Source of the DNA: a bacterium
GTDB taxonomy: Bacteria > Patescibacteriota > Patescibacteriia > UBA1558 > GWA2-36-10
Direction of reading: 5' to 3'
Length of the DNA: 50,510 nt
NCBI GenBank assembly: GCA_018653315.1
Contig: JABIAL010000035.1
Location: 1 to 50,510, forward strand
This document shows positions 1 to 50,510 of this stretch, piece by piece; positions within the stretch are counted from its first letter, which is position 1; each line of letters opens with the position of its first letter. The position numbers were made by a program, and so were the translations under genes. The notes below the pieces were generated by a model. That model made no database searches and was not told the origin of the DNA. It saw only the letters and a list, made by a program, of their open reading frames with translations.

Positions 1-147
1 ATTTTCTTATACAATTCTACTTATACTTATCCGGTCGGCCGCAATTTACAAGGTTTGAATGATTTAAACTTTGTTAATGTGCCAGCTGATCGTTTCTCTA
101 ATATCCACTCTTGGTACTTAAAAACTAAGAGACAATTATCTAAATAA
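1..147 (+). CDS. C-terminal fragment of an unidentified protein (truncated by window edge)
   Basis: Frame 1 is open from base 1 to TAA at 145-147: ...YPVGRNLQGLNDLNFVNVPADRFSNIHSWYLKTKRQLSK*. Confidence 0.6.
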   Translation: MFLYNSTYTYPVGRNLQGLNDLNFVNVPADRFSNIHSWYLKTKRQLSK

Positions 148-235
148 ACAAACTTTATTGATAGACTCTCTGTCTAACTAATAAAGTACACTTAACAATT
201 AAAATATTGTTAAGCTAATTAAATTTAAAATACAT

Positions 236-2164
236 ATGAACACAATGAAAGACACGACAGATAATCTTTTATCTGTTGAACCTAGACCTATAAAACGAAA
301 AAAAACAGGTCAAATGAACTCTGCTAATTCTAAGCGAGTAAACAAAGGTAAAAAATTTGCACCTAAAAACAAAGCAAATAAACCGAATAAAATAAATCGT
401 CCTATTAGCAAGGGTCCTAAGAATATCAAACAAGGTCCTATTGCCAATAAAAAACCAGCTCAAAGACCAGTAAACACTAAACCAGCTGTTATAGTTAAAG
501 GTAAATTAAAGATTATACCTTTAGGTGGCTGCGAAGAAGTTGGACGTAATATGACTATCTTTGAATATGAAAATGACATCGTCATTTTAGATATGGGAAT
601 GGGCTTCCCTGAAGAAGATATGCCAGGGATTGATTATGTTATCCCAAATATTTCTTATCTTAAGGGTAAGGAAAAAAATATTAGAGCCGTAATCTTTTCT
701 CATGGTCACTTAGATCATATTGGAGCAGCTCCTATTCTATTAGAGCAATTAGGCTATCCTCTGGTCATTGGTCGTCCTTTGACCATTTCTATGATTAAAC
801 ATAAAATGGACGACTACAAAAAAGGTAGCGCTAATAGATTAAAAAATATTTTAATAAAAGACTTAAATTCTTCATTTAAGCTTGGTAAAATTACTAGTAA
901 ATTTTTCCAAATGGAACACTCAATTATGGATGCCGTTGGTGTAATTTTAGAAACACCGGTCAATACCATTATTCATCCTGGTGATTGGACTCTAGAAAGA
1001 GATCAAAATAATAATCCAGTTCTAGACTATTCACATTTATCAAAACTAAAAGGACCAACTACTTTGATGCTAGAAAGTTTAGGCTCTATTGATGTACGAC
1101 CATCAGCATCTCATAGTAAAATGGAAGATAATATTACTAAGCTAATAACCAACGCGCCTGGTCGTGTCATTATTGGTACCTTCTCTTCACAAATAGAAAG
1201 AGTTGGTTGGATTGTCGAACAAGCTGAAAAACTTGGTAAAAAAGTAGCCCTAGATGGTTACAGCATGAAGATGAATGTTGAACTAGCCAAAGAACACGGC
1301 TACATTAAAGCTAAGCCACATACTTTCATAAAGGTAGATCAAATACATAATTATCCAGACAATAAATTAATAATTATTGCTACCGGATCTCAAGGTGAAG
1401 GCAATGCTGTGTTATCACGCTTGATCACTGGTACCCATCGTCATATTAAAATAAAGAAAAGTGACACTATAGTTTTGTCATCCTCTATTATTCCTGGTAA
1501 TGAAAATACCATCCAACGCTTAAAAGATGGTCTATATAGACAATGTGATAATGTTATTCATGGAGAATTAATGGACATCCATGTTTCTGGTCATGGCAAT
1601 CGAAGTGATATCGCCCACATGATTAAAACAATTAAGCCTGACTATTATATACCAGTCTATGCTTATCATTACATGTTAAAGGAATCAAAAAATATTGCTT
1701 TGAAATTAAACATGAAAGAAAAGAATATTTTTGTTCCTGATAATGGTTCAGTAATAGAAGCCGATAAAAAAGGCGTGCGCATGACCAAACAAAAAGTAAT
1801 AACCGATTATGTTTTTGTTGACGGACTAGGCATAGGCGATGTTTCTCACGTAGTATTACGTGACCGTAAAATGATGGCTGACGATGGCATGGTAGTGGTA
1901 ATCGCTACAATATCTCGTAAAAGCGGCAAACTGATGAGCTCACCTGATATTATTTCACGTGGATTTATCTATATGAAAGAAAACAAAGAGCTAGTAGAAA
2001 ACATGCGTAACAAAATCAAAAAGATTGTTAACGATGCTAATAAAACTCAAATTGCTGCTGATGATAGTTTCATCAAAAATAAATTAAGAAATGATTTAGG
2101 ACAATTTATTTTTCAAAAAACAGAACGACGTCCAATGGTTTTACCAGTTGTAATTGAGGTTTAA
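236..2164 (+). CDS. rnj: Ribonuclease J, metallo-beta-lactamase/beta-CASP family, with basic N-terminal extension
   Basis: PLGGCEEVGRNM, SHGHLDHIGAAP, HPGDWT, ATGSQGE, HVSGHG motifs typical of RNase J. Confidence 0.95.
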   Translation: MNTMKDTTDNLLSVEPRPIKRKKTGQMNSANSKRVNKGKKFAPKNKANKPNKINRPISKGPKNIKQGPIANKKPAQRPVNTKPAVIVKGKLKIIPLGGCEEVGRNMTIFEYENDIVILDMGMGFPEEDMPGIDYVIPNISYLKGKEKNIRAVIFSHGHLDHIGAAPILLEQLGYPLVIGRPLTISMIKHKMDDYKKGSANRLKNILIKDLNSSFKLGKITSKFFQMEHSIMDAVGVILETPVNTIIHPGDWTLERDQNNNPVLDYSHLSKLKGPTTLMLESLGSIDVRPSASHSKMEDNITKLITNAPGRVIIGTFSSQIERVGWIVEQAEKLGKKVALDGYSMKMNVELAKEHGYIKAKPHTFIKVDQIHNYPDNKLIIIATGSQGEGNAVLSRLITGTHRHIKIKKSDTIVLSSSIIPGNENTIQRLKDGLYRQCDNVIHGELMDIHVSGHGNRSDIAHMIKTIKPDYYIPVYAYHYMLKESKNIALKLNMKEKNIFVPDNGSVIEADKKGVRMTKQKVITDYVFVDGLGIGDVSHVVLRDRKMMADDGMVVVIATISRKSGKLMSSPDIISRGFIYMKENKELVENMRNKIKKIVNDANKTQIAADDSFIKNKLRNDLGQFIFQKTERRPMVLPVVIEV

Positions 2165-2177
2165 TCTATATCTATTT

Positions 2178-2219
2178 TAATAAAAACTCAGGCTCACAAA
2201 AGTCTGGGTTTTTATATTT
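2178..2219 (+). terminator. Intrinsic terminator after rnj
   Basis: AAAAACTCAGGCTcacaaAAGTCTGGGTTTTTAT hairpin plus U-run. Confidence 0.7.
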
Positions 2220-2292
2220 CTATAAAATGATGCTAGATTGACCAAGAGGCTATCTTAGACTACAATTAAATCAATATTAATAATCAAAATAT

Positions 2293-3243
2293 ATGAAAAG
2301 ATTAGTATCTGGTATCAAACCAACTGGCAATATTCACTTAGGTAACTATTTAGGGGCAATCAAAAATTGGGTAGAACTACAAAAAGAATACGAGTGCTTC
2401 TTTTTTATTGCCGACTTACACGCTTTGACTATAGAGATAGACCCCAGAGATCTCAAACAACAAACTCATGAATTAATTATTGATTTATTAGCTTTGGGTA
2501 TTAATCCTAAAAAAACCACCTTCTTCCGTCAATCAGATATTATTGGCCACGCTGAATTAGGCTGGATCTTTAACTGTCTGATGCCAGTTGCTGAATTAAG
2601 CCGCATGACTCAATTTAAAGATGAGTCACAAAAAAATATTAATAATATTAATGCTGGGCTATTAACTTACCCTAGCTTGCAAGCAGCGGATATTTTAATC
2701 TATAAAGGTGATGTGGTTCCGGTTGGTAAAGATCAATTACAACATTTGGAATTGACCAGAATAGCCGCTAGGAAATTTAATAATCGTTACAAAAGATATT
2801 TCCCAGAAATAAAACCAATCCTCTCCCCTGCTCAACGTCTAATGTCGCTAAACAATTCTAAGAAAAAAATGAGTAAATCACTAGGGCCAGCTAGTTATAT
2901 CGCTATCCGAGATGATGAGGAAACTGTAACTCACAAAATTAAAAAAGCGGTTACTGATGAGGCGGGTGTAAAAAATCTACTAGAACTTTATTCTTACTTT
3001 GGTAAAAAAAGTAAACATCAAAAAATGGAAAAAGCACATGCTGCTGGCAAACTCATGAATAGTGAACTTAAAGAAGAATTGACCTTAGAAATATTAAAAT
3101 TTCTAAAACCCATTCAGATTAAAATCGCTAACTATGAAACGCAGCCACTGAAGATAGATAAGATAATAAAAAACGGAGCGAAAAAGGCTCAAAAAATCGC
3201 AGATAAAAATTTAGCTGAAATAAAAAAAATAATTGGTTTCTAA
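2293..3243 (+). CDS. trpS: Tryptophanyl-tRNA synthetase
   Basis: SGIKPTGNIHLGNYLGAIKNW and KKKMSKSLGP (KMSKS) motifs. Confidence 0.96.
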   Translation: MKRLVSGIKPTGNIHLGNYLGAIKNWVELQKEYECFFFIADLHALTIEIDPRDLKQQTHELIIDLLALGINPKKTTFFRQSDIIGHAELGWIFNCLMPVAELSRMTQFKDESQKNINNINAGLLTYPSLQAADILIYKGDVVPVGKDQLQHLELTRIAARKFNNRYKRYFPEIKPILSPAQRLMSLNNSKKKMSKSLGPASYIAIRDDEETVTHKIKKAVTDEAGVKNLLELYSYFGKKSKHQKMEKAHAAGKLMNSELKEELTLEILKFLKPIQIKIANYETQPLKIDKIIKNGAKKAQKIADKNLAEIKKIIGF

Positions 3244-3259
3244 TACCAATTATTTTTTT
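3223..3259. terminator. Bidirectional intrinsic terminator overlapping the trpS 3' end
   Basis: AAAAAAATAATTGGT ttctaat ACCAATTATTTTTTT, a perfect inverted repeat between convergent genes. Confidence 0.85.
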
Positions 3260-3274
3260 ATTTAAAATAGTAAA

Positions 3275-4336
3275 CTATTTTTTTATGATAACTTGATTAT
3301 TTAATTTCTTTTTAGTATACCACTTAGTAATATTTTCTATTGTTGTGTCAAGAATCCTCTGTAGAGCCTCTTTACTATTAAAAGCATTATGAGGGGTAAC
3401 TACTACCTGACTAGAATTAATCAACACATGTTGCTCAACGATGGTCTTAAGCCATTCCTTATCTTCTTTTGGTTTGCCAGTAAATTTTGGTGATACTAAT
3501 TCTCTTTCTTCTTTAAAAACATATTTTTCTGCTTCTAAAACATCTGTTCCTAAGCCAGCTAAACGACCATCATGTAATGCTTCCACTAAAGCTGTAGTAT
3601 CAATCAAACCACCACGTGCAGTATTAACCAAAATAGTGCCCGGTTGAATTAATTTAATATTTTTACAATTAATTAAATGATGAGTGTGTTTATTATAAGG
3701 CGCATGCAAAGTAATCACCTGAGATTTTTTTAATAAATTCTCTAAAGAGGTATATTTAAAGCCAAAACGTTTAGCCAATTTTGGATCACGATTTGGATCT
3801 GACACCAAAATATTCATCTCAAAACCACGGGCAATTCTAGCAACATGTTGTCCAATATGTCCCCCGCCAATAATACCAATAGTTTTATCTTTTAAATCAA
3901 AACCTTGTAAACCATCTAAACGGAAGTCTCCTTTCATGGTTCGCTCATGAGACAGGTGAATATTACGAGACAAAGATAAAATCAAAGCAAAAGCATGTTC
4001 GGCTACAGTATTCTCTCCGTAAAAAGGCACGTTACAAACTTTTACTTTTTTCTTATCGGCCCCTGCAACATCAATATGATCAAAGCCAGTTGAACGAGTA
4101 GCTACTAATTTAAGGGCCGGTAAACTTTCCAAAATATTCTTATCAACTTTGGAATAAATAAAAGGAGATAGTACAGAAATATTTTTTAAATTCTTTAGAT
4201 CTTTTTTTCCAATAATGTTTTCAAAAAAACGTAACTTAAATCCCTTAAGACCTTTTTTAATATACTCTTGCTCCCAAGGTTCAATTTCAAAAAAGGCTAC
4301 CTCTGGTTTTGTGTTGTTTAATTTTTTCTTTGTCAT
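3275..4336 (-). CDS. D-isomer 2-hydroxyacid dehydrogenase (D-lactate dehydrogenase-like)
   Basis: GIIGGGHIGQHVARIARGFEM Rossmann motif; NTARGGLIDTTAL; TPHNAFNSKEA. Confidence 0.9.
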   Translation of the reverse strand: MTKKKLNNTKPEVAFFEIEPWEQEYIKKGLKGFKLRFFENIIGKKDLKNLKNISVLSPFIYSKVDKNILESLPALKLVATRSTGFDHIDVAGADKKKVKVCNVPFYGENTVAEHAFALILSLSRNIHLSHERTMKGDFRLDGLQGFDLKDKTIGIIGGGHIGQHVARIARGFEMNILVSDPNRDPKLAKRFGFKYTSLENLLKKSQVITLHAPYNKHTHHLINCKNIKLIQPGTILVNTARGGLIDTTALVEALHDGRLAGLGTDVLEAEKYVFKEERELVSPKFTGKPKEDKEWLKTIVEQHVLINSSQVVVTPHNAFNSKEALQRILDTTIENITKWYTKKKLNNQVIIKK

Positions 4337-4340
4337 TTTT

Positions 4341-5225
4341 TTATAATTTAATTTTTTGTGATATTATTGTTTGGCCTAAAAATTTTTTGGCTGCTTGATC
4401 AAATTTCTTACTATCGCCTGTCGTTAAAAAAACTCTCTGCTTACTTTCTGCGTTTTCCTGCCTGCCGGTAGGCATGGTACTAAACTCTCCTCGAGCCTGA
4501 GCGACCTCGCCACTCGGCCGTAAGCTCGAGGCCGAACGGGAGCCGAAGGCCGGATGACGTTTAATATAGTCAGTCAACTTTTTTGCTATACTTTGACCAT
4601 TCTCAATTATTTTAACACGTTTCTTAAAAAAATTCTCTATCTGATCATGAAAAAATGAATAATGTGTACAGCCTAAAATTAAAGTATCAAAATTTTCGCC
4701 AACTAATGGTGCCAAATAATTATGTAACACGGATTGTGATGACTCTGTCTTTTCTTGTGAATCTTCAACTAGAGAAACCAATAACGGACAAGCTTGCTGG
4801 ATGACTTGAATGTTTTTATCTTGCTCTTGTAACTCAACTTGATAAGCATTTGAATTAATCGTGCTCTGTGTTCCTAGAACTGCAATATTTTTATTCTTAC
4901 TTGTACTAGCTGCTATTTCTGATAAAGGCCTAATAATACCTAAAACATTTTTGCCAGGATATTTAAAAGGCAGATATTCTTGTTGCAATTTACGCAAAGC
5001 TTCAGCTGAAACTGTATTACAAGCTAAAATAATTAAATTACAATCATGAGTAAATAAATAATCAACAGCTTGCTGAGTATATTGATAAATAACATCCTGA
5101 CTCAAATCTCCATAAGGAGCACGAGCATTGTCTCCCAAATAAATATAATCATACTTTGGCAAAGCTCTTACTATTTCTCGAAAAACTGCCAAGCCACCAA
5201 AACCTGAATCGAATATTCCGATCAT
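4341..5225 (-). CDS. murI: Glutamate racemase carrying a GC-rich in-frame insertion near the C-terminus
   Basis: IGIFDSGFGGLAVFREI, ILACNTVSA, LILGCTHYSF motifs. Confidence 0.93.
   Translation of the reverse strand: MIGIFDSGFGGLAVFREIVRALPKYDYIYLGDNARAPYGDLSQDVIYQYTQQAVDYLFTHDCNLIILACNTVSAEALRKLQQEYLPFKYPGKNVLGIIRPLSEIAASTSKNKNIAVLGTQSTINSNAYQVELQEQDKNIQVIQQACPLLVSLVEDSQEKTESSQSVLHNYLAPLVGENFDTLILGCTHYSFFHDQIENFFKKRVKIIENGQSIAKKLTDYIKRHPAFGSRSASSLRPSGEVAQARGEFSTMPTGRQENAESKQRVFLTTGDSKKFDQAAKKFLGQTIISQKIKL
4449..4556. repeat. GC-rich palindromic element inserted in frame in murI
   Basis: High-GC block containing TGCCTgccggtAGGCA, CTCGAGC(4490-4496)/GCTCGAG(4524-4530) and TCGGCC/GGCCGA inverted repeats; translates to an insert not expected in MurI. 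Confidence 0.7.
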
Positions 5226-5230
5226 GAAAA

Positions 5231-5977
5231 CTATTTTTCTTTACTCTTGCCCATACCCTCAAAAGCTCGCAAAATTTCTAGAGGTAAAGCAAGTACTACC
5301 GTATTTGATTGATCAGATGATAAGTCATTTATTGACTGTAAAGTCCTTAGATGTAAAGCACCAGTAGCTCCTGATAGTGTGTTTGCTGCTTTAGCCATGT
5401 TTTCAGCAGCTATTACCTCACCTTGGGCCTTAATAATTACCGCTCGTTTTTCTCTCTCTGCTTCGGCTTGCTTAGCAATTGTACGTTGCATGTCTTTTGG
5501 TAACTCAATGTGTTTTAGATCAACAGAGACAACTTTGATTCCCCATGGATCAGTCGCTTTATCTACAATTTGTTGGATACGACTAGAAATTTCATCGCGT
5601 TGAGTTAATAAGCCATCTAAATATACTTCACCAACTACATCTCGCATTGTAGTCTGAGCTAATTGCGAAACAGCATAAGAAAAATTCTCTACTTCCAAAA
5701 TTGCTCTTTCTGATGACTGAATTTTGTAATACAAAACTGCATTAACATTTACAGAAACATTGTCTCTAGTAATAGCATCTTGATCTGGCACATCCACGGC
5801 CTTGACCCTAATGTCTACTTTTTGCATTTGTTGGATAATAGGAAAGATCAAACGCCAACCTGGTTCTTTTACCTTGGTATATTTACCAAATAAAAATGTT
5901 ACTCCTCGTTCATATTGATTAATCTGACGAATGGAGATAATAATAATGAATAAAATAACTCCAATTACATACCACAT
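5231..5977 (-). CDS. SPFH/Band 7 membrane protein (slipin/stomatin-like)
   Basis: QYERGVTFLFGKYTKVKEPGWRLIFP...VDIRVKAVDVPDQDAITRDNVSVNVNAVLYYK. Confidence 0.93.
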   Translation of the reverse strand: MWYVIGVILFIIIISIRQINQYERGVTFLFGKYTKVKEPGWRLIFPIIQQMQKVDIRVKAVDVPDQDAITRDNVSVNVNAVLYYKIQSSERAILEVENFSYAVSQLAQTTMRDVVGEVYLDGLLTQRDEISSRIQQIVDKATDPWGIKVVSVDLKHIELPKDMQRTIAKQAEAEREKRAVIIKAQGEVIAAENMAKAANTLSGATGALHLRTLQSINDLSSDQSNTVVLALPLEILRAFEGMGKSKEK

Positions 5978-5988
5978 AAATTTAAAGT

Positions 5989-7359
5989 TTAATTATTAAT
6001 TAAATCTATAATTTCTTTAGTTTTTTCTTGTAGCATTGGCTGGTTAGCAGCTTCTACGGTTACTCGCAATAAGGGCTCGGTATTAGATGGTCGAACATTA
6101 AACCACCAATCTTCAAACTCAGCCGTAATGCCATCAATCTCATCTTTAATATTATCTTGGAACATGTTACGAATCTTATCTAAGGCAGCTGGTATATCTT
6201 CAACTGGCAAATTAATCTCATCGCCTTTGGCATAAAGCTGAAACTCTTTGATGATCTCTGATAACTTACGATCACCTTCAGATATAGTCTGCAAAACAAG
6301 GAGTAAGGCAATAAATCCGTTATCAGCATAAAAATTATCTCTAAAAGCAAAATGGGCAGATAACTCACCGCTCATAATTCCATCTTCTTGATTCATGTGA
6401 CGAGAAAGGTTTACATAGCCCACTTCACTACGAATTGGACGCCCGCCCCATTTAGTCACTAAATCTGGCACAGCATGAGAGCAGATAAGATTATAGACAA
6501 TACCACCCTGAGGATATTTCTTCAGCATGGTTTGAGCAAGTAATAATAAAACCATATCACCCCTAACAAACCCACCTTTTTCATCTACTAAAAACATACG
6601 ATCACCATCTACGTCATAAATAACTCCAAGATCTGCATTTTCTGCTTGTACTCTAGCTGCTAATTGATCAGCTGCACCTTCAGCTAATGGATTTGGTGGA
6701 CGATTAGAAAAATCTGAATTCAAATCTGGAAATAAATGTATAAGTTCACATGGGATTTTATCGAAAATTTTAGGAATCATTAAACCGTTCATGCCATTCC
6801 CCGTGTCTACTACAACTTTCAGTGGTCTAATTTTACTAATATCCACAAAAGATAAAACATGCTCCAAGTGATCGACAAAAGCTTCTTTTTCATTTAATTG
6901 CCCTGGTAGTTGCTCGGCTGATAAAGGAAATTCCATTTGAATTAATTCTTGGTACAATTCTTTTCCACTGACAAAATTCAAAACATCATCTTGCTCCAAA
7001 GAAAGAAAGGCCATTTTTACACCGCCATACTCTGGAGGATTATGAGAAGCAGTAGCCATGAAACCCGCATCGTATTTGTAATAACCAATAGAAAAATAAA
7101 AATCATTAATAGAAAATAAACCAAAAGTATCTACTGTCACACCATAGGATAAAAATACTTCAATAGCTGTATCAAGTAACTCTTCTGATGAAGCGCGAAT
7201 ATCCCTACCAACAGCCAAATGCAATTCCTTGATCGGCTTATTTAGCTTTTGAGAAATAGTATATAAATAAGCTTGTGCTATTTTTTTTACATCCTCTTTA
7301 TTAAATTCTTTGCCGTATATTCCACGAATATCATAAGCTTTAAAAATTCTTTCTTCCAT
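5989..7359 (-). CDS. Phosphomannomutase/phosphoglucomutase
   Basis: FKAYDIRGIYG, TASHNPPEYGGVK, DVDGDRMF, RPSNTEPLLR motifs. Confidence 0.95.
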   Translation of the reverse strand: MEERIFKAYDIRGIYGKEFNKEDVKKIAQAYLYTISQKLNKPIKELHLAVGRDIRASSEELLDTAIEVFLSYGVTVDTFGLFSINDFYFSIGYYKYDAGFMATASHNPPEYGGVKMAFLSLEQDDVLNFVSGKELYQELIQMEFPLSAEQLPGQLNEKEAFVDHLEHVLSFVDISKIRPLKVVVDTGNGMNGLMIPKIFDKIPCELIHLFPDLNSDFSNRPPNPLAEGAADQLAARVQAENADLGVIYDVDGDRMFLVDEKGGFVRGDMVLLLLAQTMLKKYPQGGIVYNLICSHAVPDLVTKWGGRPIRSEVGYVNLSRHMNQEDGIMSGELSAHFAFRDNFYADNGFIALLLVLQTISEGDRKLSEIIKEFQLYAKGDEINLPVEDIPAALDKIRNMFQDNIKDEIDGITAEFEDWWFNVRPSNTEPLLRVTVEAANQPMLQEKTKEIIDLINN

Positions 7360-7379
7360 AGCGCTATAAGCTTAATAAT

Positions 7380-8519
7380 TTATTTAAGTCCTTTTCTATG
7401 TATAATGCTAGTTATTACGCCCCATGCCCATAGATATAAAATAAATACTGCAATCCAACCAACGATTGGGATTTTACAGATAAGCACATATACCAAAATA
7501 CCTAAAGCTAAGACAGAAACTTTTGACCATTTATAATTAGCTAAAAATTTATTTTTTAACCAACTACCCACTAGCCAAGCAGCTAAAACTTTTGCTACAT
7601 ACAATGCAATTACCCAAGCGCCTAAAATAATAAAAGCTAACGGTAGGCCAATAATAGTGATCATCAAAAGAATGCTAATAATTGGTGTCAAAATCAAAGT
7701 AGCTAAACCAATAAATAAAGTTCTAGCTGGGTGTTTCTTAACTCTAGAAGTAACATAGGGAAGTAATTTTGGTAGAAGATAAATCAATAACATACCAACC
7801 ACTAACATACCAAAAAATTTCAAAACCATACTCCACAATACAGGTATTCCAAAGTCTGATTTTACATGTTTAGTCATTTTATTAAAAACAACTTCACCAC
7901 CAATTTGTGCTTGCTCAGAAATATTTAATTCTTGCCAAGCATGATATCTTACCGAGCCATCAACAATAGCCTCATCTGTTAATTGTAAAGCATCTACATT
8001 GTCTCCTGATAAATATAAATCAATATCCTGTCCTACTTGCCCACTAACTGTTAGTATATCCATTCCACCTTCTAGATCACCTGTTACTTGTCCCCGTAGG
8101 CTAACTTGCTGTCCCCAAGCTGTCATATGTCCGCCAACTACGGATTCACTTCCGATCATCGCTATTTGTCCAGCAAAAAAAACATTTTTACTAACTTGTC
8201 CATCAATATTAAGTCTTTCACCGGCAAAACGTACGGATCCATTAATCTGACCTTTTATAGTCAAGCTACTGCCAGCTGCAAAAATATCACCATTAATATT
8301 TTCGGAGTCAATGATTATATTTTGACCTACTAAAAATAAATCACCGTTTATTTCACCATAAATTTCTACACTTTGGCCAGCAGCATAATAATTTTTATCT
8401 ATTTTTTGATCAGCCGCTACAAAAACTACATCACCCCTGTGTAACTCCATGGCCAACAAAGACATTGGCAATAGAAATAGACTCAAAAATATCGCTAAAA
8501 ACCCTACTTTTTTAAACAT
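7380..8519 (-). CDS. Membrane protein with bactofilin-like polymer-forming beta-helix and C-terminal TM segments
   Basis: Signal peptide, repeated GxIxGxxxxxG strands (INGDLFLVGQ...INGDIFAAGSSLTIKGQINGSV), then several TM helices. Confidence 0.75.
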   Translation of the reverse strand: MFKKVGFLAIFLSLFLLPMSLLAMELHRGDVVFVAADQKIDKNYYAAGQSVEIYGEINGDLFLVGQNIIIDSENINGDIFAAGSSLTIKGQINGSVRFAGERLNIDGQVSKNVFFAGQIAMIGSESVVGGHMTAWGQQVSLRGQVTGDLEGGMDILTVSGQVGQDIDLYLSGDNVDALQLTDEAIVDGSVRYHAWQELNISEQAQIGGEVVFNKMTKHVKSDFGIPVLWSMVLKFFGMLVVGMLLIYLLPKLLPYVTSRVKKHPARTLFIGLATLILTPIISILLMITIIGLPLAFIILGAWVIALYVAKVLAAWLVGSWLKNKFLANYKWSKVSVLALGILVYVLICKIPIVGWIAVFILYLWAWGVITSIIHRKGLK

Positions 8520-8691
8520 AATGTTAATTTATTAATAATAATTGCTTATATTTTAGCATATTTTTGATTAAAACAATAGCTAGATAAAATTGCTCATTTA
8601 AACACAAAATGATAGAATAACAACAGCTTACCAATGAACTCTTGCTATCATAAAAAAATAAAATTAAAATAAATATTATCCAATTACTATT

Positions 8692-9420
8692 ATGAAAAAT
8701 TACATCAACATGAATACCATTATTTTTCTATTCTTTCTACTCTTATATTATTTTATTTATGTATACTTTGGCGAACATCCACAGATGCTGTTAACAATCT
8801 CTACCTTTTTATTCGCAATATTTACTGGGTTTTTTATCTCTAGACAAGGAGCCCGCTATAGCGCTATTAGAGATCAAATTAATATTTTTGATGGCGAGAT
8901 GTCCGCTTTGTACAGGAAATTTGGACATTTAAGCAAAGAAGCACAAAAGCATGCATCTATTATTATCAAAAAATATTATCAAAAAATTCTCAAAAATAAA
9001 GCTTGGGATTATAATTTTATAAACAAATCATCTACTTTGACTGAAATGCACGCACTATTAGAGAAAACAACAAAAAATAAAATGTTGGATTCTTTAAAAA
9101 CTGGCACTACTACAAGAATTTTGGATTCTTTAGGAAAAATGCAGGTAGCAAGGAAAAAAATGATTGCCTTACATAACGAAAGAATACCAAAATTTCAATG
9201 GATCTTAATTTATTCTTTAGCTGCCATTCTTCTGGCCAGCGTTTCTGGCATACCTTCTCAATATGCTTTATTTAGTTCAATTTTAAAAGCAATCTTCAGT
9301 AGTACAATCATATTTGTAATCATACTTTTGTCTGAATTTGATCGTTTACGCTTTTTCGAAGGCATCATGGGAGAAAAATCAGCTCAAGATGTTTTAGATA
9401 TTTTAGTAAATAAAAAATAA
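8692..9420 (+). CDS. Membrane protein with DUF4239/bestrophin-like features
   Basis: Two TM pairs flanking a cytosolic helical region; RYSAIRDQINIFDGEMSALYRKFG and LHNERIPKFQWILIYSLAAILLASVSG resemble DUF4239. Confidence 0.5.
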   Translation: MKNYINMNTIIFLFFLLLYYFIYVYFGEHPQMLLTISTFLFAIFTGFFISRQGARYSAIRDQINIFDGEMSALYRKFGHLSKEAQKHASIIIKKYYQKILKNKAWDYNFINKSSTLTEMHALLEKTTKNKMLDSLKTGTTTRILDSLGKMQVARKKMIALHNERIPKFQWILIYSLAAILLASVSGIPSQYALFSSILKAIFSSTIIFVIILLSEFDRLRFFEGIMGEKSAQDVLDILVNKK

Positions 9421-9422
9421 TT

Positions 9423-9977
9423 ATGGGTAGATTATCAAAAAAAGAAATTGGCAAACTAGTGGGTGGTAGTATGGAAAAACGATTTCGTGCTACTGGTGGC
9501 ACTGGCATTCAGTCACATAGTTTTGAAAAAAGATTATACAAGGCGACTAAATTTGGTGAACTCAAAAATCTCAGAGATAATACTGAGGCCATAATGAAAG
9601 TCGTAAAAAAAAGACAAAAATTAATTAGAAGAGGAAGATATGACAGACGAGCAAAACGTGAAGATTTTCAAGAGATATTAAAAAGCGGTAATGTCACAAG
9701 AGAAGATAAGAGAGAAATTAGAAAATTGCTGGCATCTCTATCAGAAGGTACGAAAGCGCCTACGATAGGACCTTTATCTAAAAACGCATCTACTCGAAAA
9801 GAATTACCAGAATTTTTGAAAAATCGATATGCACAAAAATTATCAGATTCTAAAAATATGCCCTACAAGCCTAACGCTAATACTGGTGGAATTTCTGGTA
9901 ACCGTAACTCTAACTTACCCATTTCTAGTAATCCTAAACCATCATCTAATATTAGTCGGCCAAAATTGGTTAAATAA
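9423..9977 (+). CDS. Hypothetical basic protein with disordered C-terminus
   Basis: ORF 2 nt after the previous gene; K/R-rich with N/S/P-rich tail. Confidence 0.6.
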   Translation: MGRLSKKEIGKLVGGSMEKRFRATGGTGIQSHSFEKRLYKATKFGELKNLRDNTEAIMKVVKKRQKLIRRGRYDRRAKREDFQEILKSGNVTREDKREIRKLLASLSEGTKAPTIGPLSKNASTRKELPEFLKNRYAQKLSDSKNMPYKPNANTGGISGNRNSNLPISSNPKPSSNISRPKLVK

Positions 9978-9991
9978 TTTAACACAAAAAT

Positions 9992-10930
9992 ATGGAAATC
10001 CAAAAACCTAACAATGCAAAAATAACTTTTTTGTATTTACTATCTTTGGTAGCTCTAGTTTTTGTAGCTATTTCTTCTGGCATCGCTATCTTTCAAATGA
10101 TCAACAAATACATAGTTGATTTTGCAGCTACCTGGGGAGGTCGCTATTTAGATGAGGCCATGAAATTTGCTATCTCATCTTTGATTATTGCTACCCCTGT
10201 TTACTATGTGATAATAAAATTTATCAACAAAGAAATCGCCCACAAAAGACTAGATAATCACTCAGCAATTCGTCGCTGGCTTACTTACCTTATTTTATTA
10301 ATAACTGCTGTTATCATTTTGGTCTGGCTGATAATCACTTTAAATAGATTTTTTGAAGGTGAGTTGACAACTAAAAGTATTTTGAAAACTTTGACTATTC
10401 TGGTAATCTGCGGTGGCATATTTTCTTTTTACCTTTATGACATTAAAAGAAATCTTGAGATCAAAACTGCTGGTGTAAAAGTTTTCTTCTATAGCTCACT
10501 GATAGCTATCATCGTTGTATTAATTGGAGCATTTTTCACTATTGATTCTCCAAATACAGCAAGAAATCAAAGAATAGATAGCCAAACTGTTAATAAATTA
10601 AACAGCATTTATCAAGCTGTGAATGCCTATCATACCAATAAAGGCTCGCTACCATCTGACATGGATGAGTTATTAGAGCAAAATCTATACCCTATATCTG
10701 AAGATACAATTACAAACGAATATAATAATAAAAAAATAAAATACTTAATAATCAATGATACGAAATATGAATTATGCACTGACTTTTTAACTGCATCATC
10801 CAAGGAAGATATGGATTATCGATACGGCGCATTTGATGAAAGATGGAATCATGACAAGGGCTATCAGTGTCTTGAACTAGAAGTAAATAATAGAGGTAAA
10901 ACTATAAACGAAGTAGAGCTTATGCATTAA
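9992..10930 (+). CDS. Multi-TM protein, DUF5671-like N-terminus and soluble C-terminal domain
   Basis: FLYLLSLVALVFVAISSGIAIFQMINKYIVD start and 4-5 TM helices; C-terminal region resembles a pseudopilin-like soluble domain (tentative). Confidence 0.6.
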   Translation: MEIQKPNNAKITFLYLLSLVALVFVAISSGIAIFQMINKYIVDFAATWGGRYLDEAMKFAISSLIIATPVYYVIIKFINKEIAHKRLDNHSAIRRWLTYLILLITAVIILVWLIITLNRFFEGELTTKSILKTLTILVICGGIFSFYLYDIKRNLEIKTAGVKVFFYSSLIAIIVVLIGAFFTIDSPNTARNQRIDSQTVNKLNSIYQAVNAYHTNKGSLPSDMDELLEQNLYPISEDTITNEYNNKKIKYLIINDTKYELCTDFLTASSKEDMDYRYGAFDERWNHDKGYQCLELEVNNRGKTINEVELMH

Positions 10931-10936
10931 ATAAAA

Positions 10937-10976
10937 CAAAAAACACCCTGACTATAGTCGAGGGTGTTTTTTGTTT
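10937..10976. terminator. Bidirectional intrinsic terminator
   Basis: AAAAAACACCCTGACtataGTCGAGGGTGTTTTTTG hairpin between convergent genes. Confidence 0.85.
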
Positions 10977-10984
10977 AGAAAATT

Positions 10985-11221
10985 TTATTCAGACTCAACT
11001 TTAATAACATTAACTGGACAAGAAGCTTCAGCATTTAGATTATCTTCTAGGTCACTTTCGTGAATTTCTCCAACGTGCAAATCACCTTTTTTATCAGCTC
11101 CCTCTAGACTTGCCAAGCCATCTTCCTCACTTATCTTCCATGACTGAGGACAAAGCTGAGCACACATTGCGCAGCCGATACAATTTTGTCTATCATGAAC
11201 TACTTTATATTTTTTTGACAT
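10985..11221 (-). CDS. Single-cluster ferredoxin
   Basis: CIGCAMCAQLCPQSWKI...ASCPVNVIKV. Confidence 0.9.
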   Translation of the reverse strand: MSKKYKVVHDRQNCIGCAMCAQLCPQSWKISEEDGLASLEGADKKGDLHVGEIHESDLEDNLNAEASCPVNVIKVESE

Positions 11222-11229
11222 ATATATAT

Positions 11230-12495
11230 TTAATTTGAGCCTTCTCGTTTTTTTATTAGATAAAACTTATCTCCTTTACGCACTTTTTTATCTAAAGCTA
11301 TGGTTATTAATTCTTTTTTATCTGCTTTTTTAATTTCCTCTTCTTTTTCATTGCGAAGAGATTTTATTTTATCAAAAACAACTCCGGTTGTCACTCCGGT
11401 TATAGAAAAATTATCACCAAGCTTTGTATCTTGAGCTTGCAACTGAATTTCTACAATTTTATTTTTAGAAAAATAATTAGTCACTACACCAGCGAAAAAT
11501 TTTTCTTCACTAGACTGATTGCCAGCGCTTGCTGCCCACTCTTGCTCTGACCTACCAAGGTAATATCCATCACTAAATCCTCTATTAAATACTGTTTTTA
11601 GCTCTGCTTCTAGGGCTACTTTTTTATCTAAATTATATTCATTATTTTCTATGGCGATTAATGCTTCGCGATAAGCTTTTACTACTTTTGCTACATATTC
11701 TGGAGATCTACCTCGTCCTTCTAGTTTCAAAACTTGGACTCCAGCATCAATAAAGTCATCCAAAAAACCAATAGTGCAGATATCTTTTGGACTCATAATA
11801 TAATTATTATCTACTACTAGCTCTTGATTTGTTTCTTCATCTGTCACTTTAAATTTACGTCTGCAAGTCTGCTGACAAGCCCCTCTATTTGCAGAAGCGT
11901 TGTATTGGAACAAGCTCATGCTACAGCGTCCAGAAACTGCAATACATAAAGCTCCGTGAGCAAACATTTCTATTTTGACAAGCTCTCCACTCGGTCCAGT
12001 TATCTTTTCTTTTTTTATTTGTTTAGTAATTTTTTCTATCATCGGCAATGTCAATTCTCTAGCTAAGACAACTGTATCTGCATACTGTGCAAAAAATTTC
12101 ACTGCCTCTGTATTTGAAATAGAAACTTGGGTAGAAATATGCATTGGTATCTTTATGCTCTGGGCATATAAAACAGCTGCCATATCAGCTACAATCACTG
12201 CATCAATTTTTTCTGATTTAGCTGCGTCTATAATCTTTCGCATTAAAATTAAATCATGATCATACAAAATCGTGTTAACTGTTAAATAAGTTTTAACTTT
12301 ATGCTTACGACAAATTTGACCTATTTTTTTAAGATCATCAAAATCAAAATTAGCAGCTGCTACTTTACGCATATTAATTTGGCCAATACCAAAATATACC
12401 GAGTCAGCTCCGTTATCTATGGCCGCTTGCAAAGCCTCATAAGAACCGGCTGGTGCTAATAATTCTATATCTAATTTTTTCTTTACTTTTTTCAT
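11230..12495 (-). CDS. Peptidase U32 family protein, TrhP(YegQ)-like (tRNA U34 hydroxylation) rather than protease
   Basis: ELLAPAGSYEALQAAIDNGADSVYFG; EMFAHGALCIAVSGRCSMS...ANRGACQQTCRRKF; C-terminal EEKFFAGVVTNYFSKNKI...GDNFSITGVTTG barrel domain. Confidence 0.85.
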   Translation of the reverse strand: MKKVKKKLDIELLAPAGSYEALQAAIDNGADSVYFGIGQINMRKVAAANFDFDDLKKIGQICRKHKVKTYLTVNTILYDHDLILMRKIIDAAKSEKIDAVIVADMAAVLYAQSIKIPMHISTQVSISNTEAVKFFAQYADTVVLARELTLPMIEKITKQIKKEKITGPSGELVKIEMFAHGALCIAVSGRCSMSLFQYNASANRGACQQTCRRKFKVTDEETNQELVVDNNYIMSPKDICTIGFLDDFIDAGVQVLKLEGRGRSPEYVAKVVKAYREALIAIENNEYNLDKKVALEAELKTVFNRGFSDGYYLGRSEQEWAASAGNQSSEEKFFAGVVTNYFSKNKIVEIQLQAQDTKLGDNFSITGVTTGVVFDKIKSLRNEKEEEIKKADKKELITIALDKKVRKGDKFYLIKKREGSN

Positions 12496-12498
12496 ATC

Positions 12499-13167
12499 TT
12501 ATTTTTTAACAAAACAATTTATATTCCATTTGGTATGATAAACACCTTTTGGCTCTAAATTAAATTTAGATTTTTTTAATAAATTTTCTAATTCAGTCTT
12601 AGTAAAGCTATGATAGTATCGCCATAATTGTTTATTGTCTCCTGAATACTGTTGCCAAGAAACAAAAAAATCATTCCAAGCTTTTTTACGCCACCAAAAT
12701 TTAAAATAATTTTTCAAATACTTTTTTTGTAATAAATTCCAATTAGTCATAAATAAATAACCACCCGGTTTAAGCCAATGATTCATTTTCTTTAATAACT
12801 CAGCTCGATCTTTTCTGCTATCTAAATGATGAAAAGCAGCAATAGAAAAAATCATATCAAAACTTTCTTTTGGAAAATCTATCTTCCGTATATCGGCTAC
12901 TGTAAATTTATGATCAGGAAATTGTTGTTTGGCCTGACTAATTAAGCCCTCACTAAAATCAATGCCCGTGTAATCAATTTGTTTATTGCCCTCTGCTAAA
13001 GATTTCAATAAACGACCATTGCCACAACCCAAATCTAGTATCTTGAAATTATCCTTTATATATGGTATAAAAACTTGTAATTCTTCCCACGGAAAAACAC
13101 GTGAAGCTGAAAACTCCTGGGAAATCTGATTATACACTTCTTTTAATTGTTTAGTTGTTTTATTCAT
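12499..13167 (-). CDS. Class I SAM methyltransferase resembling the Trm9/ALKBH8 tRNA wobble-uridine methyltransferase domain
   Basis: VYNQISQEFSASRVFPWEEL, ILDLGCGNGRLL, IFSIAAFHHLDSRKDRAELL, RYYHSFTKTELENLL. Confidence 0.75.
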   Translation of the reverse strand: MNKTTKQLKEVYNQISQEFSASRVFPWEELQVFIPYIKDNFKILDLGCGNGRLLKSLAEGNKQIDYTGIDFSEGLISQAKQQFPDHKFTVADIRKIDFPKESFDMIFSIAAFHHLDSRKDRAELLKKMNHWLKPGGYLFMTNWNLLQKKYLKNYFKFWWRKKAWNDFFVSWQQYSGDNKQLWRYYHSFTKTELENLLKKSKFNLEPKGVYHTKWNINCFVKK

Positions 13168-14776
13168 GGTAGATCAAAATATAATAGATAATATCGTCAA
13201 AGAATTAGCAGAATTAAATTTTGCTGATGATTTAGATTTTTCTACTACTTTGAGAAAAATATTCAATAAATACAAGATAGCTCCTCTGCCTAAGGCTACA
13301 TTGATTTCATCTTATCGTCAATTACTTAAAGATGGTGTTTTAGTTGAAGATAAAAAATTAACTCGTCTATTAATCAAGCGAGCAATTCGTACTTTATCTG
13401 GTGTTTCTGTAATAACGGTGTTGAGTAAACCTTTTGCTTGTCCTGGAAAATGCATCTATTGCCCAAGTGAACCAGATATGCCAAAAAGCTATCTATCTAA
13501 TGAGCCAGCGGCGATGCGAGCTAAGTTAAACTTATTTGACCCTATTCGTCAGATGACTATGCGGATTAAAGCTCTAGAAAATAACGGCCATCAAGTAGAC
13601 AAATTGGAAGTATTGGTTTTAGGCGGCACTTGGTCTGCTTATCCGGATGATTATCAACAAGAATTTATTCGAGATCTTTTCTATGCAGCTAATACCATGG
13701 AACAAAAAAAAGAACGTAAAAAATTATCCCTAATAGAAGAACAAAAAATTAATGAAGATACTAAATACAAAATTATTGGCCTAACTTTAGAAACTCGACC
13801 TGATTTTATTAATGAGGCAGAGATTAAACGAATGCGTAATTTAGCTTGCACCCGTGTCCAGCTTGGCGTCCAACATACTGATAATAAAATTTTGGATCTC
13901 ATCCAACGTGGTCACACTATTGAACAATCCATTAAAGCTACTCGTCTGTTAAAAGAAGTGGGCATCAAAATAGACCATCACTATATGCCTGACTTACCGG
14001 GCTCTACCCCTGCTAAGGATTTAGAAATGTTTAAATATGTTTTTAATTCTCCAGATTTACAACCAGATCAAATAAAAATATATCCTTGCATCGTCAATGA
14101 ATTTGCTGAATTAAATAAATGGCTAGAAGAAGGTAAATATAAACCTTATTCTAAAACTGAATTATTAAACTTATTATTAGAGGTCAAAAAAATAACACCT
14201 CCTTATGTCAGAATCAACAGATTGATTCGTGATATCCCTGAAGAAAGCATCTTGGCTGGAAACAAAATCACTAATTTACGACAAAAACTGCAGCAAGAGC
14301 TAAAAGAAGCAGGAGGATCCTGTAAATGTATTCGTTGTCGTGAAGTACGAAATGAAGAAGTTGATATAAATCAAATTGAATTGGTAACAAGAGAATATAA
14401 AGCCTCCCAAGGAACTGAATGGTTCTTGAGCTTTGAAAATGATGACCAGACAAAAATTTATGGCTTCTTACGCTTACGTATAAATGATGAGGTGGCTAAA
14501 AATATTTTCCCTGAGCTAGAAAATGCTTCTCTTGTACGCGAACTTCATGTTTATGGTAAGATGATCCCCGTCACTGACAGTAAAGATAAAGATAAAACTA
14601 TATTTAAAACTCAACATTTAGGTTTAGGTAAACGCTTGATGGCAGAAGCTGAAAAATTAACTTTAAAACAAGGATTAAATAAAATAGCTGTTATCTCAGG
14701 AATCGGCGTAAGAAATTATTATAAAAAACTTGGCTACAAATCAGAAGGTACTTATGTAACCAAAACATTAAAATAA
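13166..14776 (+). CDS. elp3: Elp3-like radical SAM/GNAT tRNA uridine(34) modification enzyme
   Basis: SVITVLSKPFACPGKCIYCPSEPDMPKSYLSNEPAAMRA; TRPDFI; DHHYMPDLPGSTP; C-terminal GNAT domain. Confidence 0.95.
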   Translation: MVDQNIIDNIVKELAELNFADDLDFSTTLRKIFNKYKIAPLPKATLISSYRQLLKDGVLVEDKKLTRLLIKRAIRTLSGVSVITVLSKPFACPGKCIYCPSEPDMPKSYLSNEPAAMRAKLNLFDPIRQMTMRIKALENNGHQVDKLEVLVLGGTWSAYPDDYQQEFIRDLFYAANTMEQKKERKKLSLIEEQKINEDTKYKIIGLTLETRPDFINEAEIKRMRNLACTRVQLGVQHTDNKILDLIQRGHTIEQSIKATRLLKEVGIKIDHHYMPDLPGSTPAKDLEMFKYVFNSPDLQPDQIKIYPCIVNEFAELNKWLEEGKYKPYSKTELLNLLLEVKKITPPYVRINRLIRDIPEESILAGNKITNLRQKLQQELKEAGGSCKCIRCREVRNEEVDINQIELVTREYKASQGTEWFLSFENDDQTKIYGFLRLRINDEVAKNIFPELENASLVRELHVYGKMIPVTDSKDKDKTIFKTQHLGLGKRLMAEAEKLTLKQGLNKIAVISGIGVRNYYKKLGYKSEGTYVTKTLK

Positions 14777-14785
14777 TGTTATAAT
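14777..14785 (+). promoter_or_regulatory. Extended -10 TGtTATAAT, 6 nt before an ATG
   Basis: TGTTATAAT TAATTT ATG (14792). Confidence 0.6.
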
Positions 14786-14812
14786 TAATTTATGAAAAAT
14801 TAATCTTACACT

Positions 14813-15025
14813 ATGAAAAAAATTAATCTTACATTACTAATAATCCTGAGCATCTTTCTTGTTACTGGTTGCACTCAAAATACAAATAATACACCACGAA
14901 TGACTCAGGAAGAATGCGAAAAAAATGGACAGAAATGGACAGAAATTTGTCCAATTTGTGAAAATTGTGAATGTCTATATCTTTGCCTTGAACTTGAAGA
15001 GGAAGGATTAGGAGAGTTAAAATAA
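14813..15025 (+). CDS. Small Cys-rich lipoprotein
   Basis: Signal peptide with lipobox LVTGC followed by ICPICENCECLYLC. Confidence 0.65.
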   Translation: MKKINLTLLIILSIFLVTGCTQNTNNTPRMTQEECEKNGQKWTEICPICENCECLYLCLELEEEGLGELK

Positions 15026-15031
15026 TATCTT

Positions 15032-16294
15032 ATGAAAAACCTACAAAATACAGATCCGCAAATAGCGGAGATTATAAAAAAAGAGCTCAATCGCCAACGC
15101 AATGGCGCTGAAATGATTGCCAGTGAAAACTTTGTTTCTCAGGCTGTCTTGGAAGCGGCCGGCTCGGTACTGACCAATAAATACGCTGAAGGTTATCCGA
15201 ACAAACGTTACTATGGCGGTAACGAATTTGTTGATCAATCCGAAATCTTAGCTATTGAACGAGCTAAGAAACTTTTCGGCGCTGAACATGCTAATGTCCA
15301 GCCACATTCTGGCTCTACAGCCAATGCCGAAGCTTATTTTGCTTTATGTGATTTGCACGATACTATTTTGGGATTCTCTTTAGCTCATGGCGGACATTTG
15401 ACTCATGGTCATCCGGTAAACTTTTCTGGTAAGTCATACAACTTTGTTAGCTATGGAGTAGATAAAAAAACAGAGCTAATAGATTTTGATGAAGTAGAGG
15501 CACAAGCCAAAAAACATAAACCAAAGGTAATTCTAGCTGGCGCCTCTGCTTATTCTCGACAAATTGATTTTGCCAGATTCAAAGAAATAGCTGACAGTGT
15601 TGGTGCTTACTTAATGGTAGACATGGCTCACATTGCCGGTCTAGTTGCCACCAAGCTTCATCCTGATCCAGTCCTCTATGCTGATGTAATTACAACTACT
15701 ACTCACAAAACTTTACGTGGTCCACGTGGTGCTTTGATTTTGTCTAAAATAAAAGACCATATAAATCCAGATGACAAAAAGAATCTAGCTCGCAAAATAG
15801 ACTCAGCTGTTTTTCCGGGATTACAAGGTGGCCCACTAGAGCATATCATTGCTGCTAAGGCCGTAGCTTTTGAAGAAGCTTTACAGCCAGAATTTGCAGT
15901 TTACCAAAAACAAGTATTGGCTAATGCTAAAACTTTAGAAAATAAATTTAGAGCCGCTGATATTAGAATGATTTCTGGTGGTACTGATAATCATTTATTA
16001 ATGATCGATGTCACTCCACTTGGATTGTCTGGCCAAGAAGCTGAAACTTTACTAGATCAAATTCATATTTTCACTAACAAAAATCTAATCCCGTTTGATA
16101 CACGCAAACCAATGGATCCATCTGGCATTCGTTTGGGAACTGCTGCTTTGACTAGTCGTGGCCTGAAAGAGACTGACATGGAGATTATCTCTGATGTTAT
16201 TATAGATGTCTTGAAAACTAAACAAGCAAGTGAAGAAAATAAACAAAAAGTTTTAGACTTGATGAATAATTTTCCTCTTTATCCTGAATTATAA
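15032..16294 (+). CDS. glyA: Serine hydroxymethyltransferase
   Basis: [52 protein letters not shown]. Confidence 0.97.
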
Positions 16295-16298
16295 AACT

Positions 16299-17129
16299 AT
16301 GGCAAAAATGATTGATGGCAAAGCTATCGCCAAAGAAATAAGACAAGAAGTAAAAAATGAAATTGTAGAAAAAAAACTAAATCCTAATTTAGCTGTAGTT
16401 TTGGTTGGCGAAGATCCAGCAAGTAGACTATATGTAAACTTAAAAAAGAGAGCTTGTGAAGAAGTTGGGGTTGAATTTCATGAATACTTACTAGATACCG
16501 ATACATCACAAGACAAAGTTTTGGAAGTTGTAAATTTTTTGAATAATGATGAAAATGTTGACGCTATTTTAATTCAACTTCCTCTACCTAAACATTTGGA
16601 CACTGATAAAATTATCCAAGCCATGGATCCCGCTAAAGATGTTGATGGTTTTCATCCACAAAATATAGATAAATTTATTAATCAAAGTGGAAACTTTGTT
16701 CCTGGATTACCATTAGGTATTATTAAACTAATAGAAAGCACCGAAGAAGACTTGGTCGGAAAACAAGCTTTAATTATTGCTAAAAATGAAATCCTCTACC
16801 AGCCATTAGCTAAATTGCTTAATGATCGTAAAATAAACACTACTATTTTATCACCGGATGATACTGAATTAAAAAATAAATGCCAACAAGTAGATATCCT
16901 AATTACCGCTATTGGCAAACCATTCTTTATTACAGCTGACATGATCAAGCAAGATTCTATCATCATCGATATTGGCACTAACAAAATAGACAATAATTAT
17001 ACTGTCGGCGATGTTGATTATAGTAGTGCTTTTACAAAAGCTAGTCATATTACTCCAGTCCCCGGTGGCGTCGGTCCGGTAACCGTAGCAATGCTTTTAT
17101 ACAATACTGTTAAACTTGCTGAAAAATAA
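16299..17129 (+). CDS. folD: Bifunctional methylenetetrahydrofolate dehydrogenase/cyclohydrolase
   Basis: VGEDPASRLYVNLKKRACEEVG; ILIQLPLPKHLD; TPVPGGVGPVTVAMLL. Confidence 0.95.
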   Translation: MAKMIDGKAIAKEIRQEVKNEIVEKKLNPNLAVVLVGEDPASRLYVNLKKRACEEVGVEFHEYLLDTDTSQDKVLEVVNFLNNDENVDAILIQLPLPKHLDTDKIIQAMDPAKDVDGFHPQNIDKFINQSGNFVPGLPLGIIKLIESTEEDLVGKQALIIAKNEILYQPLAKLLNDRKINTTILSPDDTELKNKCQQVDILITAIGKPFFITADMIKQDSIIIDIGTNKIDNNYTVGDVDYSSAFTKASHITPVPGGVGPVTVAMLLYNTVKLAEK

Positions 17130-17132
17130 ACA

Positions 17133-17170
17133 AAAGAAAAAGCCTTTCGTGAAAACGAAAGGCTTTTATG
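17133..17170. terminator. Bidirectional intrinsic terminator
   Basis: AAAAAGCCTTTCGTgaaaACGAAAGGCTTTTA. Confidence 0.85.
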
Positions 17171-17188
17171 TTTATACTCTTATTCTGT

Positions 17189-18013
17189 TTACTTACAGAG
17201 CTCAAAGACAGATGGTGAGCTGATGCATTGACACTTGAATTCAGGAGCTGCATTTGCAAGGATGTGGATCAATGGATTAATGATCTTTATCAAACGATCC
17301 TGCGCTTGCTTAATTGCTTTTTTCACATCAGCACCATCAGCCGGTGGACCCTCTAAAGGCATGTTAGTCACGGTGCCAAATAAAAAATAATGCATGCTTG
17401 CTTCACGAGCTAAAACCACCTCTGGAACAGCCGTAGTCATGCCCAAAAAATTGGCATGATATTGATCACGAAGTACACGTACCTCAGCTGGCGTCTCATA
17501 ACGAGGACCTTTTACGCAAGATAAAATTCCTCTAGGACAATCAACATGATGCTCAACCAAGCTACGTAATTTGGAGCAAAGCATGTCTACAGGCGAGCGA
17601 TGAAAGGCTTCTTCATGAACAAGACCTCCTTCTCTGGCAAAAGTGTAAGGCCCACCCGACAGATCAACAAAGTCCTCTGGCATGACAATTGACCCAACTC
17701 TAAGGCCGTTAATATCGTTGGGTCCATTAATCCCTCCAACGGCCGAAGCGGCAATCACAAACTCTACGCCAGCATTATGCAAAGCATACATGTAGGCTTT
17801 GTGATTTAGTTGATGAGGTAAACGAAAAATTACAGAATCCCCTTCATGTTTTGGCTCCAAATGATGACGATCAACAAATAAGATCTCCTTGCCATCGACT
17901 GACATTTCATGAATGCTAGCTGGTCCATATGGTGTATTAACACACTTGATCTTACCACTGCCTAACAACTGACCCATTCCAGTGCCACCGATAATCGCGA
18001 TTTTTGTATACAT
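17189..18013 (-). CDS. Purine nucleoside/S-methyl-5'-thioadenosine phosphorylase
   Basis: IGGTGM...RHHLEPKHEGDSVIFR(L)PHQLNHKAYMYAL; GPRYETPAEVRVLR; higher GC, own promoter and SD. Confidence 0.9.
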   Translation of the reverse strand: MYTKIAIIGGTGMGQLLGSGKIKCVNTPYGPASIHEMSVDGKEILFVDRHHLEPKHEGDSVIFRLPHQLNHKAYMYALHNAGVEFVIAASAVGGINGPNDINGLRVGSIVMPEDFVDLSGGPYTFAREGGLVHEEAFHRSPVDMLCSKLRSLVEHHVDCPRGILSCVKGPRYETPAEVRVLRDQYHANFLGMTTAVPEVVLAREASMHYFLFGTVTNMPLEGPPADGADVKKAIKQAQDRLIKIINPLIHILANAAPEFKCQCISSPSVFELCK

Positions 18014-18060
18014 TTGTCTTTTCCTTATTTTGATTGTTTAATGAACGAAATGATTATAAT

Positions 18061-18089
18061 ATTTAAGCATAACAATATAAAATGGTCAA
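18061..18089 (-). promoter_or_regulatory. Sigma-70-like promoter of the phosphorylase gene
   Basis: TTGACC - 17 nt - TTAAAT on the minus strand; SD AAGGAAAAG before ATG. Confidence 0.55.
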
Positions 18090-18119
18090 ACTAAAAAACC
18101 GCCTCAAGGGCGATTTTAA

Positions 18120-18902
18120 TTATATTAAAGTTTTTTGAAAGCTTTGCATCTTACCAGCTACTTTAACTGATTTAACCCGATCCAGATCAAACATTCGCAA
18201 AGCATCCCGTAAATGACAAAAGGCTTTAATTTTGTTACCACGTATATTCTGAATATCTATTTTACGAGAAGTGACATCCCCTTTTTCATCCATATAGCTA
18301 ATTTCTATCTGTTGCCCGTCTTTCCAAGCCTCTTGAACTTGTTGATTGATTGTTTTTTCACCAGACTTAAACCAACTAGCATTTATATCTGTTTTTACTC
18401 CACCATTATGGTACCAAATATTACCATGCTGTAAACCATAGTCATAAATCTCTTTGGTTACTTTTACATCATCTAGACAATATTTGATAAGCTTATCCCA
18501 TTCATCATTACGATAATAAACAATAGCATCTAAACCAGAGCCTGACTTACCATATCCCAAAGTGCTATGAGCCACTGAATCAAGTTTAAGACGATGTCCT
18601 AAAATTTTAGTAACTTCTTCCAAAATATCTAAATGGGGAATGCTTGCTAAATCAAAATCTTTGTAATACGGTTGTAAAACTGGAAAATCAAAAGCTTTAC
18701 TATTAAAACCAATTACCAAACCAGCCTCTTTTAAAAGATCTAACAGTTCGTCAAATTCTTCTTCTTTAAAACCTCTGTATTTATCTAAATTATAAGAATA
18801 AACACCTACTAAAGATACCCCTAGTAGATGATTGTTTTGATGCCCACCTACTTCATCAAATGTCTTCTTAGTTTCTAAGTCTAAAACTATTATATCTTTC
18901 AT
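18120..18902 (-). CDS. DEDD-family (RNase H-like) exonuclease with C-terminal WYL-like domain
   Basis: IIVLDLETKKTFDEVGG, VIGFNSKAFDFPVL, YCLDDVKVTKEIYDYG; C-terminal QQIEISYMDEKGDVTSRKIDIQNIRGNKIKAFCHLRDALRMFDLDRVKSVKV. Confidence 0.82.
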   Translation of the reverse strand: MKDIIVLDLETKKTFDEVGGHQNNHLLGVSLVGVYSYNLDKYRGFKEEEFDELLDLLKEAGLVIGFNSKAFDFPVLQPYYKDFDLASIPHLDILEEVTKILGHRLKLDSVAHSTLGYGKSGSGLDAIVYYRNDEWDKLIKYCLDDVKVTKEIYDYGLQHGNIWYHNGGVKTDINASWFKSGEKTINQQVQEAWKDGQQIEISYMDEKGDVTSRKIDIQNIRGNKIKAFCHLRDALRMFDLDRVKSVKVAGKMQSFQKTLI

Positions 18903-18922
18903 GACTTATATTTTAGCATACT

Positions 18923-21898
18923 CTACCAATCTTTCAACCTAAATGTTAAATCATCTAATACTCTATCATACCAATATCTGACTGGTATGGTAACAATGTT
19001 TTGCCATTGAAAACCCAAAGATAAAAACGTATCTGCGTTTGGAATCCAGTATTCTATATTATCTTTAATATAGAATATTTGAGGATACTCTCCGTGTTTC
19101 AATATTTGACCTGTTGGATGAATATCTGAGGAGCTCAAATCATCACCTAAATCATAATATTGAAAATCTTCTTGGGGAAGATGTATTATTTTATTAAAAT
19201 CATAACCAAAGTCTTTGAAGATATTACCACTCTTTATCCATCTTAATGTTTTTGAGGGTTCTATTGCATAAACTTTATTGTTGTTAGCAAATTTGACTAG
19301 CCTACCTGGCTTGACTGTCAATCTACCTTCATAAGGATAATCGTTATTTAAAATTATTGAATCCACTACTTGTAATGAAGAGAAATCATTAAACCATGAT
19401 TTAAATGTTTTAAAGTTAGGGATATAATATCTTTGATTATTTTCATTTATATAATATACTCTAGGATCATTTAGTGCTTTTATGAGAGAATTTTGTATTC
19501 TAGTTATATCTACAATACTATTAGGCGTTGATGTAGCCTGATTTTCTTCTGTTTGACAAAGATAAGAACATCCATCACCACTGACAGTATTGCCATCATC
19601 ACATTGTTCACCTGATTCTATGATCGAGTTACCACAGACTGGGCCTGTTGGTGGTGGGCTTACTGGTTCTTCTTCCTCAGTCTGACAAGTGGATGAACAT
19701 CCATCACCACTGACAGTATTGCCATCATCACATTGTTCACCTGATTCTATGATGGAGTTACCACAGATAGGATCTTCTGGTGGTGGAGGGTTTACTGGAT
19801 CATCTTCTTCTGTTTGACAAAGATAAGAACAACCATCGCCACTGAAAGTATTACCATCATCGCATTGTTCACCTGATTCTATGATCGAGTTACCACATAC
19901 TGGATCTGTAGGAAACGGGTCTCCTTCATTAACAGTGCCATACAAATATTGTATTAATCTTTTTGAGTTTGCAGCATTTTCACGAGTTACAATGGACTCC
20001 TCATCAAGATCCTTGAATTCAGAAACAGTCCACGCCCCGTCTTCGTTTTGTTCATTGATTAGCTCAGCTATTGAATCAGATCTTGGAGACATTATTTGAG
20101 TTCCTAAATTATATATTCCATCAAATATATCCTGTTCTAGATATGTGCCATGTAATAATTCATACTCATATTCGTTTCCTGTGCGATGTTCATACATCTT
20201 TATTGCGTTTGTGCCCCACCAGGAAGCTGTTCCTGCTATTGAATTTGCATCATCTGGATTTTCAACTTCTGTTCCATCTGATGCTACAAACCAAGGAGAA
20301 TTATCTTCATGGTAAAAAAGTGCCCATGTATCTTCTCCGTATTCTCCAATGTCTAATTGAAAATCTACAATCCATTCATATCCTAGCGTTGCTGGTGCGA
20401 GATAACTTTCATCACCTGTGATTTTGTATGCTTTTGTTAAAATATCAATCGCGCGATGTGTAGCTATAAGACTTTTTGCAGGAACCTCAAAAGATCTGGC
20501 TTGTACAGGCTCCAAAGTTTCAGGATCATAGTTATTAAACCATGCTTCGCTATTATATATAGAACCTTTAGTGAACTTTGCAATTCTCATTGCTGCACGA
20601 TAATATGGATATCCTAAGTTATCATCAAAAGGATCCATATTTGGATCAAAATCTCCAGTAATAGTTTCGAAAACTTTATGCGCTTTTAATAGCGCATCAA
20701 AACTATACGTCATAATGCCATGATGATACGTGATTGTGTGCCTATAATAATCATCACTACGATATTCAAGAGATAAATAAGGATATTTTACTGGTACTCC
20801 ACCATTATCATACATTGATCTTAACAAATGGTTAAGCATTTTTTCATACCCTTCTAAATATCTTTCATCTCCAGTCATATAATACAGATTCAAAAGAATT
20901 TCTCCTGCAGTAGCTGACCTCCCTTTAGCAAAAGATGGCGATGTTATTAAGAATGGATCTATGTTTGCTTCTAAATATGGGTCATTATGAGAATTTCCTG
21001 AAGTACTTAAAGGATAAAACTGAGGATAAATACTTCCATCATTTAACCAATAACCTTTTGCAAATCCTCCTCTTCCTTCAGACCACCAATCACTATTATA
21101 AATTGTTTCATCCAATAAATCATTTGGATCTAAATCACTCCCATCAGCTTGGCCTGCTAGTAATAATTCACCATAACGAATTGCAGGAATTAATATTGAT
21201 CTATCCCCTGATAACAAATATGAAAACACAAAAACATTGCTAATGTGATTTGAATCAATGATCCCGATAAATCCTGGTTGTACAATATCAATCCAAAAAA
21301 AGTTATTTCCACTTTCAAGCCCATATGCAGTTGGCCAGCCAACATGAATATCATTTGCATCTCCTGAATCTGCAAGTTCTGCCATTTTTTGCATTGATTT
21401 TTTTAGTGCTATAAGTGATGCTTGTTTTAGTTCTACATTATCTCCTGATTTTAGTATATATCCTGTTGGCTCAATTAATCTTTCAAGTACAGCAAAGAAA
21501 AAATGAGATTCAAAATAATAACTTCCTATATCAATTCGTACCTTAATTTTTTCAATTCCGCGAAATTCAGCGTCTGCGAGAGAAAAACTTAATACGCCTG
21601 AATTTTCGCTAACAGCAATGTTTTCATTTCCTGAAATGATAATTAGTGCTTCAGAAATATCATATTCTTCACTAATATATTCTGCGAGATTAAGCGTTGA
21701 AAATTGTTCGCCATAAACATAAACAAAATCTGGAAATTTTTCATGTAGTACACTGTCTGGATCAATACTTGTAAGAGCTACTCCATACATAGGACCATAG
21801 CTAAACCAAATATTAAAAATAGACAAAACAAAAATGGCGAATATACTGACAATCATTCTATTCTTAAGTCTGTCTTCAATGAAATTAAAGTGTTTCAT
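18923..21898 (-). CDS. Large exported protein: N-terminal TM anchor, alpha-toroid (glycoside hydrolase/lyase-like) region, three DUF4215 Cys-rich repeats, C-terminal surface repeats
   Basis: CGNSIIESGEQCDDGNTVSGDGCSxxCQTEE x3; one N-terminal TM; helical W/Y-rich region. Confidence 0.75.
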   Translation of the reverse strand: MKHFNFIEDRLKNRMIVSIFAIFVLSIFNIWFSYGPMYGVALTSIDPDSVLHEKFPDFVYVYGEQFSTLNLAEYISEEYDISEALIIISGNENIAVSENSGVLSFSLADAEFRGIEKIKVRIDIGSYYFESHFFFAVLERLIEPTGYILKSGDNVELKQASLIALKKSMQKMAELADSGDANDIHVGWPTAYGLESGNNFFWIDIVQPGFIGIIDSNHISNVFVFSYLLSGDRSILIPAIRYGELLLAGQADGSDLDPNDLLDETIYNSDWWSEGRGGFAKGYWLNDGSIYPQFYPLSTSGNSHNDPYLEANIDPFLITSPSFAKGRSATAGEILLNLYYMTGDERYLEGYEKMLNHLLRSMYDNGGVPVKYPYLSLEYRSDDYYRHTITYHHGIMTYSFDALLKAHKVFETITGDFDPNMDPFDDNLGYPYYRAAMRIAKFTKGSIYNSEAWFNNYDPETLEPVQARSFEVPAKSLIATHRAIDILTKAYKITGDESYLAPATLGYEWIVDFQLDIGEYGEDTWALFYHEDNSPWFVASDGTEVENPDDANSIAGTASWWGTNAIKMYEHRTGNEYEYELLHGTYLEQDIFDGIYNLGTQIMSPRSDSIAELINEQNEDGAWTVSEFKDLDEESIVTRENAANSKRLIQYLYGTVNEGDPFPTDPVCGNSIIESGEQCDDGNTFSGDGCSYLCQTEEDDPVNPPPPEDPICGNSIIESGEQCDDGNTVSGDGCSSTCQTEEEEPVSPPPTGPVCGNSIIESGEQCDDGNTVSGDGCSYLCQTEENQATSTPNSIVDITRIQNSLIKALNDPRVYYINENNQRYYIPNFKTFKSWFNDFSSLQVVDSIILNNDYPYEGRLTVKPGRLVKFANNNKVYAIEPSKTLRWIKSGNIFKDFGYDFNKIIHLPQEDFQYYDLGDDLSSSDIHPTGQILKHGEYPQIFYIKDNIEYWIPNADTFLSLGFQWQNIVTIPVRYWYDRVLDDLTFRLKDW
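19551..19906. repeat. Three near-identical coding repeats (~95 bp, period ~130 bp)
   Basis: GTYTGACAA..ACCATCACCACTGACAGTATTGCCATCATCACATTGTTCACCTGATTCTATGATCGAGTTACCACA at 19551, 19680, 19812. Confidence 0.85.
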
Positions 21899-21956
21899 AA
21901 TTACCTGTTTATTTTACCACTTTGTCTCTATTAAAAAAAGAGCCCTGTTGGGCTCT

Positions 21957-24020
21957 TTACCAATCTTCAACATCTGGTAAAAATGATCCTGACTTGGTAC
22001 TTCTTCTAGTTTGCGGTTTATCTTCATCCCAAAAATCACCAGTTGAATCATCCAAAGAATAACCAATATCTTCATCTTGATAAGTAGCAGATTTTGCTAA
22101 ATGATTAAAATTTAAAAACTTACTATCTAAGACCGACAAAAACTGACTAGGCTTCAAGCTCTGGTAACCATTATACTTAAACTCTGACAAAGGATAACTA
22201 AGATACAAATGACGTTTAGCTCGAGTAATAGCCACATAGAATAAACGCCTTTCCTCTTCCTGTTCTGCCTCAGATACAGCTAATGGATGTGGTAAAGATT
22301 TATCGGTTAAATTCATCACAAAAACACCAGTCCACTCCAAACCTTTGGCTTGATGAATAGTGCTTAGTATTACCCCTAACTTCTCTTGTTCAGTATTAGC
22401 ATCAGTTTGGACTTGAAAATTTTCCTGCAGACTAACCTCATTTAAAAATTCCGTCAGATCATGGTAACGAGAAGCAAAAATAGCGAACTGCTCTAAATCA
22501 TCTTGTCGTTGACGATAATCGGCATACTGTCGTGTTAAATGATCTTTATAATCCTCCAATAAAATTCTAATCAAATCTGCTGGACCAGCTTTTATCTCTG
22601 GGATAATCTTAGCAATAGTTTTAGAGGTTTGTTGCCAACCTTCCAAGGCTGCTCTGGATATTCTTAATTCTAATTTATCAAAATTTTTCAAGTCTTCTAA
22701 GCCAGCAATTTCTCTGTATATTTTTTGAACCGTAGCTGGGCCAATACCTGGATATAGTTTAAGAATTCTAGACCAAGAAACCTCATCTTTGTGATTAGCT
22801 ACAATTCTAAGCCAAGCAATAATATCTTTAATGTGAGCTCGTTCAAAAAACTTCAAACCACCGCGCATCTGATAAACAATTCCTCGTTTATTAAGTTCCA
22901 TTTCTAAATTTTGAGAATTATGTGCCGCCCTAAATAAAACTACGATCTCAGTTGGTTCCACGCCATCAGCTAACATTCCTTCTATCCGATCGGTAATCCA
23001 ATGAGCCTCATCTACACTACTATGATGAGCTACTAGTTCTGGTTTTATAAATTGTGGATTAATTGACTCTAAATTTTTCTCAAACTGATTAACATTATCG
23101 GCAATAACTATATTAGCTAAAGCAATGATTTCAGGCGTAGAACGATAATTAGTTTCCAGCTTATAAGTTTTAGTTTTAGTAAACACTTTTGGAAAATCCA
23201 AAATATTTTTGATGTCTGCTGCTCGAAAAGAATAAATACTTTGAGCATCATCTCCGACTACCAAGATATTTTCATGCTCCTTAGCTAGATTATATACAAA
23301 CTGAGCTTGCAAGGTATTTGTATCTTGATACTCATCTACTAAAATATATTCCCACTTCTTAGACAACATTTTACCAGCCTCTGGATGCTCAGATAATATT
23401 TTTCCGTATAGCAATAAATCATCAAAATCTAAATTATTACTAGCTTGTTTTCTTTTTTTGTACTCCGCAGCAATTTTTTCAAAAATTTCTAACAATGGCA
23501 ACCATTCAGGAAATTTTCTTTCTAAACTTTTTGCTAAAACAACATTAGAGTTAATAGCAAAGCTAATGGTCTCTCGTAAAATATTAACTGATGGTCGACG
23601 ACCTTGAGGTAATACAGATAAAAAACTTTTAGCGATGTCTTTCAGTAAACTCTTACTATCTTCAGCATCCAAAATAGTAAAATTTTTCTGTACTCCAAGG
23701 TAATGACCATAAATACGCAGCAGGCGATTATTTATACTATGAAAAGTACCACCCCAAACCGGCAATTTTTGATCCGGCTGCAAAGCTAAAATATTCCGCA
23801 CCCTTTCCTTCATTTCATTAGCAGCTTTATTAGTAAAAGTTAACAATAAAATTTTATCAGGCGACACACCTTGATCAATTAGCCAGGCCACCCGATAAAC
23901 TAAGGTGCGAGTTTTACCAGATCCGGCCCCTGCTAAAATCAAATGCGGCCCCTGCCCGGCAGTGACCACTTTGTGTTGCTCTTTATTTAATTCTTTTTCA
24001 AAATCAATCTTTCTCATCAT
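21957..24020 (-). CDS. UvrD/PcrA-type superfamily 1 DNA helicase
   Basis: LNKEQHKVVTAGQGPHLILAGAGSGKTRTL; VDEYQDTN; VVGDDAQSIYSFR; TIHQAKGLEW; YVAITRAK. Confidence 0.96.
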   Translation of the reverse strand: MMRKIDFEKELNKEQHKVVTAGQGPHLILAGAGSGKTRTLVYRVAWLIDQGVSPDKILLLTFTNKAANEMKERVRNILALQPDQKLPVWGGTFHSINNRLLRIYGHYLGVQKNFTILDAEDSKSLLKDIAKSFLSVLPQGRRPSVNILRETISFAINSNVVLAKSLERKFPEWLPLLEIFEKIAAEYKKRKQASNNLDFDDLLLYGKILSEHPEAGKMLSKKWEYILVDEYQDTNTLQAQFVYNLAKEHENILVVGDDAQSIYSFRAADIKNILDFPKVFTKTKTYKLETNYRSTPEIIALANIVIADNVNQFEKNLESINPQFIKPELVAHHSSVDEAHWITDRIEGMLADGVEPTEIVVLFRAAHNSQNLEMELNKRGIVYQMRGGLKFFERAHIKDIIAWLRIVANHKDEVSWSRILKLYPGIGPATVQKIYREIAGLEDLKNFDKLELRISRAALEGWQQTSKTIAKIIPEIKAGPADLIRILLEDYKDHLTRQYADYRQRQDDLEQFAIFASRYHDLTEFLNEVSLQENFQVQTDANTEQEKLGVILSTIHQAKGLEWTGVFVMNLTDKSLPHPLAVSEAEQEEERRLFYVAITRAKRHLYLSYPLSEFKYNGYQSLKPSQFLSVLDSKFLNFNHLAKSATYQDEDIGYSLDDSTGDFWDEDKPQTRRSTKSGSFLPDVEDW

Positions 24021-24127
24021 TGTGCTATATCAATAGTACACGTATTATAGCGTAAACTTCTGGGCTTGGCTAATTTTGTAAAATTAAGCTAGAATAAAAG
24101 AAAGTTCATTGAATTCTGGAGGGAAAC

Positions 24128-24355
24128 ATGAAAAATCTCACTTGGTTATTCTACTGGCGCATGCTGCCTGGAAAAAAACTACTAATAGCAACCATCTTAA
24201 TAAATATTATAACCAAGCTTTTACCAGCGGATTCCTTTGACTGGATAATATTACAGTGCTTTCTTTTCTTGCCCCTCTGTTGGCTGATGATGATTATTAC
24301 AATTATCCATATTACTTGGAAATTATACCGCCGACGCAAGATCCCTCGTCTTTGA
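24128..24355 (+). CDS. Small membrane protein, hypothetical
   Basis: SD GGAGGG 5-7 nt before ATG; TM helices; terminator at stop codon. Confidence 0.6.
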   Translation: MKNLTWLFYWRMLPGKKLLIATILINIITKLLPADSFDWIILQCFLFLPLCWLMMIITIIHITWKLYRRRKIPRL

Positions 24356-24373
24356 CAAGGGATCTATTTTTAT
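24338..24373 (+). terminator. Intrinsic terminator overlapping the stop of the small ORF
   Basis: AAGATCCCTcgtctttgacAAGGGATCTATTTTTAT. Confidence 0.75.
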
Positions 24374-24401
24374 GCTTTAATTTGATAGTATTAAATAAAT
24401 T

Positions 24402-25463
24402 ATGTCATTTTCTTTAGGAATTGTCGGCTTGCCAAATGTTGGTAAATCAACCTTATTTCAAGCTTTGACTAAAAACAAAGTAGAGGCAGCAAATTATCCA
24501 TTTTGTACTATTGATCCAAATGTTGGCATAGTTGCTGTACCGGATGCTAGATTAGATAAACTAGCTAAGCTTTCTAATTCTCAAAAAATAATCCCTACTG
24601 TCATAGAATTCGTCGATATCGCTGGTCTAGTCAAAGGCGCATCTGAAGGCGAAGGCCTAGGTAATAAATTTTTATCCCACATTAGAGAAGTCGATGCTAT
24701 CGTCCAGGTTATTCGTTATTTTAAAAATGATGATGTTATCCATGTTAATGGTAAAATAGATCCTGAAGATGACAAACAAGTGATTGATCTAGAATTAATC
24801 TTAGCCGACCTAGAAACAGTCACCAAGCACCTGACTAAAACCATAAGTAAAATGAAAGGTGCTTATGAAAAAGAATTAAACAAAGAAAAAGCAGTGGCAG
24901 AAAAAGCAAAAAAATTATTAGAAGATAATAAATTGTTAAATATTGAAACTTGGACAGACGAAGAATTCAAAATTTTGAAAATGCTAAACCTGTTAACAAT
25001 AAAACCAATTATCTATCTTTATAATATTTCAGAAGATGACTTGGGCAAAGATTTAAAACTACCTGACAATATCATTGCTATTTGCGCTAAACTAGAATCA
25101 GAAATAGCCGAATTAAGTGAACAAGAAGCAAAGGATTACCTCAAAGAATTAGGCGTAGCTAAAAGTGGGTTAGATAATCTAATTACTGCTAGTTATAAAT
25201 TATTAAATTTGATCACTTTTTTAACTACTGGGCCAGAAGAAACTAAAGCTTGGACCATTACACGTGACACTAAGGCTCCTCAGGCTGCTGGCGTTATTCA
25301 TACCGATTTTGAACAAGGTTTTATCAGAGCCGAGGTTATTAATTGGCAAATCTTATTAGATGATGGCGGCTGGAATAAAGGAAAAGATCATGGTCATATG
25401 CGCATGGAAGGAAAAGAATACCTAATGCAAGATGGAGACACTGTGCATTTTCATTTCAATTAA
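24402..25463 (+). CDS. ychF: Ribosome-binding ATPase YchF
   Basis: [41 protein letters not shown]-terminal [21 protein letters not shown]. Confidence 0.97.
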
Positions 25464-25490
25464 AAAATAAGCTAAAAAGCTTAATCTAAC

Positions 25491-25518
25491 TTGACAAATC
25501 ACTCAGATGTGCTATAAT
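25491..25518 (+). promoter_or_regulatory. Strong consensus promoter of an orphan RNA
   Basis: TTGACA (25491-25496) - 16 nt - TATAAT (25513-25518), with TGc extended -10. Confidence 0.8.
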
Positions 25519-25524
25519 ACAGAT

Positions 25525-25710
25525 AGTAATGGTTCATTTAACTATTTTCTATAGCTAATAAGCACAACTAACAAGCACTACATTGTAAAAAAGTGCAAAA
25601 AATCATAATAAGTTGGCTATTAACAAAATAGAAAATAAAAGTACAATTAAAACTCCGAAACATGGAAGTTCGGACCTTGCTTAGGGCTTATGCGAGGTCC
25701 TTTTTTTATT
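25525..25710 (+). ncRNA. Putative structured small RNA (6S-like architecture, identity unproven)
   Basis: Promoter and terminator without an ORF; nested pairings TATTTTCTAT/ATAGAAAATA, TAATA/TATTA, CAAC/GTTG and apical GCACT/AGTGC. Confidence 0.6.
25672..25707 (+). terminator. Intrinsic terminator of the orphan RNA
   Basis: GGACCTTGC ttagggcttat GCGAGGTCC TTTTTTT. Confidence 0.85.
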
Positions 25711-25726
25711 CAATTTTTTTATAAAC

Positions 25727-26752
25727 TTACCTAATAAACATCGCATCACCAAAAGAAAAGAAGCGATATCTTTTTTCAACTGCCTGACTATAAGCTGTCA
25801 TGATATTTTCTCGGCCGGCTAAAGCTGAAACCATAAATAATAATGAACTTTTTGGTAAATGAAAATTAGTAATCAATTGATCAATAAATTTATATTTATA
25901 GCCAGGATAAATATAAATATTCACCCATTTATCTCCATGCTCTAAAATATTTTTTTCTGTCGCAAAAGATTCTAATGTTCTTGCAGCTGTTGTACCAACA
26001 GCAATAATGTTTTTTCTTTGCTGTTTTAATTTATTTAATTTTTCGGCTGTAGTTTTTGAGATACTAGCCCACTCACTATGAATCTGATGCTCTTCGATGT
26101 CATCTACCTCTACTGGAGCAAAAGTTCCTAGACCAACATGTAAAGTAACGGTCAAGATTTCTACACCTTTAGCTTTTATTTTCTCTAAAAGCTCTGGTGT
26201 AAAATGAAGACCAGCTGTAGGAGCAGCTACTGAACCTTTATTTTTTGCAAAGACTGTTTGATAGTCTTTTTTTATTTGCTCGCTGTCCTCTGTTTTGATA
26301 TATGGGGGCAGAGGAGTGCTACCAATTTCTTCTACGCATATCGAAAACTCTTCGTCAGCCAAATTAAATTTTACTTTTTTTGTTTTGCCGTTTATATTTT
26401 CTATAATCTGTCCTGACAAATCTTGTTCAAAATAAATTTTGTCATTTATTTTTAAACCCCGTCCACCAATCATACACTCCCAAGTGTGTTTATTAATTTT
26501 CTGAGTTAAAAAAACTTCGACTTGGCCACCAGTCTTTTTCTTGCCCTGTAATCTAGCTGGGAAAACTTTCGTTTCATTTAAAACTAAAACATCGTCTTTG
26601 TTTAAAAGCTCCGGTAAATTATAAAAATACTTATCTTCATTTTCTCCCGTATTTTTATCCAAAACTAAAAGCCGTGAGTGATCACGGGGTGAAGCTGGCT
26701 TCTGAGCAATAAGCTCTTTTGGTAAATTGTAATCAAACAAGTCTATTTTCAT
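25727..26752 (-). CDS. queA: S-adenosylmethionine:tRNA ribosyltransferase-isomerase
   Basis: FDYNLPKELIAQKPASPRDHSRLLVL; GSVAAPTAGLHFT; LHVGLGTFAPV; TNFHLPKSSLLFMVSA. Confidence 0.97.
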   Translation of the reverse strand: MKIDLFDYNLPKELIAQKPASPRDHSRLLVLDKNTGENEDKYFYNLPELLNKDDVLVLNETKVFPARLQGKKKTGGQVEVFLTQKINKHTWECMIGGRGLKINDKIYFEQDLSGQIIENINGKTKKVKFNLADEEFSICVEEIGSTPLPPYIKTEDSEQIKKDYQTVFAKNKGSVAAPTAGLHFTPELLEKIKAKGVEILTVTLHVGLGTFAPVEVDDIEEHQIHSEWASISKTTAEKLNKLKQQRKNIIAVGTTAARTLESFATEKNILEHGDKWVNIYIYPGYKYKFIDQLITNFHLPKSSLLFMVSALAGRENIMTAYSQAVEKRYRFFSFGDAMFIR

Positions 26753-27306
26753 AATTTAGCTTTTAAATCTCTGTTTCTTTTAGAAAATAAACAACCACAA
26801 TAATCTTGACGATAAAATCCTTCTTCTTCGCTAAGTTTACAAGCTATTTTAAAACCTTCGTTTTTCTTCCAGTCTCGATCTAGAAAATCTATTTTAAATT
26901 TATCAGCTATTCTCTGACCAATTAAACTAATCTGCTTAGCGTTTTTGTGAGGACTGATAGTCAAAACCGTAGCAAAAGCATCATAACTCTCATCTTTAGC
27001 TTTACGGGCAGTTTCTCCTAAACGAATATCAAAACAAACATCACAACGCTTTCCTTTTTCTGGTTCTTTTTCTAAACCTCTAGTTTTTTGAATCCAATTA
27101 AAAGTATCATAAGGTCCTTCGATAAATTCCAGCTTTAATTTTTCAGCATAACCCTTCATCTCATCGCGTCTCTGAATGTATTCTGCTCGAGGATGAATAT
27201 TGGGATCATAAAAATAAACAGTTACTTGCCACTCGGACATTAACTGCTGTAAAACATATATTGAACATGGTGCACAACAAGAGTGCAATAACAATTTCTT
27301 TTTCAT
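26749..27306 (-). CDS. queH: Epoxyqueuosine reductase QueH
   Basis: LLHSCCAPCS; RCDVCFDIRLGETA; TVLTISPHKN; DYCGCLFS. Confidence 0.93.
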   Translation of the reverse strand: MKKKLLLHSCCAPCSIYVLQQLMSEWQVTVYFYDPNIHPRAEYIQRRDEMKGYAEKLKLEFIEGPYDTFNWIQKTRGLEKEPEKGKRCDVCFDIRLGETARKAKDESYDAFATVLTISPHKNAKQISLIGQRIADKFKIDFLDRDWKKNEGFKIACKLSEEEGFYRQDYCGCLFSKRNRDLKAKL

Positions 27307-28610
27307 AAATCAGATAAAACCTTTATTGGCGCTAGATAAATATCAGTATAAGAAGTAGGAGCATTTAAAGGTATGATTCCTCTAGCATAAGCTATCATAA
27401 GTAAACCATTTAAAACAAGCCCTGTAAATACCAGTCCAATAATAACTATTTTTATATATTTCTTTTGATTTAGGTATTTAAATAAAAATGCAAACCCTAA
27501 AATAAAGACAAATAAAGAACCGGCCATGCGTCTAGCACCAAAAGATCCACCACCATACCAATCAGATAGGCCAGAATTTATATAAGTCTGCAAACACAAA
27601 GCTAGGATTAGTAAAATAACTAGATATTTGTATTTTTTCAATGCATAAAACAATCCAATAATGGCCAAAATCAACAATGGATGAATGATAAACATGCCAT
27701 GATAACTAGAAAAAAGAAACTGCCAGATATGCGGGTGAGTAAGATCAAAAAAAGATGCTCCTTGCGGTACAGCGATCCATGCTCCATAAAGGTGCTTCCA
27801 CATCAACAGCTGTGGCAAGGCAATAAGAAAAAAGAAACTGATAAAAATACTTGCTGATAATAAATATTTATGCCAATTTTTCAATAGCCATAATTTATAA
27901 ACTACAATGCCTATTGGTATCACGCCAAATAAAACATCTTGCCAACGAACTAAAAATACTAAACCCAGAGCTAAGGCTGAAAAAGTTAAATATTTATAAT
28001 TAATCTTTGGACTTTTGTATAACTTAATTGAATAATAAAAAAGTAATGCTAGTGAAAAAACTGTTAGCCCGTGCGACATGCTTGGCTCATAGATCAAATA
28101 AAAAGGAATCGGTGATATAGCAGTAGCAATCAAAGCGCCCCACCAAACATACTTTTTATCAACTAATTTTTTTAGAGTTTTAAATATTAAGGCAATGCCA
28201 AATAAAAAATAAAACCAGGTGCCTAAGGCAATTGCTATTTGAAATGGTAAATTATATCCTGAAATGGCATAAGGATCCTCAAAGTGCCAAATAGTACTAA
28301 TAAATTTTGCCAATAAAATAAACGGACTCCATAAAATAGCAGACCCAATGGCAAAAGGATTACCAGTTTTACCAGTATCTGTCTGCCAGCCTACTGTGGT
28401 GTTATGATTATATAATTCATCAAATAAAGAAAACTCATTGTGCAAATCAAAATTGCCATCAAAGATCAAAGACCTGGCATAACTATAATAACCAAAACCA
28501 TCTCCACCAATCTGCCATGACGGTCTTAAAATAGCCACTGATATAATCAGGGCTAAAATCAAAACTATTAATAAAGTGAATATGTTATATTGTGTCTTTA
28601 TCTTAAACAT
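27303..28610 (-). CDS. Multi-TM membrane protein, possible GT-C-like glycosyltransferase
   Basis: About 10 TM helices; early GDGFGYYSYARSLIFDGN acidic loop; overlaps queH by 4 nt. Confidence 0.6.
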   Translation of the reverse strand: MFKIKTQYNIFTLLIVLILALIISVAILRPSWQIGGDGFGYYSYARSLIFDGNFDLHNEFSLFDELYNHNTTVGWQTDTGKTGNPFAIGSAILWSPFILLAKFISTIWHFEDPYAISGYNLPFQIAIALGTWFYFLFGIALIFKTLKKLVDKKYVWWGALIATAISPIPFYLIYEPSMSHGLTVFSLALLFYYSIKLYKSPKINYKYLTFSALALGLVFLVRWQDVLFGVIPIGIVVYKLWLLKNWHKYLLSASIFISFFFLIALPQLLMWKHLYGAWIAVPQGASFFDLTHPHIWQFLFSSYHGMFIIHPLLILAIIGLFYALKKYKYLVILLILALCLQTYINSGLSDWYGGGSFGARRMAGSLFVFILGFAFLFKYLNQKKYIKIVIIGLVFTGLVLNGLLMIAYARGIIPLNAPTSYTDIYLAPIKVLSDL

Positions 28611-28615
28611 TCATC

Positions 28616-29668
28616 TTAAAATAATTTGCTATCTTCTGGAATTTCTAAACCTAAATACTGATAAGCCTTATCGGTTACCACTCGCCCTTTCGATGTTCTA
28701 GCTAATAATCCCAACTGCATTAAATATGGCTCAACTATTTCCTCAATAGTGCCAACCTCTTCTTGTAAAGCAGCTGCAATTGTATTAGCTCCCACTGGAC
28801 CACCTTTATAATGCTCGATAATTACTTTTAATAATTTTCTATCCAGGTCATCAAGTCCGTGCTTGTCTATCGACATTAAATCCAAAGCATCATGAGCAGT
28901 CGAAATAGAAACATCTCCGTCTGCTTTTACTTGAGCATAGTCACGCACTCGTTTCAAAATACGATTAGCAATACGCGGCGTGCCTCGACTACGACCAGCT
29001 ACTTCAGTCACAGCATCTTCAGCGATATTAGTGGTCAAAATATCTGCTGATCGTTTTACAATTGTATTTAATTCATTTTGATTATAAAAATCTAAACGGA
29101 AAGTAACCCCAAAACGATCTCGCAAAGGCGAAGAAATAAGATTATATCTAGTGGTAGCGCCAATGATAGTAAACTTTGGTAAATCTAAACGTAAAATTTG
29201 AGCTGATGGACCTTTTCCTAAAATAATATCCAAAGCAAAGTCTTCCATAGCTGGATATAGTATTTCTTCTATTATTTTTGGTAGACGATGAATCTCATCA
29301 ATAAACAAAATATCACCTTCTTGAAGGTTTGTAATTAAAGCTGCTAAGTCTCCAGCTTTTGAAATAGCTGGACCAGCTGTAATTTTGATCCCCACTCCCA
29401 TTTCTTTGGCGATAATATGAGCCAAAGTTGTTTTACCTAATCCTGGAGGACCAAATAATAAAACATGGTCCATGGGTTCACCACGACCTTTGGCTGCTTG
29501 TAAAACAATATCTAGATTAGCTTTTACTTGCTCCTGTCCAATATAATCAGCTAAAGCTTGGGGACGCAAAGTCAGGTCCCAAGTTTTATCTTGTTTTTGT
29601 TCGCTGGCAGAGATCACCCTGTCTTCTTTAGATGGTGATTGTGAATTTTCTAGTGGTTTTTCTGACAT
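28616..29668 (-). CDS. ruvB: Holliday junction branch migration helicase RuvB
   Basis: [68 protein letters not shown]. Confidence 0.97.
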
Positions 29669-29757
29669 AAAATTATAAGTATCTGTAAGAAAAGATTATC
29701 ATGAGCGAGGGCTTTTTACAAGTTTGAACTAATTCACTTGCAATACTATTTTTTAAT

Positions 29758-29795
29758 TAAAAAACCGCCAGAGGTCCGAAGACATGGCGGTTAAA
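29758..29795 (-). terminator. Intrinsic terminator
   Basis: Minus strand AACCGCCAtgtcttcggacctcTGGCGGTTTTTT. Confidence 0.8.
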
Positions 29796-29798
29796 CTT

Positions 29799-30158
29799 TT
29801 ACTCTAAAGCCCGGTCAATAGTAGACCTAAAGGCATCAAGGTACTCCTTGAGAGTAGCTGCCTCCCGATCCTTGCCAGGATGACGGAAGGGGGGATCCTT
29901 ATCCACACAATGAATATCGAATCCATAAGGGTCAATCCCAGCAAAGGGACTGACTAACACTGCATTTGGCACCCGAAGAGATGCGTTATCGCAACAGCAC
30001 GGGCAGAGCAGAACTACAACCAAGGTGCGGTTATCGTTCTTCATCTTCTCCTCGTACTCTCTTGCGATCTCTCTGACTCCGGGAAGAGCTCCAAGAAGGG
30101 CTCTACCAAGCTCCTCACAAGCATAGCGCACGCTTATTAGCGTAAATTGAACTTTCAT
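29799..30158 (-). CDS. Hypothetical protein in a higher-GC cassette (track start 30203; preferred start 30158)
   Basis: SD CAGGAGGAAAAA precedes ATG at 30158 (MKVQFTLISVRYACEEL...); own promoter and terminator. Confidence 0.65.
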   Translation of the reverse strand: MKVQFTLISVRYACEELGRALLGALPGVREIAREYEEKMKNDNRTLVVVLLCPCCCDNASLRVPNAVLVSPFAGIDPYGFDIHCVDKDPPFRHPGKDREAATLKEYLDAFRSTIDRALE

Positions 30159-30229
30159 TTTTTCCTCCTGCTGTTTTAATGTTCTGAGATTGTCCCAAAA
30201 CATGTTAAATGAACCTTCTTAATATATAT

Positions 30230-30258
30230 AGTATAACATATAATAGCCGTTCTGTCAA
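30230..30258 (-). promoter_or_regulatory. Sigma-70-like promoter
   Basis: TTGACA - 17 nt - TATACT, minus strand. Confidence 0.75.
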
Positions 30259-30363
30259 GTATTTAACCTGAGAAACACTCTATTTTGGCTAGTATTAGAT
30301 AAAATAAAAAATCGTAGATTAATTTAACCTACGACTTTTTTGAGACTTAATATAGAAAATCTA

Positions 30364-32868
30364 TTATATAAATGTTACTGAAGAAACATGGTCCTCTGGA
30401 TCTTTAAAGCGCATTAAGCGCACACCTTGAGTAGCTCGGCCCAAAATATTTACAGATTTAATAGGTAAACGAATTACCTGACCTTGTTTAGAGATGATGA
30501 TAAGATCTTCATCTTCAATTCTACTACTTACTATACGAGCCGAAGAAATACTTCCAGTTTTAGCGGTAACCTGCGCTGTCTTAATGCCTGAGCCACCACG
30601 ACCTTGTACTTTATATTCCTTTAGACTTGTCCTCTTGCCATAACCATTAGCCATTACTACTAAAAGTTGTTCTTCTTTTCCAATTTTACCATCCGGAATC
30701 AAATCCATGCCAATAATCTCATCGTCAGTCTTCAAACGAATGCCATGAACACCAGAAGCTGAACGACCCATCGCTCTTACTTTTGATTCTTTGAAACGAA
30801 TGGACTGTCCGCGTAAGGTTATTAAAACAATATCATCTTTTCCGCTAGACGGTCGGACCCATTGTAAGGCATAGTCATCTTTTAATTTTATAGCTAATAA
30901 TCCAGAACGACGGACATTGCTAAATTGTGACATTTCCACTCGTTTGATAATACCTCGTTTAGTAATCATCACAAAATATTTAAAGACATTGAAATCTTGA
31001 CTCTGTAAAATAGAAGATATCTTTTCTTCTGGAGCAAGTTGTAAAAAGTTTACAATATTCTGTCCTTTTGAAGTACGGCTTTGTGAAGGCACCTCATAAG
31101 CCTTAAGCTGGAAAACACGACCACGAGTAGTAAAGAACATTAAGTCTGCATGAGTATTAGTTGCAAAGAAAAACTTTACTTCGTCTTGTTCTTTGGTAGT
31201 CAGACCCATAACGCCCTTACCACCCCTTCCTTGAGTTTTAAAAGTTTCTGGATCTACACGCTTAATATAACCATCATGCGTCATAGTGATAATGGCTGAC
31301 TCATTTGGAATCAAATCTTCAGTAGTCATCTTGTCAATTGCAGATTTGACTACTTTAGTACGACGATTATCAGCAAATTTATCACGTAAAGCTGCCAACT
31401 CATCTTTTATTATCTTCAAAATCTTAGTTTTACTCTTTAAAATGGCTTCTAATTCTTTGATTAACTTTAATTTTTCTTTTAATTCATCTTCAATCTTCAT
31501 TCGCTCTAAGTTGGCTAGACTTTGCAATCGCATTTCTAAAATAGCCACTGCTTGACGCTCGGACAATTTAAACTTCTTTATCAAATTAGCCTTGGCTACC
31601 TCTTTATCTTTAGAAGCTCTAATAGTTTTAATGACTGCATCAATCTTATCCAAAGCCTTCTTCAGTCCCTCTAAAATATGAGCTCGTTCTTTTGCTTTAT
31701 CTAATTCAAATTTTGTTCGTCTAGCAACTACTTCCTGTCGATGCTTAATATACTCTTCTAAAATATCTTTCAAAGTCAAAACTCTTGGCTGTAATCCGTC
31801 GATCAAGGCCAACATATTAACATGAAATTTTTCTTGCAATTGAGTATGCTTGTAAAGATTATTCAAAATCTTTTTTGGATAAGCATCTTTCTTAAGATCT
31901 ACTACAATACGCACGCCATCCTTATCTGACTCATCACGTAAATCTTTAATGCCGTCAATCTTTTTTTCTTTAACTAAATAGGCAATTTTTTCTATCAGAT
32001 TAGACTTATTCACCTGATAAGGAATAGAGCTAACAATGATCTGAAATTGACCAACTTTATTTTCTGTAATTTCAGCCTCACCACGCATCACAATACCGCC
32101 ACGCCCAGTAGCGTAAGCTGTCTTAATAGCCTCTTGATCATAAATCACTCCGCCAGTAGGAAAGTCTGGTCCTGTCACGTGTTTTAATAAATCATCAATG
32201 GTTGAGTTTGGCTGATCAATTAATAAATTAACAGCATCGATTAATTCACCCAAATTATGTGGCGGAATATTAGTAGCCATACCAACTGCAATGCCAGTAG
32301 TGCCATTTAATAAAAGATTTGGTAATTTAGCTGGTAATACCTTTGGCTCTTTATGTGAACCATCATAGTTTGGTATAAAATCAACGGTATTTTTATCAAT
32401 ATCAAACATCATCTCTTCAGCCATGGCTTGTAACTTGGCTTCTGTATAACGCATGGCAGCAGCAGAGTCACCGTCCATAGAGCCAAAGTTACCCTGTCCA
32501 TTAACTAATGGATAACGCATGGCAAAATCTTGAGCCATACGAACCATAGACTCATAAACAGCTGCATCACCATGAGGATGATACTTACCTAAAACCTCAC
32601 CAACTACGGTAGCTGATTTTCTAAATTTAGCACTGTGTTTTAAACCAATGTTCCACATAGCGTATAAAATACGACGATGAACTGGCTTAAAACCATCTCT
32701 AACATCAGGTAGAGCACGGGCCACAATAACACTCATGGCATAATCCAAATAAGACGTCTCCATTTCAGTAACAATGGACAGATCGTCAACTTTACCTCGG
32801 TTTAAATTTTGATCTTCTGTGGTTTTGTTAGACTTTGGTGATTTCTTACTAGTAGTTTTCTTTGGCAT
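30364..32868 (-). CDS. gyrA: DNA gyrase subunit A
   Basis: [55 protein letters not shown]. Confidence 0.97.
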
Positions 32869-32879
32869 AATCTATATCT

Positions 32880-33194
32880 TTATTCTTCAATAGTCTTATT
32901 ATCGGAAACGTATTTTTTAGTTGCTTCCAAAAGCTGTGTTCGTTTTTGATCTTTGTCCATTTCAATTTGTAAATTATCTAAATGATACCTGGCCAAACCA
33001 AAAGAGTTTCTTATTTCTTGAAAAGCATCTTCGGTATTTTCTACTGTCTGATCCCAAGCTTCATTCTTAACCAAGGGCTCTATTTTTTGCCAAGTAGAAA
33101 AATTTGTCCATTGCCATAATATTAACCCCGTCGTGATAGTGACTAAAACGATTAGGCTAATAAATTTTGACTTGTCTTCTGAATGTAAAATCAT
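32880..33194 (-). CDS. Hypothetical single-TM protein
   Basis: N-terminal TM helix then soluble helical region; overlaps upstream ORF by 4 nt. Confidence 0.6.
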   Translation of the reverse strand: MILHSEDKSKFISLIVLVTITTGLILWQWTNFSTWQKIEPLVKNEAWDQTVENTEDAFQEIRNSFGLARYHLDNLQIEMDKDQKRTQLLEATKKYVSDNKTIEE

Positions 33195-33796
33195 TTTTGT
33201 GGTTTTAAAATAACTAATTGTACATCTTCTTGTGGTAAATCTCTTTTACTAATTTTTAATTTATCTAACTCCTCTGCTTTAACGCCAAATTCTTTGACGA
33301 ACATCTGTACATCATCAGCTTTTATTTTCCCCATACCAACTTTATGACAACTAGGAATAACTATTCGCGGCTCTACCTGTCCAATAATTTTAACAGCTTC
33401 TTTAGCGGTACTTAGATCTCCTCCACCAACTGGTAAAATTAAAATATCCGCTCCTTCGATCAGTTCCAAATCTTTATCGGTCAAAGTCTGATGACCATAC
33501 TCGCCTAAAAAAGCCAGTTTCATATCATCAAAAGTGACCAAATAAATATTAGTGCCATTAATTTGTCGACCATAAATAAACACATCACTAACTTCATATT
33601 CACCGGGACTATCAATCACAAAAGTTTGCTCATTAATTTTATTGGCAACGTATTTTTTAGGATCAGTAAATAATGCTATATCTGCTTTGACCTTGCTAAA
33701 TTTAATATTTTTATCCAAGCTATAAGGATTTAGTAAAAGTGTTTGTTGGCTATTTATCAGTTTAAAATAATTGAAGCCCTGCCATAAAATCTGCAT
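33191..33796 (-). CDS. MBL-fold metal-dependent hydrolase (UlaG-like)
   Basis: FVIDSPGEYEVSDVFIYG; LAFLGEYGH; GADILILPVGGG; IVIPSCHKV. Confidence 0.75.
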   Translation of the reverse strand: MQILWQGFNYFKLINSQQTLLLNPYSLDKNIKFSKVKADIALFTDPKKYVANKINEQTFVIDSPGEYEVSDVFIYGRQINGTNIYLVTFDDMKLAFLGEYGHQTLTDKDLELIEGADILILPVGGGDLSTAKEAVKIIGQVEPRIVIPSCHKVGMGKIKADDVQMFVKEFGVKAEELDKLKISKRDLPQEDVQLVILKPQK

Positions 33797-34073
33797 AAAA
33801 TAAAGAAATTATTATTGATTAATTTGACTTAATTTTAGCATAAAAAAGCCTTGTCGTAAAGATAAAAAAACACTAAAAATGACCATATTCTAAGCCTAAA
33901 ATAGCCCCTTTACTCACTAGGTCAAGGCTATTGATTTATTTTCTTATTTATGGTAATGTAAGGCAGCTAAATAATATTTAATTCAACCTCAAAGGCAATA
34001 AAAATACTCGCTGTCTGAGGACTCATCCACATGTTTAGCATATAAATAGGGTGGGTTAAAATTTAACAATTAA

Positions 34074-35462
34074 ATGAGTGATGAAAAAAACGTACAGACA
34101 ACCACTGTTTCTACAATGGAAGAGCTGTTAAAAGACAAAAACGCCGTTACAATGCCAAAAGTCGGCGACTTAACCGAAGGAAAGGTTATTAGTCTTTCCA
34201 AAAATGAAGTCTACTTAGACTTAGATGGCTTAACCACTGGTATTATCCGTGGTCGTGAAATTTATGATGAATCAGAAGATTCTTCTAGCTTAAAAATTGG
34301 TGATACTACTTCAGCCACTGTTATTGATCTAGAAAATGAAAATGGTTACATGGAGTTATCTTTCCGTGAAGCTGGCCATAAAAAAGCCTGGACTCGTTTG
34401 GAAAATTTACATAAAGAAGGCACAATAGTACCTAGTAAAGTTATTGACGCCAATAAAGGTGGTTTAATGATTAAGCTAGGCAATGTTATTGGCTTCTTAC
34501 CAGTATCACAATTAACTACTGAACATTATCCTCGTATTGAAGGTGGTGATAAATCTAAAATTTTAGTTCACCTAAAATCTTTCATTGGTCAAGATCTACG
34601 TACCAAGATTATTGATGTACTTGAAAAAGATGAAAAATTAATTGTCTCTGAAAAAGCTGCTTGGAATGAAAAACAAAAAGTAGCCGTTTCTAAATTTAAA
34701 GTTGGTGATAAAGTAACTGGTAAAATTACCGGTGTAGTAGACTTTGGTGCTTTCGTTGAATTTGATGATAATTTAGAAGGCTTAGTTCATATTTCTGAGT
34801 TGGCTTGGCAGAGAATCGATAACCCACGCAATATCGTTAAAGTAGGCGATGAAGTAACTGCTCAAATTATTGAAATTGATAATACAAAAATTTCTTTATC
34901 TATTAAAAAATTACAAACTGACCCTTGGGCCGACGTTAGTAAAAAATATAAAATCGGCCAGAAAATTAAAGCCAAAGTATTAAAAATAAATCCTTTTGGT
35001 GTTTTTGTAGAATTGGATAGAGATATCCATGGTTTAGTTCATATTTCTGAATTAAGTGACAAAAAAGTACGTAATCCAGAAGACTTAGTTACTATTGGTG
35101 AAGAATACAAATTTACTATTTTGACTATTGAACCAAAAGAACATCGTCTCGGCTTATCTTTAAAAGCATCCAATGCTCCTTCAGCTAACGCTTCCTCTTC
35201 CGCTGAAGCTCCAAAAGACAAGCAGGATGATAAAAAAACCAGCAAAAAAGAAGTTAAAAAATCTAAAGATGCTCAGGAAGAAAAAGACGAAAAAAAACTA
35301 ATTAAAAAGGATTCTACTGCTAAAGCTTCAAAGAACAAAAAAGACGAAAAGACTGATGAAAAAGAAGACAAGAAAACCAAAGCTTCAGCTAAAAAAGAAG
35401 TTAAAAAAACTTCAGAAGACAAAGAAATAAAAGGTGAAGATAAAAAGGGAGACAAGAAATAA
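34074..35462 (+). CDS. rpsA: S1-domain RNA-binding protein (ribosomal protein S1-like), four S1 repeats and charged C-terminal tail
   Basis: Repeated VGDKVTGKITGVVDFGAFVEFDDNLEGLVHISELAW; KIKAKVLKINPFGVFVELDRDIHGLVHISELSD. Confidence 0.9.
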   Translation: MSDEKNVQTTTVSTMEELLKDKNAVTMPKVGDLTEGKVISLSKNEVYLDLDGLTTGIIRGREIYDESEDSSSLKIGDTTSATVIDLENENGYMELSFREAGHKKAWTRLENLHKEGTIVPSKVIDANKGGLMIKLGNVIGFLPVSQLTTEHYPRIEGGDKSKILVHLKSFIGQDLRTKIIDVLEKDEKLIVSEKAAWNEKQKVAVSKFKVGDKVTGKITGVVDFGAFVEFDDNLEGLVHISELAWQRIDNPRNIVKVGDEVTAQIIEIDNTKISLSIKKLQTDPWADVSKKYKIGQKIKAKVLKINPFGVFVELDRDIHGLVHISELSDKKVRNPEDLVTIGEEYKFTILTIEPKEHRLGLSLKASNAPSANASSSAEAPKDKQDDKKTSKKEVKKSKDAQEEKDEKKLIKKDSTAKASKNKKDEKTDEKEDKKTKASAKKEVKKTSEDKEIKGEDKKGDKK

Positions 35463-35499
35463 ATTTTCTTAACTATCTTATCATCAATATATAATTTTT

Positions 35500-37308
35500 A
35501 TGAAAAATATATTTAAAAACTTCGCTGTCTTCTTCTTGGTGTTTATCATCATTGCTGGTATTTTTAGTTTATACAACAATAAACTTAATCAAGTTGAAGA
35601 AATAAGTCTTGGTCAATTAGTAAATGAAATTAATAATGACCAGATAACTAAAATCAAAGTAGCTGGTGACGAATTAGAAATAACCTTCCAAGATCAAACT
35701 ACAAAAGCTAGCCAAAAAGAATCCAGCGAATCAATTGTCACTCTATTAAATAATTATGGCGTCACTACTGAAAAATTAGCTGCCTTAGACATTGAAGTAG
35801 GCGATGATCCTGGAAAAGGCATTATGATGTCCACCATTCTACCATTTATTATCCCTGTTTTATTTATTCTGGGTATTATTTGGTTTATGATGCGTCAAGT
35901 CAGTGGCGTGAATAATCGTGCTATGACTTTTGGACAATCTGGCGCAAAACTTGCTGACGAACAAAAAATAAAAACTACCTTCAAAAATGTTGCTGGCGCT
36001 ACTGAAGCTAAAGAAGGATTAAAAGAAATTGTAGATTTTCTAAAAAATCCTCAAAAATTTATTAGCTTAGGTGCAAAAATACCAAAAGGCGTACTATTAT
36101 TAGGTAGCCCGGGAACTGGCAAAACCTTACTGTCTCGTGCTGTAGCCGGTGAAGCAAGTGTCCCCTTCTTCCATATTTCTGGTTCTGAATTTGTAGAAAT
36201 GTTTGTTGGTGTTGGTGCTTCTCGAGTTAGAGATTTATTTAAAAAAGCTAAAAAAGCGGCACCTTGTATTATTTTTATTGATGAAATTGATGCAGTTGGT
36301 CGCCAACGTGGATCTGGCTTAGGAGGCTCTCATGATGAACGTGAACAAACACTAAACCAAATACTAACCGAAATGGATGGTTTTGATAACCAAACTAATG
36401 TTATTGTACTAGCCGCTACTAATCGTCCAGACGTTTTAGACCCAGCTTTATTACGACCAGGTCGTTTTGATAGACAGGTAGTAATCGACTTACCTGACAT
36501 CAAAGATAGAGAGGCTATTTTAAATATCCACGCCAAAGGAAAACCCTTAGCCGAAGATGCTAATCTAAAAAAAGTAGCTCAACGTACTCCTGGATTTTCT
36601 GGAGCAGATTTGGCTAACGTTTTGAATGAAGCAGCAATTACGACTGCTCGTCAAAATAAAAAAATCATTGGTAATGACATTGTCTTAGATTCTATTGAAA
36701 AAGTCATGTTAGGACCAGAGAGAAAAAGTCACGTGCTTTCTGATAAAGAAAAAAAGGTCACTGCCTACCATGAAGCTGGTCATGCTATTGTTGCTAATTA
36801 TCTAAAACATGCTGACCCGGTCCATAAAATTTCTATTATCTCTCGTGGTCGTGCTGCTGGATATACAATCAACCTACCTATAGAAGATAAAAAAATGCAA
36901 AGTCAAGGTGACTTCATTGATGAGATGGCTGTCTTATTAGGTGGCCGAGTAGCTGAAAAAATCTTTTTTCAAGAAGTAACAACCGGAGCTAGCAATGACC
37001 TAGAAAGAGCGACTAAAATTGCTAAACGTTTAATCACTAGATTTGGCATGAACGAAAACCTTGGTCCTCGTACTCTTGGCAAACAAGAAGAGATGATTTT
37101 TTTAGGAAAAGATTTACATGAACAAAAAGATTATAGTGAAAAAACAGCTGAGCTAATAGATCAAGAAATAAATAAATACATAGCACAGGCTGTAACGACC
37201 GCTAAAAAAGTAATTACTGAACATAAAGAACAGGTAGAAAAAATTGTCGCTACTTTACTAGAAAAAGAAACTATCGAAAAAGAAGAATTTGAAAATTTAG
37301 TAAAATAA
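35500..37308 (+). CDS. ftsH: ATP-dependent zinc metalloprotease FtsH
   Basis: [47 protein letters not shown]. Confidence 0.98.
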
Positions 37309-37316
37309 ACTCAAAT

Positions 37317-37346
37317 AAAACCCCTCACTTGTGAGGGGTTTTATAA
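37317..37346 (+). terminator. Intrinsic terminator after ftsH
   Basis: AAAACCCCTCACttGTGAGGGGTTTTA. Confidence 0.85.
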
Positions 37347-37411
37347 ATCATGAAAATGTTGTATAATATAAATGAATTAAAAGAAAAATAAAATAAATTT
37401 AAAATAAAAAT

Positions 37412-38389
37412 ATGGAATCATTTTATCGTAAAGTCTATTTGCGTTCTTGGCGAATAGTGAAAAACAATTGGTACTTATTATTCTTTGGTTTATTTGTATC
37501 TACCTTAGGGCTAACCGGAGATTTTAAAGCTCTCTCAAACTTAGAGGCCAATGATATAATTTCTACTACCCTGGTAGATTGGATTAATATCTTCCACACT
37601 TTTGCAGTTGCTGATATCACTTTGGATAAGTTACCTACCCTACTAATGCTAATAGGTACATTTTTATTCCTAGCAGTTATTCTAGTCATGGCAATCTCTT
37701 CGCAAGGTGCTATTATCCAAGCTACTGCTAATGACCATAAAAAAACTAACAAAAATACCCTTATTAATAATTTACAAACCGGTGTAGAAAATTTTTGGCC
37801 ATTATTTGGTATCAATATTTTAAATAAATTAATCAGCTTTGTCTTTGTAGTCGGCGCTATCATACCTATTATTTATTTATTGTCACTTAGCCAAAATGCC
37901 AGCTTCATGAACTTCTTAATGACGATTATCGTTTTCTTTGTGCTGGTCCCAATCGCTGTTATTATTTCTTTTGTTACTCGTTATGGTGCTTCATATATAA
38001 TAATAAAGAAACAAAGCTTAACCCAAGCATTCTTTAATGCTTGGAGATTATTTAGGGTAAATTGGATCATTAGTCTAGAAAATGCCTTAGCCTTATTAGC
38101 TTTAACCATACTATATGGCCTAATAATAATTAGCCTTCTAGCATTCGTGGTTACTCCATTCCTAATTTTGGGCTACCTTGTAGCGCAAATTAGCATCTTT
38201 GGTTTCTGGATATTAATCATTGCTGGTAGCTTAGCTGCTATTATATTATTCTTAACTGCTGTTTCTTTATTTGGCACTTACTATACTGTTGTTTGGACTG
38301 AATTATTTATCGAATTAACTAATCCTGGTAAAAATGCTAGCAAAGCTCATCGTTTTGCTAAAAAACATCTACCTCGTTTAGCAAAATAA
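37412..38389 (+). CDS. Multi-TM membrane protein, hypothetical
   Basis: 325 aa with about 6 TM helices. Confidence 0.75.
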   Translation: MESFYRKVYLRSWRIVKNNWYLLFFGLFVSTLGLTGDFKALSNLEANDIISTTLVDWINIFHTFAVADITLDKLPTLLMLIGTFLFLAVILVMAISSQGAIIQATANDHKKTNKNTLINNLQTGVENFWPLFGINILNKLISFVFVVGAIIPIIYLLSLSQNASFMNFLMTIIVFFVLVPIAVIISFVTRYGASYIIIKKQSLTQAFFNAWRLFRVNWIISLENALALLALTILYGLIIISLLAFVVTPFLILGYLVAQISIFGFWILIIAGSLAAIILFLTAVSLFGTYYTVVWTELFIELTNPGKNASKAHRFAKKHLPRLAK

Positions 38390-38420
38390 ACACTTTGCGT
38401 TACAAATAAAATAATATACT

Positions 38421-38455
38421 ACAAAAAGCAGGCATGAAAAATTGTCTGCTTTTTT
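38421..38455 (+). terminator. Intrinsic terminator
   Basis: AAAAAGCAGgcatgaaaaattgtCTGCTTTTTT. Confidence 0.7.
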
Positions 38456-38491
38456 AATTGGTCTAATATACTACGATTACAAATCATCAGA

Positions 38492-38521
38492 TTGACTTTG
38501 CACTAAAACAAGGGGTATAAT
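38492..38521 (+). promoter_or_regulatory. Promoter of the pilB-like gene
   Basis: TTGACT - 18 nt - TATAAT. Confidence 0.6.
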
Positions 38522-38542
38522 ACTAATGTTAATCAAAAAAAT

Positions 38543-40279
38543 ATGGATCAAACATCAACAAAACAGACTTTAACTATCGGTGGTGAAGATACTCAAAAAA
38601 AACTACAAACTAAATTAACTTCACTAGAAAATAAAAAAATTGAAGCCGAGACAGAAGCTCGAGCCAAACAAATCGGAGTAATATATATTGACTTGGGTGA
38701 TTTTCCTATTTCTCAATCAGCTATTAAAATACTACCTCAAGAAAGAGCCGAAGCATTACAAATTATTTGTTTTGTTTATACTGGTGAAGAAATGAGGTTA
38801 GCTTCTACTAACCCAGACAATCCTCAAATACGAACAATGGTAACCGAACTAGCTGATAAATATCATGCTAGTGTAAAACTTTATCTTGTTTCTCAATTAA
38901 GTCTGGACAAAGCTTTAGCAATTTATGACAAAATACCTAAAATCGAACATATAGAAGGTGTACAAATTACCGAAGCTGATCTAGAAAAATTTAGTGCCAA
39001 ATTAAAAGGGCTTAATTCTCTAAATGAACTAATAAAAGAAGTGAATCTGACTGAAATGCTAAATTTAATTATTGCTGCTGGACTAAACTTTAAAGCCTCG
39101 GATATTCACTTAGAAGCTGAAGAAAAATCTATCAAAGCTCGTTTGCGTATTGATGGTGTCTTACAAGAAGCTGCCGAAATGCCAGTTAATACTTGGCATA
39201 AAATAGCTTCTCGTATCAAATTACTCTCTGGCCTAAAATTAAATGTTGTCGATAAACCACAAGATGGACGCTTTACGATTAGTCTTGAAAAAGATAAGGT
39301 GGATGTTAGGGTTTCCACTATTCCTTCTGCCTATGGAGAAAGTATTGTTATGCGTTTACTGAAATCAACTAGCATTGGTTTAAAATTTGAACAACTTGGG
39401 TTAAGAGGTAAATCATTTAATGACTTAAATAGTGAAATCGAAAAACCAAATGGCATGATCATTACCACTGGTCCAACTGGATCTGGTAAAACTACTACTT
39501 TATATGCCATCTTAAATAAACTAAACTCACCTGACACAAAAATTATTACCTTGGAAGACCCGATAGAATATAAGCTAAAAGGCATTGTCCAAAGTCAAAT
39601 AGAAAACAAACAAGATAGCGAAATCGCTGATGCACAAGGAATGGTTAAACAAACGAATCGTTATACTTTTGCTAAAGGCTTAAGGGCAATTCTACGTCAA
39701 GATCCTGACATAGTAATGGTTGGAGAAATTAGAGATCTAGAAACAGCCGATACTGCCATTAATGCCGCTCTAACTGGCCATTTAATGCTCTCTACCCTGC
39801 ATACAAACTCTGCCGCTGGCGCTATTCCACGTTTCTTAGCTATGGGCGTTAAACCATTTTTACTTGCTCCATCATTGAATAGCATTATTGGACAAAGACT
39901 AGTAAGAAAACTATGCCCTGACTGTCGAGTAGAAGCTAAAGTGGACAACCAAAGAATGACCGAAGTAATGAATGCTTTAAATTCTATTAGTCCAAAATCC
40001 GGTACCAAATTAGACGATTTATCTAATCTTAAATTCTTTACCGCTAAAGGTTGTGATAAGTGTAACAATCTAGGCTATAGAGGCCGTGTGGGTGTTTATG
40101 AAGTTTTGGTGATGAGTCCAGAAATTGAAAAAATGATTTTATCAGGAGCTGTTTCTGAATATGATATTCAACAAAAAGCGATTGAAGATGGCATGGTTAC
40201 CATGTTGCAAGATGGCTTACTCAAAGCCAAAGACGGGGCTACTTCACTGGATGAAATATTTGAGAAAACTAATAGTTAA
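38543..40279 (+). CDS. Type IV pilus/type II secretion assembly ATPase (PilB/GspE family)
   Basis: ASDIHLEAEEKSIKARLRIDGVL; GPTGSGKTTTLYAIL; LRQDPDIVMVGEIRDLETADTA; C..C...C..C zinc motif. Confidence 0.95.
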   Translation: MDQTSTKQTLTIGGEDTQKKLQTKLTSLENKKIEAETEARAKQIGVIYIDLGDFPISQSAIKILPQERAEALQIICFVYTGEEMRLASTNPDNPQIRTMVTELADKYHASVKLYLVSQLSLDKALAIYDKIPKIEHIEGVQITEADLEKFSAKLKGLNSLNELIKEVNLTEMLNLIIAAGLNFKASDIHLEAEEKSIKARLRIDGVLQEAAEMPVNTWHKIASRIKLLSGLKLNVVDKPQDGRFTISLEKDKVDVRVSTIPSAYGESIVMRLLKSTSIGLKFEQLGLRGKSFNDLNSEIEKPNGMIITTGPTGSGKTTTLYAILNKLNSPDTKIITLEDPIEYKLKGIVQSQIENKQDSEIADAQGMVKQTNRYTFAKGLRAILRQDPDIVMVGEIRDLETADTAINAALTGHLMLSTLHTNSAAGAIPRFLAMGVKPFLLAPSLNSIIGQRLVRKLCPDCRVEAKVDNQRMTEVMNALNSISPKSGTKLDDLSNLKFFTAKGCDKCNNLGYRGRVGVYEVLVMSPEIEKMILSGAVSEYDIQQKAIEDGMVTMLQDGLLKAKDGATSLDEIFEKTNS

Positions 40280-40288
40280 ACAATCAAA

Positions 40289-40320
40289 AAACTACCTCCT
40301 AAGTGGAGGTAGTTTTTTAA
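40289..40320. terminator. Bidirectional intrinsic terminator
   Basis: AAAAAACTACCTCCtaagtGGAGGTAGTTTTTTA. Confidence 0.85.
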
Positions 40321-40331
40321 TACTATGAAAT

Positions 40332-42905
40332 TTATTGATTAGCTAATTTATTTTTTGCCTCGGCTAATCTTTTTTTATTATCTTTAATTACTTCTTTTGG
40401 TGCATTGCTAACAAAAGATTTATTTTTTACTTTTGCTTCCATCGATTTAATATATTTTTCTAAAACCTGTTTTTCTTTATCTGTCATAGCCTTGGTGGCA
40501 TTAATTTCACCTTGACTATGCGCTGTAGCAAATTTTGTACCATTAATAGCCTCCGCTTGTAGGGTTACTCGACCTAATTGAGCGACAACTTGTAAATCAT
40601 CCCGAGACAAAACCTGGCTAGTTAAATAACAATCAACGAAATCAGTAGGCGCAATCTTATTCTCCGCTTTAATATTTCTAATTTGAGTAACTAGATCTTG
40701 TAAATCAGCAAAATTGTCTAAAACTTTATTATCTACTTTTTTAGCTTGTGGCCAATCAGCTACCATTAGAAAACCACCTGTTTTAAATTCTTTCCAAATT
40801 ACTTCAGTCACAAATGGAGTAAATGGATGCCATAAAACTAATAATCTTTCTAAAATATAAAGTAAAATTTGATCCTTGCTACCCTGAGCATGTCGAGGGG
40901 TTTCAAGCTTTGCAATTTCTAAATACCAGTCAGCTAATTTTGCCCAAGTAAACTCATATAATTTCTCCCCTGCTGATGAAAATTTATATTTCTCTAAATC
41001 ACTAGTCACCTCTACTGCCAGTTTATTAAACTCAGCTAATATCCATTTATCAGTCAGAGTAATTGGTTTCGGCTCTGTCTTGATTTGTTTAATCTCATTC
41101 ACTTGTCCAAAAATAAAACGAGAAATATTCCAAAGTTTATTGACGAAATTACGATAACCAGCAATTTTATCTTCATACAAACGCATATCAGCTCCGGGAG
41201 CTGCGCCAATAACTAATGATAAACGCAAAGCGTCCGTACCAAATTTATCTATCATATCCAAAGGATCAATACCGTTGCCCTTTGACTTGGACATTTTCTT
41301 GCCGTCCTGATCACGAATCATGCCATGTAGATAAACAGTTTTAAATGGTCTAGAATCTTTTTCTTTGGCTAATAAATATTCTGACATCAAAATCATCCGT
41401 GCTACCCAAAAAAATAAAATATCATATCCAGTTTCCATCACCTGATTTGGGTGGAAGTTTTTAAAATCTTTTGTTTTGTCTGGCCAGCCTAAAGTAGAAA
41501 AGGTCCACAAAGAGGATGAAAACCAAGTATCTAAAGTATCCAGATCTTGAGTTATTTTTTTACCCTTAGCTAGTTTTTGTGCCTCTACCTCTGTACGAGC
41601 TACTATTACTTCATTATTTTCTGTATACCAAACCGGAATTCGATGTCCCCACCAAATCTGACGAGAAATACACCAGTCGTGTAAATTTTCCATCCAATGA
41701 TAGTAAGTTTTTTCAAATCTTTTTGGTACAATTTCTATATCGCCAGATCTGACAACTTCTAGTGACAACTCTTTCAAGGTTTTTTTACGACCTGGAAGCT
41801 TTTTGTCTACTGCCACAAACCATTGCTCAGAAGTAAGAGGTTCAATCGGAGTATCGCAACGATAACATATTGATAAGTTATTTTGATAATCCTCTATCTT
41901 TTCTATTTGCTTAGATTTCTGCAAATCTGCTACAAATTTTTCTCGGGCAACTAAAACATTTAGTCCGGCATATTTGCCACCGGATTCTAATAATTTACCA
42001 TCTTCATTGATGAGCTTGATAACTTCTAACTTATGTTTTTGAGCAAACTCAAAATCTACCACACTATGCGCTGGCGTTCCCCCAACTACACCAGAACCAA
42101 ATTCTGGATCAACTTCTTTGTCTGTAAAAACTTTTACTTTTATTTTATGTCCAGCTAAATCTATTTCTAAATCTTTTCCTACATATTTTTGATAACGCTG
42201 ATCGTCTGGATGCACAGCAACTCCTGTATCAGCTAATTTTGTCTCTGGACGAGTTGTAGCTACAGTGAATGGACCATATTTAATATAATATAACCTTGCT
42301 TGTTGCTCTTTATATTCAACTTCATCATCGGCCAAGGTAGAACCACAACGAGGACACCAATTTACAATCCGATTACCACGGTAAATCAAACCATCGTTAT
42401 ACATTTTAATAAAAGCCTCGTTTACAGCTACTGATAATTCATTAGAAAGAGTATAGGCCTCTCTGGACCAATCACAACTAGCTCCCATTTTTCTAGTTTG
42501 CTTACGAATGGTGTCTTGTGAGCCAGCTACAAACTCTTGTACTTTATCCAAAAATTTATCTCGGCCCAAAGCACGTCTATCTGTGCCTTCTTCCGCTAAT
42601 ATTTTTTCTACTTTAGTTTGCGTAGCAATAGCGGCATGATCTGTACCGGGTAACCATAAAGTTTTTTTGCCTTGTAGACGCTGATAACGAATTATTAAAT
42701 CTTCATAAGCTAAGGCTGCCGCATGACCCAAATGTAAAACACCAGTAGCATTTGGCGGTGGCATAGAAATAGTGAATTCTGGTCCAGTGCTCTTTAAATT
42801 ATCTGGATTAAATAAACCAGACTGTTCCCAGTCTTGATAAATTTGATCTTCATAATTACCAGCCTCATAAGCTTTTGGCATGTCTATTTTATTTTCTTTT
42901 TTCAT
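40332..42905 (-). CDS. valS: Valyl-tRNA synthetase (track start 42977; preferred start 42905)
   Basis: PPPNATGVLHLGHA (HIGH); KKMSKSKGNGIDPLD (KMSKS); the track's N-terminal MVPSSYTWPL... is the translated T-box leader. Confidence 0.96.
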   Translation of the reverse strand: MKKENKIDMPKAYEAGNYEDQIYQDWEQSGLFNPDNLKSTGPEFTISMPPPNATGVLHLGHAAALAYEDLIIRYQRLQGKKTLWLPGTDHAAIATQTKVEKILAEEGTDRRALGRDKFLDKVQEFVAGSQDTIRKQTRKMGASCDWSREAYTLSNELSVAVNEAFIKMYNDGLIYRGNRIVNWCPRCGSTLADDEVEYKEQQARLYYIKYGPFTVATTRPETKLADTGVAVHPDDQRYQKYVGKDLEIDLAGHKIKVKVFTDKEVDPEFGSGVVGGTPAHSVVDFEFAQKHKLEVIKLINEDGKLLESGGKYAGLNVLVAREKFVADLQKSKQIEKIEDYQNNLSICYRCDTPIEPLTSEQWFVAVDKKLPGRKKTLKELSLEVVRSGDIEIVPKRFEKTYYHWMENLHDWCISRQIWWGHRIPVWYTENNEVIVARTEVEAQKLAKGKKITQDLDTLDTWFSSSLWTFSTLGWPDKTKDFKNFHPNQVMETGYDILFFWVARMILMSEYLLAKEKDSRPFKTVYLHGMIRDQDGKKMSKSKGNGIDPLDMIDKFGTDALRLSLVIGAAPGADMRLYEDKIAGYRNFVNKLWNISRFIFGQVNEIKQIKTEPKPITLTDKWILAEFNKLAVEVTSDLEKYKFSSAGEKLYEFTWAKLADWYLEIAKLETPRHAQGSKDQILLYILERLLVLWHPFTPFVTEVIWKEFKTGGFLMVADWPQAKKVDNKVLDNFADLQDLVTQIRNIKAENKIAPTDFVDCYLTSQVLSRDDLQVVAQLGRVTLQAEAINGTKFATAHSQGEINATKAMTDKEKQVLEKYIKSMEAKVKNKSFVSNAPKEVIKDNKKRLAEAKNKLANQ
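40881..40907. repeat. Short in-frame repeat insertion in valS
   Basis: ACCCTGAGCATGTCGAGGGGTTTCAAG, giving ETPRHAQGS in ValS; related in form to CCTGAGC...TCG in the murI insert. Confidence 0.5.
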
Positions 42906-43120
42906 AAAAAAGTTTTTTAAAAATAAAAACGCAAAAATAATTGCGCTTAAGGGCCAAGTATAACTTGACGGTACCACCTTAATTTCTCTTAAATAAGAGA
43001 TACTTAATTTTAACGCTATAACGGGCGCACCCCGACTGAATCTACTTTCATTGATTGATTTCTTTCAGCAACTTTCCAAGTGACATTAATCTTGGATCGA
43101 ATGTTTTTATATTTACTTAT
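42906..43120 (-). promoter_or_regulatory. Probable T-box riboswitch leader of valS
   Basis: Minus strand AAGGTGGTACCGTCAAGttataCTTGGCCCTT (T-box and antiterminator), upstream CGGGGTGCGCCCGTTATAGCG, downstream AAGCGCAAttatttTTGCGTTTTTATTTTT. Confidence 0.85.
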
Positions 43121-43164
43121 TCATACTATAAAAGTAATCTATTTTAACAATTTAGTCAATATAA

Positions 43165-43196
43165 AAACCACCGTTCGTTGCCTACTAGGTGGTCAA
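43165..43196 (-). terminator. Intrinsic terminator
   Basis: Minus strand ACCACCtagtaggcaacgaacGGTGGTTTTTAT. Confidence 0.7.
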
Positions 43197-43200
43197 GTGA

Positions 43201-43587
43201 TCAATCCTTGTCATCAAAACTTAGTTGCCAGTCAATATTTGGCCGAGAAAATACTCGCCGTAATTGCTGTTGAGAAACAGTGCTCATGCACCAACTAGTT
43301 GGCTGTTTTTTATCTCGACGACTAACTATAGCAGCTCCATTACCATCATATTCCAATGATAACTTACCAGTACAAGTAATACGTGGAAAATTATTACTAC
43401 CATCCAATTCTCGTGTCTGAAAACAAGAGCCACTTGCTGGACACGTAGTGTTTCGACATAGTGACTTGATCTGCTGTTTGTTCAATGAGCTTTTTGTCTT
43501 AATCGAGCTAACAACTACCTTTCGATTCGTTGGTTTTCTTGTGACTACCTTCTTCTTTACTACTTTCTTTCCCTGTCCTGCTGCCAT
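43201..43587 (-). CDS. Hypothetical basic Cys-containing protein in a higher-GC cassette
   Basis: SD CCAGGAGAAAGTcATG; K/R-rich N-terminus; CRNTTCPASGSC. Confidence 0.6.
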   Translation of the reverse strand: MAAGQGKKVVKKKVVTRKPTNRKVVVSSIKTKSSLNKQQIKSLCRNTTCPASGSCFQTRELDGSNNFPRITCTGKLSLEYDGNGAAIVSRRDKKQPTSWCMSTVSQQQLRRVFSRPNIDWQLSFDDKD

Positions 43588-43611
43588 GACTTTCTCCTGG
43601 TTGCTGTGATT

Positions 43612-43636
43612 AAAAAACTGATCCCCATGATCAGTT
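43612..43636 (-). terminator. Terminator-like hairpin in the 5' leader of the 43587 gene (possible attenuator)
   Basis: Minus strand AACTGATC atggg GATCAGTTTTTT between promoter and SD. Confidence 0.65.
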
Positions 43637-43655
43637 AAACGAACTATAATAATAG

Positions 43656-43684
43656 ATAATACACAAAAATAACACTTTTGTCAA
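43656..43684 (-). promoter_or_regulatory. Sigma-70 consensus-like promoter
   Basis: TTGACA - 17 nt - TATTAT, minus strand. Confidence 0.75.
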
Positions 43685-43693
43685 CCTTGTAGC

Positions 43694-44134
43694 TTAACCC
43701 ACGAGCTTACTAGAAATAACAATCTTTCTCTTATCTTGACCTAAGAACTCCATTTTAACATTAATAAGATTATTTTTTGGTAAATTATCTAATTTATCAG
43801 CCCATTCTATTACTACTAGAGTCTGCGGATCATCTAAAAAATCTTGCAAACCAATGTCTGCTAAATCTTCTGAAGCATCTAAACGATAACAATCAACATG
43901 AATTAATTGTTTAATCTGTTTATAATTAACCGGGTAGCTTTTCATCAAAACAAAAGTGGGACTAGTAATTGTTTCTGAAATCCCTAATCCTACAGCCAAA
44001 GCTTTGACGAAAACTGTCTTACCAGCCCCTAAGTTTCCAGACAAAGCAATCAATTGACCAGACTCTAAACTTGTAGCTAAATCATTGGCTACTTTATTGG
44101 TTTCTTTTATATTGTTAGTTACAAATTCTTGCAT
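43694..44134 (-). CDS. tsaE: tRNA t6A biosynthesis ATPase TsaE
   Basis: ALSGNLGAGKTVFVKALAVGLGI; SPTFVLMKSY; HVDCYRL; VVIEWADKL. Confidence 0.95.
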   Translation of the reverse strand: MQEFVTNNIKETNKVANDLATSLESGQLIALSGNLGAGKTVFVKALAVGLGISETITSPTFVLMKSYPVNYKQIKQLIHVDCYRLDASEDLADIGLQDFLDDPQTLVVIEWADKLDNLPKNNLINVKMEFLGQDKRKIVISSKLVG

Positions 44135-44137
44135 ATT

Positions 44138-45175
44138 TTATTTTTTAAATAACTGCCAATTAGACTGTGGTGCTACTGATAATAAATCTTTGCCGGATAT
44201 AATATTTTTTTTGTTCAAAATATTATAGTAAGCAGCGACAGAAATCATCGCTGCATTGTCTCCGCTATATTTTAGCTCAGGAAAGAAAAATGGTAAATCT
44301 TTTATTCTGGCTTCTTGTTGCAATGATTCTTTAAGTTGATTATTTGCTGCTACTCCGCCGGCTAGCATTATAGATTTTACACCAAACTCCTGAGCGGCCT
44401 TCATAGTTTTGTTTACCAAAATATCTACTACGGCATTTTGGAAGCTAGCGCAAACATTATCTACATCTTCAGTATTTATTTTTTTCTTTCTCTCTAACGT
44501 ATAAAGCACAGCGGTTTTTAATCCAGAGAAAGAAAAATTATAATCACCAGAATTAATCATTGGTCGTGGTAAATCATAAATACTACAGTCACCATCATTG
44601 GCTCGTTGACTGACAATTGGTCCACCAGGATAACCAAGGTCTAAAAGTTTTGCTACTTTATCAAAAGCTTCACCAACTGCATCATCGACTGTTGATCCTA
44701 ATAATTGATAATCTCCGTGACCTTTCATTAAAACCAATTCCGTGTGACCACCAGAAACTATCAAAACTAAAGATGGAAAATATTTATTTGCATTTTTTAC
44801 TAGCTCATCATTAGATAACCAATTTGAATAAATATGCCCTTCCATGTGATTGACTGTAACTAGTGGAGTATTTTTAGCATAAGCTAAAGTTTTTGCAGCG
44901 GTCACTCCCAATAATAAAGAAGTGATAAGTCCCGGACCAGTTGTAACTGCTAAATAATCTACTTTCTCTTCTGATTTAATATTAGCACTCAATAATGGAA
45001 TAATAGTTTCAGCGTGTTGACGAGCGGCTACTTCTGGAACCACACCGCCAAATTGCTGGTGAATATCTACTTGAGAATAAACTTGATCTTTTTCTAAAAC
45101 CAAAGAATCTGCCTGAGCATTTAAAATAGTCAAAGCAGTTTCGTCACATGATGATTCTAAAGCTAGAATTCGCAT
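44138..45175 (-). CDS. tsaD: tRNA t6A transferase TsaD (track start 45361; preferred start 45175)
   Basis: MRILALESSCDETALTIL; NHMEGHIYSNW; LIVSGGHTELVLM; promoter sits directly before ATG 45175. Confidence 0.96.
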   Translation of the reverse strand: MRILALESSCDETALTILNAQADSLVLEKDQVYSQVDIHQQFGGVVPEVAARQHAETIIPLLSANIKSEEKVDYLAVTTGPGLITSLLLGVTAAKTLAYAKNTPLVTVNHMEGHIYSNWLSNDELVKNANKYFPSLVLIVSGGHTELVLMKGHGDYQLLGSTVDDAVGEAFDKVAKLLDLGYPGGPIVSQRANDGDCSIYDLPRPMINSGDYNFSFSGLKTAVLYTLERKKKINTEDVDNVCASFQNAVVDILVNKTMKAAQEFGVKSIMLAGGVAANNQLKESLQQEARIKDLPFFFPELKYSGDNAAMISVAAYYNILNKKNIISGKDLLSVAPQSNWQLFKK

Positions 45176-45181
45176 AAAGAT

Positions 45182-45190
45182 ATTATAGCA
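45182..45190 (-). promoter_or_regulatory. Extended -10 of tsaD
   Basis: TGcTATAAT then 6 nt then ATG. Confidence 0.65.
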
Positions 45191-45263
45191 TAATATATAA
45201 TAAGATAATGTAATATAGAGAAAAATAGTAACTAAGTCAATGAACAGAGTAAAAAGAGTGCTA

Positions 45264-45292
45264 TTGACAAAATATACTAAATGTGCTATTAT
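45264..45292 (+). promoter_or_regulatory. Consensus promoter of the 45332 operon
   Basis: TTGACA - 17 nt - TATTAT with TGc extended -10. Confidence 0.8.
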
Positions 45293-45331
45293 TATATATT
45301 CGCACATAAACAATAAAAAGAGGAAAAAATC

Positions 45332-45652
45332 ATGGTGACAACAATGAACAATGAATCTCAAGTGTCAGAAATTACTCGTTTCGTATTGATAGCTATTGGC
45401 CTGTTCCTCTTGGGAACTGCACCCTTACCTATACTATGCCATTTCATGCCCTACCATAACGTGACGATTGGTATAGCGGCTATCAGTATACTCGGCGCCA
45501 TAGTGGCAACCACCACTATAACGCACAACTACAACGAGCATGGTCATCGCATCATCACTGGCAAGGAGATTGATTGGAAAACACAAGTCTTTGGCTGGGG
45601 ATCAGTTCTTGGCTTAGCACTTTCTGTAATAATTTTCTGGATTATTTTGTAG
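45332..45652 (+). CDS. Small multi-TM protein, hypothetical
   Basis: SD GAGGAAAAAA; three TM-like segments. Confidence 0.6.
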   Translation: MVTTMNNESQVSEITRFVLIAIGLFLLGTAPLPILCHFMPYHNVTIGIAAISILGAIVATTTITHNYNEHGHRIITGKEIDWKTQVFGWGSVLGLALSVIIFWIIL

Positions 45653-45677
45653 ATAACACACAACAATGGAGGAAATC

Positions 45678-46250
45678 GTGAAGAACTTGAAACAACTTTT
45701 TCTGCTACTCATCACTCTGCTGATCATCAGTAACATTGCCAATGCACAATATGCCGGTATCGAAATGTACCCCAAGGGAGACATCTTCCTCTATGCTGGT
45801 AAAGATATAGTACCTGACCGCATCAAGGTGGATCTCTGGGCTACACCGAATTCCGAAATTGCCTTCTCAGTCGGTCCGAAAGTCGGCCCCTTTGCATTCG
45901 GCCTTGGTCTTAGTATGGGTGTGCCGAAAGATAAAGTCGATTTGACCTACATCAATGCTGATCTGGGATTCGGATTTGACTTGGGAGCCGTCCACTGGCA
46001 GAGCTACAACCTCTACCAAGCCGGACAAAACGTCGATGACTTCATTTTGGCCAGACAGTGGCTGAGCTACAACGACTCTCCGCTAGGCATCGTCGGACAT
46101 AACATCAAATGTGGTGCTGATGACTGGCAACTTAATTGGGGCATCTACTACGATTTTGGGGAAATCAGTCTGCTGAGCGAAAGCAAATTCGGAATCACTG
46201 CTGACCTCAACGGAGGCACTCCTTGGGCGGTTCTCGTTCTCGGACTCTAA
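45678..46250 (+). CDS. Exported hypothetical protein, beta-rich (track start 45666; preferred GTG start 45678)
   Basis: GGAGG at 45668-45672 before GTG; signal peptide KQLFLLLITLLIISNIANAQYAG; alternating beta-strand pattern ending AVLVLGL. Confidence 0.65.
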   Translation: MKNLKQLFLLLITLLIISNIANAQYAGIEMYPKGDIFLYAGKDIVPDRIKVDLWATPNSEIAFSVGPKVGPFAFGLGLSMGVPKDKVDLTYINADLGFGFDLGAVHWQSYNLYQAGQNVDDFILARQWLSYNDSPLGIVGHNIKCGADDWQLNWGIYYDFGEISLLSESKFGITADLNGGTPWAVLVLGL

Positions 46251-46269
46251 CACCTCGCAACAATCATAA

Positions 46270-46302
46270 TGGCCCGTACTCTTGAGGAAAGTACGGGTTT
46301 TT
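46270..46302 (+). terminator. Intrinsic terminator
   Basis: GCCCGTACTCttgaggAAAGTACGGGTTTTTC. Confidence 0.8.
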
Positions 46303-46322
46303 CTTTTGCTTAATTTCACAAA

Positions 46323-46353
46323 CAAAAATCCTGAGACTAGCTCAGGATTTTTT
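46323..46353. terminator. Bidirectional intrinsic terminator
   Basis: AAAAATCCTGAGactagCTCAGGATTTTTT. Confidence 0.85.
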
Positions 46354-46926
46354 AATAAAAGGATTTTTCATTTCAAATGTCAGCAATGGCGTCTGATCAT
46401 TAAAGACTTCAATGCTTATATTATATTTATCGGCATAGAAAAAATCTACTGAACCAAATTTCGCCTGAGTATAATCAAAATTTAATTTTTTTGTTACTCT
46501 TTTAATAATCTCTTCTGAAACAGCTTCTACTTCGACAAATGGTTCTAAAAATGGCCATTCATCAATAGTAATTTCAGCATCATCTAAATGCCAAAGCTCC
46601 CGCTTAGTTTCTTGATAAGCTCTTTCTTGGCAACCAAGTAAATTTAAAATTTCTCGAGCCCTATCAAAATTATCTACTTCAATCATTACTTCTTTTTGAT
46701 CCTCTAGCTTACGCCCATCGACAATTTTGATGCTCATGGTAATTTTATCACCCTCATCTCTAACGCGTATCCAAGAGCCGTAAATCTCGTAACCCTTAGG
46801 AAAGTGCCAGACCCAACGACGTTGCAAAAACTCTGGCTTCACTAATTTAGCGCCAGCTGATTTTAATCGTTGACGAACTTCATCTTTATCTATATTAAGA
46901 TAGCTAGCTTCATATTCTATATCCAT
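46342..46926 (-). CDS. CYTH-domain protein (class IV adenylyl cyclase-like; track start 46947, preferred 46926)
   Basis: IEYEASYLNIDKDEVRQRLKSAGA; SWIRVRDEGDKITMSIK; EITIDEWPFLEPFVEVEA. Confidence 0.88.
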   Translation of the reverse strand: MDIEYEASYLNIDKDEVRQRLKSAGAKLVKPEFLQRRWVWHFPKGYEIYGSWIRVRDEGDKITMSIKIVDGRKLEDQKEVMIEVDNFDRAREILNLLGCQERAYQETKRELWHLDDAEITIDEWPFLEPFVEVEAVSEEIIKRVTKKLNFDYTQAKFGSVDFFYADKYNISIEVFNDQTPLLTFEMKNPFIKKS

Positions 46927-46932
46927 AAAAAT

Positions 46933-46941
46933 ATTATAACA
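46933..46941 (-). promoter_or_regulatory. Extended -10 of the CYTH gene
   Basis: TGtTATAAT then 6 nt then ATG. Confidence 0.65.
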
Positions 46942-47015
46942 CATCAATAATACATAGCAACAAAAAACTACCCCGAATAAACGAGGTAGTTTTTATTTGA
47001 TTTCAAAAAAATCGA

Positions 47016-47213
47016 TTAAGCTTTGTTAACTTTAACAGCAGCTTGACCTTTAGGAGTGTCTTCTACTTCGAAAGTAACATTGTCACCTTCACGAAGCTCT
47101 TCGAAGTCACAACCTTCTAGGCTAGAAGCGTGGAAAAATAAATCATTTTCAACGCCATCTTGACTAATAAAACCAAAGTTTTTGTCAGTCAATTTTTTAA
47201 TCATTCCTTGCAT
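47016..47213 (-). CDS. Cold-shock domain protein
   Basis: MIKKLTDKNFGFISQDGVENDLFFHASSLEG...LREGDNVTFEVEDTPKGQAAVKV. Confidence 0.95.
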   Translation of the reverse strand: MQGMIKKLTDKNFGFISQDGVENDLFFHASSLEGCDFEELREGDNVTFEVEDTPKGQAAVKVNKA

Positions 47214-47288
47214 AAATGTAGAAATAAAATCTAATTAATATATATAGTACTTTCGAAATTCGACTTTATTTCTATACTTACTATACTA

Positions 47289-47363
47289 TGGTGATCCCAC
47301 GGGGAATCGAACCCCGGTTTCTAGGATGAAAACCTAGTGTCCTAACCACTAGACGATGGGACC
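47289..47363 (-). tRNA. tRNA-Glu (anticodon TTC), CCA encoded
   Basis: GGTCCCATCGTCTAGTGGTTAGGACACTAGGTTTTCATCCTAGAAACCGGGGTTCGATTCCCCGTGGGATCACCA folds as a cloverleaf. Confidence 0.95.
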
Positions 47364-47379
47364 GTGTTTTAATGTGTGT

Positions 47380-47446
47380 TGTCCAAGATACCACCACCTA
47401 AAGGCGAGTTATAAGCCTGTTCCATTATATAATGGAGACGGGACCA
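47380..47446 (-). other. tRNA-like or structured leader upstream of tRNA-Glu
   Basis: GTCCcgt...GGAC ends, TCCAttatataaTGGA and AGGCttataactcGCCT hairpins; no proper T-arm. Confidence 0.3.
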
Positions 47447-47467
47447 TAAGCTAATATAACACTCAAC

Positions 47468-47496
47468 ATCATACCTTAAAATTATATAATTGTCAA
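47468..47496 (-). promoter_or_regulatory. Promoter of the tRNA-Glu transcription unit
   Basis: TTGACA - 17 nt - TATGAT, minus strand. Confidence 0.75.
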
Positions 47497-47547
47497 CCCA
47501 GTCATATGTTTATTGTCTCACTGGGTCAATATCAGAATAAAAACAAT

Positions 47548-47955
47548 CTAATTCTTATATTTTTTCTCATAATCATTCTTACTACCAAATTTTGCAAAAT
47601 CTTTATGATGGGTTGGGCTAATAAAATTTTCATCAGCTGCGTGTTGAATACCACACCAATATTTCTCTGTTGTTGCCCCTATCATCACCCAATAACTAAA
47701 AAGACCATTAGTATAACCACAATATACACAAGCAAATCTTTGCCTAAAATTTAAATATGATAATTTTTGTCTATCAATTTTTATATAGCTAGAACGATCA
47801 ACGCACTCTAGTCCATAAAGAGGAAAACAAATATGCTGATAAATCTCTATAACCAAATCCATCATAATTAAAAACGGTAACACACCCCAAATAACGGGGA
47901 TAGATATGAGCTGTTGCGCATCTTTAGCTAAACGATCATCTTTAAAATGTTCCAT
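47548..47955 (-). CDS. Conserved hypothetical protein with putative metal-binding Cys/His residues
   Basis: FACVYCGYTNGLFSYWVMIGATTEKYWCGIQHAADENF. Confidence 0.65.
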   Translation of the reverse strand: MEHFKDDRLAKDAQQLISIPVIWGVLPFLIMMDLVIEIYQHICFPLYGLECVDRSSYIKIDRQKLSYLNFRQRFACVYCGYTNGLFSYWVMIGATTEKYWCGIQHAADENFISPTHHKDFAKFGSKNDYEKKYKN

Positions 47956-48018
47956 GACTAAATTTTATTTTTCTTTATACTAACATTATATATAAAATAA
48001 CTGTTTCTATCAAAATTA

Positions 48019-49809
48019 TTAATTCAAATCTTCTTCTGTTATTAAAAAATTACCTTCTTTATCAAAACGACGATCAACTATCTCTTGATACTCTTTTTTG
48101 GGTACAATTTTGTTAGCTAACTCAATCGCTTGATCAGCAACATCTTGATCACCAGCACGAACCGCCTCTTCGGAAAAACCAAAAAGATTAAAGGCTAATT
48201 TCTTTAAACGATATTGATTAAAATCATCCGGCTTCTTCTGTAATTCACTTATCAAATTAGACATGCCCTGCATATAGTCTTCATTGGTTTCTAGTTTTCT
48301 GTCAAACCTCTCTCTACATAAAAACTCTGTGCCTCGATACATGCCATACTCTCGAATTGAATTAAGTCTTAATTCTTTGGTAAGCTTATTTTGGTAGACA
48401 AAATATTTTTCTTTACCAATAAGCACACTATAAATATCTTTTGTAGCATTAATAACACGAGCAACTACTTTGACTTCTTTACCATTGGCATAACCATGTT
48501 TTTGCACACGCTCTTCTAATTCTGTAAAGTCTTCTTCTGCTTCTGGCAAATTAACCCAATCAATTGCCTCATCAGTCATATAAAAATTACCACCCTCTGA
48601 ACGACTATCTATTAAATCAACTTCTGTAGATTTTATTTTAAAAGGTGAGTTCTTAAACAATGCTTCTTTTTTTTCTAATTTTTCCTCCTCACTTAAATTA
48701 AAATCATTGTCCAATAACTCAGCTATTTCTATCTTTTTACCTTTAGTCAGATAAGCTGAAAGCTTCCTTGGCGGCGCTTCACTCCTATCTTCTCTAGCTG
48801 GTACATAAACTGCTTCATAAATAACACCTCCCTCAATGACATACAAGGGCATATTCATTTCTTCGATTACTTCTATAATATTATCAGCTGAATCTAGATC
48901 ATAACGCATTATACCTGTATTTCGATCAATGCAAACATAATAACCAGCCACCTCTCCACTGTCCACTACAAATTCGTTATAATTATGTGATCCTCCTAAC
49001 GCCTCATTTATTTCCTGACTAATAGGCATAATTGGTGCATCATGAGATGCCCTACTCTTGGTACCTGTCGCTACTGTAGCTCCATCATGTGCATAAGCTC
49101 TTTGCACTAAACCGCCTTTTAAAAGTACACCCATTCCACCCCACATTTTTTCTCTAGTATCACCCTCTTTAATCGTAGAGGTAGAAAGCACTGGATCTAG
49201 ACTTAAGGTGATATCCAATTTTGAGCGCCAAGTCGCACCTTCTTGCAATAATGAATTATCATCTGGCACGAAGTCTGGCCTTATAGCATGAATGAACGCT
49301 ACATTGTTATCTCGCATAATATTAGACACATCTCTAATTTCTTTTTCTTTTTCATATTCCTGCCAAGCCTCTTCTTGTTTATTGTAAAAATCAGCTAACA
49401 TCTGTTTAGCATCATCTAGTGTGCTAGCATTTGATTTTTGTAATTCTAGTTCACTCAAGATCTCCTGAATATCACCATGCTCTTGTAATATTTGTTGATG
49501 ATCTAATTGTTTGACTGATAAATTTTGCTCTAATTCTTTAATAGCAAAAAAATTAAAAAGCTCTTTAAATGTACTTTCTTTTTTCAAAATAAGTTCTTCC
49601 TCTATTGCCTTGATTTCAGCTACAACTTCTTCTGCTTTTTTCTCTTTCTCTTTAGCGTCTTCTACAATTTGGCTAATTTTTTTAGCTAGTTCTTTTTGTT
49701 CTGCAAAATACTCGCTACGTTTTTCCCAGATAGCGCCACCTACCTCTTTTCGCTCTTCAGGAGAATGCTCTTGAGAAAAATCTTTTATGAATTTTGGTAC
49801 TTCTTTCAT
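48019..49809 (-). CDS. Conserved hypothetical protein, coiled-coil N-terminus and a globular HAIRPDFVPDDNSLL domain
   Basis: 596 aa ORF; heptad-like E/K-rich N-terminus; FIHAIRPDFVPDDNSLLQEGATWRSKLDITLSLDPVLSTS. Confidence 0.7.
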   Translation of the reverse strand: MKEVPKFIKDFSQEHSPEERKEVGGAIWEKRSEYFAEQKELAKKISQIVEDAKEKEKKAEEVVAEIKAIEEELILKKESTFKELFNFFAIKELEQNLSVKQLDHQQILQEHGDIQEILSELELQKSNASTLDDAKQMLADFYNKQEEAWQEYEKEKEIRDVSNIMRDNNVAFIHAIRPDFVPDDNSLLQEGATWRSKLDITLSLDPVLSTSTIKEGDTREKMWGGMGVLLKGGLVQRAYAHDGATVATGTKSRASHDAPIMPISQEINEALGGSHNYNEFVVDSGEVAGYYVCIDRNTGIMRYDLDSADNIIEVIEEMNMPLYVIEGGVIYEAVYVPAREDRSEAPPRKLSAYLTKGKKIEIAELLDNDFNLSEEEKLEKKEALFKNSPFKIKSTEVDLIDSRSEGGNFYMTDEAIDWVNLPEAEEDFTELEERVQKHGYANGKEVKVVARVINATKDIYSVLIGKEKYFVYQNKLTKELRLNSIREYGMYRGTEFLCRERFDRKLETNEDYMQGMSNLISELQKKPDDFNQYRLKKLAFNLFGFSEEAVRAGDQDVADQAIELANKIVPKKEYQEIVDRRFDKEGNFLITEEDLN

Positions 49810-49810
49810 A

Positions 49811-50386
49811 TTATTTATTTAATGTTTTATAACGATAGCAATCTATAGTATGATCATTAACTAGCCCGGCAGCTTGCATAAAAGCATAAATAGTCGTTGA
49901 GCCTACAAATTTAAATCCTCTTTTCTTTAAATCTTTACTTAAGGCATCTGATTCTAAACTTGTAGCTGGGATATCAGATAATTTTTTAAATTTATTTATT
50001 TTTGGTTTATTATTTACAAACTGCCAAATATACTCAGAAAAACTGCCAAATTCTTTTTGCACTTGTATAAACATCTGTGCGTTTATAATAGTGGCTGCTA
50101 TTTTTAAACGATTACGAATAATTCCTGCATCAGCTAATAATCTCTTTGTATCTTTATTTGTATATTTAGCAATCTTTTTGTAGTCAAAATTTGAAAATGC
50201 TTCTTTAAAATTAGCACGCTTATTTAAAACAATCTCCCAAGAAAGTCCAGCCTGAAAACAATCGAGTAATAAAAATTCAAACAACTTTTTATCATCATAC
50301 AAAGGCACGCCCCATTCATCATCATGATATTTGATCATCAAGGGATTTTGAGTAAGCCAAGCGCATCTTTTTTTATGATCTAGCAT
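49811..50386 (-). CDS. tag: DNA-3-methyladenine glycosylase I (track start 50422; preferred start 50386)
   Basis: KRCAWLTQNPLMIKYHDDEWGVPLYDDKKLFEFLLLDCFQAGLSWEIVL. Confidence 0.95.
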   Translation of the reverse strand: MLDHKKRCAWLTQNPLMIKYHDDEWGVPLYDDKKLFEFLLLDCFQAGLSWEIVLNKRANFKEAFSNFDYKKIAKYTNKDTKRLLADAGIIRNRLKIAATIINAQMFIQVQKEFGSFSEYIWQFVNNKPKINKFKKLSDIPATSLESDALSKDLKKRGFKFVGSTTIYAFMQAAGLVNDHTIDCYRYKTLNK

Positions 50387-50392
50387 ATATCT

Positions 50393-50401
50393 ATAATAAC
50401 A
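50393..50401 (-). promoter_or_regulatory. Extended -10 of tag
   Basis: TGtTATTAT then 6 nt then ATG. Confidence 0.5.
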
Positions 50402-50510
50402 AAATAAACATGAATAAGCCATAGTGAAAAATATAAGTCTAGTGGCATAAAAAACATTTTTCTAGTATAATTTAAATACTCATAGCTTATATTAAAATAT
50501 AAAAATATGG

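What the first reader, a model, noticed from the sequence alone, without database searches (positions are those of the whole stretch)
10985..14776. Compact wobble-uridine (U34) modification locus: ferredoxin, TrhP-like U32, Trm9-like methyltransferase, divergent Elp3
Seen: three tightly packed minus-strand genes (gaps 3-8 nt) run methyltransferase, U32 protein, ferredoxin, directly divergent from elp3. Established: Elp3 makes cm5U-type modifications at U34; eukaryotic Trm9/ALKBH8 methylates cm5U to mcm5U; TrhP (U32 family, YegQ) is required for ho5U34; radical SAM and Fe-S enzymes need an electron donor such as ferredoxin. Inference: the four genes form one tRNA wobble-modification module, possibly a minimal bacterial mcm5U route without the other Elongator subunits. 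The tRNA-Glu(UUC) in this window is a natural candidate substrate, since its eukaryotic counterpart carries mcm5s2U.
Basis: partly seen in the sequence, partly recalled or inferred. Interest (0 to 1): 0.78.

Follow-up and report, generated by a model that had tools for sequence, protein, structure and literature searches.

The report
Bacterial Elp3–Trm9 wobble-uridine modification pair
Tiny uncultured bacteria (Patescibacteria) carry, as a tightly conserved back-to-back gene pair, the two enzymes that eukaryotes use to build and then methylate a special chemical group on the decoding base of certain tRNAs, a route so far assigned to eukaryotes and archaea but not to bacteria.

Summary
The four genes exist as described, but they are two modules that happen to be neighbours here.

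Core module (real, conserved): elp3 and the divergent methyltransferase. In 240 Patescibacteria genomes, all 59 genomes with the signature-bearing methyltransferase also have Elp3 (Fisher 6e-34). 58 genomes have the two genes adjacent, always divergent, in 32 families. The methyltransferase is Trm9-like: Trm9 is its best sequence match in the PDB, the tRNA/cm5U-contacting residues are kept in 80–100% of 124 members, and yeast Trm9 falls inside its clade rather than with CmoM, CmoA, BioC or UbiE. Trm112 was not detected, and MnmG is absent. MnmA and all five yeast-type target tRNAs are present. Best reading: Elp3 makes cm5U34, and the Trm9-like enzyme methylates it to mcm5U34 (mcm5s2U with MnmA).

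Accessory module (juxtaposed only here): U32 protein plus ferredoxin, itself a conserved pair, but absent from about 110 related elp3–methyltransferase loci.

Unexpected: in six Elp3+ genomes lacking the Trm9-like gene, an asparagine-synthase-domain gene sits by elp3, a candidate for the unidentified ncm5U-forming enzyme.

No chemistry was tested; occurrence in other bacterial phyla was not surveyed.

The parts
13166..14776 (+). elp3: radical SAM + GNAT enzyme, 536 aa, predicted to make cm5U34
   Evidence: TIGR01211 543 bits vs cut-off 350; PDB phmmer to archaeal Elp3 1e-116; Fe-S cysteines and K150/K266/Y517 equivalents conserved
12499..13167 (-). Trm9-like class I SAM methyltransferase, 222 aa, predicted to methylate cm5U34 to mcm5U34
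   Evidence: profile best PDB hit is Trm9 5cm2_Z 3.7e-26; AF2 pLDDT 92; Foldseek Trm9 second, TMt 0.83; active-site residues conserved; reciprocal search with YlTrm9
13165..13168 (.). CATG: overlapping start codons of the two divergent genes, no intergenic space
   Evidence: sequence; same overlap in 13 of 15 same-family loci
11230..12495 (-). U32 family protein (TrhP/UbiU superfamily) with Fe-S-type cysteines; a separate conserved pair with the ferredoxin, juxtaposed here
   Evidence: PF01136 227 bits; 27% identity to E. coli TrhP, cysteine pattern GALC..GRC..C..C kept; in 15 of 53 genomes, never by elp3 except here
10985..11221 (-). 4Fe-4S ferredoxin, 78 aa, partner of U32 in relatives
   Evidence: PF13459 44 bits; directly downstream of U32 in 8 of the 14 relative loci of U32
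47289..47363 (-). tRNA-Glu(UUC), one of five candidate substrates (the others, Lys UUU, Gln UUG, Arg UCU, Gly UCC, lie elsewhere in the genome)

Best explanation
elp3 and the divergent methyltransferase are a two-gene bacterial wobble-uridine pathway. Elp3 (radical SAM + acetyl-CoA) puts a carboxymethyl group on C5 of U34. The Trm9-like enzyme then esterifies that carboxylate with SAM to give mcm5U34 on tRNA-Arg(UCU), Gly(UCC), Lys(UUU), Gln(UUG) and Glu(UUC). MnmA, present in the genome, can add s2 to the last three. It replaces the missing MnmE-MnmG (cmnm5U) route and works without the other Elongator subunits and without a recognisable Trm112. Shown here: gene identities, co-occurrence, linkage, residue conservation, absence of MnmG and of detectable Trm112. 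Inferred: the reactions, the tRNA targets, and independence from Trm112. The adjacent U32-ferredoxin pair is a separate function.
For: Co-occurrence in an even sample of 240 phylum genomes: of 61 genomes with a methyltransferase hit >=95 bits, 60 have Elp3; the one exception (G117) and one more (G109) lack the FSxTR signature, leaving 59 of 59 (Fisher 6e-34). 58 adjacent pairs, all divergent, in 32 families. Larger locus set: 94 of 110 loci classed as divergent elp3 by script, plus the window's own locus. Trm9 identity: PDB profile search ranks Trm9 first, aligned through the TR..PW and RYYH segments; YlTrm9 picks this gene in its own genome at 4e-17 with the next at 7e-7, and all sampled family members outscore the paralogs and E. 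coli CmoM/CmoA/BioC/UbiE; it nests in the family in a tree, with a starred branch (97/96) between family and outgroups. Residues reported to bind tRNA and orient cm5U34 in ScTrm9 (R29, H115, R241, Y243, N271; PMC5372719) correspond to R 124/124, H 112/124, R 119/123, Y 98/123, N 116/123. AF2 predicts two strands, 166-172 and 180-186, where the Trm9 lid lies. MnmG in only 6 of 240 genomes, none of them with Elp3; MnmA in the own genome at 395 bits; five yeast-type target tRNAs present.
Against: Characterised Trm9/ALKBH8 need Trm112 (PMC5372719), and none was detected in the own genome; in the phylum only one free-standing short protein scores over the cut-off, in a genome without Elp3. Unless a divergent partner exists, the enzyme must differ from eukaryotic Trm9. 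Identity to YlTrm9 is only 26-30%, its branch is long, and Foldseek ranks an uncharacterised Methanosarcina methyltransferase slightly above it. No modification has been measured. Residue mapping from S. cerevisiae numbering to YlTrm9 rests partly on my recollection of the yeast sequence.
Confidence: 0.8

Rival explanations
1. Four-gene module: U32 and ferredoxin belong to the same wobble pathway, the ferredoxin feeding electrons to Elp3 and U32 adding an ho5U-type step.
For: Tight packing in this genome, gaps 8 and 3 nt; U32 shares Fe-S cysteines with TrhP.
Against: No U32 or ferredoxin hit in any of about 110 related elp3-methyltransferase loci, those of the named set with up to 6 kb flanks. 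In the 14 relatives with U32 it is never next to elp3, and the ferredoxin follows U32 in 8 of them. U32 far under the TrhP cut-off; no CmoB over its cut-off.
Confidence: 0.06
2. The methyltransferase acts on a different carboxylate or on another nucleoside and is merely co-inherited with elp3.
For: Class I methyltransferases change substrate easily; library hits are generic; Trm112 not detected.
Against: 59 of 59 co-occurrence with Elp3 and constant divergent linkage in 32 families; conservation of the Trm9 tRNA/cm5U-contacting residues.
Confidence: 0.1
3. The Trm9-like enzyme does make mcm5U but works with a Zn-knuckle Trm112 analogue too divergent for PF03966 (a variant of the best explanation, so the two overlap).
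For: Trm9 and ALKBH8 need Trm112 elsewhere (PMC5372719); PF03966 has only 40 positions and a cut-off of 22 bits.
Against: The same search rings in 8 of 14 control genomes and not in the own genome; in the phylum nearly all hits lie inside long proteins.
Confidence: 0.25

Closest known systems
Eukaryotic Elongator (Elp3) + Trm9-Trm112 / ALKBH8-TRMT112 mcm5U34 pathway
   Same: Same two catalytic families, conserved active-site residues, predicted two-stranded lid, same candidate tRNAs
   Different: Bacterial; Elp3 alone presumed sufficient; no detectable Trm112; enzymes encoded as one divergent pair; thiolation by MnmA instead of Ncs6/Urm1
Archaeal Elp3 + putative Trm9 (Sulfolobus solfataricus cluster, Haloferax volcanii; PMC2584109, PMC5372719)
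   Same: Elp3 without the other subunits, Trm9 homologue, genes clustered in S. solfataricus
   Different: Archaea usually have Trm112, free or fused; the Fe-S motif of archaeal MinElp3 is CX4CX2C, here CX3CX2C
Bacterial MnmE-MnmG-MnmC/MnmM (xnm5U34)
   Same: Same U34 position, same tRNA class
   Different: Unrelated chemistry; MnmG is absent here and in 234 of 240 Patescibacteria sampled
CmoM (cmo5U34 methyl ester)
   Same: Methyl ester on a U34 side-chain carboxylate
   Different: CmoM falls outside the family in the tree; no CmoB over its cut-off in this genome

Membership tests
Elp3 (TIGR01211) | curated HMM cut-off | tested here: met
   543 bits vs 350
Elp3 (TIGR01211) | radical SAM three-cysteine cluster motif | tested here: met
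   three cysteines in 87/87 full-length proteins, but spacing CX3CX2C in 122 of 125 against CX4CX2C in MinElp3
Elp3 (TIGR01211) | acetyl-CoA site residues K150, K266, Q461, Y517 (MinElp3; PMC6367351) | tested here: met
   K 87/87, K 87/87, Y in all 61 that reach it; Q461 is E in 85/87
Elp3 (TIGR01211) | makes cm5U34 | not testable with these tools
   needs tRNA mass spectrometry
Trm9 | closest to Trm9 among methyltransferases of known structure | tested here: met
   5cm2_Z first by profile, 3.7e-26; second by Foldseek E-value, highest TMt of the list
Trm9 | active-site residues R29, H115, R241, Y243, N271 | tested here: met
   124/124, 112/124, 119/123, 98/123, 116/123; numbering transfer partly from recollection
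Trm9 | groups with Trm9, not with CmoM/CmoA/BioC/UbiE | tested here: met
   tree branch 97/96; scores. Yeast Trm9 is a long branch; ALKBH8 was not available
Trm9 | Trm112 partner | tested here: not met
   no PF03966 hit in own genome; one free-standing hit over cut-off in 240, in an Elp3-less genome. So filed as Trm9-like, not as Trm9
Trm9 | methylates cm5U34 to mcm5U34 | not testable with these tools
   needs biochemistry
TrhP (YegQ) | NF011996 equivalog cut-off | tested here: not met
   183.5 vs 534 bits
TrhP (YegQ) | Fe-S type cysteines of the U32 family | tested here: met
   GALC..GRC..C..C conserved in the alignment with E. coli TrhP

The most novel reading that the evidence does not exclude
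Patescibacteria finish Elp3's cm5U34 in two alternative ways encoded beside elp3: a Trm112-free Trm9-like methyltransferase (mcm5U), or, where that gene is missing, a stand-alone asparagine-synthase-domain enzyme that adenylates the cm5U carboxylate and amidates it to ncm5U. The second would be a first candidate for the unidentified ncm5U-forming enzyme. Basis: the AsnB-like gene is next to, or one gene from, elp3 in 6 genomes of 4 families; none of the six has a signature-bearing Trm9-like gene; and it was not found in any Trm9-elp3 locus (Fisher 0.001). Within one family (f62) some genomes have one and some the other.
Probability: 0.4. Interest if true: 0.88.

Novelty: new variant of a known kind. 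Interest (0 to 1): 0.74.

Why it matters
A 2020 review assigns cm5U, mcm5U and ncm5U to archaea and eukaryotes, and only cmnm5U, mnm5U and nm5U to bacteria (PMC7694415). [quoted passage not shown] A bacterial Elp3-Trm9-like pair spread over much of a huge uncultured phylum that mostly lacks MnmG would change that picture, give a two-protein system for reconstituting mcm5U, and test whether Trm9 catalysis needs Trm112. The AsnB-like neighbour makes the open ncm5U question directly testable.

Tried and rejected
Four-gene module: rejected on linkage. U32 as TrhP with a cmo5U branch: rejected on score and on absence of CmoB. Methyltransferase as BioC, UbiE, CmoA or CmoM: not supported. A search for sigma-70-like promoters or terminators in 12900-13450 gave none, below shuffle expectation, so it says nothing on regulation. 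Elp3-MnmG exclusion alone is not significant (Fisher 0.09), because MnmG is rare. TilS does not exclude Elp3. Other neighbours of elp3 in Trm9-less genomes (by eye NDK, uracil-DNA glycosylase and aldolase-like) look unrelated. Codon counts in the window (AAA over AAG and so on) fit 34% GC and say nothing on U34. Archaeal Trm9 and ALKBH8 sequences could not be obtained for the tree. Paper searches for Elp3 with Candidate Phyla Radiation, or ncm5U with asparagine synthetase, found nothing.

Full report
Observation. The window (34% GC) lies in an 881 kb, 39-contig genome, 97% complete. Its nearest named relatives are Candidatus Komeilibacteria / Parcubacteria records, so it is a Patescibacterium. 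The elp3 and methyltransferase start codons overlap in CATG at 13165-13168. This is repeated in 13 of 15 same-family loci, so if these starts are right, each promoter must lie inside the partner's coding sequence (inference).

Conservation of the neighbourhood. A search of 53 relatives with the methyltransferase gave hits in 43, and all 30 loci fetched have elp3 divergent and adjacent, whereas U32 and ferredoxin appear only in the window's own locus. A scan of GTDB contigs plus phylum loci gave 110 loci: 94 were classed as divergent elp3 by script, and the window's own locus (misclassed by the script) makes 95; no locus except the window's own has U32 or ferredoxin. Loci come from Komeilibacteria, Peregrinibacteria, Gracilibacteria, Nealsonbacteria, Magasanikbacteria, Portnoybacteria, Buchananbacteria, Falkowbacteria and others. 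In an even sample of 240 Patescibacteria genomes, Elp3 occurs in 89. Of 61 genomes with a methyltransferase hit of 95 bits or more, 60 have Elp3, and 58 Elp3 genomes have an adjacent methyltransferase, every one divergent, in 32 families. Two of the 61 (G117, G109) lack the FSxTR motif and are paralogs, so 59 of 59 signature-bearing genomes have Elp3. Genomes are related, so the Fisher value overstates independence; the family count is the safer figure.

What the methyltransferase is. With a profile of 20 members, Trm9 of Yarrowia (5cm2_Z) is the best of 177,635 PDB sequences, 3.7e-26, and its alignment runs from the TRYKPW segment to near the C-terminus through RYYH; other high hits match mainly the SAM core. 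The AF2 model (pLDDT 92, pTM 0.90) matches 5cm2_Z second in Foldseek with the highest target TM-score listed (0.83), just behind an uncharacterised Methanosarcina protein. YlTrm9 used as query picks the elp3-neighbour gene in the window's genome at 4e-17 against 7e-7 for the next. The five ScTrm9 residues whose mutation reduces tRNA affinity and activity (PMC5372719) are largely conserved across 124 bacterial members. In an ML tree, YlTrm9 falls inside the bacterial clade, separated from E. coli CmoM, CmoA, BioC and UbiE and nearly all same-phylum paralogs (one, paraG006, falls inside on a long branch) by a 97/96 branch; YlTrm9 is itself a long branch and its exact position is unsure.

What Elp3 is. 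TIGR01211 is passed with a wide margin. Cluster cysteines and the K150, K266 and Y517 equivalents of MinElp3 are conserved (functions from PMC6367351). The Fe-S motif is CX3CX2C in 122 of 125 patescibacterial proteins, one residue shorter than the CX4CX2C of MinElp3.

Pathway context. Trm112 is not detected in the window's genome; in the phylum, only one free-standing short protein scores over the cut-off, in a genome without Elp3. MnmG is found in 6 of 240 genomes, none with Elp3. MnmA is present in the own genome and in 204 of 240. The genome encodes tRNA-Arg(UCU), Gly(UCC), Lys(UUU), Gln(UUG) and Glu(UUC), the set that carries mcm5U or mcm5s2U in yeast (PMC5372719).

U32 and ferredoxin. U32 is in 15 of 53 genomes and, in relatives, unlinked to elp3. 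In 8 of its 14 relative loci a ferredoxin follows directly. It is 27% identical to E. coli TrhP and keeps the cysteine pattern, but scores 183 against a TrhP cut-off of 534. The likeliest role is an Fe-S-dependent hydroxylase-type RNA or cofactor enzyme supplied by its own ferredoxin (inference).

An alternative partner. In 30 loci where Elp3 lacks an adjacent Trm9-like gene, six, in four families, have a 260-283 aa asparagine-synthase-domain protein (one cut by a contig end) next to or one gene from elp3 (PF00733, 8e-29 to 2e-35, in the three tested; PDB AsnB 1ct9). It was not found in any Trm9-elp3 locus searched. None of the six genomes has a signature-bearing Trm9-like gene. AsnB chemistry, adenylation of a carboxylate and amidation, is what cm5U to ncm5U needs, and that enzyme is unidentified (PMC7694415). 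This was found while looking, on few genomes and with related pairs among them, so it is a lead and not a result.

Novelty. Elp3 in bacteria is known (Dehalococcoides, PMC6367351), and Elp3-Trm9 clustering is known in Sulfolobus (PMC2584109). A conserved bacterial Elp3-Trm9-like pair, and without Trm112, was not found in the papers searched; most subscription-journal papers and bioRxiv preprints were not covered.

Noticed in passing
L215, L216, L217, L218, L227, L242 (G073, G254, G109, G151, G194, G124): Asparagine-synthase-domain gene beside elp3 in Patescibacteria lacking the Trm9-like gene; possible ncm5U-forming enzyme.
   Followed up: partly
window genome, L178 (G000:C28:30354-30427): tRNA-Ile(UAU) in a genome without detectable TilS; how AUA is read without misreading AUG is open.
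   Followed up: partly
window genome, L185 (G000:C3:3214-3286): tRNA-Arg has anticodon GCG among the tRNAs found; no tRNA-Arg(ACG) was seen.
   Followed up: no
L208 (G000:C28:56341-56411): Low-scoring tRNA gene read as tRNA-Cys with anticodon ACA, besides a normal tRNA-Cys(GCA).
   Followed up: no
window 13165-13168 and same-family loci: Overlapping divergent start codons (CATG) with no intergenic space, conserved in most same-family loci.
   Followed up: partly
window 7380-8519 and L003, L004, L006, L010, L022, L028: Homologues of the 379 aa membrane protein at 7380-8519 often lie just downstream of the methyltransferase in relatives.
   Followed up: no
L034 (QZJX01000010.1): Contig titled Ignavibacteriales carries a Komeilibacteria-like elp3-methyltransferase pair; probably a mislabelled or mixed bin.
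   Followed up: no
patescibacterial Elp3 proteins, window about 13439-13462: Fe-S motif CX3CX2C, one residue shorter than in archaeal MinElp3, in 122 of 125 proteins.
   Followed up: partly
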